Shown here one piece after another: positions 1 to 64,000 of a DNA stretch of 64,000 bases. The position numbers and the translations under genes were made by a program. The notes below the pieces were generated by a model, which ran no database searches, was not told the DNA's origin, and was given only the letters and a program-made list of their open reading frames with translations. This DNA is from Bifidobacterium primatium (lineage in GTDB: Bacteria; Actinomycetota; Actinomycetes; Actinomycetales; Bifidobacteriaceae). How positions within the stretch are numbered: position 1 is the first letter of the stretch; every line of letters starts with the position of its first letter. Location of the stretch: positions 273,830-337,829 of the forward strand of contig NZ_PEBI01000001.1 of assembly GCF_002802875.1 (NCBI RefSeq), written 5' to 3'.

Positions 1-1059
1 GACAGCGGCCGGAAGCGGGAGGAGGCCAAGACCAAGGCCGAGGAGGCGCACAAGACCATGGCGCAGGTGAGCGACGACTTCGACAAGGGGCTCAAGGCGA
101 AGCTCGCCGCCATGTCGTCGGCCGCATCGGACGCGTACAGGGAGACGGTCGAGGCGACCTCACGGCTGGAGACCATGTCGTCGGAACTTTCCGGGTCGGC
201 GGATTCCATCGCCGCCAGCATGGCAGACGCGCATACGGGCATCGCCGCCACGGCGAAATCCCTGCGCGCTTCGGCGAACAAGCTCAGCGACCTGCACGGC
301 AAAATCGCCAAGGCGCTGAACGGCGGCGACCTGAAGACCGTGCGCAGAATACTGGGCGACGACCCCGAGGCCCTGGCCGCGTCACTGGTCTCGCCGGTCG
401 GGCTCAACCGCAACGCGGTCTACAAGGCCGACAACTTCGGTTCGTCCATGGCGCCGATGTATACGACGCTGGGATTGTGGATGGGCGCGTTGCTGCTGTC
501 GCTGGCCATACTCGTGCAGGTGTCGGGCGAGCGCAAGGCCACGCTGGAGCGGCCGACGCCCGGCGAGATGCTCCTCGGCCGTTTCGGCATCTATGCGATT
601 CTGGCGCTGCTGCAAAGCACCGTCATGTGCCTGGGCGAGCTCGTGTATCTGCGCGTGCAGTGCGATAATCCGTGGCTGTTCATGCTGGGCGGCTGGACGG
701 CGTCGCTGACGTTCGCGTTCATCGTCTACACGATGGCGGCGGCGTTCGGCGCACCCGGCAAGGCGTTGTGCGTGCTCGTCATGGTGATGCAGATCACCGG
801 CGCGGGCGGTTCGTTCCCGGTCGCGGTGCTGCCGGACTTCTTCCAAGCGGTGCATCCGTTCCTGCCGGCCACGCACGCCATCGACATGTTCCGTGCCGCC
901 GCCTTCGGCGTCTACCGGAACGACTACTGGATTGCCATGGGCCGTCTGGCGGCGTTCATACTGCCGATGCTGGTGCTCGGCCTGGTGCTGCGCCGCCCGC
1001 TCATGCGGCTCACCGCCAAATCGGAGGCCAATCTCAGGCGCACCAAGGTGCTGGGATAG
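1..1059 (+). CDS. YhgE/Pip-like membrane protein, 3' part only
   Basis: The reading frame is open from base 1, so the true start lies upstream of the window. The first ~100 visible residues are an Ala/Lys/Ser-rich, probably coiled extracytoplasmic segment. About five hydrophobic segments follow (from residue ~150 of the visible part), ending in a basic tail. A long soluble region followed by a C-terminal membrane bundle is the arrangement of YhgE/Pip and ABC-2 type permeases. No ATPase is visible beside it. The gene ends convergently with the metB-like gene, with a long perfect hairpin between them. The family call is by architecture; the substrate is unknown. Confidence 0.7.
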   Translation, partial: DSGRKREEAKTKAEEAHKTMAQVSDDFDKGLKAKLAAMSSAASDAYRETVEATSRLETMSSELSGSADSIAASMADAHTGIAATAKSLRASANKLSDLHGKIAKALNGGDLKTVRRILGDDPEALAASLVSPVGLNRNAVYKADNFGSSMAPMYTTLGLWMGALLLSLAILVQVSGERKATLERPTPGEMLLGRFGIYAILALLQSTVMCLGELVYLRVQCDNPWLFMLGGWTASLTFAFIVYTMAAAFGAPGKALCVLVMVMQITGAGGSFPVAVLPDFFQAVHPFLPATHAIDMFRAAAFGVYRNDYWIAMGRLAAFILPMLVLGLVLRRPLMRLTAKSEANLRRTKVLG

Positions 1060-1119
1060 CGGCTGACGGCGCGACGCGACATAGGCGCATTCGGTTACTC
1101 ACCAAATCCGCCGCAATCT

Positions 1120-1192
1120 CGGTTGCTCACTGTTTTCCGCCATGAACCGACGCCACCATCGGCGTGTCGCGGCGGAAAACAGTGAGCAACCG
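1120..1192. repeat. Perfect 22-bp inverted repeat between convergent genes
   Basis: The arms at 1120-1141 and 1171-1192 are exact reverse complements. The 29-nt loop contains a smaller GC-rich palindrome. There is no T-run, but the position between two convergent stop codons suggests a bidirectional terminator or a palindromic repeat element. A degenerate copy of the left arm (TCGGTTACTCACC...) lies just upstream at about 1091-1112. Confidence 0.6.
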
Positions 1193-1214
1193 TGCGGGGA
1201 TGCACGATAGACCC

Positions 1215-2384
1215 CTACTTCGTGCGCTCGAGGGCCTGGTCGAGGTCGGCGATGAGGTCGTCGACGTTCTCGATGCCCACGGAAAGACGGATGAGGTTGT
1301 CGGGCACCTGCAGCGTGGTGCCGGCCACGGAGGCGTGGGTCATGGCGGCCGGGTGCTCGATCAGCGACTCCACGCCGCCCAGCGATTCGGCCAGCGTGAA
1401 GATCTCGGTGGATTCGGCGAACCTCAGCGCCGCGTCACGTCCTGCGGCGAGCTGCACGGAGACCACGCCGCCGAAGCCGCCGTGCATCTGACGGGCGGCG
1501 ATGTCGTGGCCCGGATGCGATTCGAGACCCGGGTACAGCACCTTCTCCACCTCGGGCAGGCCGACGAGGTGCTCGGCCACGGCGAGCGCGTTGGCGCTGT
1601 GGCGCTTCACGCGCAGTTCGAGGGTCTTCAGTCCTCGGGTCTGCAGCCAGGAGTCGAACGGGGCGGGCACGGCGCCGGCGGAGTTCTGCAGGAAGGCCAC
1701 GGCGTCGCGGGTCTCCTCGTCGTTGGTCACGATGGCGCCGCCGACCACGTCGGAGTGGCCGCCGATGTACTTCGTGGTGGAGTAGACCACGTGGTCGGCG
1801 CCGAGTTCGAGCGGATGCTGGAGCACCGGCGAGGCGAACGTGTTGTCGACGACCACCTTGGTGCCGTGCTCGTGGGCGAGCGCGGAGACGGCCTCCACAT
1901 CGGTGATGCGCAGCATCGGGTTCGACGGGGTCTCCACCCAGATGTAGGCGTAGTCGTTGGCGGCCAGCGCCTCCTTGACGGCGTCGACGTTCGAGATGTC
2001 GACCACGTCGAGGCCGACGCCCCACGGCACGAACACCTTGCTCAGCAGTCGGTAGGTGCCGCCGTACACGTCGTCGCCGAGCAGGATGCGGTCGCCGGGC
2101 TTCAGGGTGGAGCGCAGCAGCACGTCGATGGCGGCGAGGCCCGAGGAGAACGCGAGCGCGTACTTGCCGCCCTCGATGGCGGCGAGCTGGGTGTCGAACG
2201 AGTCGCGGGTCGGGTTGCCGGAGCGCGTGTAGTCGTAGCCCTGACGCAGGTTGCCGACGCCATCCTGCTTGTACGTGGACGTCAGGTACAGCGGCGGGAC
2301 GACGGCGCCGGTGGTGGCGTCGGGCTCCTGGCCGGCGTGGATGGCGCGGGTGGCGAGCTGGGTGGCGGTGAAGTCGATGGTCAT
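1215..2384 (-). CDS. metB: Cystathionine gamma-synthase / gamma-lyase family enzyme
   Basis: A PLP-dependent Cys/Met metabolism enzyme of 389 aa, the usual length. The PLP lysine lies in the motif STTKYIGGHSD, and the phosphate-binding segment FSSGLAA and the VVDNTFASP segment are present. Cystathionine gamma-synthases and gamma-lyases share this fold and are hard to separate by sequence. Its partner upstream at 2720-3748 looks like a cystathionine beta-synthase, so a gamma-lyase role (cystathionine to cysteine) is as plausible as the synthase role. The two genes are co-oriented but 335 bp apart, separated by repeat elements, so co-transcription is uncertain. Confidence 0.85.
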   Translation of the reverse strand: MTIDFTATQLATRAIHAGQEPDATTGAVVPPLYLTSTYKQDGVGNLRQGYDYTRSGNPTRDSFDTQLAAIEGGKYALAFSSGLAAIDVLLRSTLKPGDRILLGDDVYGGTYRLLSKVFVPWGVGLDVVDISNVDAVKEALAANDYAYIWVETPSNPMLRITDVEAVSALAHEHGTKVVVDNTFASPVLQHPLELGADHVVYSTTKYIGGHSDVVGGAIVTNDEETRDAVAFLQNSAGAVPAPFDSWLQTRGLKTLELRVKRHSANALAVAEHLVGLPEVEKVLYPGLESHPGHDIAARQMHGGFGGVVSVQLAAGRDAALRFAESTEIFTLAESLGGVESLIEHPAAMTHASVAGTTLQVPDNLIRLSVGIENVDDLIADLDQALERTK

Positions 2385-2472
2385 GGGGAATGTTTCCTTT
2401 ATATCTGTAGTTGCGGTTGGTTATCTATTTTGCTGTTTACGGTTTGCGTGATGTCAGCCAAGTGTGCCGGTC

Positions 2473-2587
2473 GGACGATGTCCATTCCGCGACACACTCA
2501 AGGCCGTTCGGCCGCCACTCCGGCGTCTGCTTGGCGAAGCCTAGCAGACACCTTCGTTAGCTTACGGTCGCGGAACAGACATCGTCC
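2473..2587. repeat. R2 palindromic element, copy 1 (reverse orientation)
   Basis: A 115-bp imperfect palindrome. The outer arms GGACGATGTC / GACATCGTCC enclose a core with CGACACACTCAAGGCCG and GCTTACGGTCGCGG. The core matches the R2 copies at 11060-11153 and 26974-27067 in the opposite orientation, while the outer arms are unrelated to theirs. Confidence 0.75.
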
Positions 2588-2605
2588 TCCCTAGGTCAGC
2601 TTCCC

Positions 2606-2654
2606 GGCTCCCCTCTTTGAGGGGAGCTGTCCGCGTAGCGGACTGAGGGGAGTC
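2606..2654. repeat. R1 two-hairpin repeat, copy 1
   Basis: Conserved GCTCCCCTC / GAGGGGAGC hairpin followed by a variable inner palindrome (GTCCGCGTAGCGGAC) and a closing CTGAGGGGAGT. It lies between the metB-like and cysteine/cystathionine synthase genes. Confidence 0.85.
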
Positions 2655-2719
2655 GGACACGTCTCAGCGGCTACATCGTTCATGGGATAACACGGCGGTC
2701 ATGCTCTGTTCCTTCACCG

Positions 2720-3748
<1,029 letters not shown>

Positions 3749-4305
3749 GTCTCATATCCCTTCGAAGTGCTGGGTTCCAAGTACTGCTTGCGTTCGTTGC
3801 GTTGCGTTCGTGGCCAGCCGCCGCCCCTTCGGCGCTGGTGCAATGCGGTACTGGAATGAGACGATACCGGATGCCGGTTTCCGTTCGGTTGTGATTTCCC
3901 GTGAATCCCGTGGTGTCGTTATAGATAAATCCGTTAGCCTGTTCGAGATTGCCGGATCCGTATGGTTTTTCGCCGTTTCCGTCGAAACCGTCCGTCAATC
4001 GGATATGACAGGACCGTGAGGATTTGCGTTTGGGATTCCAGGAAGAAGAATCGTCCTATTTCCAGTTATGCGTCACTGACCAGCGCCCGCACGATTCGCG
4101 CGACCAATGCGCGGATGCTTCGTGCCTCGGGGCGGCGGCTAGCGACAACAACAGGAAATGAACGTCATGGCTCAAACAGTAGCACACGCAAACGCGCCGG
4201 CGTGTCGAAACATCGTGTTCCGACCCCGCCGGCGCGGTTCGTCTGCTGTTTTTCGCCGTCTTTGCGTGGGACATGCACCAGATGGCCGGTGGTTGTCGGT
4301 ACCCG
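3749..4305. other. Intergenic region upstream of the CBS-like gene
   Basis: There is no convincing gene here. It holds the promoter region of the CBS-like gene, and the AT-richer stretch at ~3860-3960 probably contains the -10/-35 elements. It also has a GC-rich hairpin at 4193-4236. No known riboswitch was recognised. Confidence 0.5.
4193..4236. terminator. GC-rich hairpin, terminator-like
   Basis: Arms CGCGCCGGC (4193-4201) and GCCGGCGCG (4228-4236), with an inner GTCG/CGAC pair. A T-rich stretch follows at about 4250. It could end leftward transcription that has read through the hairpin array downstream of the lactose symporter gene. Confidence 0.4.
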
Positions 4306-4585
4306 ATGGACGGCAGCGCATTTTCCCGAAAAATCGCCGTCGTCCATGAAAAACCATCCGATTCTCATGGACGACGCCGCATTTTCGCCGATATGCGCCG
4401 CCGTCCATCGCAAATTCATGAATCGAAAATCATCATCGTTGGAATCATGCGGTTTTCAGGGAATCGAATTCCGAATCATGATGGACGACGATGCATTTTC
4501 GCGGTTTTTACATCGTCGTCCATCAACAGCGGCGGAATTCCCATGGACGACGATGCATTTGGACGGATTATGCGGCGCCGTCCGT
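4306..4585. repeat. R4 hairpin array 1, four units
   Basis: Four imperfect palindromes of 42-43 bp lie at 4306-4347, 4367-4408, 4481-4523 and 4543-4585. Each begins ATGGACG and the first three end CGTCCAT. A GCATTT motif sits at the left of each loop. Unit 3 has a perfect 13-bp stem, and unit 2 has a 16-bp stem with two mismatches. Some stem positions change on both sides between units (a T-A pair in unit 3 is C-G in unit 2). The array directly follows, and with unit 4 overlaps, the 3' end of the lactose symporter gene, so it would be transcribed in that gene's 3' UTR. Related units occur at 60464-60626. Confidence 0.8.
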
Positions 4586-6100
4586 CGATTCATCCTCGTT
4601 CGCGATCTCGCCGGACTCGAGCTTGGCTTCGAGTTCCTTGACGATTCGCGCGTGCATTTTTTCGTCGATCTTCACGGTGAAGACGAAGACGAGGAGGCTG
4701 GCAACGATGAGCGCGAGCGGCGTGTAGAAGGCGAACATCTTGAAGGTTCGGATGTTGGCGGCGGTCATGTCGGCGGCGGTGGCGGTGCCGACCATGCCGG
4801 CGGCCACGGCGATGAATCCGACGATGCCGTTGGAGAACGCTCCGGCGATCTTGTCGAGCATCGGGCGCACGGAGAGGGTCACGGCCTCGTTGCGTCGGCC
4901 CGTCTTGAGCTGGCCGTACTCGATGGAGTCGGTGAGCGAGAGGATGGCGGTCATCTGGATGAACGTGCCGGGGATGTAGAACAGCACGAGCGCGATGATG
5001 ACCATCGTGAGGTTCTGCGCGCCGATGATGAACATCACATAGCCGGCGATCATGAACACCATGCCGGCGATGTACAGGTAGCGTCGGGGGATGTAGCGGT
5101 TGAGGACCGGGTAGAGCGGCGCGGCGATGAGTCCGGTGATGATGGGGATGACGCCGGCGATGGAGAACGCGGCCGGCTGACCGAGCACGAACTTGAACAG
5201 GTAGAGCAGCACGCCGGTGGTGGCCACGTTGGCGATGGCATAGAGCAGGTAGCTCAGCGCCACCCACAGCAGCTGGTCGTTCTTGGCGAGTGCGGCGAAC
5301 GCCTGCAGCGGGCTGCCGTTCTTCTGGGCCTTGGAACGCAGGGCGCTTTCGTTCTCCTTGGTGCCGAACGCCACGGTGAGCGCGGTGATGATGCCGAGCA
5401 GGGCCACGATGATGCCGAAGGAGGTCCAGCCGGCCTGGCTTTCGGCATGGGAGCCGGTGAATACGTAGCTGAAATAGGTGACGATGGGGATGACGACGAC
5501 GGTGATGCCGTTGTAGCCGATGGAACCGGTGAACGAGCCGAGCGCGGTGTAGACGCTGCGTTCGTGCGAATCCTCGGAGAGGGCGGGAATCATGCCCCAG
5601 TAGGAGATGTCGCGCAGCGAGTAGAGCACGTCGAGCACGACGAATACGACGACGAACAGCACGATGAACCATGTCTCGCTCACGTTGACGAGACCGAACA
5701 GGCCCGTGTAGACGAGGGCGAGCAGCAGCGCGGAGACGCAGCCGCCGATGACCTGCCATGGGCGGAAGCGGCCGAACCGCGTGGTGGTGTTGTCGATGAG
5801 GTTGCCGAGCAGCGGGTCAAGGAAGATCTCGGCGATGCGGATGACGACGATGAGGCCGGTGATGATGCCGATGAGCCTGGCGGCGAGAGCCTTGTCGACG
5901 CCGGCGAACATAGTGCTGGTCACATAGACGACGAAGTAGGTGCTCAATACGTTGTAGAACGCGGCCTGGCCGAGGTTGCCGACCGCATAGCAGATGCGTC
6001 GGCCGATGACCCGCGCCTTGGATGGCGTCGACGTTGGTTGCGCGGGCTTGGATTGTTCAGGCTTGGGTTGATTCGTTTGCGGTTGGGTTGCCTGTTCCAT
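4568..6100 (-). CDS. lacS: Lactose/galactoside:cation symporter, GPH (MelB-type) family
   Basis: A 510-aa protein with about 12 hydrophobic segments. It has an N-terminal Gln/Pro-rich cytoplasmic tail (~35 residues) and an acidic C-terminal tail. The first helix (SYNLGQAAFYN-like, here GNLGQAAFYNVLS), DPLLGNLID and RDISYWGMIP motifs are typical of glycoside-pentoside-hexuronide symporters. No IIA-like domain is fused at the C-terminus, unlike LacS of streptococci. The gene diverges from the beta-galactosidase gene, sharing a 408-bp intergenic region with palindromes, so it most likely imports lactose or beta-galactosides for that enzyme. Confidence 0.85.
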   Translation of the reverse strand: MEQATQPQTNQPKPEQSKPAQPTSTPSKARVIGRRICYAVGNLGQAAFYNVLSTYFVVYVTSTMFAGVDKALAARLIGIITGLIVVIRIAEIFLDPLLGNLIDNTTTRFGRFRPWQVIGGCVSALLLALVYTGLFGLVNVSETWFIVLFVVVFVVLDVLYSLRDISYWGMIPALSEDSHERSVYTALGSFTGSIGYNGITVVVIPIVTYFSYVFTGSHAESQAGWTSFGIIVALLGIITALTVAFGTKENESALRSKAQKNGSPLQAFAALAKNDQLLWVALSYLLYAIANVATTGVLLYLFKFVLGQPAAFSIAGVIPIITGLIAAPLYPVLNRYIPRRYLYIAGMVFMIAGYVMFIIGAQNLTMVIIALVLFYIPGTFIQMTAILSLTDSIEYGQLKTGRRNEAVTLSVRPMLDKIAGAFSNGIVGFIAVAAGMVGTATAADMTAANIRTFKMFAFYTPLALIVASLLVFVFTVKIDEKMHARIVKELEAKLESGEIANEDESTDGAA

Positions 6101-6203
6101 GATTGCTCTTTTCGTTGGATGTCATGGCGAGAACGTCATGCTGCATGATGCGGGGATTGCGCTGCTTTGAGGTCAGTCATTGACCTGACAGTCATGAAGT
6201 GTA

Positions 6204-6220
6204 TTTCATTACCAATGAAA
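6204..6220. promoter_or_regulatory. 7-3-7 inverted repeat in the lacS-lacZ intergenic region
   Basis: TTTCATT-ACC-AATGAAA is a perfect inverted repeat 104 bp upstream of the symporter start. A second TTCATTACC lies 22 bp further right. It differs from the TTAGTAAA operators of the locus, so another regulator could be involved. Confidence 0.4.
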
Positions 6221-6416
6221 AGTAAAATTCATTACCTATTTCAGTAAATTTCGGCGTGTCGAAAACAGATGCCCGAGATTGCATACACTGCCATAAATAT
6301 CAATAATTTCAACGTTTTTAAATACGAAGGCTTCTCAATACAGGGGCCAACAATATCCACAGCCGTTAATTATCAACATCATCCAGTTGCAGTTTTCAGC
6401 AGTTCACGCTACTCTT

Positions 6417-6436
6417 TTAGTAAAGAGATTTACTAA
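6417..6436. promoter_or_regulatory. Probable LacI operator upstream of lacZ
   Basis: Perfect inverted repeat of TTAGTAAA and TTTACTAA separated by 4 bp (GAGA). The same half-sites occur upstream of the lacI-type gene at 10892-10916, which points to this regulator binding both. Confidence 0.75.
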
Positions 6437-6508
6437 CTCTTATCAATTGCATTACTTAATGCGATTATCATTGGCAATGACGCGATGAGCATCAGGAAGG
6501 CGACAATC

Positions 6509-9500
6509 ATGAGCACCACGGAATCCACCACCCAGACCGGCGATGATCTGCAGCAACGCATCGTCATTAATCAGGCCACGGAGGCGTCGGCCGCATGGCT
6601 TACCGACCCGCAGGTGTTTGCGGTCAACCGCATGACCGCCCACTCCGACCATCGCTTCTTCGACCACAGGCCTGTGCCAAATGAATCCGAAACGCTGAAG
6701 CAGAGCCTTGACGGCGAATGGCGTGTGAACGTCATCGACACCGCGACGACGCCGTTCGACGTCTCAGGCTCCCCCGACTTCGCAGCCGCCGATTTCGGCA
6801 ACACCGACAGTAACGACGCCGCCTTCGGCGCCATCGCAGTGCCGGGCCATCTGGAGACGGCCGGATATCTGCCGCCGAAGTACGTGAACATCCAGTACCC
6901 GTGGGACGGACATGAGCACCCTACGGCCCCCGACATCCCGGAACACAACCATGTGGCGCTGTATCGCCGTGAATTCACGGCCGGCCCCGAGGTCTCCGCG
7001 GCGATTCGCGGACGTCGCACGGTGACGCTGACGTTCCAGGGCGCGCAGACCGCAATCTACGTGTGGCTGAACGGCACGTTCGTCGGCTATGCCGAGGATT
7101 CGTTCACCCCCAGCGAGTTCGATGTCTCCGATGCGATTCAAGAAGGGCACAACGTGCTGGCGGTGGCCTGCTACGAATATGCGAGCGCCAGCTGGCTGGA
7201 GGACCAGGATTTCTGGCGTCTGCACGGCCTGTTCCGCAGCGTGGGACTTACGGCCTGGCCTGAGGCCCATGTGACCGATCTGCGTGCCGTGGCCGATTAC
7301 GACCATACGACGAAAACGGGCTCGATCGACGTCATCGCACGAATCGACAACGCCACGGCGGTCGACGCCGGCATCGTCGAAATCGTCGACGACAACACCG
7401 GCATCGTCTGGAGCCGCGAATTCAGCGCCGACGACATCGTCGACGGCGCGCTGCATATCAAGGACGGCGTGGGCGAGGTCGCACCGTGGAGCGCCGAGGA
7501 CCCGAAGCTGTATACGCTCACCGTCACGTTGAACGGCCCGTTGAACAATACTGTCGACGACGTCATCGAGGTGTCGCGGACCCGCATCGGCTTCCGCCGG
7601 TTCGCCATCGACGGCGGCATCATGAAGCTCAACGGCAAGCGCATCGTGTTCAAGGGCGTGGACCGTCACGAGTTCGACGCCCGTCGCGGCCGTGCCGTCA
7701 CCGAGGAGGACATGCTGTGGGACATCCGCTTCCTCAAGCGGCATAATCTCAACGCCGTACGCACGTCGCACTATCCGAATCAGAGCCGCTGGTACGAGCT
7801 GTGCGACGAATACGGCATCTATCTCATCGATGAGACGAACATCGAGACGCATGGCACCTGGTCCGCCCCCGGCGATCAGGTGACGCCCGAGACCAATATT
7901 CCGGGGAACAGGCCCGAGTGGGAGGGTGCGTGCCTCGACCGCGTGAATTCGATGACGTGCCGTGACTTCAACCATCCGAGCGTGGTCATCTGGTCGTTGG
8001 GCAACGAATCGTATGCCGGCGAGGTGTTCCAGGCCATGCACGACCTGGTGCATGAACTCGACGGGGTGCGACCGGTGCATTACGAGGGCGTGTATTGGAA
8101 CCGCGGTTTCGATGCCGCCTCCGACATCGAAAGCCGTATGTACGCCAAGCCGGCCGAAATCGAGGAGTATCTTACGAACGACCCGAAGAAGCCGTATATC
8201 TCCTGCGAATACATGCATGCGATGGGCAATTCCGTCGGCGGCATGCAGCTGTATACGGCGTTGGAACGCTATCCGCACTATCAGGGCGGATTCATCTGGG
8301 ACTACATCGACCAGGCACTGTGGCAGCGGCTCGGCGACGGCACGGAGCGGCTCACCTACGGCGGCGACTGGGACGACCGGCCGCACGACTATGAGTTCTC
8401 CGGCGACGGCATCGTGTTCGCCGACCGCACCGTCTCCCCCAAGGCGCAGGAGGTCAAGCAGCTGTATGCGAACGTGAAGATCGGGCCGGATGATTCGGGC
8501 GTGACGCTCACGAACGGGAACCTGTTCATCGACACCTCCGGTTACGTGTTCACGGCCCGTCTGCTGGTGGATGGCGTCGAGCAATGGAGTGCCGACTATG
8601 ATTTCACCGTGCTTCCCGGCGAGACCTGCCGATTCGATATTGCGTTCCCCGATGCCTCCGATTATGCCGATGCGGCCGGTGGCAGCGTGGAGGTGACGTA
8701 TGAGGTCGACCAGCGGCTGCGTCATGCGACCGCGTGGGCCAAGGCCGGCTACGAGCTGACGTTCGGCCAGCATACAGTGACCGTGGAGCCGGCCGCGGCA
8801 ACGGATGACGGAGCGACTGATGAGTTGCGTTCCGGCGATGTGGAGATCGTCGACGGCCGTTGGAACCTTGGCATTCATGGCAGCGGCACGATGTACGGCA
8901 ATGATTTCGAGGTGCTGCTCTCCCGTACGCAGGGCGGCATGGTGTCGTTGCGCCGGGACGGCCGCGAGATGGTCATCCGCCGGCCGGACATCGTCACGTT
9001 CCGTCCGTTGACAGACAACGACCGCGGCAACGGCAGCGGATTCGACCGCGCGCAGTGGTTCGGCGCGGGGCGTTACGCCCGCGTGGCCGATACGAGGTTC
9101 GAGACGTCGGAGCATGGCATCGCCGCCGAATACGCATACGAACTGGCGGAGCCGAACCGCACCCGCGTGACCGTGCGCTATGAGGTGGACGCCACCGGCC
9201 GCGTGCATCTGACCGCCTCCTACCCCGGCGGCGTGGATGCACCGACCCTGCCGGCGTTCGGCCTGGAGTGGATGCTGCCCGCACAGTATGCGAATCTTCG
9301 GTTCTATGGCCTCGGGCCCGATGAAACGTATCTCGACCGCAAGGCCGGCGGCAAGCTGGGTGTCTATGAGACCACGGCGGCCGGGTCCATGGCACCGTAT
9401 CTGGTGCCGCAGGAGACCGGCAACCATGAGGACGTGCGTTGGTTGGAGGTCACCGACGAGCATGGCCATGGCATGAGGGTGAGCCGCGCGAGCGCCGACA

Positions 9501-9715
9501 CGTTCTGTGTCAGTCTGCTCCCCTACTCCACGCTGATGCTCGAGGAGGCGCGCCATCAGGACGAACTGCCCGCACCGCGTCACACGTTCCTACGGCTGCT
9601 CGCCGCCCAGATGGGCGTCGGCGGCGACGACTCATGGGGCGCGCCCGTGCACCAGCAGTTCCAGCTCGACGCCGCCAAGCCGCTCACACTCGATGTGACC
9701 ATCGAGTTGCTGTAG
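6509..9715 (+). CDS. lacZ: Beta-galactosidase, glycoside hydrolase family 2
   Basis: A 1068-aa cytoplasmic enzyme (no signal peptide), close to the length of E. coli LacZ. The acid/base glutamate is in WSLGNES (Glu ~500) and the nucleophile in ISCEYMHAMGNS (Glu ~567). The N-terminal sugar-binding domain carries the YAEDSFTPSEFD segment. The ATG at 6509 is chosen because AGGAAGG at 6494-6500 sits 8 bp before it. An in-frame ATG at 6485 would place that Shine-Dalgarno inside the gene. It hydrolyses lactose taken up by the divergent symporter and is probably repressed through the operator at 6417-6436. Confidence 0.96.
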   Translation: MSTTESTTQTGDDLQQRIVINQATEASAAWLTDPQVFAVNRMTAHSDHRFFDHRPVPNESETLKQSLDGEWRVNVIDTATTPFDVSGSPDFAAADFGNTDSNDAAFGAIAVPGHLETAGYLPPKYVNIQYPWDGHEHPTAPDIPEHNHVALYRREFTAGPEVSAAIRGRRTVTLTFQGAQTAIYVWLNGTFVGYAEDSFTPSEFDVSDAIQEGHNVLAVACYEYASASWLEDQDFWRLHGLFRSVGLTAWPEAHVTDLRAVADYDHTTKTGSIDVIARIDNATAVDAGIVEIVDDNTGIVWSREFSADDIVDGALHIKDGVGEVAPWSAEDPKLYTLTVTLNGPLNNTVDDVIEVSRTRIGFRRFAIDGGIMKLNGKRIVFKGVDRHEFDARRGRAVTEEDMLWDIRFLKRHNLNAVRTSHYPNQSRWYELCDEYGIYLIDETNIETHGTWSAPGDQVTPETNIPGNRPEWEGACLDRVNSMTCRDFNHPSVVIWSLGNESYAGEVFQAMHDLVHELDGVRPVHYEGVYWNRGFDAASDIESRMYAKPAEIEEYLTNDPKKPYISCEYMHAMGNSVGGMQLYTALERYPHYQGGFIWDYIDQALWQRLGDGTERLTYGGDWDDRPHDYEFSGDGIVFADRTVSPKAQEVKQLYANVKIGPDDSGVTLTNGNLFIDTSGYVFTARLLVDGVEQWSADYDFTVLPGETCRFDIAFPDASDYADAAGGSVEVTYEVDQRLRHATAWAKAGYELTFGQHTVTVEPAAATDDGATDELRSGDVEIVDGRWNLGIHGSGTMYGNDFEVLLSRTQGGMVSLRRDGREMVIRRPDIVTFRPLTDNDRGNGSGFDRAQWFGAGRYARVADTRFETSEHGIAAEYAYELAEPNRTRVTVRYEVDATGRVHLTASYPGGVDAPTLPAFGLEWMLPAQYANLRFYGLGPDETYLDRKAGGKLGVYETTAAGSMAPYLVPQETGNHEDVRWLEVTDEHGHGMRVSRASADTFCVSLLPYSTLMLEEARHQDELPAPRHTFLRLLAAQMGVGGDDSWGAPVHQQFQLDAAKPLTLDVTIELL

Positions 9716-9723
9716 CACCCCCT

Positions 9724-9777
9724 GGCTCCCCTCATGATTGAGGGGAGCTGGCCGCCGTAGGCGGTCTGAGGGGAGTT
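9724..9777. repeat. R1 two-hairpin repeat, copy 2
   Basis: GGCTCCCCTC/GAGGGGAGC hairpin, variable inner palindrome GCCGCC-GTA-GGCGGT, closing CTGAGGGGAGT. It lies just after the lacZ stop. Confidence 0.85.
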
Positions 9778-9802
9778 GAACGCTCGTCCCCGTAGCCCGC
9801 CC

Positions 9803-9849
9803 CTCCCCTCAGTCGGCTACGCCAACGGCTCCCCTCAACGAGGGGAGCC
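9803..9849. repeat. R1 two-hairpin repeat, copy 3 (reverse orientation)
   Basis: The CTCCCCTCAGTC start and GGCTCCCCTC-AAC-GAGGGGAGCC end place it in the R1 family, head to head with copy 2. It separates the convergent lacZ and lacI-type genes and could act as a bidirectional terminator. Confidence 0.8.
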
Positions 9850-9857
9850 GAGCACGC

Positions 9858-10874
<1,017 letters not shown>

Positions 10875-10891
10875 TCAGCTCCAATACACAT

Positions 10892-10916
10892 CGTTTAGTA
10901 AACAATTTACTAAACG
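10892..10916. promoter_or_regulatory. Probable LacI operator upstream of lacI (autoregulatory)
   Basis: Arms CGTTTAGTAAA and TTTACTAAACG are separated by 3 bp (CAA). It shares the TTAGTAAA/TTTACTAA half-sites with 6417-6436, but the spacer is 3 rather than 4 bp. Confidence 0.75.
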
Positions 10917-10953
10917 AGTATAACGCACGGAAGCGCACATAGCGAGGTCATTC

Positions 10954-11007
10954 AACTCCCCTCAGACCGCCTACGGCGGCCAGCTCCCCTCAATCATGAG
11001 GGGAGCC
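10954..11007. repeat. R1 two-hairpin repeat, copy 4 (reverse orientation)
   Basis: Starts AACTCCCCTCAG, inner palindrome ACCGCC-TAC-GGCGGC, ends GCTCCCCTC-AATCAT-GAGGGGAGC. Confidence 0.85.
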
Positions 11008-11059
11008 GAAAAGTCTTCGTGAAGGATGGCATGCGTCTCGCGATCGCACCCTAACGAGA

Positions 11060-11153
11060 GAGGGCCGATATGCATTTCATGACCGTAAGCTTGGGAGGCG
11101 AAGCCTCCCGGCCGAACGGCCTTGAGTGTGTCACGAAATGCATATCGGCCCTC
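11060..11153. repeat. R2 palindromic element, copy 2
   Basis: A perfect 19-bp outer stem (GAGGGCCGATATGCATTTC and its complement) encloses the conserved core GACCGTAAGCTTGGGAGGC ... GGCCTTGAGTGTGTC. The core contains its own palindromes GGGAGGCGAAGCCTCCC and GGCCGAACGGCC. It sits downstream of the NTF2-like gene and may terminate it. Confidence 0.85.
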
Positions 11154-11159
11154 GGAGTC

Positions 11160-11489
11160 CTACGCCGGGCGGATGACGAGCTCCTGGATCTTGCCGGAGT
11201 CGTCCACGTTCTCGATCTGCGCCAGCGCGTGGATGATGGTGCCGGCGTAGTTGGCATAGAAGTTGACGGTGCGGCTGTTCACCACATGCGGATCCTCCAC
11301 GGAGAATCCGCCGATGACGAACTGGTTGTGGAAGTACATGTCGATGGCCTTGTCGCCGAAGAGGAACGTGTTCTCACGCCCCACCAGCGACGGGCAGTAG
11401 TCGAACATGCGGCTGCGTTCGGCGAAGCAGGCGGAAAGAGCCTCGTAGTCCTTGTTCTGCAGCGCCTTGATGTAATCGTCGATGATCAT
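11160..11489 (-). CDS. SnoaL/NTF2-like protein
   Basis: A 109-aa single-domain protein. The start IDDYIKALQNKDYEALSACF and the pattern of strands fit the SnoaL-like polyketide cyclase / ketosteroid isomerase / NTF2 fold. No catalytic residue set can be assigned with confidence, and it is shorter than BaiE-type bile acid dehydratases. It lies 65 bp downstream of an SDR gene on the same strand and is probably co-transcribed with it. An AGGAG precedes the ATG by about 10 bp. It may act on the product of the SDR or as a small-molecule-binding partner; substrate unknown. Confidence 0.7.
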   Translation of the reverse strand: MIIDDYIKALQNKDYEALSACFAERSRMFDYCPSLVGRENTFLFGDKAIDMYFHNQFVIGGFSVEDPHVVNSRTVNFYANYAGTIIHALAQIENVDDSGKIQELVIRPA

Positions 11490-11554
11490 AACGGTGTGTG
11501 CTCCTGTCTGGAAAGCTTAACGAATCGTGATGCGCGAATGCGCGGGACCGGTCT

Positions 11555-12334
11555 TTAGTAGACCTTCTCGGAGTGCAGCAGGGCGTCGGTGCCGCCGTCG
11601 GCGAAGAGCACCACGCCGTTGAGGCCGCGAGCCTCGGGGGACGCGACGAAGGCGATCACGTTGGCCACCTCCTCCGGGTCCATGAGCGGTTCGTCGCCAT
11701 AGTGGGTGGGCACCTGGATGGCCTCCATGGCCACGCGCTGCTCGGGCAGGAGATTGTCGGTCATGGCGGTGCGCACGTTGCCGGGGGCCACCGCGTTGAG
11801 GCGCACTCCGGAGGCGCCCCACTGGGCGCTCATGCGGCGGGCCCAGCGGGCGAGCGCGTACTTGGTGGCCGCGTAGAAGGCATGGCCGCCGGCGGGGTCG
11901 TAGTCCTTGACCAGGTTGACGATGCGCGCCTCGTCGGGGTTGTTGTTGAGCATACCGACGACGTCCATGCGGGCGTCGCCGTGGGCGATGGAGTTGGAGG
12001 AGGTCACGGTGCAGCTGCCGTGCTTCTTCTTCAGCAGGTCGAACACGCCTTCGGCCATCACGGTGGCGCCGAAGTAGTTCAGGGATACGATCAACGGGAT
12101 CGGCGCACGGCCTCCGGCGACGCCGGCATTGCAGATCATGCCATCGATGCCGTCGGGGTACTGCTCGTGCAGCGCGTTGAGCGCGAACTGGCGGCCTTCC
12201 TTGGTGGCGAGGTTCGCGCTGATGTCGCCGTCCTTCAAATCGATGTTGACGACCTCATGGCCGTGCTTCTTCAGAATCTCCGCGGTCTTGGCACCGATGC
12301 CGCTCGACGCGCCTGTGATGACATAAACGCCCAT
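11555..12334 (-). CDS. SDR oxidoreductase, 3-alpha-hydroxysteroid dehydrogenase-like
   Basis: A 259-aa classical short-chain dehydrogenase. The glycine-rich NAD(P) site TGASSGIG is at the N-terminus. The catalytic serine is in TSSNSIAHG and the YxxxK motif is YAATK (residues ~155-159). The segments VSLNYFGAT, a long insertion before the catalytic Tyr, [10 protein letters not shown] and the GG-D end resemble the 3-alpha-HSD/carbonyl reductase of Comamonas testosteroni. An acidic residue after strand 2 (IDLKD) suggests NAD preference. It heads an apparent two-gene unit with the NTF2-like gene downstream. The substrate may be a steroid, bile acid or another carbonyl compound. Confidence 0.8.
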
Positions 12335-12713
12335 GTTTCCGTCCTTTCACCGATTCCGAATCCGCCACCATCATTGTGAATACCGAGAAACGAAACCGAA
12401 TAATGTTGCTTTTCCCTCCGAAAGCGCCTCTGCCGGAAGGTAATCATCACTGTATATCGCTGCGGTTGGAAGGCGTCATCGGTTGCCAGCGTTTGCGGGA
12501 AAGTTGTTCACGGTCACATGCAGTCGCGCATCACGGGGATGACGCGGACGTCGGGTGTGAGGAAGATTACATCGGCAATTGTTGGCATGAACTGGCGACG
12601 GCAGGTCTTCGCTTATTAGACTTGTATCGGCTTTGACGGGGACTTCCCGCAGAGACTGACGAACTGGCGGCCCACCGTAGGGTGATCTCGCCGTATCGTA
12701 TGGAGGCAGCGTA
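12335..12713. other. Divergent intergenic region, SDR / coaBC
   Basis: No gene is supported here. It should carry the promoters of the SDR unit (leftward) and coaBC (rightward). No clear operator or riboswitch was seen. Confidence 0.4.
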
Positions 12714-14081
12714 ATGAGCGCCAATCACAGCAGCGGCACCCGTCCGCGTCATATTCTTCTGGGCGTCACCGGTTCCATCGCCGCGTTCAAGGCGTGCCAG
12801 CTGGCATCGAACCTCACCAAGCATGGCCATGAGGTCCGTGTGATGATGACGGCCTCGGCCACGAGGTTCGTGGGCCCCGTCACCTTCGACTCCCTCACGC
12901 ACACCGCCACGCGCACGGCCATGTTCCCGGCCGCCGAATACGCCACCTATACCGACGAGTTCGGCGAGGCCCGCGTGGGCGTCAGCCATATCGAGGACGC
13001 CAAGTGGGCCGATGTCGTGGTCATCGCGCCGGCCACGGCGAACGTCATCGCGAAGTTCGCGTCCGGCATCGCCGACGACTATCTGACGAGCACGACGCTC
13101 GCCGCCACCTGCCCGAAGCTGGTGTGCCCAGCGATGAACGTGCATATGTACGAGAACCCGGCCACGCAGCGCAACATCGCCGAATGCCGTGAGCTCGGCT
13201 TCCGTTTCGTCGACCCCACGTCGGGTCTGCTGGCCTGCCAGGACGTCGGCAAGGGACGTCTCGCCGAGCCGGAGGACATCGAGAAGGCCATCGACGCGCT
13301 GCTCGCCGAAAACGACGCCGCCACCAATGCGACGACGCCTGTTCCGGCCGCGACCGGCGATGACCACGCCGATCAGCCGCTCAAGGGTCTGAATGTGCTG
13401 GTGACCGCCGGCCCCACGCAGGAGCCGCTCGACCCGGTGCGATACCTGACCAACCATTCCACCGGCAAGATGGGCTACGCCCTCGCCGCCGCCGCCCGTG
13501 ACATGGGAGCGCATGTGACGCTGGTCTCCGGCCCCGTGAGCCTCGAGCCCCCCGAAGGCGTGGACGTGGTGGATGTGACGACCGCGCGCGATATGTTCGC
13601 CGCCGTCAGCGAGCGCTTCGCCGCCACCGACGTGACGGTGATGGCCGCCGCGGTCGGCGATTTCCGCGCCGAGACCGCCAGCCCGCAGAAGATCAAGAAG
13701 CACGGCCGCACCACGCTCACGCTGGAGCTCGTCTCGAATCCCGATATCCTCGCATGGGCGGGCGAGCACAAGCGCGATGACGGCTCGCAGGTGCTGTGCG
13801 GCTTCGCGATGGAGACCGAGCATCTGGTGGAGAACGCGGCGAAGAAGCTTGCCGAGAAGCACTGCGACATGCTGGTGGCCAACAACCTGCGCGACCCCGG
13901 CGCCGGATTCGCCACCGATACGAACGTGGTGACGATCCTTACCCCGCCCGACGACGTGGAGCACGACCACAGCATCGCCGACATCGAGCGCATCGGTCAG
14001 ATGCCGAAGACCGACCTGGCGAGGCTGATCCTCGGCCGGCTCGCCGCGCTGCGCAAGGCGGGCGTGCCGCAGGCGGCCTGA
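12714..14081 (+). CDS. coaBC: Bifunctional phosphopantothenoylcysteine decarboxylase / phosphopantothenate-cysteine ligase
   Basis: Makes 4'-phosphopantetheine from 4'-phosphopantothenate, cysteine and CTP in two steps of CoA synthesis. At 455 aa, residues ~10-200 are the FMN-dependent decarboxylase (GVTGSIAAFKAC, SHIEDAKW with the catalytic His, PAMNVHMYENP substrate clamp, Cys in LLACQD). Residues ~225-455 are the ligase (VTAGPTQEPLDPVRY, NHSTGKMG, AAVGDFR and the KIKK loop). The Shine-Dalgarno GGAGG lies just upstream of the ATG. First gene of the CoA/pantothenate cluster, with coaX following 74 bp downstream. Confidence 0.95.
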   Translation: MSANHSSGTRPRHILLGVTGSIAAFKACQLASNLTKHGHEVRVMMTASATRFVGPVTFDSLTHTATRTAMFPAAEYATYTDEFGEARVGVSHIEDAKWADVVVIAPATANVIAKFASGIADDYLTSTTLAATCPKLVCPAMNVHMYENPATQRNIAECRELGFRFVDPTSGLLACQDVGKGRLAEPEDIEKAIDALLAENDAATNATTPVPAATGDDHADQPLKGLNVLVTAGPTQEPLDPVRYLTNHSTGKMGYALAAAARDMGAHVTLVSGPVSLEPPEGVDVVDVTTARDMFAAVSERFAATDVTVMAAAVGDFRAETASPQKIKKHGRTTLTLELVSNPDILAWAGEHKRDDGSQVLCGFAMETEHLVENAAKKLAEKHCDMLVANNLRDPGAGFATDTNVVTILTPPDDVEHDHSIADIERIGQMPKTDLARLILGRLAALRKAGVPQAA

Positions 14082-14155
14082 CCGGCACGCGACCCATACG
14101 AGGGCCATGGACCATACGAAGAGAAGAACCAGGGAAGATTGAAGAGAGGAAGACC

Positions 14156-14953
14156 ATGCTGATCGCCGTGGACATCGGCAACACGAACATCGTCATCGGA
14201 TTCATCGACGGCGACGACATCATCGGCACGTATCGTCTGACGACGAAGACCCGTCGAACCAGCGACGAATACGCGATGATGCTCTCGACGTTCATGACGA
14301 TGTCGCATATCCGCCCCGAGGAGGTCGATGACGTCATCATCTCCTCCGTGGTGCCGAAGGTCATGTACGCGTTCCGTTCGAGCATCAAGAAGTTCCTCGA
14401 CCTCGATCCCATCATCATCGGGCCGGGCATCCGCTGCGGCATCAATCTGCGGCTGGACGACCCGAAGACCGTGGGAGCGGACCGCATCGCGGACTGCGCC
14501 GGCGCCTACTACCTGTATGGCGGTCCGGTGCTGGTCATCGATTTCGGCACGGCCACGACCTACGACTACGTGGACGAGAACGGCACGTTCAGCGCCGGCG
14601 TGATCGGCGTGGGATTGGAGACCAGCGCGAACTCGCTGTGGAGCCATACGGCCCAGCTGCCGGAAATCGAGATCGAGCAGCCGGAGACGATTCTGGCGAC
14701 GAACACGAAGACCGCCATGCAGGCCGGCATCTACTACCAGTATCTCGGTGGTGTGGAGTACACGATCGCCCAGTTCCGCAAGGAGATCGGCCATGATTTC
14801 AAGGTCGTGGCGACCGGCGGGCTCGGACGCGTGCTGTACAACGCCACCGACTCCATCGACGTCTACGACCGCCAGCTCATCTTCAAGGGCCTGGCCATCA
14901 TCTACGCGCGTCTCAAAAAGCAGGGCACGCGCGGAAAGGCCCGCCGGTCATGA
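14156..14953 (+). CDS. coaX: Type III pantothenate kinase
   Basis: Phosphorylates pantothenate, the first step from vitamin B5 to CoA. At 265 aa it has the ASKHA-fold motifs of CoaX: DIGNTN at residues 5-10, ADRIADC (pantothenate site) and DFGTATTYD in the second domain. Type III kinases are not inhibited by CoA and need a monovalent cation (family knowledge). The ATG at 14156 is chosen because AGAGGA precedes it and the protein then begins MLIAVDIGN, as in the family. It follows coaBC closely and precedes the pantothenate synthesis genes. Confidence 0.95.
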   Translation: MLIAVDIGNTNIVIGFIDGDDIIGTYRLTTKTRRTSDEYAMMLSTFMTMSHIRPEEVDDVIISSVVPKVMYAFRSSIKKFLDLDPIIIGPGIRCGINLRLDDPKTVGADRIADCAGAYYLYGGPVLVIDFGTATTYDYVDENGTFSAGVIGVGLETSANSLWSHTAQLPEIEIEQPETILATNTKTAMQAGIYYQYLGGVEYTIAQFRKEIGHDFKVVATGGLGRVLYNATDSIDVYDRQLIFKGLAIIYARLKKQGTRGKARRS

Positions 14954-14959
14954 GGATTC

Positions 14960-15014
14960 AACTCCCCTCAGTCATGCTCGCGCATGACGGCTCCCCTCAA
15001 GATTGAGGGGAGCC
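14960..15014. repeat. R1 two-hairpin repeat, copy 5 (reverse orientation)
   Basis: Starts ACTCCCCTCA, inner palindrome GTCATG-CTCGCG-CATGAC, ends GCTCCCCTC-AAGATT-GAGGGGAGC. It is one of two tandem R1 copies between coaX and the DUF2520 gene. Confidence 0.85.
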
Positions 15015-15034
15015 GAACAGAGGTCGTCCCCCCT

Positions 15035-15088
15035 GGCTCCCCTCATGAATGAGGGGAGCTGGCCGACAAAGTCGGTCTGAGGGGAGTT
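15035..15088. repeat. R1 two-hairpin repeat, copy 6
   Basis: GCTCCCCTC-ATGAAT-GAGGGGAGC, inner palindrome CCGAC-AAA-GTCGG, closing CTGAGGGGAGT. It ends 20 bp before the start of the DUF2520 gene, so it could attenuate or process the transcript inside the cluster. Confidence 0.85.
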
Positions 15089-15108
15089 GAAGGAAAGGTA
15101 CAGACAGC

Positions 15109-16020
15109 ATGAGGATCGGATTCATCGGGGCCGGCAAGGTGGGATGCGCGCTGGGCACGCATCTGAGCGGTTCGGCGACCGTCACCGTCAGCGGCTACTA
15201 CAGCCGTTCGATGGCGTCGTCGCAGACCGCGGCCGACGCGTTGAACGCGGCCGCTCGTGAAGCGGCGGCCGATTCCGACGCCGCCGCGGCCGCCGCGTTC
15301 TCGTCGCTGATGTCGGCCGTGGAACTGAGCGACATGCTCATCGTCACCACGCCGGACGACGCCATCGCCGGCGTATGGCACGACCTGCGAGCGCTGCCGG
15401 ACGACGCCGTCAGCGGCATGGCCATCGGCCATTGCAGCGGATGCCTGTCGTCCCGGGTGTTCGACGGCAGTGACGAGGCCGGTGTCTCCGCGTTCTCGAT
15501 GCATCCGATGCAGGCGGTGAGCGAGCGATTCCCCGCCGACGGCCGCGACCAGCTCGACGGCGCGTTCTTCGCGCTGGAGGGCGACGCGCGGGTGGCCGAG
15601 GCGATGTCGCAATTGCTCACGTCTCTTGGCAATCCGAACCGGACGATTGACGCCGACAGCAAGACGCGCTACCATGCGGCGGCGGTCATGGCGAGCAACC
15701 TGCCCATCGCCCTGTGGAACCAGGCGGTGGAGACGCTGCGCTCCTGCGGGTTCACGGAAACGGACGCCCGCAATACGCTGTCGTCGATGATCCGGCATAA
15801 CGCGGACTCGTTCTGCGAACGCGGCGCGAAGGCGGCGCTGACCGGCCCCGTCGAGCGGGCGGACACCGGCACCATCGAGGCCCATCTCAAGGCCCTGTCG
15901 AACGATGCGCTGGCCGTATACCGACCGCTGTCCCGGGCGCTGCTGGACATCGCCGCCGCGAAGAACCCCAATCGCGATTACGACGGGCTGCGAACGATAC
16001 TTTCACCCATAACCGAATAA
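15109..16020 (+). CDS. Rossmann-like / DUF2520 protein, probable ketopantoate reductase (PanG type)
   Basis: A 303-aa protein with an N-terminal NAD(P) Rossmann motif (RIGFIGAGKVG, residues 2-12) and an all-helical C-terminal domain. This is the 6-phosphogluconate-dehydrogenase-like layout of DUF2520 proteins. A His in SMHPMQ and the NLPIALWNQ helix resemble that family. It lies between coaX and panB in a cluster that has every pantothenate enzyme except a recognisable PanE, so reduction of 2-dehydropantoate to pantoate is the natural role. The Ala-rich stretch at residues ~40-70 looks like an expanded loop. The family is well supported; the function is inferred from context. Confidence 0.75.
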   Translation: MRIGFIGAGKVGCALGTHLSGSATVTVSGYYSRSMASSQTAADALNAAAREAAADSDAAAAAAFSSLMSAVELSDMLIVTTPDDAIAGVWHDLRALPDDAVSGMAIGHCSGCLSSRVFDGSDEAGVSAFSMHPMQAVSERFPADGRDQLDGAFFALEGDARVAEAMSQLLTSLGNPNRTIDADSKTRYHAAAVMASNLPIALWNQAVETLRSCGFTETDARNTLSSMIRHNADSFCERGAKAALTGPVERADTGTIEAHLKALSNDALAVYRPLSRALLDIAAAKNPNRDYDGLRTILSPITE

Positions 16021-16079
16021 CAAGTAAATCAGGCGTGGATCGGCCAAGCCGACCGCGACCAACGAAAGGACAACCAACA

Positions 16080-16907
16080 ATGAAGCACACTGCGGTAACG
16101 TTCCGTGCGGCCAAAGAGAGCGGCGAGAAGCTTTCGATGCTCACCGCCTACGACTACACGACGGCCAGGCTGCTCGACGAATCCGGCATCGACGGCATCC
16201 TCGTCGGCGATTCGCTGGGCATGGTCATGCTCGGCTACGACTCCACCCTGCCGGTGACGATGGAGGACATGATCCATCACGCCAAGTGCGTGACGCGCGG
16301 CGCGAAGAACGCGCTCGTGGTGGTGGACCTGCCGTTCATGGCCTACCACACCGTGGACCAGGCCGTGGAGAACGCGGGCCGACTCGTCAAGGAGGGCGGC
16401 GCCCAGGCCGTCAAGCTCGAGGGCGGCGTGGCGTTCCACGACCAGATCAAGGCCATCGTGACCGCGTCCATCCCCGTGATGGCGCATCTGGGCCTCACCC
16501 CGCAGTCGGTGAACGCGTTCGGCGGCTTCAAGGTGCAGGGCAAGAACGTCAAGACCGCGCAGCAGATCCTCGACGACGCACGCGCCATCGAGGACGCCGG
16601 CGCCTTCGCCGTGGTGCTCGAGGGCATTCCCACGCCGCTCGCCAGGAAGATCACCGAGGAGCTTTCCATCCCGACCATCGGCATCGGCGCGGGCGACGTG
16701 ACCGACGGACAGATCCTCGTCTACCAGGACCTGCTCGACATGTACGGCGAGATGAAGCCGAAGTTCGTGCGTCACTACGCCGAGATCGGCACGCAGATGC
16801 GCGAGGCGTTCGGCAGCTACATCAGGGACGTCAAGTCCGGAGCCTTCCCCGACAACGCCAAGGAGGGCTTCGCGATGGATGAGTCGATCATCGACCAACT
16901 CAAGTAG
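16080..16907 (+). CDS. panB: 3-methyl-2-oxobutanoate hydroxymethyltransferase
   Basis: Transfers a hydroxymethyl group from methylene-THF to 2-oxoisovalerate to make ketopantoate. At 275 aa the TIM-barrel motifs are clear: LTAYDYTTARL, ILVGDSLGMV with the metal-binding Asp, DLPFMAY, KLEGG and TIGIGAG near the end. The ATG at 16080 is used because AAAGGA lies about 10 bp upstream and the protein then starts like family members. It begins 59 bp after the DUF2520 gene. Confidence 0.95.
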   Translation: MKHTAVTFRAAKESGEKLSMLTAYDYTTARLLDESGIDGILVGDSLGMVMLGYDSTLPVTMEDMIHHAKCVTRGAKNALVVVDLPFMAYHTVDQAVENAGRLVKEGGAQAVKLEGGVAFHDQIKAIVTASIPVMAHLGLTPQSVNAFGGFKVQGKNVKTAQQILDDARAIEDAGAFAVVLEGIPTPLARKITEELSIPTIGIGAGDVTDGQILVYQDLLDMYGEMKPKFVRHYAEIGTQMREAFGSYIRDVKSGAFPDNAKEGFAMDESIIDQLK

Positions 16908-17034
16908 CACACGCCATCGGGCGCCCCTCTTCCTCCATCGTGCCTCCGCCGTGCCGCCCTCATCAGAGTCGGGCGCATGGAAACCGCAAAAGTAAACGTA
17001 ACACCCAATATCCACACCATAAGAGGTAATCATC

Positions 17035-17904
17035 ATGACTGAAACCAGTGAATTCGCCGTCGTCCACACCATCGCCGAGGTGCGTGAGCAGGTCAAGGCC
17101 TGGAAGGCCCAGGGCCTGTCCGTCGGTCTTGTGCCGACCATGGGCTTCCTGCACGAGGGCCACAGGAGCCTTATCGAGCGTGCCGTGGCCGACAACGACC
17201 GTGTGGTCGTCTCCGACTTCGTCAACCCCGTGCAGTTCGGGCCGAACGAGGACCTCGAGGCCTATCCGCGCGACCTCGACCGCGACTCGAAGCTCGTCTC
17301 CGGCGCCGGCGCGAACCTGCTGTTCAACCCGTCCCCCGAGGAGATGTACTACCCGAACCGCACCACCGCCATCACCATGGCCACGATCACCGAGGAGCTG
17401 TGCGGCAAGAGCCGTCCGGTGCACTTCGGCGGCGTGTGCACGGTGGTCGCCAAGCTGTTCAACATCGTGACGCCGAACCGCGCCTACTTCGGCCAGAAGG
17501 ACGCGCAGCAGCTGCTGGTCATCAAGCGCATGGTGCGCGACCTCAACTTCGACATCGAGATCATCGGCTGCCCCATCATCCGCGAGGCCGACGGCCTGGC
17601 CAAGAGCTCGCGCAACACGTATCTGAACGCCGAGCAGCGCGCCGCCGCGCCGATTCTGCACAAGGCGCTGGAGGCCGGCCGCGAGCTGGCCGAGTCGGGC
17701 GAGAAGAGCGCCGAGGCCATCAAGGCCAAGGTGCGCGAGGTGCTGGCCACCGAGCCGCTCGCCGACCCGGAATATGTCGAGGTGGTGGACCTCGAGAACG
17801 TGCACCCCGTCGCCACGCTCGACCAGCCCGTGCTCGTCGCCATCGCCGTGCGCATCGGCAAGACCCGCCTCATCGACAACTTCTTCTACCCCGAACTCCA
17901 CTGA
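17035..17904 (+). CDS. panC: Pantothenate synthetase
   Basis: ATP-dependent condensation of pantoate and beta-alanine. At 289 aa the nucleotidyltransferase motif is TMGFLHEGHRSL (HxGH form), with FVNPVQFGPNEDL, GVCTVVAKLFN and the KSSRN loop equivalent to KMSKS. The start follows AGAGG by about 8 bp. It lies 127 bp after panB and is followed by an R1 repeat and panD. Confidence 0.96.
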   Translation: MTETSEFAVVHTIAEVREQVKAWKAQGLSVGLVPTMGFLHEGHRSLIERAVADNDRVVVSDFVNPVQFGPNEDLEAYPRDLDRDSKLVSGAGANLLFNPSPEEMYYPNRTTAITMATITEELCGKSRPVHFGGVCTVVAKLFNIVTPNRAYFGQKDAQQLLVIKRMVRDLNFDIEIIGCPIIREADGLAKSSRNTYLNAEQRAAAPILHKALEAGRELAESGEKSAEAIKAKVREVLATEPLADPEYVEVVDLENVHPVATLDQPVLVAIAVRIGKTRLIDNFFYPELH

Positions 17905-17929
17905 GTCCACCAGCTCCCCTCACCATATT

Positions 17930-17981
17930 GGCTCCCCTCATGATTGAGGGGAGCTGTCTGCGAAGCAGACTGAGGGGAGTT
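17930..17981. repeat. R1 two-hairpin repeat, copy 7
   Basis: GCTCCCCTC-ATGATT-GAGGGGAGC, inner palindrome GTCTGC-GAA-GCAGAC, closing CTGAGGGGAGT. A truncated AGCTCCCCTCA precedes it at ~17911. It lies between panC and panD. Confidence 0.85.
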
Positions 17982-18036
17982 GACCCCCACGTCAGCACCC
18001 AATTCATCTCATTCAATTCATCAAGGAAAAACACTC

Positions 18037-18420
18037 ATGCAGCTCACCATGCTCAAGGGCAAGATCCACCGCGTCACCGTCACCGAGGCGCGGCTCGACT
18101 ATGTCGGCTCCATCACCGTCGACTCCGAACTGCTCGACGCCGCCGGCATCCTCGAATACGAGAAGGTCGCCGTCGTGAACGTGAACAACGGCCAGCGTCT
18201 CGAGACCTACACCATCGCCGGCGAGCCCGGCAGCGGCATCATCTGCCTCAACGGCGCCGCGGCGCACTTCTTCGATCCCGGCGACACCGCCATCATCATG
18301 TGCTACTGCCAGATGGACGCCGCAGAGGCAAAGGACCACAAGCCGAAGGTCGTGTTCGTCGACGGGAAGAACCACGCCACACGCGTGACCAACTACGAGA
18401 AGCACGGCCAGATCGCCTAG
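18037..18420 (+). CDS. panD: Aspartate 1-decarboxylase precursor
   Basis: Makes beta-alanine from aspartate for PanC. At 127 aa it is the standard length. The self-cleavage site Gly24-Ser25 (YVGSIT) gives the pyruvoyl cofactor, and the NGAAAH motif and Lys9/His11 region are present. The ATG at 18037 places Ser25 correctly and follows AAGGA. It completes the cluster and is followed by a strong hairpin. Confidence 0.95.
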
Positions 18421-18438
18421 GCCTCCGCCCGATTCCAT

Positions 18439-18476
18439 GGCTTCCCCGGCCCATGCCCCGCATGACCGGGGAAGCC
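18439..18476 (+). terminator. Hairpin after panD
   Basis: An 11-bp stem GGCTTCCCCGG / CCGGGGAAGCC, 18 bp after the panD stop. A mixed AT tail follows rather than a pure T-run. Confidence 0.65.
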
Positions 18477-18564
18477 TCTCAATATAGCCATTGATCCGCG
18501 CATCACGCATCACGTCGTCATCGACTTGCCAAGCATACCGGCGAATCCTATGATAAAGACAAAC

Positions 18565-18578
18565 GGTAAGCGTTTACC
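18565..18578. promoter_or_regulatory. LacI-family-type palindrome upstream of zwf
   Basis: GGTAAGCGTTTACC is a near-perfect palindrome centred on CG, the form bound by many LacI-family sugar regulators. It lies 152 bp before the zwf start. The rest of the 309-bp gap holds no gene. Confidence 0.45.
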
Positions 18579-18729
18579 ATAATGTCCGGCGCATGACGGG
18601 CCGCCGCGATCCATCGGATTCGATAACCCGTCATAACTTTTCCCTTCAGGAAAACACAGGCAAGAAATGACGCAAGCCGATATCGTATCTGTAGACTGAT
18701 GCGCACTATCAACACCAAAGGAGCTGCAC

Positions 18730-20277
18730 ATGGGGAATACTGTGGGGAATACGGCAGCGTATTCCAATCCGTTGCGTGATTCGCGCGACCTGCGCCTGCC
18801 ACGCGTCGCCGGACCATGCTCGCTGGTGATCTTCGGCGTCACCGGCGACCTTGCGAAACGCAAGCTGCTGCCCGCCGTCTACGACCTCGCCAACCGAGGC
18901 CTGCTGCCCGCCGGATTCGGCCTGGTCGGCTTCGGCCGCCGTCCGTGGAGCAACGAGGAGTTCGCCAACTACGCCGAGGAGCAGGTGCGCGCCCACTGCC
19001 GCACCCCGTTCAACGAAACCACCTGGGGCCATCTGCGCGACTCCATCCGCTTCGTGCAAGGCGAATTCCACGATTCCGAGGCGTTCACCCGTCTGAGCGA
19101 CACCGTCTCCGAGCTCGACCGCGACCGCGGCACCCGAGGCAACCACGCGTTCTACATGGCCGTGCCGCCGCGCGACTTCCCCGTCGTCTCCAAGCAGCTT
19201 GCCGCGTCCGGTCTCTCCCACTCCTCCGAAGGCGCCTGGCGCCGCGTGATCATCGAGAAGCCGTTCGGCCACGACCTCAAGAGCGCCAAGGAGCTCGACC
19301 GCGTGGTCGGCGAGGTGTTCAGCCCCGAATCGGTGTTCCGCATCGACCACTACCTCGGCAAGGAGACCGTGCAGAACCTGCTGGCCCTGCGCTTTGCCAA
19401 CATGATGTTCGAGCCGGTCTGGAACGCCAACTATGTGAGCCACGTGCAGATCACCATGGCCGAGGACCTTGGCATCGGCGGCCGTGCCGGTTACTACGAC
19501 GGCATCGGCGCCGCACGCGACGTGATCCAGAACCACCTGCTGCAGCTCATGGCCCTCACCGCCATGGAGGAGCCGGTCTCCTTCGCCGCCAGCGACCTGC
19601 GCGCCGAGAAGACCAAGGTGCTCTCCGCCGTGCATCTGCCGAAGAACCTCGGCCTGCACACCGCCCGCGGCCAGTACGCCGAAGGCTGGCAGGGCTCCGA
19701 AAAGGTGATCGGATACCTTGACGAGCACGGCATCAATCCCGATTCCACCACGGAGACCTACGCGGCCATCCGCCTCGACGTCGACACCCGACGCTGGGCC
19801 GGCGTGCCGTTCTACCTGCGCACCGGCAAGCGCCTCGGCAAGCGAGTCACCGAGATCGCCGTGCAGTTCAAGCGCGCCCCGCACCTGCCGTTCGAGACCA
19901 CCGCCACCCGAGAGCTCGGCGCCAACGCCGTGGTCATCCGCGTGCAGCCCGACGAGGGCGTGACCCTTCGATTCGGCGCGAAGGTGCCGGGCACCGCCAT
20001 GGAGGTGCGCGACGTGAGCATGGACTTCAGCTACGGCAGCTCCTTCACCGAGGCCTCCCCCGAGGCCTACGAGCGACTGATCCTCGACGTGCTGCTCGGC
20101 GACCCGCCGCTGTTCCCGACCACCAAGGAGGTCGAGCTTTCCTGGGAGATCCTCGACCCGATCGAGGAGTTCTGGAGCACGCTCGGCCAGCCCTCCCCCT
20201 ACCGCGCCGGCACATGGGGACCGAAGGAAGCCGACGACATGCTCGCCCGCGACGGACACCATTGGAGGATGCCATGA
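18730..20277 (+). CDS. zwf: Glucose-6-phosphate 1-dehydrogenase
   Basis: First enzyme of the oxidative pentose phosphate branch, producing NADPH. At 515 aa, the nucleotide-binding motif GVTGDLAKRKL is at residues ~37-47, with the substrate motif RIDHYLGKE and EKPFGHDL. AAAGGAG precedes the ATG. Its stop overlaps the next start (ATGA), typical of the zwf-opcA pair in actinobacteria. Confidence 0.96.
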   Translation: MGNTVGNTAAYSNPLRDSRDLRLPRVAGPCSLVIFGVTGDLAKRKLLPAVYDLANRGLLPAGFGLVGFGRRPWSNEEFANYAEEQVRAHCRTPFNETTWGHLRDSIRFVQGEFHDSEAFTRLSDTVSELDRDRGTRGNHAFYMAVPPRDFPVVSKQLAASGLSHSSEGAWRRVIIEKPFGHDLKSAKELDRVVGEVFSPESVFRIDHYLGKETVQNLLALRFANMMFEPVWNANYVSHVQITMAEDLGIGGRAGYYDGIGAARDVIQNHLLQLMALTAMEEPVSFAASDLRAEKTKVLSAVHLPKNLGLHTARGQYAEGWQGSEKVIGYLDEHGINPDSTTETYAAIRLDVDTRRWAGVPFYLRTGKRLGKRVTEIAVQFKRAPHLPFETTATRELGANAVVIRVQPDEGVTLRFGAKVPGTAMEVRDVSMDFSYGSSFTEASPEAYERLILDVLLGDPPLFPTTKEVELSWEILDPIEEFWSTLGQPSPYRAGTWGPKEADDMLARDGHHWRMP

Positions 20278-21209
20278 TTTTCGACCTGCCCAACACCACC
20301 ACCTCGGCGATCTCCCGCAAGATCGAGGAGCTGCACGAGGAACGCGGCGAAGCCGCGCAGAGCCGTGTGCTCACACTGCTGGTGGAGACCTACACCGAGG
20401 AACTGGAGAACTCGCTGGAGACGGCCAACGCCGCCAGCCGCGAGCACCCCTGCCGCGTCATCGTGATCGTAAAGCACGCCCGTCCGGCGGACGCCGAGGA
20501 GGGCTCCACGCTCGACGCGCAGATCCGCTTCGGCGCGGACGCCGGCGCCGGCGAGATCATCGTGCTCAAGCCGGCGGATGAGCTCATCCGTCATCTCGAC
20601 ACCCTGGTCATCCCGCTGCTGGTGCCCGACGCGCCGGTCGTGGCCTGGTGGCCCACCAAGGCGCCGGAGAACCCGTCCGTCAACGCCATCGGACGCATGG
20701 CACGCAGCCGCATCACCGACGCCACCCGCGCCCCTAATCCCGAGGCCGCGTTCACCGCGCTGCGCGCCCACTACAGCCCGCAGGACGTCGACATGTCGTG
20801 GACCCGTCTGACCATCTGGCGAGCACTGCTCGTCTCCATGCTCGACCAGCCACCGTATCTGCCCATCAAGTCGGTGAAGCTCACCGGCCCGACGCACGAC
20901 CTGCCGCTGGAACTGCTGGCCTCCTGGCTCGCCTGGAGCCTGCACAACGTTCCCGTCACCGTCGAGCGCTCCGACGACCTCACCGCCATCTCCGGCGTGT
21001 ACTTCACCCGCGAGGACGGCGTGCTGAGCATCGAACGCGCCGCCGAGGACGCGGCCATCATCTCCCAGCCCGGCCAGTCGCCGCAGAACGTGACCGTGCC
21101 GATCCGCACGCTCGGCGACTGCCTGAGCGAGGAGCTGCGCCGTCTCGACCCCGACGAGATCTACGCCGAGGTCATCCAGCGCGGCTGGGAACTCGTCGAG
21201 CACGAGTGA
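20274..21209 (+). CDS. opcA: OpcA, glucose-6-phosphate dehydrogenase assembly protein
   Basis: A 311-aa actinobacterial/cyanobacterial OpcA homologue that activates G6PDH (family knowledge). The N-terminal start FDLPNTTTSAI, the PVVAWWP motif and the C-terminal RRLDPDEIYAEVI segment are characteristic. The ATG at 20274 overlaps the zwf stop by 4 bp and GGAGG lies just upstream, so translation is coupled. Confidence 0.92.
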   Translation: MIFDLPNTTTSAISRKIEELHEERGEAAQSRVLTLLVETYTEELENSLETANAASREHPCRVIVIVKHARPADAEEGSTLDAQIRFGADAGAGEIIVLKPADELIRHLDTLVIPLLVPDAPVVAWWPTKAPENPSVNAIGRMARSRITDATRAPNPEAAFTALRAHYSPQDVDMSWTRLTIWRALLVSMLDQPPYLPIKSVKLTGPTHDLPLELLASWLAWSLHNVPVTVERSDDLTAISGVYFTREDGVLSIERAAEDAAIISQPGQSPQNVTVPIRTLGDCLSEELRRLDPDEIYAEVIQRGWELVEHE

Positions 21210-21462
21210 CCTGACATCACCGCATCCCCGAAACGAATGGCGGCGCGGCGTCGGAATCGACGTCACGCCGCCTTTGTCGTCCAGGCGCCGGTGCCGTTCC
21301 AATCTGAAATCCATATGACATTCGCGTGGATGTCATGTCACAAAGCAAGAAAAACCACCTGGCGCGCAACGAGGATGCGCTAGTCTGACAACCAATCGAA
21401 TATGACCGCCGCAAATGGACGACGATATGACAACGGCGCGGCGGATTTTTGGAGGAGACATC

Positions 21463-22257
21463 ATGGCAATGATCGATAGGAAAGTCATCATCTACCCGAC
21501 CGCCGACGTGCTGCGCGAAGCGCTGACCTCGCGGTTCCTGCTGAAGCTTTCGGACCGGCTGGCCAAGCGCCAGCGCGTGGACGTGGCGCTGACCGGCGGC
21601 ACCGACGGCATCGCGATGCTGCGCACCGTGGCCGAAAGCCCGCTGTCGGCGGCCGTGGACTGGAGCCGCGTGCACCTGTGGTGGGGCGACGAACGGTTCG
21701 TCCCCGCCGACGATCCCGACCGCAACGCGCTGCAGGCCCGCGAGGCATGGTTCGGCAAACTGGTGGAAAACGGCCAGATGCCCGAATCGCACATCCACGA
21801 GATGCCGGCCGACACCCGTTCCGAGGAGGAACGCGCCAACGCCACCGACGTGGAGAACTACGACGCCGTGAACAAGGCCGCCAAGGCGTACGAGCATGAG
21901 ATCGTCAAGGCGCTGGGCAAGAAGCAGGCGTTCGACATCGCCCTGTTCGGCGTCGGCCCCGACGGCCACTTCGCCTCGTTGTTCCCGAACCATCCGGCCC
22001 TGCGCAGCCACGACAAGAAGACCCGCGTGATCGGCATCACCGACTCCCCGAAGCTGCCGCCGATGCGTATCAGCCTCACCGTGCCGTTCATCCGCCGTTG
22101 CCGCCGCGTATGGGTGTTCGCCTCCACGCCGCGCAAGGCCGAGGCCGTGAGCAAGGCGCTGTCCGGCTACAACAACCCGCATGTGCCGAGCTCCTTCGCC
22201 GGCGGCGACAAGGAGACGCTGTGGCTGCTCGACAGGGACGCCGCCGCGAACCTGTAA
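21463..22257 (+). CDS. pgl: 6-phosphogluconolactonase
   Basis: Hydrolyses 6-phosphogluconolactone. At 264 aa, the motifs ALTGGTDG, WWGDERFVP and GVGPDGHFASLFP are typical of the DevB/Pgl family. The ATG at 21463 is chosen over earlier in-frame ATGs (21415, 21427) because GGAGGAG sits 5 bp before it. It follows opcA after 253 bp with a possible own promoter in between and ends at a very strong terminator. Confidence 0.93.
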   Translation: MAMIDRKVIIYPTADVLREALTSRFLLKLSDRLAKRQRVDVALTGGTDGIAMLRTVAESPLSAAVDWSRVHLWWGDERFVPADDPDRNALQAREAWFGKLVENGQMPESHIHEMPADTRSEEERANATDVENYDAVNKAAKAYEHEIVKALGKKQAFDIALFGVGPDGHFASLFPNHPALRSHDKKTRVIGITDSPKLPPMRISLTVPFIRRCRRVWVFASTPRKAEAVSKALSGYNNPHVPSSFAGGDKETLWLLDRDAAANL

Positions 22258-22314
22258 AAACGAAGTCCGGCACGGACCATACGGACCATACGGACCCATA
22301 ATGCCGGAAACACG

Positions 22315-22355
22315 AAAGGAGGTGCATCCCCGCATCGGGGATGCACCTCCTTTTT
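22315..22355. terminator. Strong bidirectional terminator between pgl and gnd
   Basis: An 18-bp perfect stem (22315-22332 and 22336-22353) with a CAT loop, followed by a T-run and preceded by an A-run. It serves both convergent genes. Confidence 0.93.
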
Positions 22356-22383
22356 CCGTATCAGCGGCAATCGGAGATCAGCA

Positions 22384-23838
22384 TCAGGACTGCTTGATTT
22401 CCTCCTGGCCTTCCTCAGTCCACAGAGTGTGGAAGACGCCGGGCTCGTCGACGCGCTGGTAGGTGTGGGCGCCGAAGAGGTCGCGCTGGCCCTGGATCAG
22501 GGCGGCGGGCAGGCGCTTGGAGCGCAGGCCGTCGTAGTAGGCCAGGGAGCTGGAGAACACCGGCATCGGGATGCCGAAGCTGATGGCGCGGGAGATCACG
22601 CGACGCCACGAACGCTGCACGGTCTCGACGGCATCCTTGAAGTACGGGGCGAACAGCAGCGACACATTGGCCTCGCCGGATTCGAACGCCTCGGAGATGC
22701 GGTTGAGGAACTGGGCGCGGATGATGCAGCCGCCACGCCAGATGCGCGCCACGGCGGCGAGGTCGATGTCCCAGCCGTATTCCTTGGCGGCCTCGGAGAT
22801 CTCGTTGAAGCCCTGCGCGTAGGCCACGATCTTGGAGGCATACAGCGCCTCGCGGATGTCGTTGATGAACGCCTGACGCTCCTCAAGCGGCATCGGCACG
22901 ACCTCGGACGGGCCCTCAAGACCCTGCTTGGCGGCCTCGGCTCGCAGCTCGGTCTGGGAGGAGAGACCGCGGGCGAACACGGCCTCGGCGATGCCCGTCA
23001 CCGGCACGCCCAGCGACAGGGCGGTCTGCACGGTCCAGGTTCCGGTGCCCTTCATGCCGGCGTGGTCGAGCACCACGTCGATGAACGGCTTGCCGGTCTT
23101 CTTGTCCACGTGGTGGAGCACCTCGGCGGTGATCTCGATGAGGTAGGAGTTCAGCTCGGTCTTGTTCCACTCCTCGAACAGGTCGCCGATCTCGGCCGGC
23201 TCCATGCCCAGGCCGCGACGCATGAGGTCGTAGCTTTCGGCGATGAGCTGCATGTCGGAGTATTCGATGCCGTTGTGCACCATCTTCACGAAGTGGCCGG
23301 CGCCGTCGGAGCCGATGTGCGTGACGCACGGCTCGCCTTCGGCCTTGGCGGAGATGCTTTCGAGAATCGGGCCGAGGGTCTTCCAGGATTCCTTGGTGCC
23401 GCCGGGCATCATGGACGGGCCCTTGAGGGCGCCTTCCTCGCCGCCGGAGACGCCGCAGCCGACGAAGTGCAGGCCGCGGGCGCGGATGGCCTTCTCGCGA
23501 CGCATGGTGTCCTTGTAGTAGGCGTTGCCGCAGTCGACGATGATGTCGCCCGGCTCCATGAGGTCGGCGAGGGCGTTGATCATGTCGTCGGTGGGCTCGC
23601 CGGCCTTGACCATGATGATGGCCGTGCGCGGCTTGGTCAGCGATGCGACGAACTCCTCCAGCGTCTTCGCGGGGACGAACTTGCCTTCGTCGCCATGCTT
23701 GTCGATCAGCGTTTCGGTGCGGGAGTAGTGACGGTTGTAGACGGCGACCGTGTTGCCCTTGTGCGCGAGGTTGCGAGCCAGGCTCGCTCCCATCGCCGCA
23801 AGACCTACAACACCGATATTGGCTTGTGCTTCGCTCAT
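22384..23838 (-). CDS. gnd: 6-phosphogluconate dehydrogenase, decarboxylating
   Basis: Converts 6-phosphogluconate to ribulose 5-phosphate with NADP reduction. At 484 aa, GVVGLAAMG near residue 8 is the nucleotide motif, with GCGVSGGEEGA and KMVHNGIEY in the active site. The second of two adjacent ATGs (23838) fits the GAAAGG Shine-Dalgarno best. It faces the zwf-opcA-pgl operon; together they form the whole oxidative branch. Confidence 0.95.
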   Translation of the reverse strand: MSEAQANIGVVGLAAMGASLARNLAHKGNTVAVYNRHYSRTETLIDKHGDEGKFVPAKTLEEFVASLTKPRTAIIMVKAGEPTDDMINALADLMEPGDIIVDCGNAYYKDTMRREKAIRARGLHFVGCGVSGGEEGALKGPSMMPGGTKESWKTLGPILESISAKAEGEPCVTHIGSDGAGHFVKMVHNGIEYSDMQLIAESYDLMRRGLGMEPAEIGDLFEEWNKTELNSYLIEITAEVLHHVDKKTGKPFIDVVLDHAGMKGTGTWTVQTALSLGVPVTGIAEAVFARGLSSQTELRAEAAKQGLEGPSEVVPMPLEERQAFINDIREALYASKIVAYAQGFNEISEAAKEYGWDIDLAAVARIWRGGCIIRAQFLNRISEAFESGEANVSLLFAPYFKDAVETVQRSWRRVISRAISFGIPMPVFSSSLAYYDGLRSKRLPAALIQGQRDLFGAHTYQRVDEPGVFHTLWTEEGQEEIKQS

Positions 23839-23961
23839 CATTGCCTTTCGATAGAACGTTCGGGCGGCCTCGCGGCCGCCATGGGCACGGTTATCGCGCT
23901 GGTAAAAGTATACCATTGCGATTAAACGTAGTACTTTTTACGTCCAGAGTTTTCCGACCGT

Positions 23962-24768
23962 TCATTCGGCTGGCATAGGTCGCGGCACCGCACTCGGCTC
24001 CCTCAATGGCACTCGCGAGTCGAATCGACGTGTATCTCCGGTGTAGGGGTCGATGAACTCGAGCGTGCGGGCCACGAGCTGCAGCGGGTTCGAAAAATCG
24101 TCGTAGGCGCGGTCGATGACGTGCGGATACATGGGGTCGCCGAGAATGGGCAGCTCCAGTGAGTTCATATGCACACGCAGTTGATGCGTCTTGCCGGTAC
24201 GCGGATGCAACGTGTATGCGCGGAACAGTCCGCGACGGTCCCCGACCCTCTCATCGTTCCGGATGCCGCGCTCCTCCATCGACTCCAGCTCGATCACCGT
24301 CTCGGCGTTGACCGCCCCCGGTTCCTCATATGCCTGCAGGATGCCGCGGTCCTTGACGATGCGCGAGCGCCGCCGCAACGGAAACACACGCGGAGGCTCC
24401 AGCCGTTCGATGGTGCCGTATCGCGGCCGCGAGATCGGCTGCGCCGGAGCCAGGCATTCGTAGGTCTTCGTCGTCCGATGCTCCTGAAACAGCATCTGGT
24501 AGGCGCCACGGGCGGAGGGCTCGCGCACGAACACCACCACGCCAGCGGTGTCGCGGTCCAATCGGTGCGCCGGCGTGATCTGCGGCTCCCCCAGACGCTC
24601 GCGCAATCGAATCAGCGCCGTGGACCGATACCACATGCCGCGCGGCGTGGTGGGCAGGAAATGCGGTTTGTCGATGACGATGATGCGCTCGTCCTCGTAG
24701 AGCACGTCGAAGTCGAACGGAATCTCCGGTTCGTCCGTCACCCAGCGGTGGCGTTGCGGCATGTCCAC
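23962..24768 (-). CDS. RluA-family pseudouridine synthase
   Basis: A 268-aa RNA modification enzyme. The catalytic Asp is in AHRLDRDTAG (residue ~92), with the DKPHFLPTTP segment upstream and a C-terminal GKTHQLRVHM motif. There is no N-terminal S4 domain. The precise target uridine in rRNA or tRNA cannot be read from sequence. It lies downstream of glmS on the same strand, 113 bp apart, with a small AAAACGG/CCGTTTT hairpin at 24814-24829 between them. Confidence 0.88.
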   Translation of the reverse strand: MDMPQRHRWVTDEPEIPFDFDVLYEDERIIVIDKPHFLPTTPRGMWYRSTALIRLRERLGEPQITPAHRLDRDTAGVVVFVREPSARGAYQMLFQEHRTTKTYECLAPAQPISRPRYGTIERLEPPRVFPLRRRSRIVKDRGILQAYEEPGAVNAETVIELESMEERGIRNDERVGDRRGLFRAYTLHPRTGKTHQLRVHMNSLELPILGDPMYPHVIDRAYDDFSNPLQLVARTLEFIDPYTGDTRRFDSRVPLREPSAVPRPMPAE

Positions 24769-24881
24769 TCCCCCAAATACTCGAAATCCGCATTCTCCCC
24801 GCGCAAATCATCGAAAACGGGGCCGTTTTGCGACAACTTGCGCGTGGAAAATACGGATAACGACAAAACGTTGCCCAGCCG

Positions 24882-26774
24882 TTACTCGACGGTGACGGAC
24901 TTGGCGAGGTTGCGCGGCTTGTCGACGTCGTAGTTCTTGAGCTTGGCCATGTCCATGGCGAACAGCTGCAGCGGCACGACGTCCACGAGCGGGCTCATGA
25001 GCGTGGGGCACTTCGGACGCCAGAACACGACGTCGGCGTAGTTCTCCACGTCCTTGTCGCCCTCCTCGGCCACGGCGATGATGTAGGCGCCGCGGGCCTT
25101 GACCTCCTCGATGCCGGAGATGACCTTGGCGTGCAGCACGTTGCGGCCGCGTTCCGGCGGCACGATGAACACGACCGGCTCGCCTTCGTCCACCAGCGCG
25201 ATCGGGCCGTGCTTAAGCTCGCCGGCGGCGAAGCCCTCGGTGAACGTGTAGGCGATCTCCTTGAGCTTCAGCGCGCCCTCAAGCGCCACCGGATAGCCGA
25301 CGTGACGGCCGAGGAACAGGAACGAGTTCGCGTTCACCATGCTTTCGGCGGCCTTGCGGATGGTCTCGGTCTGCGTGTCGAGCACCCACTGGATCTTGCG
25401 CGGCATGTCCTTGAGCCCGCCGAGGATCTGATGGATCTCGTCGCGGAACATCGTGCCCTTGATCTGCGCGAGGTACAGGCCCAGCACGTAGGCGGCGGTG
25501 ATCTGCGCGACGAACGCCTTCGTGGAGGCCACGGCGACCTCGGGGCCGGCGTGCGTGTAGAGCACGGCGTCGGATTCGCGCGGGATGGAGGCTCCCTGCG
25601 TGTTGCAGATGGCCAGCACCTTCGAGCCCTGCTCGCGGGCGTGGCGCAGAGCCATGAGCGTGTCCATGGTCTCGCCGGACTGCGAGATGGCCACGACAAG
25701 CGTGCGAGGAGTCAGAATCGGGTCGCGGTAGCGGAACTCGTGGGCGAGCTCCACCTCCACGGGGATGCGCACCCAGTGCTCGATGGCGTACTTGGCGACG
25801 AGGCCGGCGTAGCTGGCCGTGCCGCAGGCGATGACGATGATCTTGTCGATGGCCTTGAAGTCGTGCTCGTCGATGTGCACCTCGTCGAGGTTGAGGTCGC
25901 CGTTCTTGTCGAATCGGCCGAGCAGCGTGCGCTGCACGGCGGCCGGGTCCTCGTGGATCTCCTTGTCCATGAACGAGTCCCAACCACCCTTTTCGGCGGC
26001 CGAGGCATCCCAGTCGACGGTGTAGGTCTTCGGGTTCTCCACGACGTTGCCGTTGAAGTCGGTGACGATGACCTTGTCGGCGGAGACGCATACGGCCTGG
26101 TCCTGGTCGACCTCCAGCGCACGTTTCGTGTAGGCCACGAAAGCGGCCACGTCGGAGCCGAGGAAGTTCTCGCCGTCGCCGAGGCCGACGACCAGCGGCG
26201 AGTCATGACGGGCGCCGACGATGATGTCGGGCTGGCGGCAGTCGGTCGCCAGGATGGTGAACGCGCCCTCGAGCATGCGGGCCAGACGACGCACCGCACG
26301 GAACAGGTTCGGCTTGCCCTCGTCGGCGATGATGGTGTCGACGATCTTGCCGAGCAGCTTGGCGGCCACCTCGGTGTCGGTGTTCGACGAGAAGCGGTAG
26401 CCCTCGGCCTGCAGGTCGAGACGCAGCTGGGAGGCGTTCTCGATGATGCCGTTGTGGATGATGGCGACCTTGCCGTCCATGCTCGTATGCGGGTGGGCGT
26501 TCACGTCGCTCGGCACGCCGTTGGTGGCCCAGCGGGTGTGACCGATGCCGACGGTCGCCAGAGGCATGGGCTTGCGTTCGATGTCCTCGACGAGATTCGA
26601 GAGGCGTCCCGCCTTCTTGCGCACCTCGACGTGATCCATGCCGGGTGCCGTCAATGCCACGCCGGCAGAATCATATCCGCGATACTCCAGGCGCTTCAGG
26701 CCCTGAAGACAGACCTCCAACGGCTTGCCGCACGCGGTTTCGATGTTTCCTGCATATCCTACGATTCCACACAT
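24882..26774 (-). CDS. glmS: Glutamine-fructose-6-phosphate aminotransferase (isomerizing)
   Basis: Makes glucosamine 6-phosphate, the entry into amino sugar and peptidoglycan precursors. At 630 aa, Cys2 (MCGIVGY) is the glutaminase nucleophile. RLEYRGYDS and GHTRWAT are in the amidotransferase domain, two SIS domains follow (SQSGETMDT; TFTEGFAAGELKHGP), and the end is DKPRNLAKSVTVE. No clear Shine-Dalgarno is seen. A palindrome at 26787-26806 lies directly upstream. No glmS ribozyme was recognised. Confidence 0.96.
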   Translation of the reverse strand: MCGIVGYAGNIETACGKPLEVCLQGLKRLEYRGYDSAGVALTAPGMDHVEVRKKAGRLSNLVEDIERKPMPLATVGIGHTRWATNGVPSDVNAHPHTSMDGKVAIIHNGIIENASQLRLDLQAEGYRFSSNTDTEVAAKLLGKIVDTIIADEGKPNLFRAVRRLARMLEGAFTILATDCRQPDIIVGARHDSPLVVGLGDGENFLGSDVAAFVAYTKRALEVDQDQAVCVSADKVIVTDFNGNVVENPKTYTVDWDASAAEKGGWDSFMDKEIHEDPAAVQRTLLGRFDKNGDLNLDEVHIDEHDFKAIDKIIVIACGTASYAGLVAKYAIEHWVRIPVEVELAHEFRYRDPILTPRTLVVAISQSGETMDTLMALRHAREQGSKVLAICNTQGASIPRESDAVLYTHAGPEVAVASTKAFVAQITAAYVLGLYLAQIKGTMFRDEIHQILGGLKDMPRKIQWVLDTQTETIRKAAESMVNANSFLFLGRHVGYPVALEGALKLKEIAYTFTEGFAAGELKHGPIALVDEGEPVVFIVPPERGRNVLHAKVISGIEEVKARGAYIIAVAEEGDKDVENYADVVFWRPKCPTLMSPLVDVVPLQLFAMDMAKLKNYDVDKPRNLAKSVTVE

Positions 26775-26786
26775 GAAAATCCAGTG

Positions 26787-26806
26787 TATGCAATGAATGT
26801 TGCATA
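26787..26806. promoter_or_regulatory. Palindrome directly upstream of glmS
   Basis: TATGCAA-TGAATG-TTGCATA, a 7-6-7 perfect inverted repeat ending 12 bp from the glmS ATG. It overlaps the likely promoter or leader and could be an operator. Confidence 0.4.
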
Positions 26807-26973
26807 CGCCCCAAGCAAAACGCCACCTTGGCCGAACCTATACAAGGCACCCCCACGCTCCCGCGCCCGCCCGAAATCATCTCGTCTCTTCCCGACCCCG
26901 GCTATGCCCGCGCTTCTGGCTTCCCGCATCTGCCACGACCGCGACGGCCGCTGCTGGGTGGTGCAGACACCAA

Positions 26974-27067
26974 GGGCTCCGGCATGCGTTTCGCGACCGT
27001 AGGCTTGGGAGGCGGAGCCTCCCGGCCGAACGGCCTTGAGTGTGTCGCGAAATGCATGCCGGAGCCC
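26974..27067. repeat. R2 palindromic element, copy 3
   Basis: Outer arms GGGCTCCGGCATGC / GCATGCCGGAGCCC enclose the same core as copy 2 (GACCGTAGGCTTGGGAGGC ... GGCCTTGAGTGTGTC). It lies downstream of the ABC ATPase gene and may terminate it. Confidence 0.85.
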
Positions 27068-27087
27068 TATGCAGCGGGCCACGAGGG

Positions 27088-27867
27088 CTAGAGCACGTGG
27101 TTGAGGAAGTCCTTGAAACGGGGTTCCTTGGGGTTGTCGATGATTTCAGGGCCGCCCTTCTCCACGACCACGCCGCCGTCCATGAACACAATCTGGTCGG
27201 CGACCTCACGGGCGAAGCCGATCTCATGCGTCACGCAGATCATGGTCATGCCGGCCTGGGCGAGCGAGCGCATGACGTTCAGCACCTCGCCCACGAGTTC
27301 GGGGTCAAGCGCCGAGGTCGGCTCGTCGAAGAGCATGATGTCGGGATGCATGGCGAGGGCGCGGGCGATGGCGACACGCTGCTGCTGACCGCCGGAAAGC
27401 TGCATCGGATAGTAGTTGAGGCGTTCGCCCATGCCGACGCGGTTGAGCTCCTCGATGGCCTCGTTGCGCGCCTTGTCCTTCGACATGTGCGCCACATGCA
27501 CGGGCGCCTCCATCACGTTTTCGAGCGCGGTCATGTGCGGGAACAGGTTGAACTTCTGGAACACCATGCCGAGCTTGGCGCGCTGGCGGGCGATGTCCTT
27601 GTCGTCGAGGGTCTGGAGCACGGTCTGGCCGTTCCTCGTGACCTCCTTGTAGCCGATCATCTCGCCGTCGACCTCGATGCGTCCGCCGGTGAGCGTCTCG
27701 AGCTGGTTGATGAGACGCAGCAGGGTGGACTTGCCGGAGCCGGAGGGGCCGAGGATGACGGTCACCGTGCCGGTTTCGACGGTGAGGTCCACGCCCTTGA
27801 GCACGTGGAGGGATCCGAAGGCCTTGTGCACCTGCGTGGCCTTGACCGCGATGTTCGTTGTCGTCAT
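27088..27867 (-). CDS. Polar amino acid ABC transporter, ATP-binding subunit
   Basis: A 259-aa GlnQ/HisP-type ATPase. The Walker A is GPSGSGKST, the signature LSGGQQQR, and the Walker [14 protein letters not shown]. The start at 27867 follows the permease stop by 14 bp. With the permease and substrate-binding protein it forms an import system for a polar amino acid; the ligand (for example glutamine, glutamate, arginine or cystine) cannot be decided from sequence. Confidence 0.92.
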
Positions 27868-27881
27868 TTGGTTGCCTCCAC

Positions 27882-28865
27882 TCACGCGTTCAATCCGACC
27901 ATGGTGGCCTGATTCGTCTTGTGCACGTCGTCCTTGGGTTCGCCGTCGGTCTTGCCAGGCAGCGGCGTCTGCTTGCCCTTGGTGCCGATCGGCCGGGCCT
28001 CGAAGCCCTTGCCGAAGTACTTTTCGAGCCTGGACTGGATGACCATCAGCACGGATGTGATGAGCAGGTACCAGAAGCAGGCCACGATGAGCAGCGGGAT
28101 GGGCTTGTAGATGCGGTTGGCGATGGCGTTCGTGGCGAACTGCAGGTCGAGCGTGAACGGCACGGCCAGCACAAGGGATGTGGTCTTGAGCATGCCGATG
28201 GTCTCGTTGCCGGTCGGCGGGATGATGATGCGCATGGCCTGCGGCAGGATGATGCGGCGCATGATGAGCGAACGGCGCATGCCGAGCGCCTCGGCGGCCT
28301 CGGCCTGGCCGGGGTCGACGGCCTCGAGGCCGGCGCGCACGATCTCGGAAAGATACGCGGCCTCGTTCAGCGCCAGGCCGATGACGGCGGCGCGGAACGC
28401 GGTGACGACGTTCTGCGAGTCGATGGACCAGAATTCGATGGACGTGAACGGGATGCCGAGACCGAGCTTGGGCACGAGCACGGAGAACAGGCCCCAGAAC
28501 ACCAGCTGGGTGTACACAGGCGTTCCGCGGAAGAACCAGATGAAGAACCAGCTCACGCCGCGCAGCACCGGGTTGATGGACTTGCGCATGATGGCGAGGA
28601 TCACGGCGAGCACGGTGGCGATGACCATGGAGAGCACGGTGATCCACAGCGTCCAGCCGATGCCGGCCAGCACGTTCTCATTGAAGAGGTACTTCCACAC
28701 GATGTTCCATTCGAACCGCTCGTTGGTGACCATGCCGTACACCAGCATGGCCGCAAGGAGCGCCACGATGACGCCGGCGACGACCGGTCCGATGCGTCGC
28801 ACGGGCAGGGCGTCGATCCGGTTGGGGATGTTCAGCCCGTCTGATTCTGTGTTCTTCGCTGCCAT
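27882..28865 (-). CDS. Polar amino acid ABC transporter, permease
   Basis: A 327-aa HisMQ-family permease, longer than usual because of N- and C-terminal extensions. The EAA loop with the conserved glycine is [20 protein letters not shown], and the [13 protein letters not shown] segment follows. There are about five membrane segments. It is part of the SBP-permease-ATPase operon. Confidence 0.9.
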
Positions 28866-29028
28866 GATTACGGCTTTCTTCTCTTTCCACTAATACAACG
28901 GAGTCATCCAAGACACTACCCGATGGGCGGCATCTTGGATGACGATGGTTCCGTTTTCGCGAATCCGTGCGGAGATCACCGGGATTCGGGCAAACGGGTG
29001 TTCGCCGGCGTGCGTGCCGGCCGACGCG

Positions 29029-29967
29029 CTATTCGGCGGCGGGGTTGATCTCGGCCTTGTCGATGGCGCCGGAGGAGACGCCCCATGTGTCGAGAATCTT
29101 CTTGTAGGTGCCGTCGTCCATGAGCTTCTGCACGGCCTTCTGCATGGCTTCGGCGGTCTTGGTGTCGCCCTTCTTGACGGCGATGGCCTCGGGGGTCACG
29201 CCGACGTCCTCGCCGAGGGCCTCGAGCGTGTCTCCGGTCTGCTTGATGGCGTAGCCGGCCACGGGGGTGTCGGCGTAGAAGATGTCGGCCTTGCCGGAGG
29301 CGACGGCCGTGGTCACGTCGGTCTGCAGCTTGGACGACTGGATGTCGATGCTGCTCTTGCCGGCGGCCTTGCAGGCGTCATTGGCCTTGTTGACCTCCTC
29401 CTCCTGCGTGGTGCCGGTCTGGACGGCCACCTTCTTGCCGCACAGGTCGGCGCTGTCGATCTTCGAGGGGTTGCCCTTCTTCACCACGTACGTGGAGCCG
29501 GCCTTGAAGTAGGTGACGAAGTCGACGGCCTCGAGGCGTTCCTTGGTGACGGTGAACGAGGAGATGCCGATGTCGTACTTGGAGCCGACGGACGGGATGA
29601 TGGAATCGAAGGTGGCGGTGGTGGTCTCGGGCTTGAGGCCGAACTCGGCGGCCAGCGCCTTGGTCAGGTCCACATCGAATCCGACGGGCGTCTTGCCGTC
29701 CTCGGCGAGGAACTCGGCCGGGGCGTACGAGGTGTCGGTGCCGACCTTGAGCACGCCGTCGCCCTTGACGGAGTCGGGCAGCATGGCGGCGAGCTCGTCG
29801 TCCTTCTTGATGGAGCTGGTGTCGAAGCCCTGCGTCGAGGACTTGGACGAGCTGTCGGACGACGAGTCGGACGAGGAGTCCGACGTGCCGCACGCGGCCA
29901 TGGAGAACAGCGTGGCCGCGGCGAGCGTGGCCGCGGCAAGGGCCTTGATTCGAGTGGTGAGTGACAT
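29029..29967 (-). CDS. Amino acid ABC transporter substrate-binding lipoprotein
   Basis: A 312-aa SBP_bac_3 family protein. It has a lipoprotein signal with lipobox SMAAC (Cys ~26), then a Ser/Asp-rich linker of about 20 residues, then the binding domain (VGTDTSYAPAEF, FDVDLTKALA, GKKVAVQTGTT). AGGAAG precedes the start. It heads the importer operon. A paralogue lies upstream at 30143-31057. Confidence 0.92.
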   Translation of the reverse strand: MSLTTRIKALAAATLAAATLFSMAACGTSDSSSDSSSDSSSKSSTQGFDTSSIKKDDELAAMLPDSVKGDGVLKVGTDTSYAPAEFLAEDGKTPVGFDVDLTKALAAEFGLKPETTTATFDSIIPSVGSKYDIGISSFTVTKERLEAVDFVTYFKAGSTYVVKKGNPSKIDSADLCGKKVAVQTGTTQEEEVNKANDACKAAGKSSIDIQSSKLQTDVTTAVASGKADIFYADTPVAGYAIKQTGDTLEALGEDVGVTPEAIAVKKGDTKTAEAMQKAVQKLMDDGTYKKILDTWGVSSGAIDKAEINPAAE

Positions 29968-30086
29968 TGTTTCTTCCTCTCGGAAAGTTCATTTCCTAAC
30001 CGATTACCGAAAGTAAGTTCGCAATGTCACGAGCAGGTTACCAACCAAACTTTTATGGACACCAGCCAAACTCGAGCCGCCCCACT

Positions 30087-30140
30087 GGCTCCCCTCATGA
30101 TTGAGGGGAGCCGTCGGACGTAGTCCGGCTGAGGGGAGTC
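30087..30140. repeat. R1 two-hairpin repeat, copy 8
   Basis: GCTCCCCTC-ATGATT-GAGGGGAGC, inner palindrome GTCGGAC-GTA-GTCCGGC (one mismatch), closing CTGAGGGGAGT. It lies just after the stop of the second substrate-binding protein gene. Confidence 0.85.
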
Positions 30141-30142
30141 GA

Positions 30143-31057
30143 TCACGCATCCACCTTGGGGTTGACCTCGGGCCTGTCGATCATGACGTTCTCCACGCCC
30201 CACGTCTTCATGATGGCCTTGTACGTTCCATCGGCCATGAGCTTCTCGAGCGCCGCCTTCACCGCCTTCACGGTCCGCTCGTCGCCCTTCTGCACGGCGA
30301 TGCCCATCGGCTGCACGCCCTCGTTCTCGCCGAGCGTCTGCAGCTGGCCGTCGGTCTGGGCGACGGCGTAGCCGGAGACCGGCGTATCGGCGTACATGAG
30401 GTCCACGCGGCCGGCGATCAGCGCCGTGGTCACGTCGGTCTGGTTGCGGTACGGCAGGATCTCGATGCGCTCCTTGCCGGCGGCCTTGCAGGCGTCCTGC
30501 GCCTTGTACATCTCGGTCTCGGCCACGACGCCCACCTGCACGGAGACGCGCGTGCCGCACAGCTGCTTCGGGTCCGCGTGCGTGGGGTTGCCCTTACGCA
30601 CGGCGAAGGTGAGGCCGGCCTTGGCATAGGTGACGAAGTCGACCGCGTCCATACGGTCCTTGTTCACGGTGAAGCCGGAGATGCCCAGGTCGTATTTCGA
30701 GCCGACCGAGGGGATGATGGTGTCGAATGTGGCGTTCTCGATGTCGAGGTCAAGCCCGAACACCTTGGCAAGCGCCTTGTCCAGGTCGATCTCGTAGCCG
30801 ACGGACGTCTTGCCGTCGGAGGCCAGGAACTCGGCGGGCGCGTAGGTGACGTTGACGCCGACGGAGAGCTTGCCGTCCTTGGTGATGGATTCCGGCAGCA
30901 TCGCGGCGATCTTCTCGTCCTTCTGGATATGGCTGACGTCGTAGCTGCGCGCGATGTCGGGGTCGGAATCGGTGGCGTCGCTGGTGCCGCACGCCGCGAG
31001 CGGCACCATCATCGTCGCGGCCACGACGGCCGCAAGCATCATCTTCAGTCTTCGCAT
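30143..31057 (-). CDS. Second amino acid substrate-binding lipoprotein (paralogue)
   Basis: A 304-aa SBP_bac_3 protein similar along its length to the protein at 29029-29967, without the Ser-rich linker. The lipobox is PLAAC near residue 22. The ATG at 31057 is chosen because it gives a standard signal peptide (MRRLKMM start); a TTG at 31087 is possible, and neither has a good Shine-Dalgarno. It has no transporter genes of its own and may feed the same permease with a different ligand. An R1 repeat separates it from the importer operon. Confidence 0.85.
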   Translation of the reverse strand: MRRLKMMLAAVVAATMMVPLAACGTSDATDSDPDIARSYDVSHIQKDEKIAAMLPESITKDGKLSVGVNVTYAPAEFLASDGKTSVGYEIDLDKALAKVFGLDLDIENATFDTIIPSVGSKYDLGISGFTVNKDRMDAVDFVTYAKAGLTFAVRKGNPTHADPKQLCGTRVSVQVGVVAETEMYKAQDACKAAGKERIEILPYRNQTDVTTALIAGRVDLMYADTPVSGYAVAQTDGQLQTLGENEGVQPMGIAVQKGDERTVKAVKAALEKLMADGTYKAIMKTWGVENVMIDRPEVNPKVDA

Positions 31058-31089
31058 ACTGCCATAGTAAACGGTCGGTAACGCCAAAT

Positions 31090-31590
31090 CTAATGACGCA
31101 TGTTACGGAGGCGCATCTCGCGCTGCGCCTCGCGCTTGTCCTGCGCCTCGCGCAACGCCTGTCGCTTGTCGAACTCGCGCTTGCCCCGCGCCAGCGCGAT
31201 CTCGACCTTCACGCGGCCGTCCTTGAAATACAGGCTCAGCGGCACGATGGTGTAGCCCTTCGCCTGGGTCTGGCGGGCGAGCTTCTCGATCTGCTGGGCG
31301 TGCAGCAGCAGCTTGCGCTTGCGCTTGGGCGCATGGTTGGTCCACGTACCGTTGAGGTATTCGGGGATGTTCGCGTTCTCCAGCCAGATCTCGTTGCGGC
31401 GGTCGATGCTCACGAACGCCTCGGCGAGCGATGCGCGCCCCTCGCGCAGCGACTTCACCTCCGTGCCCGAAAGCACGATGCCGGCCTCGAGCCTGTCCTC
31501 GATCTCGTAGTCGTGCCGCGCCCTGCGATTCACGGCGATCGGCTTGGCGCCCTGCTCCCTCTTGTCCTGCTTGGTCTGCTTTGCCGCCAT
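31090..31590 (-). CDS. smpB: SsrA-binding protein
   Basis: A 166-aa SmpB, which delivers tmRNA to stalled ribosomes. [20 protein letters not shown] near the N-terminus and the [14 protein letters not shown] and [10 protein letters not shown] motifs are diagnostic. A slightly long basic C-terminal tail follows. AGGAGG precedes the start. The tmRNA gene itself is not visible here. Position next to the ftsE/ftsX block is common in actinobacteria. Confidence 0.95.
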
Positions 31591-31685
31591 ACGGGCCTCC
31601 TTTCCTCTGTTGATGTTGCCTTCTCTGTGATTCCGAGCCCTGCGGCCGCGTCGGTGCCATCCGGTCCATACTAGCGTGAACGCAA

Positions 31686-31720
31686 CGATGGCGGGAATCC
31701 TGCGTGGATTCCCGCCATCG
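31686..31720 (-). terminator. Terminator after the CHAP hydrolase gene
   Basis: A perfect 15-bp stem (CGATGGCGGGAATCC and complement) with a TGCGT loop lies 66 bp downstream of the stop, followed on the minus strand by a short T-rich stretch. Confidence 0.75.
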
Positions 31721-31785
31721 GCGAACGTTGGTCCCGCTTTACGCCACGACCCTATGGATGGGGCCTATGGGCCGGACCCTGTGGA

Positions 31786-33255
31786 TCAGTAGTGGACGTA
31801 CTGGTGGTCGTAGGGATCGTACAGGGTGTCGTAGTGGACGTTGCCCTGCCAGATGGATCCGCCTTCGGAGACGAACACCGAGCCGTCGGAGTTGATGCGT
31901 TCGACGATTGCCACATGGCCGTAGATGGGGCTGTGGCCGTCCTGGCCGGCACGGAACACCATGACGGCGCCCACATGCGGCGTGTTGTTCACGTAGTAGC
32001 CGAGGCGCCTGGCCGAGTTGCCCCAGTCCTGGCCGTTGCCGAGGTAGGAGCCGACCGGCAGACTGAGCTGGCCGCGGCGGATGTAGGACCACCACGTGCA
32101 CTGGCTCCACGGGTAGGCGTTGCCGACGTTGCCGGTGGCGTGGCCGTAGCAGTAGGTCGAGCCCTGCGGGCAGTTGCCGGGCACGGAGTAGTTCATGCCG
32201 GAGGGCCTGGAGTTGCTGCTCGAGCTGTTGTTCGACGGCCTACTGGACGAGGACGACGAATGGCTGCTGTTGCTGTTCGACGGACGGCTCGTGTTCGTGC
32301 TGGTGGAGGGACGGCTCGAGCTGCTGGAGCTGCCGCCGGACGGACGCGTGCTGCCCTGGGCGCCGCTGTTCGCGGTGATCTGCTGCTGGGCGCTCGGCTT
32401 CTGGGCGGCGAGCTGACGGTTGTAGGAGTCGATCTGCGACTGCAGGAGCACGATCTGCGCGGCCTCCTTGGCCGTGGCGGACTTGAGCTGGCTCTGCTGC
32501 GACTCCAGGTAGGTGCGCTGCGAGGTGCCCTTGTCGCGCAGCGCGTTGAGCTGCTCGGTCTTGGCCTGCGCGTTGGCGGCGGCCTTCTGCGCGGCGGCGG
32601 CATCGGACTCGGCCTGCGTCTTGAGTTCGGTGATCTGCTTCTCGATGGCGGCGAGACGGTCCTTGCGGTTCATCTGCGTGCTCTGCGCGTTGGCGGCATC
32701 GTTCGCGGCGTTCGATTCGGAGCGGGTGACGGCCGCGGACGACTGCATCGACTTGATGAAGTCGTCGGTGTTCTTCGCGCCGGTGACCATGCTCATGGTG
32801 TCGGAGGCGGCGGAGCCGTGGAAGCTGTCGCGGGCCAGTTCGGCGACGGCGGCGTGCGCGTCGTCGTAGTCCTCGCCGGTCTCCTTGATCTTCTTCTCGA
32901 GATCCGACTTGTCCTTCTGCGCGGCCTCCAGGCGGGCGGATGCGGCGTTGGCCTCCTCCTGCGCCGATTCGGCGGCGTCGGCGGCCTCGTTCGCGGCCTT
33001 CTGAGCGGCCGGGATCTGGTTGTTGGTCAGATCGTCAAGTTCGATGATCTTCTGCGCCAGGGCGGAGTTCACGCCGCTGAGCTTGCTCTGCAGCGACTGC
33101 TTCTTCGCCTTGCTCTGCGCCAGCTGGCTATACGACGGCGTTGCCGCGGCGGCCTGCGGTGCCGGCGCCGCGATGTTCACCACGGCCATCGACAGCGTCA
33201 GTCCGAGGCACGCCATGATGCCGATGGCTTTGGTGCTCGTACGCAACATAGTCAT
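31786..33255 (-). CDS. Secreted CHAP-domain peptidoglycan hydrolase with coiled coil
   Basis: A 489-aa protein. It has an N-terminal signal peptide (cut near AAAATP, ~residue 39) and a long Ala/Gln/Lys-rich coiled coil at ~45-285. A Ser/Asn/Thr/Arg/Pro low-complexity linker follows (~295-350), then a C-terminal CHAP amidase/endopeptidase domain (CTWWSYIRRG with the catalytic Cys, YGHVAIVE with the His). This layout matches PcsB-type and RipC-type hydrolases that are switched on by the FtsEX complex. The ftsX and ftsE genes lie directly upstream on the same strand, so activation through FtsX at the division site is the likely job. Confidence 0.9.
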   Translation of the reverse strand: MTMLRTSTKAIGIMACLGLTLSMAVVNIAAPAPQAAAATPSYSQLAQSKAKKQSLQSKLSGVNSALAQKIIELDDLTNNQIPAAQKAANEAADAAESAQEEANAASARLEAAQKDKSDLEKKIKETGEDYDDAHAAVAELARDSFHGSAASDTMSMVTGAKNTDDFIKSMQSSAAVTRSESNAANDAANAQSTQMNRKDRLAAIEKQITELKTQAESDAAAAQKAAANAQAKTEQLNALRDKGTSQRTYLESQQSQLKSATAKEAAQIVLLQSQIDSYNRQLAAQKPSAQQQITANSGAQGSTRPSGGSSSSSSRPSTSTNTSRPSNSNSSHSSSSSSRPSNNSSSSNSRPSGMNYSVPGNCPQGSTYCYGHATGNVGNAYPWSQCTWWSYIRRGQLSLPVGSYLGNGQDWGNSARRLGYYVNNTPHVGAVMVFRAGQDGHSPIYGHVAIVERINSDGSVFVSEGGSIWQGNVHYDTLYDPYDHQYVHY

Positions 33256-33341
33256 ATCGTCTCCTTACGCTTCAGGCACCCCATCGTACTGCATTCGCCT
33301 GAAAGCCCTTTGTTCGATTCTAACGTCCGGCTTGACTTTCG

Positions 33342-34265
33342 CTAGGCCTTGAGGTAGCGGCGCAGCGAGATGAGCGAGGCGACGATGGACAGGAGCACGG
33401 CGCCGCCGATCAGCGCCGGCGAGACCATGAGCACCGTCGTCAGGTTGACGAACGGCATCCACGTGACCGTCTTCGCCAGCCATCCGGTGACGAACACCTC
33501 CACGATGCCGCCGAGCGCCACGCACGACAGGATGGAGCCGAGCAGCGAGGCGATGACGCCCTCGAGGATGAACGGCAGCTGGATGATCCAGTTCGAGGCG
33601 CCCACGAGGCGCATGATCTCCGTCTCGTTCTTGCGCGATGCGGCGGACATGCGGATCGTGGTGCCCGTAAGCATGATGGCCACGAGCACCATCACGGCGG
33701 CGAGCACGACCGTGACCACGGTTCCGCGGTTGAGCACGGCGAACACGGGGTCGAAGATCTGCCGCTGGTCCTGCACCTCCTCGACGCCCTTCTTGCCGGA
33801 AAGCACCTCGGAGACCTGCTGGTATTTCTCCGGATTGGTAAGCTTCAAGCGCAATGACGCCTGCATGTCGTCCGCTGTGAGCGTACGGCCCTGGTACACG
33901 CCGCCCGGATACTGCTTGACGAACGTGTCCTTGTAGAACTGGTCCTTGCTCACGTATGTGATCTTGGAGACGTCGCTGTGCAGCTCGTCCTTGATGGTGT
34001 TCTGGATGTCGATGATCTCATCGGTGGTCGGCGCCTTGCCGGTGGCGCAGTTGGCCGACTGGCTGGTGCCGTCCGGGCAGAGCCACACCACTACCTCGAC
34101 CTTGTCGTACCAGTCGCCCTTGGCCTTGGTGATCTGCGCCTGCATGAGGCCGGATGCGCCGATGAACAGGAACGAGATGAAGGTGACGAGCATCACCGAA
34201 AGGATCATGGAGCCGTTGCGCTTGATGCTGGTCCATGTCTCCGACAGGACGAAACGGAATCTCAT
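33342..34265 (-). CDS. ftsX: Cell division protein FtsX
   Basis: A 307-aa membrane protein with four hydrophobic segments. It has a long extracytoplasmic loop between the first and second (residues ~45-170) and the FtsX fold in the C-terminal half ([20 protein letters not shown]). It partners FtsE to activate peptidoglycan hydrolases. Its start overlaps the ftsE stop (ATGA), and the CHAP hydrolase gene follows after 86 bp. Confidence 0.95.
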
Positions 34266-35539
34266 CGGTCGTTCTCCTTCGTATCCTGCGCGTCGTGGTT
34301 CTTGGAGGTCTTGTCGTCGGTCCTCTTCGCGTCGTCATGGCGGCGGGCCGGCGGGGCGGGGGGCGACGGAGGCGTGGGCGGGGTCGCGGGAGTCTCCGAG
34401 GCCGAGCCCGGCGCACGGAACTTCGCGTCCGGGTCCTCGTCGGCCTTGGCGGCGGAGGCATCGGGGCCCTTGGCGTCGACGCCTGCGGCCGACTTGTTCG
34501 CGGCCTTGCCGTCGGCGTCGACCATGATGCCCTTGCCCCAGGTGAGCGTGTCCTCCACGGAGACGAAGGTCTCGCCGTAGCGGCCGGTGCGTCCGGAATG
34601 CACGGACTGGGCCAGACGGGCGATGCCCTCGTCGCCGGCGGTCACGTTGTTCACGGCCTCGGCGGCGGCAAGCACACCCTCGGCCGCGGAACGCGAGGCG
34701 TCATCGGCCACATCGGCCTCGAGCAGACGCTTGGCGGCGCCTGAACCCTTGTCGTCCCCGCCACGCTTCGTTCCGCCGAGCGAGGAGAAGTCCGAGGAGC
34801 CGATGGCCTGCTGCGCGCGGGCCTCCACCTCGGCGTCGGGGAAGTACACGGTGGAGTCGTAGGAGCCCTCGCGCTCGTCGCGCACGATCTTGCCGCCGTG
34901 CAGCTCTACCACACGCTTGCGCATGGAGTTCACGATCTCCTCGTTGTGCGTGGCCATCACCACGGTGGTGCCGGTGCGGTTGATGGCCTCGAGCACCTCC
35001 ATGATGCCCACGGACGTGGTCGGGTCGAGGTTGCCGGTGGGCTCGTCGGCCAGCAGGATCTGCGGATGGTTCACGTAGGCGCGGGCGATGGCCACACGCT
35101 GCGCCTCGCCACCGGAGAGCTCATGCGGCAGACGGTCCTCCTTGCCGGTGAGGCCCACGGTCTTGAGCACCTGCGGCACCAGCGACTTGATGGTCGAACG
35201 ACGCGTGCCGATGACCTCGAGCGCGAACGCCACGTTCTGCCACACCGTCTTGTTGGCGAGCAGCTTGTAGTCCTGGAACACGAAGCCGATGGTACGGCGA
35301 TACTGCGGCACCTGACGGTTCGGCAGACGACGTAGGTCGTGGCCGGCCACGCGGATCTCGCCCTCCGTGGCCTGCTCCTCGTGAAGCAGCAGGCTCAGCA
35401 GCGTGGTCTTGCCGGAGCCTGACGCGCCCACGAGGAACACGAACTCGCCGCGGTCGATATCCAACGAGATATCGTCCAGGGCCGGTCTCGACCCTCGTGG
35501 ATAGATCTTCGTGACGTTATCAAGCGAAATCAGTGCCAT
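34262..35539 (-). CDS. ftsE: Cell division ATP-binding protein FtsE with long C-terminal tail
   Basis: A 425-aa protein, almost twice the usual ~230. Residues 1-~225 are a standard FtsE ATPase: Walker [10 protein letters not shown], signature LSGGEAQR, Walker [13 protein letters not shown], plus [13 protein letters not shown] at the start. Residues ~225-425 are an Ala/Asp/Lys/Pro-rich, probably disordered cytoplasmic tail containing a Pro-rich stretch ([12 protein letters not shown]) and ending in charged residues. A short motif in it ([19 protein letters not shown]) looks ordered and could be a docking site. Confidence 0.95.
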
Positions 35540-35650
35540 ACCTGTGCCCCTTCACGCATCGGCCCATGCCATGCCTTGATTATCCGATTATGTTCGATTG
35601 TCCGTTTTGCCCGATTGCCCGCCTCGCCGAAGCCGGCGAAGGACGCCGTT

Positions 35651-36778
35651 CTACTCGGCTTCCTTCGCGGCCTCGCGACGCTGCTGGTGACGCCAGCGGA
35701 TGCCGGCGTCGATGAACTCGTCGATCTCGCCGTCGAACACGGCCTGGGTCTGCGAGGTCTCGTATCCGGTGCGCAGGTCCTTGACCATCTGGTACGGGTG
35801 CAGCACGTAGGAACGCATCTGGTCGCCCCAGCTGGCCTTGATGTCGCCGGCGAGCTCCTTCTTCTTCTTGGCCTCCTCCTCATGCTTGAGCACGAGCAGT
35901 CGGGACTGCAGCACCTGCATGGCGGCCGCACGGTTCTGGATCTGCGAGCGCTCGTCCTGCATGGTCACGACGATGCCGGTGGGAAGGTGGGTCAGTCGCA
36001 CGGCGGAGTACGTGGTGTTCACGCCCTGGCCGCCGGGGCCGGAGGAGCAGTAGGTGTCGACGCGCAGGTCGGAGTCGGGGATGTCGATGTGGTCGGTGGC
36101 CTCGACGAGCGGCACCACCTCGACGGCGGCGAAGCTGGTCTGGCGGCGACCCTGGTTGTCGAACGGGCTGATGCGCACGAGACGGTGCGTGCCGCCCTCG
36201 ACGGAGAGCTTGCCGTAGGCGTAGGGCTCGTCGATCTGGAACGTGGCCGACTTGATGCCGGCCTCCTCGGCGTAGGACGTGTCCATCACCTTGTGCTTGT
36301 AACCGTGGCGCTCGGCCCAACGCAGGTACATGCGCAGCAGGATCTGCGCCCAGTCGGCCGCGTCGACGCCGCCGGCGCCGGAACGGATGGTGATCACGGC
36401 GGCGCGCTCGTCGTATTCGCCGTCGAGCAGCGTCTGGATCTCGATGTCGGCGAGGTCCTTGTCGAGCTTCCTGACCTCCTCCTCGGCCTCGGCCAGGGTG
36501 TCGGCGTCGTTCTCCTCACGACCGAGCTCGACGAGCGTCTCGACGTCGTCGATGCGGCTGCCGGCCGATTCGACGCGCTTGAGCTGCGATTCGGCGGCGG
36601 AGAGGCGGCTCGTCACCTTCTGCGCGTTCTCGGGGTTGTCCCACAGTCCGGGCGCGCTGGCCTGCTGTTCGAGGTCCTTGATCTGCTCCTTGAGGGCGTC
36701 AAGGTCGATCGCGCCGGCGATCGTGTCGTACTTCGCACGCAGGGCGCTGATGCCCTGCGAAAAATCAAATTCTGCCAT
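35651..36778 (-). CDS. prfB: Peptide chain release factor 2
   Basis: A 375-aa RF2 that reads UGA and UAA. The tripeptide anticodon SPF is in [10 protein letters not shown] and the catalytic GGQ in SGPGGQGVN. An N-terminal helical domain precedes them. The reading frame is uninterrupted, so the programmed +1 frameshift of many prfB genes is absent. It lies 111 bp upstream of ftsE on the same strand. Confidence 0.96.
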
Positions 36779-36941
36779 CGTCTTTTACCTTACAGTCGAA
36801 TGTTCTTGGAATCGTCGGTCGCCGTGCCCGATCGGACGGGCTTCGCACATAACGCAAGTCCATGGCGAAGACCCACGGGAACACGGGTGTCGCAGCGTAT
36901 CGTCACACCAGCCTTGGCGTGTGTCAGGGGAAATGATGCGT

Positions 36942-37073
36942 TCAAAGACCGGCGTACAATGCCGGGACGACCATGCTCACGAGCATGCCGACGGCAACGA
37001 CGATGCACACCGCGCGCGCGATCATGCGACGGCGGCGGTCACGCTGCTCACGTTCGTTCCGGTATTCGTTCAC
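36942..37073 (-). CDS. Possible small single-span membrane protein (43 aa)
   Basis: A short frame from GTG 37073 to TGA 36942. The first 16 residues are highly charged ([16 protein letters not shown]), followed by one hydrophobic segment of ~22 residues (ARAVCIVVAVGMLVSMVVPA) and a short end. This basic-in, single-helix design is typical of small membrane proteins. No convincing Shine-Dalgarno is seen; an ATG at residue 17 is a weaker alternative. It sits between prfB and dapD, upstream of prfB on the same strand. Function unknown. Confidence 0.45.
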   Translation of the reverse strand: MNEYRNEREQRDRRRRMIARAVCIVVAVGMLVSMVVPALYAGL

Positions 37074-37273
37074 AAATGGTCATTGTAACGGCTGCCCCTC
37101 TACAAAACCCCGTTCCGCGTGTGGACGTTCGCTGCGGGCTATCGCGGGTGGGATTTATTGTGGATGACGGAACATTCCACAGTCCCTGCCGAACGGCCAC
37201 GTTCCATGGCCGGCGGTCTCGGACGACACCTGCATCATATGCACATGCATACGGCAATATATAAGGAGTAGCA

Positions 37274-38257
37274 ATGGCTGAATCGCGTACCGCATGGGGT
37301 TGGGGCCTCGCCAGCATCGACGCGGCGGGAAACACGCTTGACGTATGGTATCCGAGCCTGACGCTCGGCACGGCCCCCGCCGAGGGCCACCGTCCGGAGC
37401 ACGACTTCGGCGCGCTCGAGCACGTGGAGGCCGATGCCCGCGGCGTGCGCCGCGTCCCCGTGTTCACCGTCTCCTCGCTCGACGAGCCGATCGTGGACGC
37501 CGCCGACGCCTACCTGCGCCTGCACCTGCTGAGCATGCGCCTCGCCAAGCCGAACACGCTCAACCTCGACGGCATCTTCGGCAAGCTCAACAACGTCGTG
37601 TGGACCAACTACGGCCCGTTCGCCGTGGAGGACTTCGCCCTGCGCAAGCTCGACGTGCTCAAGGCCGCCTCCGCCGCCCCGTACCCGGCCGTCGACGTCA
37701 ACGTGCTCTCCGTCGACAAGTTCCCCCGCATGATCGACTACGTGGTGCCCTCCGGCGTGCGCATCGGCAACGCCGACCGCATCCGCCTCGGAGCCCACCT
37801 GGCCGAAGGCACGACCGTCATGCACGAGGGCTTCGTGAACTTCAACGCCGGCACGCTTGGCACCTCCATGGTCGAAGGCCGCATCTCGCAGGGCGTCGTC
37901 GTCGGCGACGGCTCCGACATCGGCGGCGCCGCATCCATCATGGGCACCCTCTCCGGCGGCGGCAAGCTGCGCAACTCCATCGGCAAGCACTCGCTGCTCG
38001 GCGCCAACGCCGGCATCGGCATCTCCCTCGGCGACAACTGCGTGGTCGAAGCGGGCCTGTACGTGACCGCCGGCACCAAGGTCACCATCTACGACAAGGC
38101 CAAGGTCGCCGCCGGCCAGCCGCTCGACGTCGTCAAGGGCAAGGACCTCAGCGGCAAGGACAACATCATGTTCATCCGCAACTCGACGACGGGCGCCGTC
38201 GAGGCCCGCACCCGCAAGGTCGGCATCGAACTCAACGCCGCACTGCATAAGAACTAA
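37274..38257 (+). CDS. dapD: 2,3,4,5-tetrahydropyridine-2,6-dicarboxylate N-succinyltransferase
   Basis: The succinylase step of lysine and diaminopimelate synthesis. At 327 aa it is of the actinobacterial type, with a left-handed beta-helix of hexapeptide repeats from ~165 to 290 ([46 protein letters not shown]). AAGGAG precedes the ATG. It appears to be monocistronic and ends in a perfect hairpin that includes the stop codon. Confidence 0.94.
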
Positions 38258-38283
38258 GGACATCGTCCTTAGTTCTTATGCAG
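38243..38283 (+). terminator. 18-bp perfect hairpin overlapping the dapD stop
   Basis: The arms at 38243-38260 and 38266-38283 are exact complements with loop CATCG. The left arm contains the last four sense codons and the TAA stop. There is no T-run. A partial copy of one arm (GCATAAGAACT) recurs at about 38354. Confidence 0.6.
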
Positions 38284-38376
38284 CCGTGCGCGGCCTTGGC
38301 GGCCGCTCCCCTCGCCTACGGACAGTCCACCGGACTGTCCGCCTAACGGCTCGGCATAAGAACTGACCCTCTCATA

Positions 38377-38426
38377 GGCTCCCCTCTGGAGGGGAGCTGT
38401 CATGCGGCAGCATGACTGAGGGGAGG
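38377..38426. repeat. R1 two-hairpin repeat, copy 9
   Basis: GGCTCCCCTC-TG-GAGGGGAGC, inner palindrome GTCATGC-GGCA-GCATGAC, closing CTGAGGGGAG. Confidence 0.85.
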
Positions 38427-38451
38427 ATGACACCTCGCACCGCGGGACATC

Positions 38452-38509
38452 AACTCCCCTCAGACCGCCTTCGGCGGCCAGCTCCCCTCAATCATGAGGG
38501 GAGCTTTTT
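38452..38509. repeat. R1 two-hairpin repeat, copy 10, ending in a T-run
   Basis: AACTCCCCTCAG, inner palindrome CCGCC-TTC-GGCGG, then GCTCCCCTC-AATCAT-GAGGGGAGC followed by TTTTT. The T-run makes the last hairpin a good rightward terminator. A degenerate R1 piece occurs at about 39430-39475. Confidence 0.85.
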
Positions 38510-38588
38510 GCATAGACGGCCATCCAATTCAATCAGGCCGTCGGCCTTGCCCGGTCAAGAAGGGGAGCTTTTTCGTATCTTGCACGTC

Positions 38589-39377
<789 letters not shown>

Positions 39378-39492
39378 GATGGCTCTTTTCTGTACTTATG
39401 CGAAGAGGAACGGGAAACGGTCGGCTGTCCCTCGGTCCGCCTGCGGCGGCCGGCTCCCCTGTGGCATGGGGAGCCTGTTCGGGAAACGGCGT

Positions 39493-41274
39493 TTACGAAC
39501 GGTCGGCGAGGATCTGCAGGGGCTCGTAGCGCATGACGAAGATGATGCCGACGAGCGCGGAGACGAGTGTAAGCCCCAGACCGATGAGTATCAGCTGACC
39601 GATGACCTTGAAGTTCACCGTGGCGTTGATGGTGCTCACATAGCTCACGGCCCGGTTCATGCCGCCTCGCACGCCGCCCTGGTCGCCGCCCGGTGCACTG
39701 GGCGCGGAGCTGCCGCCGCTCGAATTCGACGACGAGGAGGAGGAACCGGAGTCATTCGAATTCGACTCCGAGGAGCCGGACGATTCGGAGCCGGACGACG
39801 AATCGGAACCATTGGAATCAGAGCCGGACTGGCCCGGCGCTCCCCCGCCCATGTCGGCGCCGCGGCCGAACTGCTCCTGCTGGCTGGCGGTTTCGGACTG
39901 CTGCGCGGAGATCTGCGAGGCGAGCAGCTGGTTCGAGACCGGCACGGAGGCCGCGGCTCCGCCGGCCACGCCGAGCGCGATGCCGCACATGGTCACGATG
40001 AGCAGCTCGATGGCGAACTGCGCGGCGACCTTCACCTTGTTCACGCCGATGGCGGTGAGCACGCCCACCTCGTACTTGCGCTCGCGGATGTTGAACAGGT
40101 TGAGCACGATGAGCACCACCGCACCCACGATCAGCACCACGATGAGCAGGGTCAGCGCGAACTTGGCGAGGTTGTCGAGTGGCACGAGGCTGGACTCGTA
40201 GTTCTCCACGTCGGCGGACTGCACGGTGTAGGTGTCGGCGAGGCCGGCCTTCTTCACGTCGGAGGCGAAGGTCTTGTAGTCGTTGGCGTTGCTCAGCACG
40301 TAGGTGAAGCTCAGCTGCGTTGACGTGTTGTCGTCATCGTCGTTGGCCGTGGTCGTGGAGTCGAGGCCCAGCGACTTGAGCGTGGAGACGGACGTGTAGA
40401 TGGCGTTGTCGGCGTCCTGCGAGGTGCCACCCATCGGCCCCATGGAGTCGGTGTTGCTCGACGTGGTGTTCTGGTAGATGCCGCTGATGGTGAGCTTGTA
40501 GGTCTTGGAGGTGTCGTTGGGGTTGGTCACCGTGATGGTGTCGCCCACTTTGAGGTCGTTGAAGTCGGCGAGCGCCTTGGAGATGATGACCTTGCCGTTG
40601 TCGGACGAGCCGTAGCCGAACACCTTGCCGGAGGTCATGGTGAAGGTGCCGTTGGCGGCCTTGCTTACGGCGGTGTCGGAGGAGAATCCGGTGAGGGTGA
40701 AGTCGCCGGAGGTCATGCCTCCCATGCCGCCGCCCTGGCCGTCGCCGCCGGGGCCGCCCTGGCCGGGCTGGCCCTGCTGGCCGTTGGAGCCGGAGGACGA
40801 ATTCGAAGAGGATGATGACGAGCTCGACGACGAGGAGTTCGCCGAATTCGAGGAGGTGCTTTCGACCGGCTGGAACGAGTCGGTGCCGGAGACGCCGGTG
40901 CTTTCGGAGTAGTAGGTACTGACGCTCACGCTGGACGCCTTGGCGTACTTCTGATAGTCGGCGAGCGAGAGGCTGCTGGACTCCATGGCCTCACGCATGG
41001 CGTCGAAGTCCGGCTTGGAATCCGACGACGAGCTTGACGACGAGGACGACGAGCTCGACGACTTGGCCTGTTCCATGAGTTTGCTGCGGTCGGCGCTGAT
41101 GGTCGCCGTCACGCTGGTGGATGCGAGGCCGGTCTCGCGCGCGTCGTCGGCGGCGTTGCGTATGGCGAGGCCGACGGTCGCGGCGGCGGCGATGATCGCG
41201 ACGATCAGCACGATCAGTATGTTGCGGCCCTTGTTCCGTATCACGGTTTTCCAGGCGTTCCTAAGCACGAACAT
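39493..41274 (-). CDS. MacB/FtsX-fold ABC permease with Ser-rich extracellular regions
   Basis: A 593-aa protein. One N-terminal membrane helix (~10-30) is followed by a large extracytoplasmic MacB-like domain (~40-370), then three further helices (~375-400, ~425-455, ~560-585) of the FtsX fold. Long Ser/Gly/Asn/Gln runs interrupt the extracellular parts at ~70-90, ~145-185 and in the loop before the last helix (~490-540). It is co-oriented with the ATPase gene downstream. The low-complexity tracts are encoded by near-repetitive codons and may vary in length between strains. Confidence 0.87.
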   Translation of the reverse strand: MFVLRNAWKTVIRNKGRNILIVLIVAIIAAAATVGLAIRNAADDARETGLASTSVTATISADRSKLMEQAKSSSSSSSSSSSSSDSKPDFDAMREAMESSSLSLADYQKYAKASSVSVSTYYSESTGVSGTDSFQPVESTSSNSANSSSSSSSSSSSNSSSGSNGQQGQPGQGGPGGDGQGGGMGGMTSGDFTLTGFSSDTAVSKAANGTFTMTSGKVFGYGSSDNGKVIISKALADFNDLKVGDTITVTNPNDTSKTYKLTISGIYQNTTSSNTDSMGPMGGTSQDADNAIYTSVSTLKSLGLDSTTTANDDDDNTSTQLSFTYVLSNANDYKTFASDVKKAGLADTYTVQSADVENYESSLVPLDNLAKFALTLLIVVLIVGAVVLIVLNLFNIRERKYEVGVLTAIGVNKVKVAAQFAIELLIVTMCGIALGVAGGAAASVPVSNQLLASQISAQQSETASQQEQFGRGADMGGGAPGQSGSDSNGSDSSSGSESSGSSESNSNDSGSSSSSSNSSGGSSAPSAPGGDQGGVRGGMNRAVSYVSTINATVNFKVIGQLILIGLGLTLVSALVGIIFVMRYEPLQILADRS

Positions 41275-41538
41275 GATGGTCCTTCATTCACGATGGGCAG
41301 GATGCAAGCCCCGCATCATGCGCCATGGGCTAAGACCGTGAGTAGGGCGGCGACCGGCGGATGCCGTCATCATGCGGGGCTCTGACCCCAACTATGCGGC
41401 GCGAACTTGGCAGCCGCCTTGTTCGTCACTGGAAAAGCCCGGCGACCTTTCCGGCACCGGGCTTGATGTTTCCTGAACGCTGTCTGAATACGGCGCTCGT
41501 CATACGTTCACGTATGCATCACGCATGCGTCGCGTATG

Positions 41539-42078
41539 TCATAGCTGCGTCAGCACCAGCAGGGTGAAGGGCAGCAGGATCGCCAGCGTACCGGCGCCTG
41601 TGGCGCATAGGACGATGGCGACCATAGACATCCGTTTGTTGACGTGATGCGCGAAGGCCTTCGACGGGTCGGCCGGATCGTAGTAGACCGGCATGGGGCT
41701 GCCGAGCGGCCAGAGCTGCTGCGCCATGGCGCGCAGGTTGGTGACCATTCTGGTGGGCACGTGCAGCACGTCGTTGTCGGAGACGTAGGCACCGGAATCG
41801 TTGTATGGATCCCAGGGAACGTTCTTCTCCACTCCGGCGTAGGCACGGAACTGACGGGCGACGCGGTAGTCGCGGCCGTTCACCCGATAGCCGATGACGG
41901 GCTTCATGTTCACGCCTCCGAGGAACCGGTAGCCGATGACGGTGCCGTTGGTCACCGCCGTGCAGCGATTGGCCTTCCTGCGATGCAATGCTTCGACGAC
42001 GACGCCTGCGATGATCAGACCCATCGAGGGAATGACCGTGATGCCGATGATCAGCGGCGCGAACCACCAGTTCTCCAT
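41539..42078 (-). CDS. DUF3592-like membrane protein
   Basis: A 179-aa protein with two membrane segments, near residues 6-30 and 150-175. Between them is an extracytoplasmic domain ending in MPVYYDPADPSKA, the hallmark of DUF3592. AAAGG precedes the start. A longer relative with two such regions lies immediately upstream. Function unknown for the family. Confidence 0.65.
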   Translation of the reverse strand: MENWWFAPLIIGITVIPSMGLIIAGVVVEALHRRKANRCTAVTNGTVIGYRFLGGVNMKPVIGYRVNGRDYRVARQFRAYAGVEKNVPWDPYNDSGAYVSDNDVLHVPTRMVTNLRAMAQQLWPLGSPMPVYYDPADPSKAFAHHVNKRMSMVAIVLCATGAGTLAILLPFTLLVLTQL

Positions 42079-42186
42079 TGATGCGACCTTTCGAGGATGG
42101 GTTCGATGGCAATGCTTGGATTATTCTACGCCGCCGCGCCCCGCATGCACATCATCGCCCTGCAGTGGATCGTCTGCCGTCGTCGA

Positions 42187-43374
42187 TCACTGCCGGGAGG
42201 GGTCGGGGGCGACGTGGTCGAGCACGTCGATGCCGCCGCCGGGCCAGTAGGTGAGCAGTATCGGCCTGTGCGGCTCGCCGATGATGCGCGAGGCGGCGTC
42301 CTTGTCGGACCAGTCGCAGGTCACGGTGACGGTGCTGCCGTCGTCCTTGGTGAAGATGAAGTCGGCGTAGTCGCTCGAGTCGCCGTCATCGTCGGTCTCC
42401 GTATGCGTTTCGAGGCCCTGGTATTGCGCGGCGACCGTGCGGGGGCCGTATGCCAGCCCGAACAGGGCACCGCCCGCGATGATGATGCCGGCGAGCAGCG
42501 GCACGCCGATGCTGTAGAGGTGGAAGTTGCGGTTGTCGGCGAGGATGCCGCGCATCTGGTCCTCCGGAATCTCCTCGTCCGCTCCTATCCGCCTGAGTAT
42601 CCTGCCTTTGACCACCATGTGAACGAGTATCCACAGTGCGATGCCGATTGGCGCGAGTCCAAGGTTTGTCTGCTTCAGCACGCCTTGGAAACCGAACGGC
42701 GACAATGCCCCGTCCAGCGCCAGCGTGCCGGCGATGATGCCGATCACGGCCACGACGGTCGCATACGTCAGCGGCTTGAAACGGGCGGGGTCACGTCCCA
42801 CGAGCGTCTCCTTGTCCACGCGAGGCAGGCGGTGGAACGCCCGCGAGGTCGTATCGACCACGGTTTCCCGTGAAGCCGTCAGCGGGTCGAGCTCCAGCGA
42901 CTCCCAGACCTGCGGCCGTTCGTACCAGCGCATGATCACATGGGTGCCGTACCTGCGCACGGCCCGGCGCAGCACGGGATCGCGCATGGCCTCGCGCGGC
43001 AGATGCTCGAAGACGACCTCCTCGCCGTCGTTGAGACGAAAGTGGTAGCGCGTGGTCACGCTGACGAGCGGTCCGTCCTCCTCGTCGCCGTCCTCGTCCT
43101 CGTCGTTGTTCGTCGTATGGTGTTCGATCTCCTCGTATTGCGCGACCACCGCATATGCGGTTCGTGGTCCGCGCCGCAACGCGGTCACGCATTGCAGGAA
43201 GGTGCGGCCGTTGCGGAACAACGCGTATCCGCTGGCCGCGGTGACGATGGCCCCCATGACGCCATCTATCGGCACACGTATATGCGTCAGTTCACCGATG
43301 CCGGCGTAAAGAAAGAACCCCGCGATGGCGAGACCTATGACGGCGATGATTATCTTCCTGACGAGTGTCTTCAT
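42187..43374 (-). CDS. Larger DUF3592-like membrane protein, internally duplicated
   Basis: 395 aa from the ATG at 43374, with AAAGGG about 12 bp upstream; an earlier ATG at 43419 lacks a ribosome site. It appears to hold two copies of the membrane-helix plus beta-rich-domain unit. The first (~1-160) has a very acidic loop (NNDEDEDGDEEDG) and ends in VIMRWYERP. The second (~190-395) ends in PILLTYWPGGG, the position of the YYDP motif in DUF3592. Function unknown. Confidence 0.6.
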   Translation of the reverse strand: MKTLVRKIIIAVIGLAIAGFFLYAGIGELTHIRVPIDGVMGAIVTAASGYALFRNGRTFLQCVTALRRGPRTAYAVVAQYEEIEHHTTNNDEDEDGDEEDGPLVSVTTRYHFRLNDGEEVVFEHLPREAMRDPVLRRAVRRYGTHVIMRWYERPQVWESLELDPLTASRETVVDTTSRAFHRLPRVDKETLVGRDPARFKPLTYATVVAVIGIIAGTLALDGALSPFGFQGVLKQTNLGLAPIGIALWILVHMVVKGRILRRIGADEEIPEDQMRGILADNRNFHLYSIGVPLLAGIIIAGGALFGLAYGPRTVAAQYQGLETHTETDDDGDSSDYADFIFTKDDGSTVTVTCDWSDKDAASRIIGEPHRPILLTYWPGGGIDVLDHVAPDPSRQ

Positions 43375-43429
43375 CCAGCGACCGTTCCCTTTGCTCTCGC
43401 TTCCTGGTCCCGGTTCCATTATCGGCGAA

Positions 43430-43465
43430 GGCCCCGTGCATATACGGGGGTATATGCACGGGGCC
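43430..43465 (-). terminator. Terminator after the M60 peptidase gene
   Basis: A 16-bp perfect stem (43430-43445 and 43450-43465) with a four-G loop on the plus strand, 67 bp downstream of the peptidase stop. Confidence 0.75.
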
Positions 43466-43531
43466 CGATGAATTCAGACGCTGTTCACCGTCCGGTCGCC
43501 ATCGGTCAATGTGACGCCGGTCAGCGCAACG

Positions 43532-46500
43532 TCAGTCGATGTCGTATCCGTCGATGCGACGCCGGCACACCTCGCGGAGCTTGACGGCCAGTCCCGCTGC
43601 GGCGAGCACGATGGCGAGCCCGAGCAGACCGTTGGCCACGCCGGTTCTGGCGAGTTCGGACGAGACCGAACCGTGGTCCTGCGGCCTGGTCTCGACGATG
43701 ACGCGGCTGCCATCGGCGGTGCTGGAGCCGGGAAGGTCGTGGCTCGGGTTCCGGTTCACGTCGACGCTGCCGTCGCCGTCGTTGTCGCCGCCGTTGGGAT
43801 TGTCGCCGTCGGAGCCGCTATCGGAGCCGTTGCTGCCGCCACCTCCGGGGGTCTCGCCCGGGTCGGTGGTCGGCTGCTTGTCCCATACGGCGGTGAGTGT
43901 GACGACGCCGTCGGCGTCGGCCGTGAGATTGGCCACCTTCTCGCCGTCGGCGTACACGGTGCCGTGGCCGTCGGACCAGCCGGCGAACGCGTAATCCTTG
44001 CGGACGAACGCGTTCTTCGTCAGTGTCGCCTCCTTGCCGTATTCCATGGCGAGGTCGGCCATCTCGCCGGTGACGTCGCCGGCGTCGTCCACGCCGGCGT
44101 CGAACCGGATGATGTAGCGGTTGGGCGTCCACACGGCGGTGAGCATGACGGTCTCATGGCCCTTCAAGGACAACGACTTCACGCCCTCCCCCGCTTTGAC
44201 CACCGTGCCGTCGGGCAGCTTCCAGCCGTCGAACGTGTATCCGGCGCGCGTGAACTTCGGCTCGGGGGCCATCGTCTCCTCGCCGACGACGGCCGTCACG
44301 GTGTCCATGGTTCCGGTGCCGCCGGCCGCGTCGAACGCGATGGCGTATTTCGCGCGCGTCCATGTGGCGGTAAGCGTCAGGTCGCCGTCCGGCAGGGCGT
44401 CGCCGGGCTTGTAGACGGTCTTGCCGTCGGTCCAGCCGGTGGCGTCCCAGCCGTCGCGGGTGAAGGCGACGTCGGGCGCGACGGCGCTGACGCCTTGGTA
44501 TCGTGTCAGGTCGGCCATGGTGCCCTTGGCGTCGTCGGCACCGGCCTTGAACGTCACGGTGCCGGCGGTCTTGGCTTCGGGCGCCTTGACGGTCTCCACC
44601 CTGATGGATTTGATGGGCAGGGCGTTGTAGCCGTTCACCCAGTTGACGGTGGACGTGTACGTGTACGATTTGCCGGTCAGGTTCTCGCCCTCGTAGAGCG
44701 TGACCTTGAGCCCATTGGGGACGTTGAGGCTGCGCACGTCGTCGTAGAGTTCGCCGAGCTCGTCCTTGCCGCTGTATGCGCCGATGCCGAGGTCCTTGTA
44801 GTTGCCGCCGTATCCGGCCGGGCCGTAGATGGCGTCGTAGACGCGCGTCACGCGGCTGTCGGTGAACGTGGCCTGGGCGACGGCGCTGGGCAGGCTGCCG
44901 GCGCGGTAGGCGATGGCCTTCACGGTCAGCGGACTGGATGCGATGGCGATGCTGCCGCCGGTCCAGCGCTTGCCGTTCGTCGATGACGGTTCGCTGCCGT
45001 CGGTCGTGTAGTACACGTCGTCGTCGGTGTTGTTCGGCGTAATGGCGAACGCGAGGGAGCCGTCGTCGGCCTTGGCGCCGTGGATGGTCGGTCGCGGCGT
45101 GGTCGCGGTCTCGCCATTCTTGGGCGTGAGCGTGAACTGGAGCGTGCCGCCCTGCCAGGAGAGCGCGTCGACGTGCGTGCCGGCCGGATGGGCGGTGTAG
45201 CCGTCGAGCGTGACGCTCACCGTGGCCGAACCGATGCCTTTGAGCGTCGCCTTGCCGTCGGCCGGGTTGACGTCGGTCGCCTTGGCGTTCGGATCGTCGG
45301 GCTTCACATGCACGACGGCCTTGGACGTGTCGGCGCCATCGGACGTCTTGACGACGACGGTCACGTCGGCCGTAGTCGGCACGGCCGCCTCGGGCGACGG
45401 ATTGGTGCGGTAGTCGTAGGCGATGACGGTGTACTTGGGCACGACGTTGCCGGTGTCGACGGTGAACGTGCCGTCCTGGCTCCAGGCGACGGCCTTGCCG
45501 TCGGCGAGCAGCGTGTAGCCGGCCGTGCTTTTCGCCTCGATGCTGCCGTCGGGGTAGGAGGCGGTGATGGCGAACCTGCCGGATGAGGGGCGTGAGGTCG
45601 TGACGTTCGGCGCGGCGGTCGTCTTGGTGAACGCCCTGGCGCCGTTGATGCCCTTGGCGTCGGCGTCGATGGAGAAGTATTCGATGTGCTGCGTGAGCTT
45701 CGGATATTTGGCCGTGTAGGCGGCGGTCGCGTCGGAGACGGTCATGCCGTAGCGGCCCATGACCTCGCTCATGTCGAAGCCGAGGGCGTCGGAGTAGGCG
45801 CGTGCGGCGGCGTCCTTCACGCCGCCGACGTTGGTGTACGTGCGGGGCGTGCGGCGGACCTGACGGTAGACGGCGCCAAGGCCGCCGTACTTGTTGACCT
45901 GGTCGGCGAGTTCCTTCGTGTAGCCGCTGCCGTTGCCGAAATCGTAGGCCGAGTAGTCGTAGTCGTCGAAGAACCGCAGCATGTTGAACCGTGCGGTCAC
46001 GTCGTACCAGATGTCGCCCCACGGGGATTCGGGGTTCTCGCCGGCGAGCTTGGCGTTCAGGTACGAGTCGATGTTCTTCTGGCCGGAGAGCACGCCGGAA
46101 TGGTAGGTGGACGTGGTGAACGCGGTGCCGTTGTTCTTCAGCTTGTCGATGCCGGCCTCGCGACGGCCCCACATGGAGACGAGGTTGTTGGTCTCCTCGA
46201 CGACGGCGAGCGGCGCGATGTCGAGCATGTGGCCGAACTCGTGGTCGTTGCCCCAGCCGTGCGACCCTTCGACGCTGGTGGCGACGCCCGGCCATACGCC
46301 CTCGCCGAGGTGGTACATCGTGTACCAGGCGAACATGGTCGAGGGGCTGGTGAGGTTCTGCGTCATCTCCAGCACGATCTTCATGCGCGTGGGCTTCTGC
46401 CTGGCGTCCGCGGCGTTCCCGTCGAATCCGAGCACGCCGTCGAAGTAGTCGAGTCGGTCGTTGGCGACCTTGTAGACGTTCCGGATCCATGCCGTCGCCT

Positions 46501-47272
46501 TGGCTTCGGTGTCGATGTCCTTGACGGAGTCGACCATCTTGGCGGCGCGCAGGTCGTAGACCATGCGGCCGAGCACGAGGCTGGTCATGTCCATGCCGAG
46601 GTCGGGGTCGTCGTTGAGCTGGCCGACGGCCGTGTCGACGCCGGCGTCGACGTAGGAGCGCAGTTCGGTCAGATACGTCCAGAACGCCTCGGGATGGGCG
46701 GCGTCGTACGTGTACAGCGGGTATTCGCCGAGAGACGGCCTGCCGTCCGATCCGTTCTCGTTTTCGATGACGACGGACGCCCTCTGCCCGCCGTCGTTGC
46801 GGACGAGCAGCACCTGGCCGACCTTGTTCTTGGTGGTGTCGTAGGTGATCTCGTTGACGCCGGCCTTGAGCTTGCCGCCGTCGTCGGCGCGGACGAGCGC
46901 GTGGTTGTTCGCGTCCACGCGGCCGGCCTGACGATGCGCCCACAATACGTTCGGGCCGTCGGCCGTCGTGTTCAGCGTGATCCTGAACTTCGCGGTGATG
47001 CCGGGACGGATGTAGTAGCCCGTCCAGTCGCCGTTCTCGAACTGGAAGTACTGCTGCGTGCGGGTCTTGTCGGTGTCCTTGCTGCCGGCGGTGGACAGCT
47101 CGATGGTCTTCTCCCCCGCCTTCGCCTCGGTGGCCGCCGTGCCGACCGTCGCGACGCCGGCCGTCGCAACGGCCCCCGGCAACGCGTTTGCCGTGGCTGG
47201 CAACGCCATGCCGCACAGCAACGCGGCCGCGGCCAGTACGGCGGCAAAGACCTTGCGGGACACTACTCTCAT
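43532..47272 (-). CDS. Secreted M60-like (enhancin/mucinase) metalloprotease with sortase signal
   Basis: A 1246-aa protein. A signal peptide (cut near ATANALPG, ~residue 33) is followed by an M60-type catalytic domain with zinc motif HEFGH at residues 344-348 and a following Glu in VVEETNN. Then come beta-sandwich domains, a chitobiase-like C-terminal repeat (YYTTDGSEPSS), and two or three InlB/Listeria-Bacteroides type repeats (FDAAGGTGT...; GYTFDGWKLPDG). A Gly/Asn/Asp linker leads to a sortase signal LARTG (1207-1211), a hydrophobic helix and a basic tail. M60 peptidases cleave mucin-type glycoproteins (family knowledge), so host mucus is a likely substrate. ATG 47272 follows AGGAGG. A TetR gene diverges from it. 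Confidence 0.9.
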   Translation of the reverse strand: MRVVSRKVFAAVLAAAALLCGMALPATANALPGAVATAGVATVGTAATEAKAGEKTIELSTAGSKDTDKTRTQQYFQFENGDWTGYYIRPGITAKFRITLNTTADGPNVLWAHRQAGRVDANNHALVRADDGGKLKAGVNEITYDTTKNKVGQVLLVRNDGGQRASVVIENENGSDGRPSLGEYPLYTYDAAHPEAFWTYLTELRSYVDAGVDTAVGQLNDDPDLGMDMTSLVLGRMVYDLRAAKMVDSVKDIDTEAKATAWIRNVYKVANDRLDYFDGVLGFDGNAADARQKPTRMKIVLEMTQNLTSPSTMFAWYTMYHLGEGVWPGVATSVEGSHGWGNDHEFGHMLDIAPLAVVEETNNLVSMWGRREAGIDKLKNNGTAFTTSTYHSGVLSGQKNIDSYLNAKLAGENPESPWGDIWYDVTARFNMLRFFDDYDYSAYDFGNGSGYTKELADQVNKYGGLGAVYRQVRRTPRTYTNVGGVKDAAARAYSDALGFDMSEVMGRYGMTVSDATAAYTAKYPKLTQHIEYFSIDADAKGINGARAFTKTTAAPNVTTSRPSSGRFAITASYPDGSIEAKSTAGYTLLADGKAVAWSQDGTFTVDTGNVVPKYTVIAYDYRTNPSPEAAVPTTADVTVVVKTSDGADTSKAVVHVKPDDPNAKATDVNPADGKATLKGIGSATVSVTLDGYTAHPAGTHVDALSWQGGTLQFTLTPKNGETATTPRPTIHGAKADDGSLAFAITPNNTDDDVYYTTDGSEPSSTNGKRWTGGSIAIASSPLTVKAIAYRAGSLPSAVAQATFTDSRVTRVYDAIYGPAGYGGNYKDLGIGAYSGKDELGELYDDVRSLNVPNGLKVTLYEGENLTGKSYTYTSTVNWVNGYNALPIKSIRVETVKAPEAKTAGTVTFKAGADDAKGTMADLTRYQGVSAVAPDVAFTRDGWDATGWTDGKTVYKPGDALPDGDLTLTATWTRAKYAIAFDAAGGTGTMDTVTAVVGEETMAPEPKFTRAGYTFDGWKLPDGTVVKAGEGVKSLSLKGHETVMLTAVWTPNRYIIRFDAGVDDAGDVTGEMADLAMEYGKEATLTKNAFVRKDYAFAGWSDGHGTVYADGEKVANLTADADGVVTLTAVWDKQPTTDPGETPGGGGSNGSDSGSDGDNPNGGDNDGDGSVDVNRNPSHDLPGSSTADGSRVIVETRPQDHGSVSSELARTGVANGLLGLAIVLAAAGLAVKLREVCRRRIDGYDID

Positions 47273-47380
47273 CAAGCCTCCTGAAACCCTCGTAATATAA
47301 CGTTTTAACTATATAGGAGGGCTCAGAGTGCGCACCCTCCCCCTTGCCTCCCTGCGGGCGGGGTGCGTTATCATGACGGC

Positions 47381-47929
47381 ATGGCTTCAACGCAGAGCAG
47401 ACGCAACGATCCGGAACGCAGGCAGCGCATCATCGACGCATGCCTCGACGTCATCGCCGAGCGTGGCGTGGCGGGAACGTCGCACCGGGTCGTGGCCGCG
47501 AGGGCCGGCGTTCCCCTCGGCTCGATGACCTACTATTTCGACGGCATGGACGACCTGCTGCATCAGGCGTTCGGCCAGTTCGTGCAACGGTCCATCGACG
47601 TCTTCGCCGCCCGCATGGCCGACGTTTCGAGCACCGAGGCGGCCTGCGAGGCCGTCGCCCGGCATATCGAGGGCGATCTGCTGATCACGCCGCACGACTT
47701 CACCATCAATCTGGAGTTCTATACGATCGCCGCCCGCGACGGCTCCTTCCGCGATTTGAGCGAACGGTGGATGGCGGCGAGCCGCGCCGAGCTGGAACGG
47801 TTCTTTGATGCCGAGACCGCACAATTGCTCGACGCGCTCGTCGAGGGTCTGACCCTGCACCGCGCGTTCGGCGTGGCATCCTCCCCCGCCGCCATCCGCA
47901 CGGCCATCCACCGAATCACGGGCCGGTAG
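47381..47929 (+). CDS. TetR-family regulator (first)
   Basis: A 182-aa protein. The helix-turn-helix region is at residues ~10-55 (RIIDACLDVIAERGV, HRVVAARAGVPLGSMTYYF), and the rest is a helical ligand domain. It diverges from the M60 peptidase gene with 108 bp between starts, so it may control that gene. An AT-rich segment with partial symmetry (47290-47312) lies between them. It is convergent with the ABC ATPase gene, which is an alternative target. Confidence 0.87.
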   Translation: MASTQSRRNDPERRQRIIDACLDVIAERGVAGTSHRVVAARAGVPLGSMTYYFDGMDDLLHQAFGQFVQRSIDVFAARMADVSSTEAACEAVARHIEGDLLITPHDFTINLEFYTIAARDGSFRDLSERWMAASRAELERFFDAETAQLLDALVEGLTLHRAFGVASSPAAIRTAIHRITGR

Positions 47930-47930
47930 T

Positions 47931-48014
47931 CCCGGAATCCGGAATCTATGGTGCCTTTCGGTCGTTTTTCGCCGTGAAAACGACCATTTGGCACCATGGA
48001 TTCCGGATTCCGGG
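47931..48014. repeat. R3 hairpin element, copy 1 (bidirectional terminator-like)
   Basis: Outer arms CCCGGAATCCGGAATC / GATTCCGGATTCCGGG enclose the shared R3 core (ATGGTGCC, CGGTCGTTTT and complements). A GTTTTT follows. It sits exactly between two convergent stops. Confidence 0.85.
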
Positions 48015-48018
48015 GTTT

Positions 48019-48720
48019 TTACCACTCGATGTCGGCGATGGGCGTCGGATGCTCGTTAACGCAAATCTCCGTGACCTTGCCGGAGCGGAAGCGAATCAAT
48101 CGGTCGCCCATCGGCGCGAGCGCGGAATTGTGCGTGACCAGCGCAACGGTGATGCCGTTGTTGCGGCAGGAATCCTGCAACAGCTGGAGAATCTGCTTGC
48201 CAGTGTTGTAGTCGAGGGCGCCGGTCGGCTCGTCGCACAGCAGCAGCTTCGGGTTCTTGGCGAGCGCGCGGGCGATGGAGACGCGCTGCTGTTCGCCGCC
48301 GGAAAGCTGTGCGGGGAAGTTGCCCAGGCGCTCGCCGAGACCGACCTTTTCGAGCGTTTCGCGGGCGTCGAGCGCGTCGGGGCAGATCTGGCTGGCGAGT
48401 TCCACGTTTTCGAGGGCGGTGAGGTTGGGCACGAGGTTGTAGAACTGGAAGACGAATCCGACGTCGAACCGGCGGTAGTCGGTGAGTTCGGATTCGCTGG
48501 CGGCGGTCAGGGCGCGGCCGTCGAGGACGACGCTGCCGGAGGTGGCGCGGTCCATGCCGCCGAGGATGTTCAGCGCCGTGGATTTTCCGGCGCCGGACGC
48601 GCCGAGGATGACGGCGAGCTCGCCCTTTTCGATGTCGAACGTCGCGTGGTCGAGGGCCTTGACGGCGGACTCCCCCTCGCCGTATTGGCGGACCACGTCA
48701 TGGAATTCCAGGAATGCCAT
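48019..48720 (-). CDS. ABC ATPase, MacB/LolD type, without adjacent FtsX-fold permease
   Basis: A 233-aa protein with Walker [10 protein letters not shown], signature LSGGEQQR and Walker [12 protein letters not shown]. The GALD form is common in ATPases that pair with FtsX-fold permeases of peptide-resistance type systems, but none follows it here; the next gene is a convergent TetR gene. The nearest membrane partner is the YhgE-like permease upstream. AAAGGAG precedes the start. A 25-bp palindrome lies at 48803-48827, in its promoter region. Confidence 0.88.
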
Positions 48721-48802
48721 TGTCTGCTCCTTTCGTTGCCGGCGTCCGTGTTGCGGAAGCGGACGTCGTGGATTGCGGATTGCGTCGGGTGCTGGCCATA
48801 AG

Positions 48803-48827
48803 TTTATTCAACAACTTGTAGAATAAA
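48803..48827. promoter_or_regulatory. 25-bp TetR-type palindrome, site A
   Basis: Arms TTTATTC and GAATAAA with a symmetric centre ACAACTTGT. It lies 82 bp upstream of the ABC ATPase start. It matches site B (50375-50399) in arms, length and surroundings. Confidence 0.7.
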
Positions 48828-48894
48828 AATGACAACATCGTCCGTTATGTAGAGTTTTTCACGTCACGCGACGCAACAGGCCGGCACAAAACCA

Positions 48895-48974
48895 CGAAAC
48901 CCGCAATTCACGATGCCTTTCGGTTGTTTTTCGACATAAAAACGACCCTTTGGCACCTCAGATTGCGGGTTTCG
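48895..48974. repeat. R3 hairpin element, copy 2
   Basis: Outer arms CGAAACCCGCAAT / ATTGCGGGTTTCG with the R3 core (TGCCTTTCGGTTGTTTTT ... AAAACGACCCTTTGGCACC). It is downstream of the permease gene and upstream of the ABC ATPase, inside direct repeat A. Confidence 0.85.
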
Positions 48975-49019
48975 GGAGTTTTGGACCGTATGCGGGGACG
49001 GATTCAGCCAGCCCTGCGG

Positions 49020-50327
49020 CTACTCGGCAACGGAGTCGGTCGCGGCCACCTTATGACGCCCCACGGGCATCATTCCCGCACAGACGAAGACCAGCAGTCC
49101 GACGCACAGGACGGCAAGCAACGGCATGGAGCCCGCATTCCACCAGCCGTCGCCGCGATACATCACGGCACGTACGCCATCGCCGATGAAATGCTGCGGA
49201 ACCCAACCGTAGATCCAGTCACGCCAGAACGCCGGCAGCAATTCGGCCGGGAACAGACCGCTGGTCATGCCGAGGCCGAGACCAAGCACGCCGCAGCCGA
49301 GGCCAAGCGGCACGGCGATGTTCATGAGGCCGAGGAACACCGTCATGAGCGCGAAACTGGCGAGCCAGAGGAACATCACCATGGAGGCGGACAACCATCC
49401 GGACCCAAGCATGGCGAAGATGCAATCGGCCCCCAGGGCCACACCCAGGGACCAGACGAGCGCAAGACCAAGCTGCGTCCCGAACGAGCCCCAACGTTGG
49501 GCACGGCTGTCATACGACTTGCGTCGGAGCTGATTGGCCACAAGCAACGAGACGATCAACGACATCATATAGACGGGCATGATGAGTACATTCTGCCCCA
49601 TCATCGTGGCGGTGGGCAGGGAGCTGTTGGTCGTCACACCGCCTTCGTTGAGCACGGTGGTCTTCACCGTGGCGCCGGTCTTCTCCAGCATGACCGGCAG
49701 GCTCTGCCTGAGCAGGTTGGCAAGCATCGGACTCTTGGCATTGTCGACGACCAGCTTGATTTCCGGCGCAGCTGTCGCCGGAGTCGTGGCGGTCTGCTGC
49801 GTGGAGACGGCCTTCTGCACCGCCTCCTGCGCGGCCTTCTGCACGAACCGCTGCGCGGCCGCTCCAGTGAACCCCTGCTGTTGCGCGGCGATCTGCGCCT
49901 TGGCCTGAGCCTGCGCCATGACCTGCGCCAGCTTGGTCGCGGATTCGATCTGCGTCTTGGCCGCAGCCTGCTTGGCATCCATCTGCTTGGCGGTGAAGTC
50001 CTTGGGGATAACGACGGCCGCATAGTAATCACGGTTGTCGAAGCCGTCGTCGACCTGCCGCTGCGAGTCGACCTCATGCCATGCGATTGCCGGCTCACCG
50101 TCGGAATCCGATGCCGCCTCCGTGACTTTGTCGACCAGCGTATCGCCGATGTTCACGGTCTTGCCCTGGACGGTCGCACCTTCGTCGAGCGAGAGAATCG
50201 CCACCGGCACGTTCTTCATGCTGGCGTTCATCATGGGATAGAACAGCAGCGCCATGAAGCATGACGCCACCGCTATCACCACCAGCGGCAGCGCGAACTT
50301 CGCATATCGTTTCGTATTTCCATGCAT
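49020..50327 (-). CDS. YhgE/Pip-like ABC-2 type permease
   Basis: A 435-aa protein. An N-terminal helix (~12-33) is followed by an extracytoplasmic region to ~240 that contains an Ala/Gln/Lys-rich coiled segment (~110-180). About five or six helices (~245-430) follow. This is the YhgE/Pip plan. AAGGAAG precedes the start. It lies upstream of the ABC ATPase on the same strand but with 299 bp between them, including an operator-like palindrome. It could work with that ATPase as an efflux system or act alone. The gene is bracketed by ~190-bp direct repeats. Confidence 0.8.
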   Translation of the reverse strand: MHGNTKRYAKFALPLVVIAVASCFMALLFYPMMNASMKNVPVAILSLDEGATVQGKTVNIGDTLVDKVTEAASDSDGEPAIAWHEVDSQRQVDDGFDNRDYYAAVVIPKDFTAKQMDAKQAAAKTQIESATKLAQVMAQAQAKAQIAAQQQGFTGAAAQRFVQKAAQEAVQKAVSTQQTATTPATAAPEIKLVVDNAKSPMLANLLRQSLPVMLEKTGATVKTTVLNEGGVTTNSSLPTATMMGQNVLIMPVYMMSLIVSLLVANQLRRKSYDSRAQRWGSFGTQLGLALVWSLGVALGADCIFAMLGSGWLSASMVMFLWLASFALMTVFLGLMNIAVPLGLGCGVLGLGLGMTSGLFPAELLPAFWRDWIYGWVPQHFIGDGVRAVMYRGDGWWNAGSMPLLAVLCVGLLVFVCAGMMPVGRHKVAATDSVAE

Positions 50328-50374
50328 GGTTCTCTTCCTTCCTTGGCATCGTTCATGTTCATGCGTACAATGAT

Positions 50375-50399
50375 TTTATTCATCACGGTGTCGAATAAA
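50375..50399. promoter_or_regulatory. 25-bp TetR-type palindrome, site B
   Basis: Arms TTTATTC and GAATAAA with centre CACGGTG. It lies 47 bp upstream of the permease start and 186 bp upstream of the divergent TetR gene, so one protein could control both. Confidence 0.7.
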
Positions 50400-50464
50400 A
50401 ATCACCAATATTCGACAAGATGTATAGTTTTTATACGGAGAACCACGCAACAGGCCGGCACAAA

Positions 50465-50549
50465 CCCCGAAATCGGCGATCTGTGGTGCCTTTCGGTCGT
50501 TTTCACGCCGGAAAACGACCTTTTGGCACCATAGATTGCGGATTCCGGG
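50465..50549. repeat. R3 hairpin element, copy 3
   Basis: Outer arms CCCGAAATCGGC / GCGGATTCCGGG, with the core TGGTGCC-TTT-CGGTCGTTTTC and complement. Unlike copies 1 and 2 it stands in front of a gene, 37 bp before the TetR start, so here it would be in the leader or promoter. Confidence 0.85.
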
Positions 50550-50585
50550 AGTTTCGGACTGTATTTCACACGAAAGGACCACGAT

Positions 50586-51191
50586 ATGCCACGACCACGG
50601 GCGGCGGAACGGCCGGCGACGAAGAAGATGCAGGAGGCGTTCTGGCGGCTGCTGGAACAAAAGCCATACCCCAAGATCACGGTCAGCGACATCACGCGCA
50701 CGAGCGGCCTGAACCGCACGGCGTTCTACTACCACTACACCAACATCGCCGAGCTGGCGGAGGACGCCATCGCCGCCATCTACGAGGACCAGGGCCTCAA
50801 CGTCTTCATCACGCGGCTGATCCGCCAGCCCGACGACATCGACCTGCATCAGGAGTACGTCCGGTTCATCGACAACGACGAATACCGACGCAGCGTGCAC
50901 AAGGTATCGCTCATCACCGGACCGCACGGTTCGACCAGCCTGACGCGGCAGCTGCGCGATTTCGTCGCGGACATCTGGCTCGGCCTGCTCGGACTCGACC
51001 GGCGGCGGCTGAATCCGGGGCAGAATCTCATTCTCAACTTCGCCTCGAACGGCATTCTCGGCGTATTGGCCAACGCGGACGCGTTGTTCAACGATGACGG
51101 CGCGCAATGGATAGCGCGCACGCGACTGCCGGAGACCGTCTCGCACCTCATCAACTCGCTGAAGGACCTCGACGACGACACGGACGCATGA
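50586..51191 (+). CDS. TetR-family regulator (second)
   Basis: A 201-aa protein. The helix-turn-helix is at ~12-55 (KKMQEAFWRLLEQKPYPKIT, ITRTSGLNRTAFYYHY), followed by a helical domain. AAAGGA precedes the ATG. It diverges from the permease gene, and the TetR-type palindrome at 50375-50399 lies between them. The identical arms at 48803-48827 suggest that it regulates the permease, the ABC ATPase and itself. Confidence 0.88.
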   Translation: MPRPRAAERPATKKMQEAFWRLLEQKPYPKITVSDITRTSGLNRTAFYYHYTNIAELAEDAIAAIYEDQGLNVFITRLIRQPDDIDLHQEYVRFIDNDEYRRSVHKVSLITGPHGSTSLTRQLRDFVADIWLGLLGLDRRRLNPGQNLILNFASNGILGVLANADALFNDDGAQWIARTRLPETVSHLINSLKDLDDDTDA

Positions 51192-51319
51192 AGGGGCCGG
51201 GCTGCGGCACACGGACGGACCACGGGACGTCGAACGGCCCACGTGACGGCGCCTCATCCCGCCGCCATCATCGTCGGAGTAGATTTGAGACAAGAGGATC
51301 CATCAATCAAGGAGGGGCC

Positions 51320-51934
51320 ATGGCATCGGTCATCGTCATGTTTTCGCGCGCCGACGAGAATTATGAGGTCGGTTATGTGAAGGAGGGCAACACGGCGAAG
51401 GTGGCGGACGCAATCGCCGCGGCGACCGGCGCGCCGATCGTCGAGATTCTGCCGGCCGAACCGTATCCGACGACGTACGACGGCACGGTCGAGCGCGTCA
51501 AGCGCGAGATGGCTGACGGCGTGAAGGCGGCGATCGTCGTGCGCCTGCGCGGGGACGGTGCGCCTTCCGCCGACGCGACGGCCGACGGCAACGCGACAGG
51601 TGACGGCAACGCGTCCGACGGCAATGACGCCACAACGTCGGATGCCGTCGAGGCTGCGTTCGATGCCGCCGATACCGTGTATCTTGGCTATCCGATCTGG
51701 TGCGGCGAACCGCCGCTGGAAATCGACACGTTCCTGCGCAACCACGATTGGGCGGGCAAGACCATCCGTCCGTTCATCACGCATGGCGGCAGCGGATTCA
51801 AGGAGACGCCCGCGCATATCGGCGACCTGACCGGAGCCAAGGTCGTTCAGCCCGGCCTTGCCGTCTACGGCACCGTCGCACAGAACGACCCGGCCGAGGT
51901 CAAGCGCGCCGTCGCCGACTGGCTCGGCGAATAG
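51320..51934 (+). CDS. Flavodoxin-family protein
   Basis: A 204-aa flavodoxin (Flavodoxin_4-like). The FMN phosphate loop region is replaced by SRADENYEVG-YVKEGNTAKVA near the N-terminus. YLGYPIWCGEPP and ITHGGSGF are the FMN ring-binding segments. An Asp/Asn/Gly/Thr-rich insertion at ~95-120 looks like an expanded loop. The ATG at 51320 follows GGAGGGG closely. Electron carrier or quinone reductase role; partner unknown. Confidence 0.87.
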   Translation: MASVIVMFSRADENYEVGYVKEGNTAKVADAIAAATGAPIVEILPAEPYPTTYDGTVERVKREMADGVKAAIVVRLRGDGAPSADATADGNATGDGNASDGNDATTSDAVEAAFDAADTVYLGYPIWCGEPPLEIDTFLRNHDWAGKTIRPFITHGGSGFKETPAHIGDLTGAKVVQPGLAVYGTVAQNDPAEVKRAVADWLGE

Positions 51935-51994
51935 TCGCGTTGGACGAAGCCTGAAATTCACCTGATTGACGGCTTCGTCCTTTGCGTCCCTCCC

Positions 51995-52786
51995 CTACGA
52001 CTTCTCGTAGTAGGCGACGGCGTCGCCGATGCTGCCGGAGAAGACGGCATGGCCGTGTTGGATGACAATGCCCGTTTCGCAGAATTCCTTGGCCATGCGC
52101 GTCGAATGGGTGACGAACAGCACAGTCACGTTCTCCTTGGCTATGATGCCACGAATGCGGTCGCGGCATTTGGCGGCGAACTTGCGGTCGCCGACCGACA
52201 ACGCCTCGTCGACGACGAGGATGTCGGGGCGGATGGACGATGCGAACGCGAACCCGAGGCGAGCCCTCATACCACTGGAATACGTGCGCATCGGCTGGCT
52301 GATGTATTTGCCGAGTTCGGAGAATTCGACGATCTCCGGGATGAGCTTTTCGGATTCTTCACGGCTCAGCCCCCACAACTGGCAACGCATGTCGATGTTC
52401 TCCATGCCGGAGAGCTTCATGTCAAATCCGGCGGAAAGCTCCAGCAGCGCGGAGACGCGGCCGTGCACCTCGACCGTGCCCGACGTGGGAAAGCATACGC
52501 CGGTGATCATCTTCAGCGCGGTGGATTTACCGGCGCCATTGTCGCCGAGCAGGGCCACGGACGCGCCGCGAGGCACGGTGAGACTCAGGTCGTCGGACGC
52601 GTTGACGGTGTCGTATTTCACGCGTTTCGAGAACGTGGCAAGCAGTCGTTGACGGTCGTTCTTGAACAGCTTGTATGTTTTGGTGACGTGGTCGAATCGT
52701 ACGGCGACCGGTTCGGAAGCGTTTTCGTCGCGGATGACGGTGGCGTCGCCGATATGCGTGGTTTCCGCTATGACCTCAGATGACAT
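51995..52786 (-). CDS. tagH: Teichoic acid/polysaccharide ABC exporter, ATPase
   Basis: A 263-aa TagH/Wzt-type ATPase without the C-terminal substrate-binding domain of Wzt. Walker A is GDNGAGKST, the signature is TYSSGMRARLGFA and Walker B ILVVDEALSVGD; the SSGM and EALSVGD forms are typical of polysaccharide and teichoic acid exporters. It overlaps the permease gene by 11 bp. It is the last gene of the cluster and should export the glycerol-phosphate polymer. Confidence 0.88.
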   Translation of the reverse strand: MSSEVIAETTHIGDATVIRDENASEPVAVRFDHVTKTYKLFKNDRQRLLATFSKRVKYDTVNASDDLSLTVPRGASVALLGDNGAGKSTALKMITGVCFPTSGTVEVHGRVSALLELSAGFDMKLSGMENIDMRCQLWGLSREESEKLIPEIVEFSELGKYISQPMRTYSSGMRARLGFAFASSIRPDILVVDEALSVGDRKFAAKCRDRIRGIIAKENVTVLFVTHSTRMAKEFCETGIVIQHGHAVFSGSIGDAVAYYEKS

Positions 52787-53573
52787 CGGGCACCTCCGTA
52801 TGCAGCCGTCGGTAGTTGTGCACCGCGAGCGCGGCTACAAGCACGAGCACGAACAGGAACGGCACAAGATCCTGCCATTGCGTCCAGAACCAGGTGTCGT
52901 AGACGAAGCAGTCGCGTATAGCCTCGACGCACCATGAGACGGGGTTGAACGCCATGACCACGCGGGCGGCGTGCGGCAGCGAGTCGAGACGGAACAGGAT
53001 GCCGGACAGCCAGAAGAACGGCGTGCCCAGCGTTTTCATGAGTTTCGCGAAGTCGCGCGAGATGGCGCCGAGCGGAGAGAGCATCATGGACCATGCCACC
53101 CAGAATATGAACATGATGGCCATGACCAATGGCAGCTGCAGCAGGTAAATGCTGGGATAGATGCCGAAGATGGCCGATACGGCGACGGTGAACGCCATCA
53201 TGCACGCCATGATGATGAGCAGCGACAGCGTGTAGAACGTGGAGATAAGCGACAGCGGGAACTTGATGCGGTTCACCAGATACGGATAGCGACGGTAGAC
53301 GTCGCTGCCCGTGGTGATCATGTCGGACATGAAAAACCACGGGAACACGCCGGCCGCCAGCCACAGGAGGAACGGCTTGCCGTTGACGTCGGCCGAGGAC
53401 CGGATGCCGAACCGCAGCGCGAACCAGAACACGAAGATGTAGACGGCCGGCTTGGCGAACAGCCACAGCTTGCCGAGCGCGGCGCCGCGGTAGGTCTTCA
53501 CCAGATCGATCTTGGCGAGGTTCCACACCTGATGCCGCCACCGCCAGTTCTCACGAATGATGGAGAAAAGCAT
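52776..53573 (-). CDS. tagG: Teichoic acid/polysaccharide ABC exporter, permease
   Basis: A 265-aa ABC-2 type permease of the TagG/Wzm group with six hydrophobic segments. It has an amphipathic N-terminus (WRWRHQVWNLAKIDLVKTYRG) and a conserved FRLDSLPH-like loop. The ATG at 53573 is chosen because AGGAGG lies 6-8 bp before it. Translationally coupled to tagH. Confidence 0.87.
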   Translation of the reverse strand: MLFSIIRENWRWRHQVWNLAKIDLVKTYRGAALGKLWLFAKPAVYIFVFWFALRFGIRSSADVNGKPFLLWLAAGVFPWFFMSDMITTGSDVYRRYPYLVNRIKFPLSLISTFYTLSLLIIMACMMAFTVAVSAIFGIYPSIYLLQLPLVMAIMFIFWVAWSMMLSPLGAISRDFAKLMKTLGTPFFWLSGILFRLDSLPHAARVVMAFNPVSWCVEAIRDCFVYDTWFWTQWQDLVPFLFVLVLVAALAVHNYRRLHTEVPDVI

Positions 53574-53685
53574 GAGGGTCCTCCTTTCGTGGTCTTGCTT
53601 CCATCGTGTTGAGAGGTTTGGCAATTACCTTGCCATAGCTGAAAAGACGACCGACAGATGAATACGAGCATGCCGGCCGCCTTTT

Positions 53686-56600
53686 TCATCGTTTCTCGAA
53701 TACCTGCTTGTATATCTGCTCGCAGGCATGACCGGTCTCATAGGTGCAGTACCGTTCACGGAACGTCTGATATGCACCTCGATACTGCTGTTCGACTTCA
53801 TCGGAACGACGAATCGCGTCGATGACCTCATCCGTGGTGAACAGTAGCGGGCCGGGGGCCTCGGATTCCAAATCGATGTTGAACCCGCGCAGATGATCGC
53901 GGTACTCTTCCAAATCATAGACATAGAACAGCAGGGGACGATTCAGCACCGCGTAATCGAACATCAGCGAAGAGTAATCGGTAATCACCATGTCGGAGAT
54001 AAGGAACAATTCCTCCATACTCTTGACGTTGCTGAGATTGATTACACGCGAATCAAGATCCTCCTCGTTGAACCCGGACGCCGCGAATTGATGCACACGC
54101 AAGCCAAGTTGGTATTCCGGCCCGAGCTGGTCCGCGATCTTGGCGAAGTCAAGCTCAAGATCAAACCGACCCCGTCTTCTCCATGTAGGGGCATACAGCA
54201 CCAGTTTTCTATGAGGGTCCACACCATATTTCCGTTTAAGATCGGCAATGTCTTCATCATTACGCATCTGGAAAAGGATGTCATTCCTCGGATACCCTGT
54301 ACGTAGATAGTCCTTCTGATAGGCATAGCAGGATTTGGTAATCTCTTCGGCACGACTGCTCTGCACAACCAGGTAATCCCAGCGACCGCATCGGCGCAAA
54401 AACCTATCAACCGCCTCCGGGGTCGACAGTTCTCCCGGAACGTCCAATCCCAGAGTCTTCAACGGCGTACCATGCATGGTCTGAATTTCAATCTGGCCAT
54501 TGCGTTTCTCATAGGAATCAACGAAATTGACATTATTAATCAAATACTTGGTTCGCGCCAAAGCGTAGTAATACGCTGCAGAACGCTTCACCACACGGCG
54601 TGCGTTACCGTCCAAGGCAATGCGCGGATCGTTGAGTGACCAAATGCAGGTATACTCCGGATGGTTTTTTGCCATGTATTCATACATTGCCCCAGGATTG
54701 CAATCGGTCTTGGCACCCCATGAAGATTCGAACACAATCCAGTTTTTCTTAATAGGCAGTAGGCGCATCAGCGGATAGAGATATTTGACGACGAGCCGAC
54801 GACTACGCTTTGTACGGTCAAGCTTGTCAGCACTTCGTTTGACGATGACATGGAATCGCGTAGCTCTGGTAGCCAGCATATAGCGGTATCCCGAAACCCA
54901 TCGTTTGTCAAAGAAATCGCGCTTATCGCCGGTGTTATATGCAACGTAAACGCAGCTGCCCTGCGCATTATGCCCTTTGACGTGTAGCTCATAGGTATCG
55001 TCTCGAAGCAATGCCGTCTGCTGCTCATCGCCAAAGTCAATAGTAACGGTAATCGTATGTACCCCGGCTGCTTCCCCGTCTTCGACGGTGAACGGAACGG
55101 GCACATTCACACCAAAGCGCCGTCCAACCAGGTTTACCCCGTCAATGGACCGGAGTTCGCCCAGATCATCCAGAACGATGGTGGCGACGTTCCCGACAAA
55201 CGCACTGGATCGAGTCAGCACACCTTCTCTGAGCAGTTTGACTCCCAGCCGCCCTTCGCGATTCGCCACGTAATACAGCAGACCATCACCGCAACGCTTG
55301 AACCGCGGAGTGGTGTTCAGGTACCGTTCCGGGAAGGAGGTCCACGATTCCAAGGATTCCTCGAACTCACGGACTTCGGCAGAACCGTCGGAGAACAACA
55401 ACCTGACCGTATGCTCATTCACCGGTTCGACGTCTGTGACCTCGTTCTCACAGGTGGTCACCGTGATACGCAGGTTGTAATTCAGATCGTAGCCGACCGA
55501 CACCGCCTTGTCGCCAAGCCGAATCGCATATGGGCGAGGCCCGTCGCCGGCCTCGGGTTTGCCTACTTTCTGGAATCCGAAATCCATGTGGGCTGTCTGG
55601 TAGCGGCATTCGATGCAATACTCGCCATCCTCCAGATCGGCGAGGGCGTCAGCCTCGATGAACATCCGATATCCGCGGAATGCATTGGTCCGTCTAACGA
55701 TACGCCGGTAGTCACGGCTGAGATTATAGGTATGCTTCTTGCCGTTCCGTTCCATTTCGACCGTGATAGGCATCACCTGTTCACCGTTCGCATCGACGAG
55801 GAACGCCTCGACATCGACGTCTCCCCGATGCTTCACGTCAAGCAGACGCGAATACATACGCCCGGTCACCATGAGCGATTCCTCATCAAGCCTTACATAA
55901 CGAAGCTTCTGATACAGGCCGGAACGTTCCAGCTCACTCGTCATGCGATACAGTGACTTGTCTTCACCGAACGGATAGTTGCCGTAATACTGGCCATCGG
56001 ACCTGTCGTATTTCACGCGAAGCGTCTTCATGCCACGTTTCTCGAACTTCAGCACCTTGAGCAGGGATTCAAGGTCATGGCGACGGATGTAATGGTATTT
56101 CAGACGATCGATGGCTCGAATATTCGCAAAGGCCTGATCGCTCACACGAGGCAGATAGTCGGCGAGCATGTCGATGACGGTCCTTTGATAGTCCTCGTCC
56201 ACGGAACCAAGACAATTGACGTACATGCGCAAATCAAGGCTGAGCCATTTCTCATCCTTCGCCTCATGCAGTTCGGGCTCGGTCACATATTTGTCGAAGA
56301 ATTCGTCAATCATCGTGACTGCCTTGAATCGATCAAGGAAGTTCTCGATTTCGTCACGCCGCTGGGTGATGGATGCCGAGGCGCCATCGCGGGCGCGCCA
56401 CTTGTATACGATTTTGTTCAGATATGAGACGTTGTTGGCAAGATAGTGCGCACGCGTGGAAACGGGAAGATCCTCATACAACGCGCCTTCGGTCCACTGG
56501 AACGCATTTCGATCGTAGAAATCCTTCCTGAACAGCTTGTTCCAGGAAGTCGTGTCATACAGCAGATCGGGATTTTTGGTGATGTGCATGACTTCGGTGG

Positions 56601-57015
56601 CATTCCGGAAAGCACGACGATGAAGGCTGCTGGAATACGATCGACGCGAATTGAATCGCTTGACATCGCCGATGACCATGTCGCTGTGGTTTTTCTCACC
56701 CAGTTCATACATTTCTTCGTATGCATATGAAGGAATGACATCGTCGGAATCCGCGAAGCAGATGTACTCGCCATGCGCGAACCGCACGCCATAGTTGCGG
56801 GCATGGCCAAGACCGCCGTTTTCGATGTGGTGGCAGGATACAAACGGATATTCATCCGCGTATCGCTGGGCGATGACACCGCTGTCATCAGTGGATCCGT
56901 CATCCACAAGAATGATCTCATAATCGTCGATGGTCTGCTGGACCAATGAGTCCAGACATGCTTCCAGATATTCGCCAACGTTATAGATTGGAACGATTAC
57001 GCTGACTTTCGTCAT
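53686..57015 (-). CDS. Fused GT2 glycosyltransferase and CDP-glycerol glycerophosphotransferase
   Basis: A 1109-aa protein. Residues 1-~330 are a GT2 glycosyltransferase (VSVIVPIYNVGEYLE, DDGSTDDSG, FADSDD as the metal-binding motif). ~350-700 is a beta-rich linker region. ~715-1109 is a TagF/TagB-type glycerophosphotransferase (TMHGTPLKTLG, GYPRNDIL, LYAPTWRRRG, ITDYSSLMFDYA, EEYRD). One polypeptide could add a sugar and then glycerol phosphate units, or alternate the two. The DNA is visibly less GC-rich than its neighbours, which may mean separate origin. Upstream and downstream genes belong to the same cluster. Confidence 0.9.
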   Translation of the reverse strand: MTKVSVIVPIYNVGEYLEACLDSLVQQTIDDYEIILVDDGSTDDSGVIAQRYADEYPFVSCHHIENGGLGHARNYGVRFAHGEYICFADSDDVIPSYAYEEMYELGEKNHSDMVIGDVKRFNSRRSYSSSLHRRAFRNATEVMHITKNPDLLYDTTSWNKLFRKDFYDRNAFQWTEGALYEDLPVSTRAHYLANNVSYLNKIVYKWRARDGASASITQRRDEIENFLDRFKAVTMIDEFFDKYVTEPELHEAKDEKWLSLDLRMYVNCLGSVDEDYQRTVIDMLADYLPRVSDQAFANIRAIDRLKYHYIRRHDLESLLKVLKFEKRGMKTLRVKYDRSDGQYYGNYPFGEDKSLYRMTSELERSGLYQKLRYVRLDEESLMVTGRMYSRLLDVKHRGDVDVEAFLVDANGEQVMPITVEMERNGKKHTYNLSRDYRRIVRRTNAFRGYRMFIEADALADLEDGEYCIECRYQTAHMDFGFQKVGKPEAGDGPRPYAIRLGDKAVSVGYDLNYNLRITVTTCENEVTDVEPVNEHTVRLLFSDGSAEVREFEESLESWTSFPERYLNTTPRFKRCGDGLLYYVANREGRLGVKLLREGVLTRSSAFVGNVATIVLDDLGELRSIDGVNLVGRRFGVNVPVPFTVEDGEAAGVHTITVTIDFGDEQQTALLRDDTYELHVKGHNAQGSCVYVAYNTGDKRDFFDKRWVSGYRYMLATRATRFHVIVKRSADKLDRTKRSRRLVVKYLYPLMRLLPIKKNWIVFESSWGAKTDCNPGAMYEYMAKNHPEYTCIWSLNDPRIALDGNARRVVKRSAAYYYALARTKYLINNVNFVDSYEKRNGQIEIQTMHGTPLKTLGLDVPGELSTPEAVDRFLRRCGRWDYLVVQSSRAEEITKSCYAYQKDYLRTGYPRNDILFQMRNDEDIADLKRKYGVDPHRKLVLYAPTWRRRGRFDLELDFAKIADQLGPEYQLGLRVHQFAASGFNEEDLDSRVINLSNVKSMEELFLISDMVITDYSSLMFDYAVLNRPLLFYVYDLEEYRDHLRGFNIDLESEAPGPLLFTTDEVIDAIRRSDEVEQQYRGAYQTFRERYCTYETGHACEQIYKQVFEKR

Positions 57016-57099
57016 ATATTCCCTCCTGTTGGTTCCTCTTCGTTGTCCCTGTTGTCTCTCGTCGATGACCGGCTGATGTGGCCGGTGAAAACTCGCCTA

Positions 57100-58380
57100 C
57101 TAGCCGAAAATTCGGTGCAGCACACGTTCGGAGGCGTGGCCGTCGTCGTGGGGGCAGTAGGTCTGCACAAACCGGCGGTACTGCTCGCCATAGCGTTTCT
57201 CGTACGCGCCGAGTCCGAACAGCTCATCGATGACCTCATCAGTGGTCTCGCAGTTCGGCGCGGGAATCGAATCGAAATCCATGTAGAATCCGCGGATCCG
57301 ATCCGCGTACCGGTCCCGGTCGGGCGTGAACAGCATCATCGGTTTGCCGGTGTTCGCATAATCGAACATCACGCTCGAGTAGTCGGTGAGCAATGCGTCC
57401 GCCGCCAGATACAGGTCGTTGATATCCCCGGTTTTCGAAACGTCGATGACGAATCCTTCGTACTTCGAGAAATCGAATTGGTTGGCGACATAGTAGTGCG
57501 GCCGGAACAACACCACCCACTTGTCGCCGAGCATTTCACACATCCGGTCGAAGTCGAGCAGATAGTCGAACGTGTATCCCACTCCCGGCCGGTACGAGTC
57601 GTCGCGCCATGTGGGCGCATACAGCAATGCCTTGTGCCCTTCGGGAATCCCCAGACTCGTGCGCAGGAGCCGAACCTTGGCGGCGTCCGCCGTCGTCAGG
57701 ACGTCGTTGCGCGGGTAGCCCTCCTCGATGACCACAGCGGCGCGGCGCTCCTGCGGCAGGCCGAACGCGTCGCACAAGTGCTCGCTCGTATAGGCCGACG
57801 GCGAAATGAGATACGTCCATTTCCTCGCATCGAGACCGAATCTGGAGGCGAGTTCGGCCGTAGTGTTTAACGCGTTCGTCGTCTCGATCCGCACGTCGTA
57901 GCCCAGACGCTTCAGCGGCGTGCCATGCCAGCACTGCACGAACGTCTGCGCCTCGGACGGCCATACGTATTCCGGCAGACGCGTGTTAATGATGATCGTT
58001 CCTGCCGCCGCCAACGTCCTGAAATACTCCTCGCTGCCACGTTGGACGACGTTTGTGCGGGGCGCATCACGGAACAGGGCGGCCGTCTTGCCGAAAACGT
58101 CCGTCTTGGCCGACCATACGAAACGATAATCGTCGTATCGTTCGTCACGCAGCATCGCCTGATAGAGCGCCTTGGGAGAGCAGCTGACGGAGCGGCCGCC
58201 GAACGACTCGAAGAACACCAGATGCGAATCAACGTCGATGCCGGCACGAAGACGCTCATACCGACGACGCTGCACACGCCAGTACGCGTGCCGCACCGCC
58301 AGACGCAGTCGCGGCGTATGACGCAGGACGGCGAACCCGACCTTGCGCACCGCACGCCGCAGGCCCCCGACCGTTCTCAC
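57100..58380 (-). CDS. CDP-glycerol glycerophosphotransferase (TagB/TagF family)
   Basis: 426 aa from GTG 58380, which overlaps the tagD stop (GTGA), giving translational coupling. After a basic N-terminus (RRAVRKVGFAVLRH...) that probably binds the membrane come FVQCWHGTPLKRLG with the catalytic His, EEGYPRNDVL, LLYAPTWRDDS, LTDYSSVMFDYA and DRYADRIRGFYMD. These match the TagB/TagF catalytic domain. It adds glycerol phosphate from CDP-glycerol made by the neighbouring cytidylyltransferase. Confidence 0.9.
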   Translation of the reverse strand: MRTVGGLRRAVRKVGFAVLRHTPRLRLAVRHAYWRVQRRRYERLRAGIDVDSHLVFFESFGGRSVSCSPKALYQAMLRDERYDDYRFVWSAKTDVFGKTAALFRDAPRTNVVQRGSEEYFRTLAAAGTIIINTRLPEYVWPSEAQTFVQCWHGTPLKRLGYDVRIETTNALNTTAELASRFGLDARKWTYLISPSAYTSEHLCDAFGLPQERRAAVVIEEGYPRNDVLTTADAAKVRLLRTSLGIPEGHKALLYAPTWRDDSYRPGVGYTFDYLLDFDRMCEMLGDKWVVLFRPHYYVANQFDFSKYEGFVIDVSKTGDINDLYLAADALLTDYSSVMFDYANTGKPMMLFTPDRDRYADRIRGFYMDFDSIPAPNCETTDEVIDELFGLGAYEKRYGEQYRRFVQTYCPHDDGHASERVLHRIFG

Positions 58381-58913
58381 CGGGCGGCTCCGGACGCAAC
58401 GGACCCGGGCGTCGTGGCCTTGTTGCCGGCGAGGCTCTTCTTCACCGCCGTGGTGGAGATGCCGTCGGTACGGTCGAGATACACGAGGTCGCACAGGCCG
58501 CGCAACGGCTCCTCGAAGCGAGGGCTGCCCTTCCAATCGCCGCCCATGCACACGACGTCCACGTTGTATTCAAGCACGTCGTTGCGCTTCTGCTCCCAGG
58601 TGTTCTCGGGAATGACGAGATCCACGTAGCGCAGCGCCTCAAGCATCTCCTTGCGCACGCTGTACGGGTAGAAGCTGCGCTTGCCCTTGCCGGCGTTGAA
58701 TTCGTCGGTCGACAGCGCCACGATCAGGTAGTCACCGAGCGCGGCGGCGCGCTGCAGCAGCCGGATATGGCCATAGTGCAGCAGGTCGAACGTGCCGTAC
58801 GTGAGCACGCGTCGCAGTCCCGTATGGTTGTCGTTGCGATACATCGCCTCGGTGGTCTGCAGCTCCACGGTGGCCGGATCGTATTTGAGCTTCCTTGCTT
58901 CCTCTTCGGTCAT
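58377..58913 (-). CDS. tagD: Glycerol-3-phosphate cytidylyltransferase
   Basis: Makes CDP-glycerol from CTP and sn-glycerol 3-phosphate. At 178 aa the core (residues ~35-165) has TYGTFDLLHYGHIRLL with the HxGH motif, the SFYPYSVRKEML segment and the RTDGISTTAVKK motif. It has about 35 extra residues at the N-terminus and a short Ala-rich tail compared with the ~130-aa Bacillus TagD. It supplies the three glycerophosphotransferases of the cluster. Confidence 0.92.
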   Translation of the reverse strand: MTEEEARKLKYDPATVELQTTEAMYRNDNHTGLRRVLTYGTFDLLHYGHIRLLQRAAALGDYLIVALSTDEFNAGKGKRSFYPYSVRKEMLEALRYVDLVIPENTWEQKRNDVLEYNVDVVCMGGDWKGSPRFEEPLRGLCDLVYLDRTDGISTTAVKKSLAGNKATTPGSVASGAAR

Positions 58914-58962
58914 TGGTGTTCCTTTCTTCGGCTCTTCGATGAGTAGCGGTTCGGAAAAACGG

Positions 58963-60249
58963 TTACAGCACCGTGGACGCGGTCGGGACCCGCGCGGCCA
59001 CGGCCGCCGCGGTCACCGGCACGGGCACGGGCACACGGACGGGCACGGCCACGGCCACATGCTCCCGCACGGCCTGCCGTTCATCGACCAGCGGCGTCAG
59101 CGCTCGGATGATGCGCTCGCATGATGACGTCGACGATTCGCGGACGTCGGCGATGCCGTACGATGCGCAGAATTCATGCAGGGCGGAGACGTCGTAGCAG
59201 TGCTCGATGCGGTCGCGGGCGATGTACTTCCCCAGATCGCGCGCGTCACGGAACGTCACCGTCGGCAGCATGGATTCCATATCGATGTTGAGACCGGGCG
59301 ACGCGCGGTATTCGTCGATGTCGGGCACGTAGAACAGCGTCGGTCGCTTCAGCAGCATCGATTCGAAGGCGACGGCGGAATAGTCGGTCACGACGTAATC
59401 GGCGAACGACAATGCATCGATGGACGCGACGGAACGGAGGAACCGCAGACGGGCCCGGCCTTCCAGCCACGTCTCGTGCATGGTGTCGAGTGGGTGGCCC
59501 GAGACGACGAGAATCGCATCCTCGGGCAGGCTTTCATATAGCGACTCGATGTAGTGGCGATGCCATTGTTCGTCGGCGGCGTTCTTGCGGAACGTGGGCG
59601 CATACAGGACGATGGTGTGGTCACGCAACATGCTGTCGGAAAGTTCCAGCCAGCGGCGCGTGGCGTCGCTGTTGTACCGTCGTCGCGCCGCGTATTCGGG
59701 ACGGGTCAGGTAATCCGCGCGCGGCAGTCCCAGCGGACGAATCGACCGGTCGTCGTATCCGAACGCGTCGGCGAGATCATGGACCGTGCCGGAGAATCCG
59801 GAGATGACGAACGCATAGCCACGATGCATGGCGAGGGCATGGGCGGCCTTGGAGGAACGGCCGGCCGGAGTGTCCAGCGACTGATATCCGAACTTCTTGA
59901 CAGCGCCGAGCGCATGCCACATCTGCACGCATGGGGGCATCGCATCACGCAGACCGTCATGGTTTCGAGGGATGGAAACGGCGGGTACGTAGCCGTCGAC
60001 GATGCAGAGCGTGGACGTGGACGACAACCACATCTGCTCCATCATCGTGACGATGCCGAGCCTGCCGCCCTTCCTCACCGTGCATCGGACTATGCGATGA
60101 TTCGGGAACGCCTGCCGCAGATACGGTTCGAGAATGCGGAAATCAAGGGGATTGTGAGACTGACGCGACAACAGGACGATTCGACGACGACGTGGAAAAC
60201 GGGCGAAGACGCCGCAGATCATCGTAATAAGCCAAGCAATGGCGTTCAT
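58963..60249 (-). CDS. CDP-glycerol glycerophosphotransferase family protein, diverged
   Basis: A 428-aa protein. An N-terminal membrane helix (AWLITMICGVFARF) leads into a TagF-like domain: PPCVQMWHALGAVKKFG (an MWHALG form instead of the usual WHGTPLK), GLPRADYL, LYAPTFRKN, VTDYSAVAFESML and DEYRASPG. The last ~30 residues are a repetitive Val/Pro/Ala-rich tail (VPVRVPVPVPV). It is the first gene of the cluster, with GGGAGGTGA before the ATG. The 11-C tract at 60302-60312 lies 52 bp upstream. Confidence 0.85.
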   Translation of the reverse strand: MNAIAWLITMICGVFARFPRRRRIVLLSRQSHNPLDFRILEPYLRQAFPNHRIVRCTVRKGGRLGIVTMMEQMWLSSTSTLCIVDGYVPAVSIPRNHDGLRDAMPPCVQMWHALGAVKKFGYQSLDTPAGRSSKAAHALAMHRGYAFVISGFSGTVHDLADAFGYDDRSIRPLGLPRADYLTRPEYAARRRYNSDATRRWLELSDSMLRDHTIVLYAPTFRKNAADEQWHRHYIESLYESLPEDAILVVSGHPLDTMHETWLEGRARLRFLRSVASIDALSFADYVVTDYSAVAFESMLLKRPTLFYVPDIDEYRASPGLNIDMESMLPTVTFRDARDLGKYIARDRIEHCYDVSALHEFCASYGIADVRESSTSSCERIIRALTPLVDERQAVREHVAVAVPVRVPVPVPVTAAAVAARVPTASTVL

Positions 60250-60301
60250 CGCCAGTTCACCTCCCAGTCTCCCTCCCGAAAGAAACTGCGGTCAGTCTAA
60301 G

Positions 60302-60312
60302 CCCCCCCCCCC
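60302..60312. repeat. 11-C homopolymer tract (poly-G on the coding strand) in the teichoic-like operon promoter
   Basis: Eleven consecutive C residues. On the minus strand TTGTCG (60319-60314) precedes and TAGACT (60299-60294) follows, giving a 14-bp spacing if they are -35 and -10 elements. An in-frame TGA between the tract and the ATG rules out a translational switch in this frame. Confidence 0.85.
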
Positions 60313-60463
60313 GCGACAAAATTACGTAGATAAAACGGGGGCAAAAGACTACGGCGACGAAAAATTGCGACATCATGCACCGTCATCCACGAGCATCCCA
60401 TAGCACCAGCAACAAAAAAACCGCGTGATTGCAACGATTCGCAATCACGCGGACAAGAAATCC
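60313..60463. other. Non-coding stretch upstream of the teichoic-like operon
   Basis: AT-richer sequence with no supported gene. It contains the probable promoter of the leftward operon and the terminator hairpin at 60414-60452. Confidence 0.5.
60414..60452 (-). terminator. Leftward intrinsic terminator next to hairpin array 2
   Basis: A 12-bp perfect stem CCGCGTGATTGC / GCAATCACGCGG with an 8-nt loop. On the minus strand it is followed by seven T (the A-run at 60414-60420). No annotated leftward gene lies upstream of it, so it ends some other leftward transcript. Confidence 0.85.
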
Positions 60464-60626
60464 GATGGACCACAACACAGAATCACAGAAATGCGCCGCC
60501 GTCCATCACGGTTCGGCATATTTCGATGGAGGCCGATGCAATTTGCCGGCAACAGCGCCGCAATCCATCACGCTTCCCCAAAATCCGACGGATGGCGACG
60601 TATTTATCGGCAAACGCCGTCGTCCG
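60464..60626. repeat. R4 hairpin array 2, three units
   Basis: Units at 60464-60507, 60525-60569 and 60589-60626, with the arms GATGGAC...GTCCATC, GATGGA...TCCATC and CGGATGG...GTCCG. Unit 2 carries the GCAATTTGCCGG loop motif and unit 1 the ATGCGCCGCCGTCC right arm seen in array 1 (4306-4585). The array lies right next to a leftward terminator and could be part of a small RNA. The remaining bases to 60844 hold only the promoter of the oxidoreductase gene. Confidence 0.75.
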
Positions 60627-60844
60627 CAAACCACCCGCAGGGCACAGTTGTTCACCCAGAACGTAAGTCGTATTGTTCCGTCGCACCGTCTGAGAAAGTG
60701 GATACGACACAGCAATATCTCGTTTCGAGGTATTACAATACGAATCACATTACGAAAACGCATGTCGGCACACATACGCACCACGCACCCATGCGTATCC
60801 ATGCAGAACATGCGCAGAACAAGAACCCCTAGAAGGAGACAATC

Positions 60845-61366
60845 ATGAAGACCTTGGTTCTCGTATTCCACCCCGACCTCAACGGACAGTCCCACATCAA
60901 CGCCGCGCTCGCCAAGGCCGCCGGCGAGCTGGAGAACGTGACCGTGCGCGACGAGTACGCGCTCTACCCGGACGGCAAGATCGACGTGGCCGCCGAGCAG
61001 GCAGCCGTCGAGGCCGCCGACCGCGTGGTGTTCCAGTTCCCGCTGTACTGGCTCTCCTCCCCCGCGCTGCTGAAGTCCTGGGAGGACGAGGTGCTCCAGC
61101 ACGGCTGGGCGTACGGCACCGACGGCCACGCGTTCGATGGCACGGAGTTCGGCGTCGCCGTCTCCGCCGGCTCCCCGGAGGAGGCCTACCAGCCCGATGG
61201 CGCCAACAAGTTCACCATCGACCAGATTCTCGTGCCGTTCGAAGCCACGTCCAACTACGTGGGCGCCACATGGATCAAGCCGTTCGTCACCTACGGCGCC
61301 TTCGGCCTCTCCGATGAGGCCCTGGCCGAGTCCGTGGAGAACTACAAGAAGTACCTCGCCGAGTAG
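60845..61366 (+). CDS. NAD(P)H oxidoreductase, flavodoxin-like fold (KefF/MdaB type)
   Basis: A 173-aa Flavodoxin_2 protein. LVLVFHPDLNGQS at the N-terminus is the phosphate loop, and FQFPLYWLSSPALLKSWEDEV is the flavin/quinone-binding segment of NQO1/KefF-like reductases. AGGAG precedes the ATG. It probably reduces quinones or acts as a soluble redox partner. Monocistronic by appearance. Confidence 0.9.
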   Translation: MKTLVLVFHPDLNGQSHINAALAKAAGELENVTVRDEYALYPDGKIDVAAEQAAVEAADRVVFQFPLYWLSSPALLKSWEDEVLQHGWAYGTDGHAFDGTEFGVAVSAGSPEEAYQPDGANKFTIDQILVPFEATSNYVGATWIKPFVTYGAFGLSDEALAESVENYKKYLAE

Positions 61367-61433
61367 TTCACAGCCCACGCGAGACTCGCGGCCCTGCAAT
61401 CGCCGGGATTTGCAGGAATCCGCCCATTACAAC

Positions 61434-61465
61434 GAAGCGGTTCCTCCGATGGAAGGAACCGCTTC
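61434..61465. terminator. Bidirectional terminator, oxidoreductase / dehydrogenase
   Basis: An 11-bp stem GAAGCGGTTCC / GGAACCGCTTC between convergent stops, with TTCTTC-like ends. Confidence 0.75.
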
Positions 61466-61484
61466 TTCATATCGTCACATATCG

Positions 61485-62450
61485 TCACAACCGGTCGGCG
61501 ATAAGCGAGCAATGCCGACGGACCACCTCGGCGGAGGCATGGAATTTCGCAAGCTCCTCATCGCTCAAATGCAGATCGACGAAATCGCCCACGCCACTGC
61601 CGTCAAGCGCGACCGGCAGGGAGAGGAACACGTCGTGTTCGCCATATTCGTATTCTCCATCGATGAGCGTCGAAACGGATACCACGCTGCGCTCGTTCCA
61701 TAGGATCGTGCGCACGAGCCCGGCGACGGTGGCCGCGATGCCGTAGCTGGTGCCGCCGCGCAGCCCCTTGATATCAAGGCCGCGGCGACGTGTCGACTCC
61801 TCGATGCCGGCGAGCGTCACCCCCGGATAACGCGAGTGGTTGTCGGTCAGATACTGCGCGAACGATTTGCCGATGAACGACACCGTGGACCATGGCACGA
61901 ACTGCGAGTCACCATGCTCGCCGATCACATAGCCGGAGACCAGCCGCGGGTCGAGCCTCGTGGTCTCGCCGATGATCGTCTTCAATCGCGCCGTGTCGAG
62001 CGCGGCACCCGAGCCGAACACCTGCGCACGCGGCAATCCGGTGCGCTTCCACGCGAACCAGCTGAGCACGTCGACCGGATTCGACACCATGATGAGGATG
62101 CCGTCGAAGCCGGAGTCCCGCACCCGCCGCAGAATCGGGTCGACGATGTCGATGGCCGCGCCAAGCTCCTGCATGCGGGTCTCCCCCGGCTTCGGCTTCG
62201 GCCCCGCCGCGATGATCGCCACGTCGGCGTGCCGACAATCCTCCCAACCGCCTGCACGAATCGTCACGAACCGGCCGAGAAATTCCAATCCGTCGGCCAG
62301 GTCCATGGCGAGACCCTGCGCCTTGTTCGGATGATGACCGACGATCACCAGCTCATTGCATAATCCCTGTTGCACGATGGCGCTCGCCACGGCCGAGCCG
62401 ACGCTGCCGGTGCCGACGATGACGACCCTGCTTCTATTCGAAGTGACCAT
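61485..62450 (-). CDS. Lactate/malate dehydrogenase family protein, atypical
   Basis: A 321-aa L-2-hydroxyacid dehydrogenase of the LDH/MDH superfamily. The glycine motif VGTGSVGS is at 12-19, the catalytic Arg in KPGETR (Arg92), VSNPVD, and the catalytic His in GEHGDS. Two positions differ from a canonical LDH. The acidic residue ending strand 2, which binds the NAD ribose, is Gly38 followed by His-His. The substrate-specificity Gln of the mobile loop is Pro86 (PKPKPGETR). Its main role may therefore not be lactate formation. The gene is separated from its neighbours and lacks a partner. Confidence 0.85.
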   Translation of the reverse strand: MVTSNRSRVVIVGTGSVGSAVASAIVQQGLCNELVIVGHHPNKAQGLAMDLADGLEFLGRFVTIRAGGWEDCRHADVAIIAAGPKPKPGETRMQELGAAIDIVDPILRRVRDSGFDGILIMVSNPVDVLSWFAWKRTGLPRAQVFGSGAALDTARLKTIIGETTRLDPRLVSGYVIGEHGDSQFVPWSTVSFIGKSFAQYLTDNHSRYPGVTLAGIEESTRRRGLDIKGLRGGTSYGIAATVAGLVRTILWNERSVVSVSTLIDGEYEYGEHDVFLSLPVALDGSGVGDFVDLHLSDEELAKFHASAEVVRRHCSLIADRL

Positions 62451-62537
62451 ACGGCCACGCTAGCCCCAAGCGCCGTCCCTGCCCCGGCCCCGTCCACACT
62501 CCGACCGACATCCGTCCGGCACCCCACTCCGCACTCT

Positions 62538-63617
62538 TCACCCGCGTTCCCGCGCCCGGTATTCGCTCGGCGAGCAGCCCATGCGCCGGCGGAACACGTA
62601 GCCGAAATACGCCGACGACGAGAAACCGCATGCCGCGGCGATCTCGCCGACGGTCATGTCGCCGCCGACCAACAGCTCCCGGCTCCTGCCGATACGATAG
62701 TCGGTCAGATAGTCGTTCGGCGTACGGCCGGCATGGCGGCGGAACTGCTCGCAGCATGCACGCCTGCCGACCAGACCGGCATGGGCGATGTCGTCGAGCG
62801 TGATCTTTGACGCGACATTGGAACGGATGAACGCCACCATGACGAGGAACGCGTGCAGGGAATCGGGGCGGGAAACCGTGCGGCGGCCGCCGGGATTCGA
62901 TTTTCCCGTTACGCCGCGCGGGCCGGACAGGCCGCTGGGCCCCGGCATATCGTCCGACCCCGCCCCACCGGATTCCGCCGAATCATCCGACAACGGTTTC
63001 CTTGCCACACGTTCCAATGCCCGGGAGCACAACGCAGCCGCCTGCGATGCGGCATCCAACGCGCGCAATCCGTCACGCGCGCAATCGCCCATCGTCCGGG
63101 CGAACTCGTCGATGCCGAACAGCAGTTCGCGGTCGACCGGCTCGTCGGCGGTCAGCATCACATAATCGACCATGCCGTCGCCCATGCGGTCCAGCATCGC
63201 ATTCGCCAGGTTCGGCCACAATCCGCCGAAGAACACGGGATCGACCATGGCCGTCACGAAACGGCAGTCCTTTCGCTCGTCGGAGAACAAATAATGCAAG
63301 CGCCTCGAATTGATGAACACGCCCTCGCCGGCACGCATCCTCCGCGTCTCGCCGTTGACGACCAGCATCGTCTCACCGGCGACCACGTGAATGAATTCGA
63401 AGTCACGATGCCAATGGCAGACGATGCGGTAGCCGAACCGACGCAGATCGTCGCGACGGCCATACAACGGCAGGCCCGGCAGATTGTATTGCGGCCTTTC
63501 CGACAGGTCGGAGAAAATCGTCAGCGGATTGGTCGGCGGGACGGCGCCGGCGGGAACGCCCCCGCCCCGAACGGCATTGCCCCGAACGGCATCATCGTCA
63601 TGCACACCATCAGTCAC
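62538..63617 (-). CDS. AraC-family transcriptional regulator
   Basis: 359 aa from GTG 63617. The first ~45 residues are low in homology. Then comes an AraC N-terminal cupin-like sensor (CHWHRDFEFIHVVAGET, ~75-170). A Gly/Ser/Pro-rich stretch (~230-265) separates it from the C-terminal double helix-turn-helix (ITLDDIAHAGLVGRRACCEQF, MTVGEIAAACGFSSSAYFGYVFRR). The start is uncertain: the frame stays open further upstream (to 63965), but the sequence before 63617 is AT-rich and promoter-like. It diverges from a glycerol dehydrogenase gene, a possible target. Confidence 0.85.
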   Translation of the reverse strand: MTDGVHDDDAVRGNAVRGGGVPAGAVPPTNPLTIFSDLSERPQYNLPGLPLYGRRDDLRRFGYRIVCHWHRDFEFIHVVAGETMLVVNGETRRMRAGEGVFINSRRLHYLFSDERKDCRFVTAMVDPVFFGGLWPNLANAMLDRMGDGMVDYVMLTADEPVDRELLFGIDEFARTMGDCARDGLRALDAASQAAALCSRALERVARKPLSDDSAESGGAGSDDMPGPSGLSGPRGVTGKSNPGGRRTVSRPDSLHAFLVMVAFIRSNVASKITLDDIAHAGLVGRRACCEQFRRHAGRTPNDYLTDYRIGRSRELLVGGDMTVGEIAAACGFSSSAYFGYVFRRRMGCSPSEYRARERG

Positions 63618-63782
63618 GATTTCTATAATAATCGAATCAATCTCAATATCATCAGTCCACGTTTGACCTGATTTCACTAGTATCGTTGCCTTCAACACAG
63701 CACACGGACGTTTATGAACCGTCATGATTTCCATATCGCGACGGTCGTATACCGACGCAAGCACCACTACAAGGAAGTATCC

Positions 63783-64000
63783 ATGCGTAAAGTACTCTGC
63801 TCCCCCGGCAGCTACATCCAGGAGGCCGACGCCCTCAAGGCGCTCGCCGACGAATACCGCGAGCTCGGCTCGGCCGGCGCCTACCTGATCGTCGACCCGT
63901 TCATCGATTCGATGTACCGCGACCTCATCGTCTCCGGCTTCGAAAAGACCGAGACCCCGCACCATTACGAGGTGTTCAAGGGCGAATGCTCGATGACCGA
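63783..64000 (+). CDS. Glycerol dehydrogenase-like protein, 5' part only
   Basis: Only 72 residues are visible. The start RKVLCSPGSYIQEADALKALA and the following AYLIVDPFI strand match GldA-type iron/zinc-dependent alcohol dehydrogenases, which oxidise glycerol to dihydroxyacetone. AAGGAAG precedes the ATG. The catalytic metal site lies beyond the window, so the exact substrate is not proved. Confidence 0.75.
   Translation, partial: MRKVLCSPGSYIQEADALKALADEYRELGSAGAYLIVDPFIDSMYRDLIVSGFEKTETPHHYEVFKGECSMT

Follow-up and report, generated by a model that had tools for sequence, protein, structure and literature searches.

In the genome of Bifidobacterium primatium, a single permease gene stands between two similar stretches of DNA in direct orientation. 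Such an arrangement raises the question of whether these arms form a working device that excises or amplifies the gene, or whether they record the evolutionary history of the locus. The window analyzed here, the whole stretch of 64,000 nucleotides (positions 273830-337829 of contig C1 of genome G000), carries four genes at this place: TetR1, a TetR-family regulator (47363-47929, plus strand; Pfam TetR_N, 3.3e-9), a LolD/MacB-type ABC ATPase (48019-48720, minus strand; ABC_tran, 1.4e-33; LolD as best NCBIfam model, under its cut-off), a YhgE/Pip-like ABC-2-type permease (49020-50327, minus strand) and TetR2, a divergent TetR-family regulator (50586-51191, plus strand; TetR_N, 4.8e-7). The permease matches the Pfam model ABC2_membrane_3 above its cut-off (2.9e-16), while it remains under the NCBIfam cut-offs of TIGR03061 (5.5e-17; 61.9 against 96.15 bits) and TIGR03062 (23.8 against 102.2 bits). 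In its domain matches and its divergent TetR neighbor it resembles the YhgE/Pip permeases. However, it differs from this family in its sub-threshold NCBIfam scores and, going by the putative operators, in being co-regulated with a MacB/LolD-type ATPase. Among named species, B. tissieri, B. vansinderenii and B. callimiconis are nearest to the window genome, and literature searches yielded no paper that deals with the permease or the repeat in bifidobacteria. The locus was compared between the window genome and eight relatives of the genus, with one genome per species, and permease copies were surveyed in 151 genomes.

The first-pass annotation had described the segments 48803-48991 and 50375-50564 as collinear direct repeats with exactly one gene between them, and this description is accurate. 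Over 48798-48995 and 50370-50566 the arms are collinear, with an identity of about 74% and no exact match longer than about 20 bases, and their global alignment scores 107 while 100 shuffles gave -115 or less. The permease is the sole gene that they enclose. Identity varies along the arms, from 29/40 in the palindrome and 27/41 in the following 41 bases to 17/18 in the core, 73/93 in the hairpin and 21/29 in the tail. Each arm is a composite of an operator part and a dispersed element comprising core, hairpin and tail, and the appearance of one long direct repeat arises from components that are each present twice and in the same order. The idea of a single repeat unit is thus given up, since the operators are an ancestral feature that does not depend on the element. 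The 20-base core ACGCAACAGGCCGGCACAAA (48871-48890 and 50445-50464, both plus strand) is perfect between the arms and overlaps the outer end of the element in each of them. With up to three mismatches allowed, it occurs exactly twice in the genome, once per arm, against 0 occurrences in the control. As a separate motif it was nevertheless rejected, since other copies of the element have similar sequences at their outer ends, such as TTTTGTGCCGG beside L007 and TTTGCGCCCGTATTGTTGCG beside L009, and it was treated as the end of the element. Both arms have exactly the same end, although the remainder of the two elements is down to about 80% identity; such a difference would be accounted for by local gene conversion or by constraint.

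The operator part of each arm contains a TetR-type palindrome, located at the promoter of the ABC gene (48803-48827) and in the divergent region between permease and TetR2 (50375-50399), respectively. A pattern search for TTTATTC...GAATAAA returned these two sites only in the whole genome. A second, weaker operator can be read 32 bp from the first one in the divergent region (50408-50430), and the ATGTA-AGTTTTT shared by the arms is part of it. The permease promoters of four relatives (L037, L036, L040 and L043) have a second site at exactly the same spacing. By analogy with such tandem sites, ATGTAGAGTTTTT (48835-48859) at the ABC promoter may be a degenerate second operator half. Matching operators stand upstream of both permease and ABC gene in G001, G002 and G008, where neither of the two gaps contains an element, and G004, G005 and G006 have an operator in front of the ABC gene. 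Because both genes are preceded by operators in relatives without elements in these gaps, the operator half of the arms is old, and it is explained by regulation and not by duplication of the permease. The same operator is thus found at both promoters and kept in relatives, as in a two-operator TetR regulon, and TetR2 is most likely the regulator that binds at the conserved operators of both permease and ABC ATPase gene.

The remaining part of each arm, from core to tail, is a dispersed palindromic element of about 122 bp. The left-arm copy (48874-48995; model R1, 98.3 bits; fold z -6.2) lies just past the stop of the permease gene, and the right-arm copy (50447-50568; 113.6 bits; fold z -9.3) in the presumed leader of TetR2. 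A third copy (47912-48033, core hairpin 47931-48014; 115.2 bits), which has inverted-repeat arms of its own, is located between the stops of TetR1 and the ABC gene, so that the permease locus holds three copies within 2.6 kb. Its hairpin (47927-48029), about 1 kb away, had been overlooked in the first-pass annotation, as had the dispersal of the hairpin over the whole genome. It is 84-87% identical to the right-arm hairpin, while the left- and right-arm hairpins share 77%; over the whole element the arm copies are about 81% alike, which does not exceed the similarity of either to other copies. A covariance model gave 48 strand-matches in the window genome, corresponding to about 24 places, since most places match on both strands and counts were therefore halved. 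The same model gave 68 strand-matches in G004, 6 in G002 and 0 in G003. Seven of the eight genus relatives contain between 3 and 34 places and G003 none, and the element is a characteristic feature of this group of bifidobacteria. Of the listed places in the window genome, at least 12 fall in a segment of about 210 kb on one contig (G000:C1:166598-375335), a region that includes the window. The palindrome is kept by paired changes: 35 cells show changes on both sides, a value reached in 2 of 500 shuffles, and slid structures score lower.

In these respects the element is similar to REP/BIME, REPIN-type and MITE-like palindromes (PMC3116915, PMC8266576), which are likewise short, non-coding, imperfect palindromes in tens of dispersed copies, intergenic where examined, and diverged in sequence with the structure retained. 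In contrast to typical REPs it is longer, with its about 122 bp and long stem, and it would count as a REP/MITE-like repeat by its many dispersed copies and its conserved palindrome. A search of Rfam delivered chance microRNA matches only, far below the gathering scores, and a REP survey from 2025 does not mention bifidobacteria.

If recombination had occurred between the arms, a locus without the permease should result in which ABC and TetR gene share one control region. The first-pass annotation had predicted this product, and it does occur in relatives. In G004, G005 and G006 the ABC gene is present, with a protein 97-99% identical to that of the window, and the permease is absent at this place. 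The cleanest case is G004, where one hybrid arm stands between ABC gene and TetR2. It consists of an operator and left flank of the type of the window's ABC arm, an element, and a right flank of the TetR2-side type; of the informative bases, nearly all left of the element are of ABC-arm type and most of those to the right are of TetR2-leader type. This one-arm locus is the product expected from recombination between two elements. The junctions of G005 and G006 are less clean: in G005 the ribosome-binding region of TetR2 comes immediately after the operator, without an element, and in G006 a flavodoxin gene follows the operator, with TetR2 gone as well. G006 also has a more distant TetR-permease pair elsewhere in its genome. 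In G005 (L098, 8173-9458) the DNA of TetR2 is only 80% identical to that of the window, while the ABC gene and a large surface-protein (BIGADH) gene reach 95-97%. This segment appears to have been replaced by recombination, and the loss of the permease in G005 may be that very replacement. In B. tissieri the locus is split: a distance of about 2.6 kb separates the permease from TetR2 downstream of it (L036 5001-9516, L101), and the ABC-FtsX pair is located on the same contig at a distance of about 23 kb.

This FtsX gene leads to another difference between the window and its relatives. In all seven relatives examined, a gene for an FtsX-type permease of about 900 residues (PF02687, 1e-26) directly follows the ABC gene. 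An FtsX permease is the expected partner of a MacB/LolD-type ATPase. The window ATPase is of this type, yet its genome lacks the partner gene, with a best paralogue of 47% identity. The ATPase may thus be an apparent orphan or serve another membrane partner. The third element occupies the position at which relatives carry the FtsX gene, and from this position it was probably involved in the loss. In G004 and G006 an element lies between ABC and FtsX gene. In G004, TetR1 is followed by the sequence CCCCGGAATCCG, which is similar to the end of the element, and a short match at such a site could have served for the deletion of FtsX.

Could the arms still work as a switch in the window strain? A loop-out or amplification unit that alters the permease copy number would agree with the direct orientation, the single enclosed gene and the existence of relatives without it. 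However, homologous recombination needs a certain length of exact match, and the present arms, at about 74% identity and with exact matches of about 20 bases at most, have diverged too far to recombine often and differ from the long, near-identical direct repeats of excisable or amplifying units. None of the 151 genomes has two permease copies, which also removes the support for the proposed amplification, and the known differences are between species that differ by many other changes as well. We consider such a device highly improbable. Another explanation regards the elements only as terminator-like or transcript-stabilizing hairpins between genes, to which the gene losses are unrelated. The elements do fold strongly, and they are found just past gene ends: after the permease stop in the window and in B. 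tissieri, after FtsX in B. tissieri, and after the ABC gene in G004 and G006. Nevertheless, no long T-run follows them, the number of sites in a terminator scan did not exceed that in shuffles, one copy is located in a gene leader, and the flanks of G004 change arm type across the element. A mere hairpin function is unlikely.

A further question is the direction of change. The order TetR2-operator-permease-operator-ABC-FtsX is found in G001, G002 and G008. The rpoB tree, ((G000,G005),(G002,G004)) with G006 and the tissieri group outside, makes the permease order common to G000, G002, G001 and G008 ancestral, and the absences losses. Loss is also favored because a TetR2 homologue adjoins the permease in most permease loci, including those of another genus-level group; a TetR2 without its usual neighbor looks like a remnant. 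The ABC sequences, however, contradict the rpoB tree, which joins G002 with G004: G004, G005 and G006 share 93-95% DNA identity with G000, while G002, G001 and G008 share 85-86%, and G002 falls outside the group of four. Under this grouping a gain costs fewer steps, since the permease is present at this locus in just one of the four genomes, G000. The one-arm ABC-TetR2 locus would then be ancestral in these four, and the window lineage would have acquired the permease with its operator when recombination took place through the element. As the ABC gene places G002 differently and TetR2 of G005 is too divergent for its neighborhood, the region is mosaic and the polarity uncertain. Still, G000 and G002 group together in the permease tree, a result compatible with that of rpoB, and outgroup species have the same gene order and operator layout. 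The TetR2-permease-ABC order of these outgroups speaks against the suggestion that the permease was acquired through the arms, and a gain appears doubtful.

Taken together, the repeats are probably traces of an earlier gene loss and not a working device for on/off or copy-number control, and the locus is best read as a TetR regulon with two operators, whose scattered palindromes acted as deletion endpoints during evolution. A TetR2-controlled membrane-transport locus, with TetR2 divergent from the permease and operators in front of permease and ABC gene, would have received copies of the element in its intergenic gaps. In the course of evolution, genes enclosed by elements would then have been removed by recombination between these elements or by replication slippage. 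In G004 this would have been the permease, with one hybrid element left behind; in the window lineage it was probably the FtsX permease, with the third element left behind. The present arms of the window would be a fixed, diverged arrangement and not a switch. We regard this explanation, taken as a whole, as reasonably probable. Of the first interpretation, it keeps the predicted deletion product, which exists between species, while the single repeat unit, the acquisition through the arms, the amplification and the working switch find no support. One might further speculate that long palindromic elements are recurrent deletion endpoints in these bifidobacteria, and that transporter genes flanked by adjacent elements are lost repeatedly and independently, the permease in one lineage and the FtsX partner in another, re-wiring which transporter components are under a shared TetR control, although this broader idea is tentative. 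The locus shows how dispersed palindromes beside operators can mimic a designed loop-out cassette, and it is an example of a predicted deletion product that occurs in a related species. If the link between elements and losses holds, the locus would be a small and testable case in which to study how repeats are associated with gene loss and how transporter regulation is re-wired in gut bifidobacteria.
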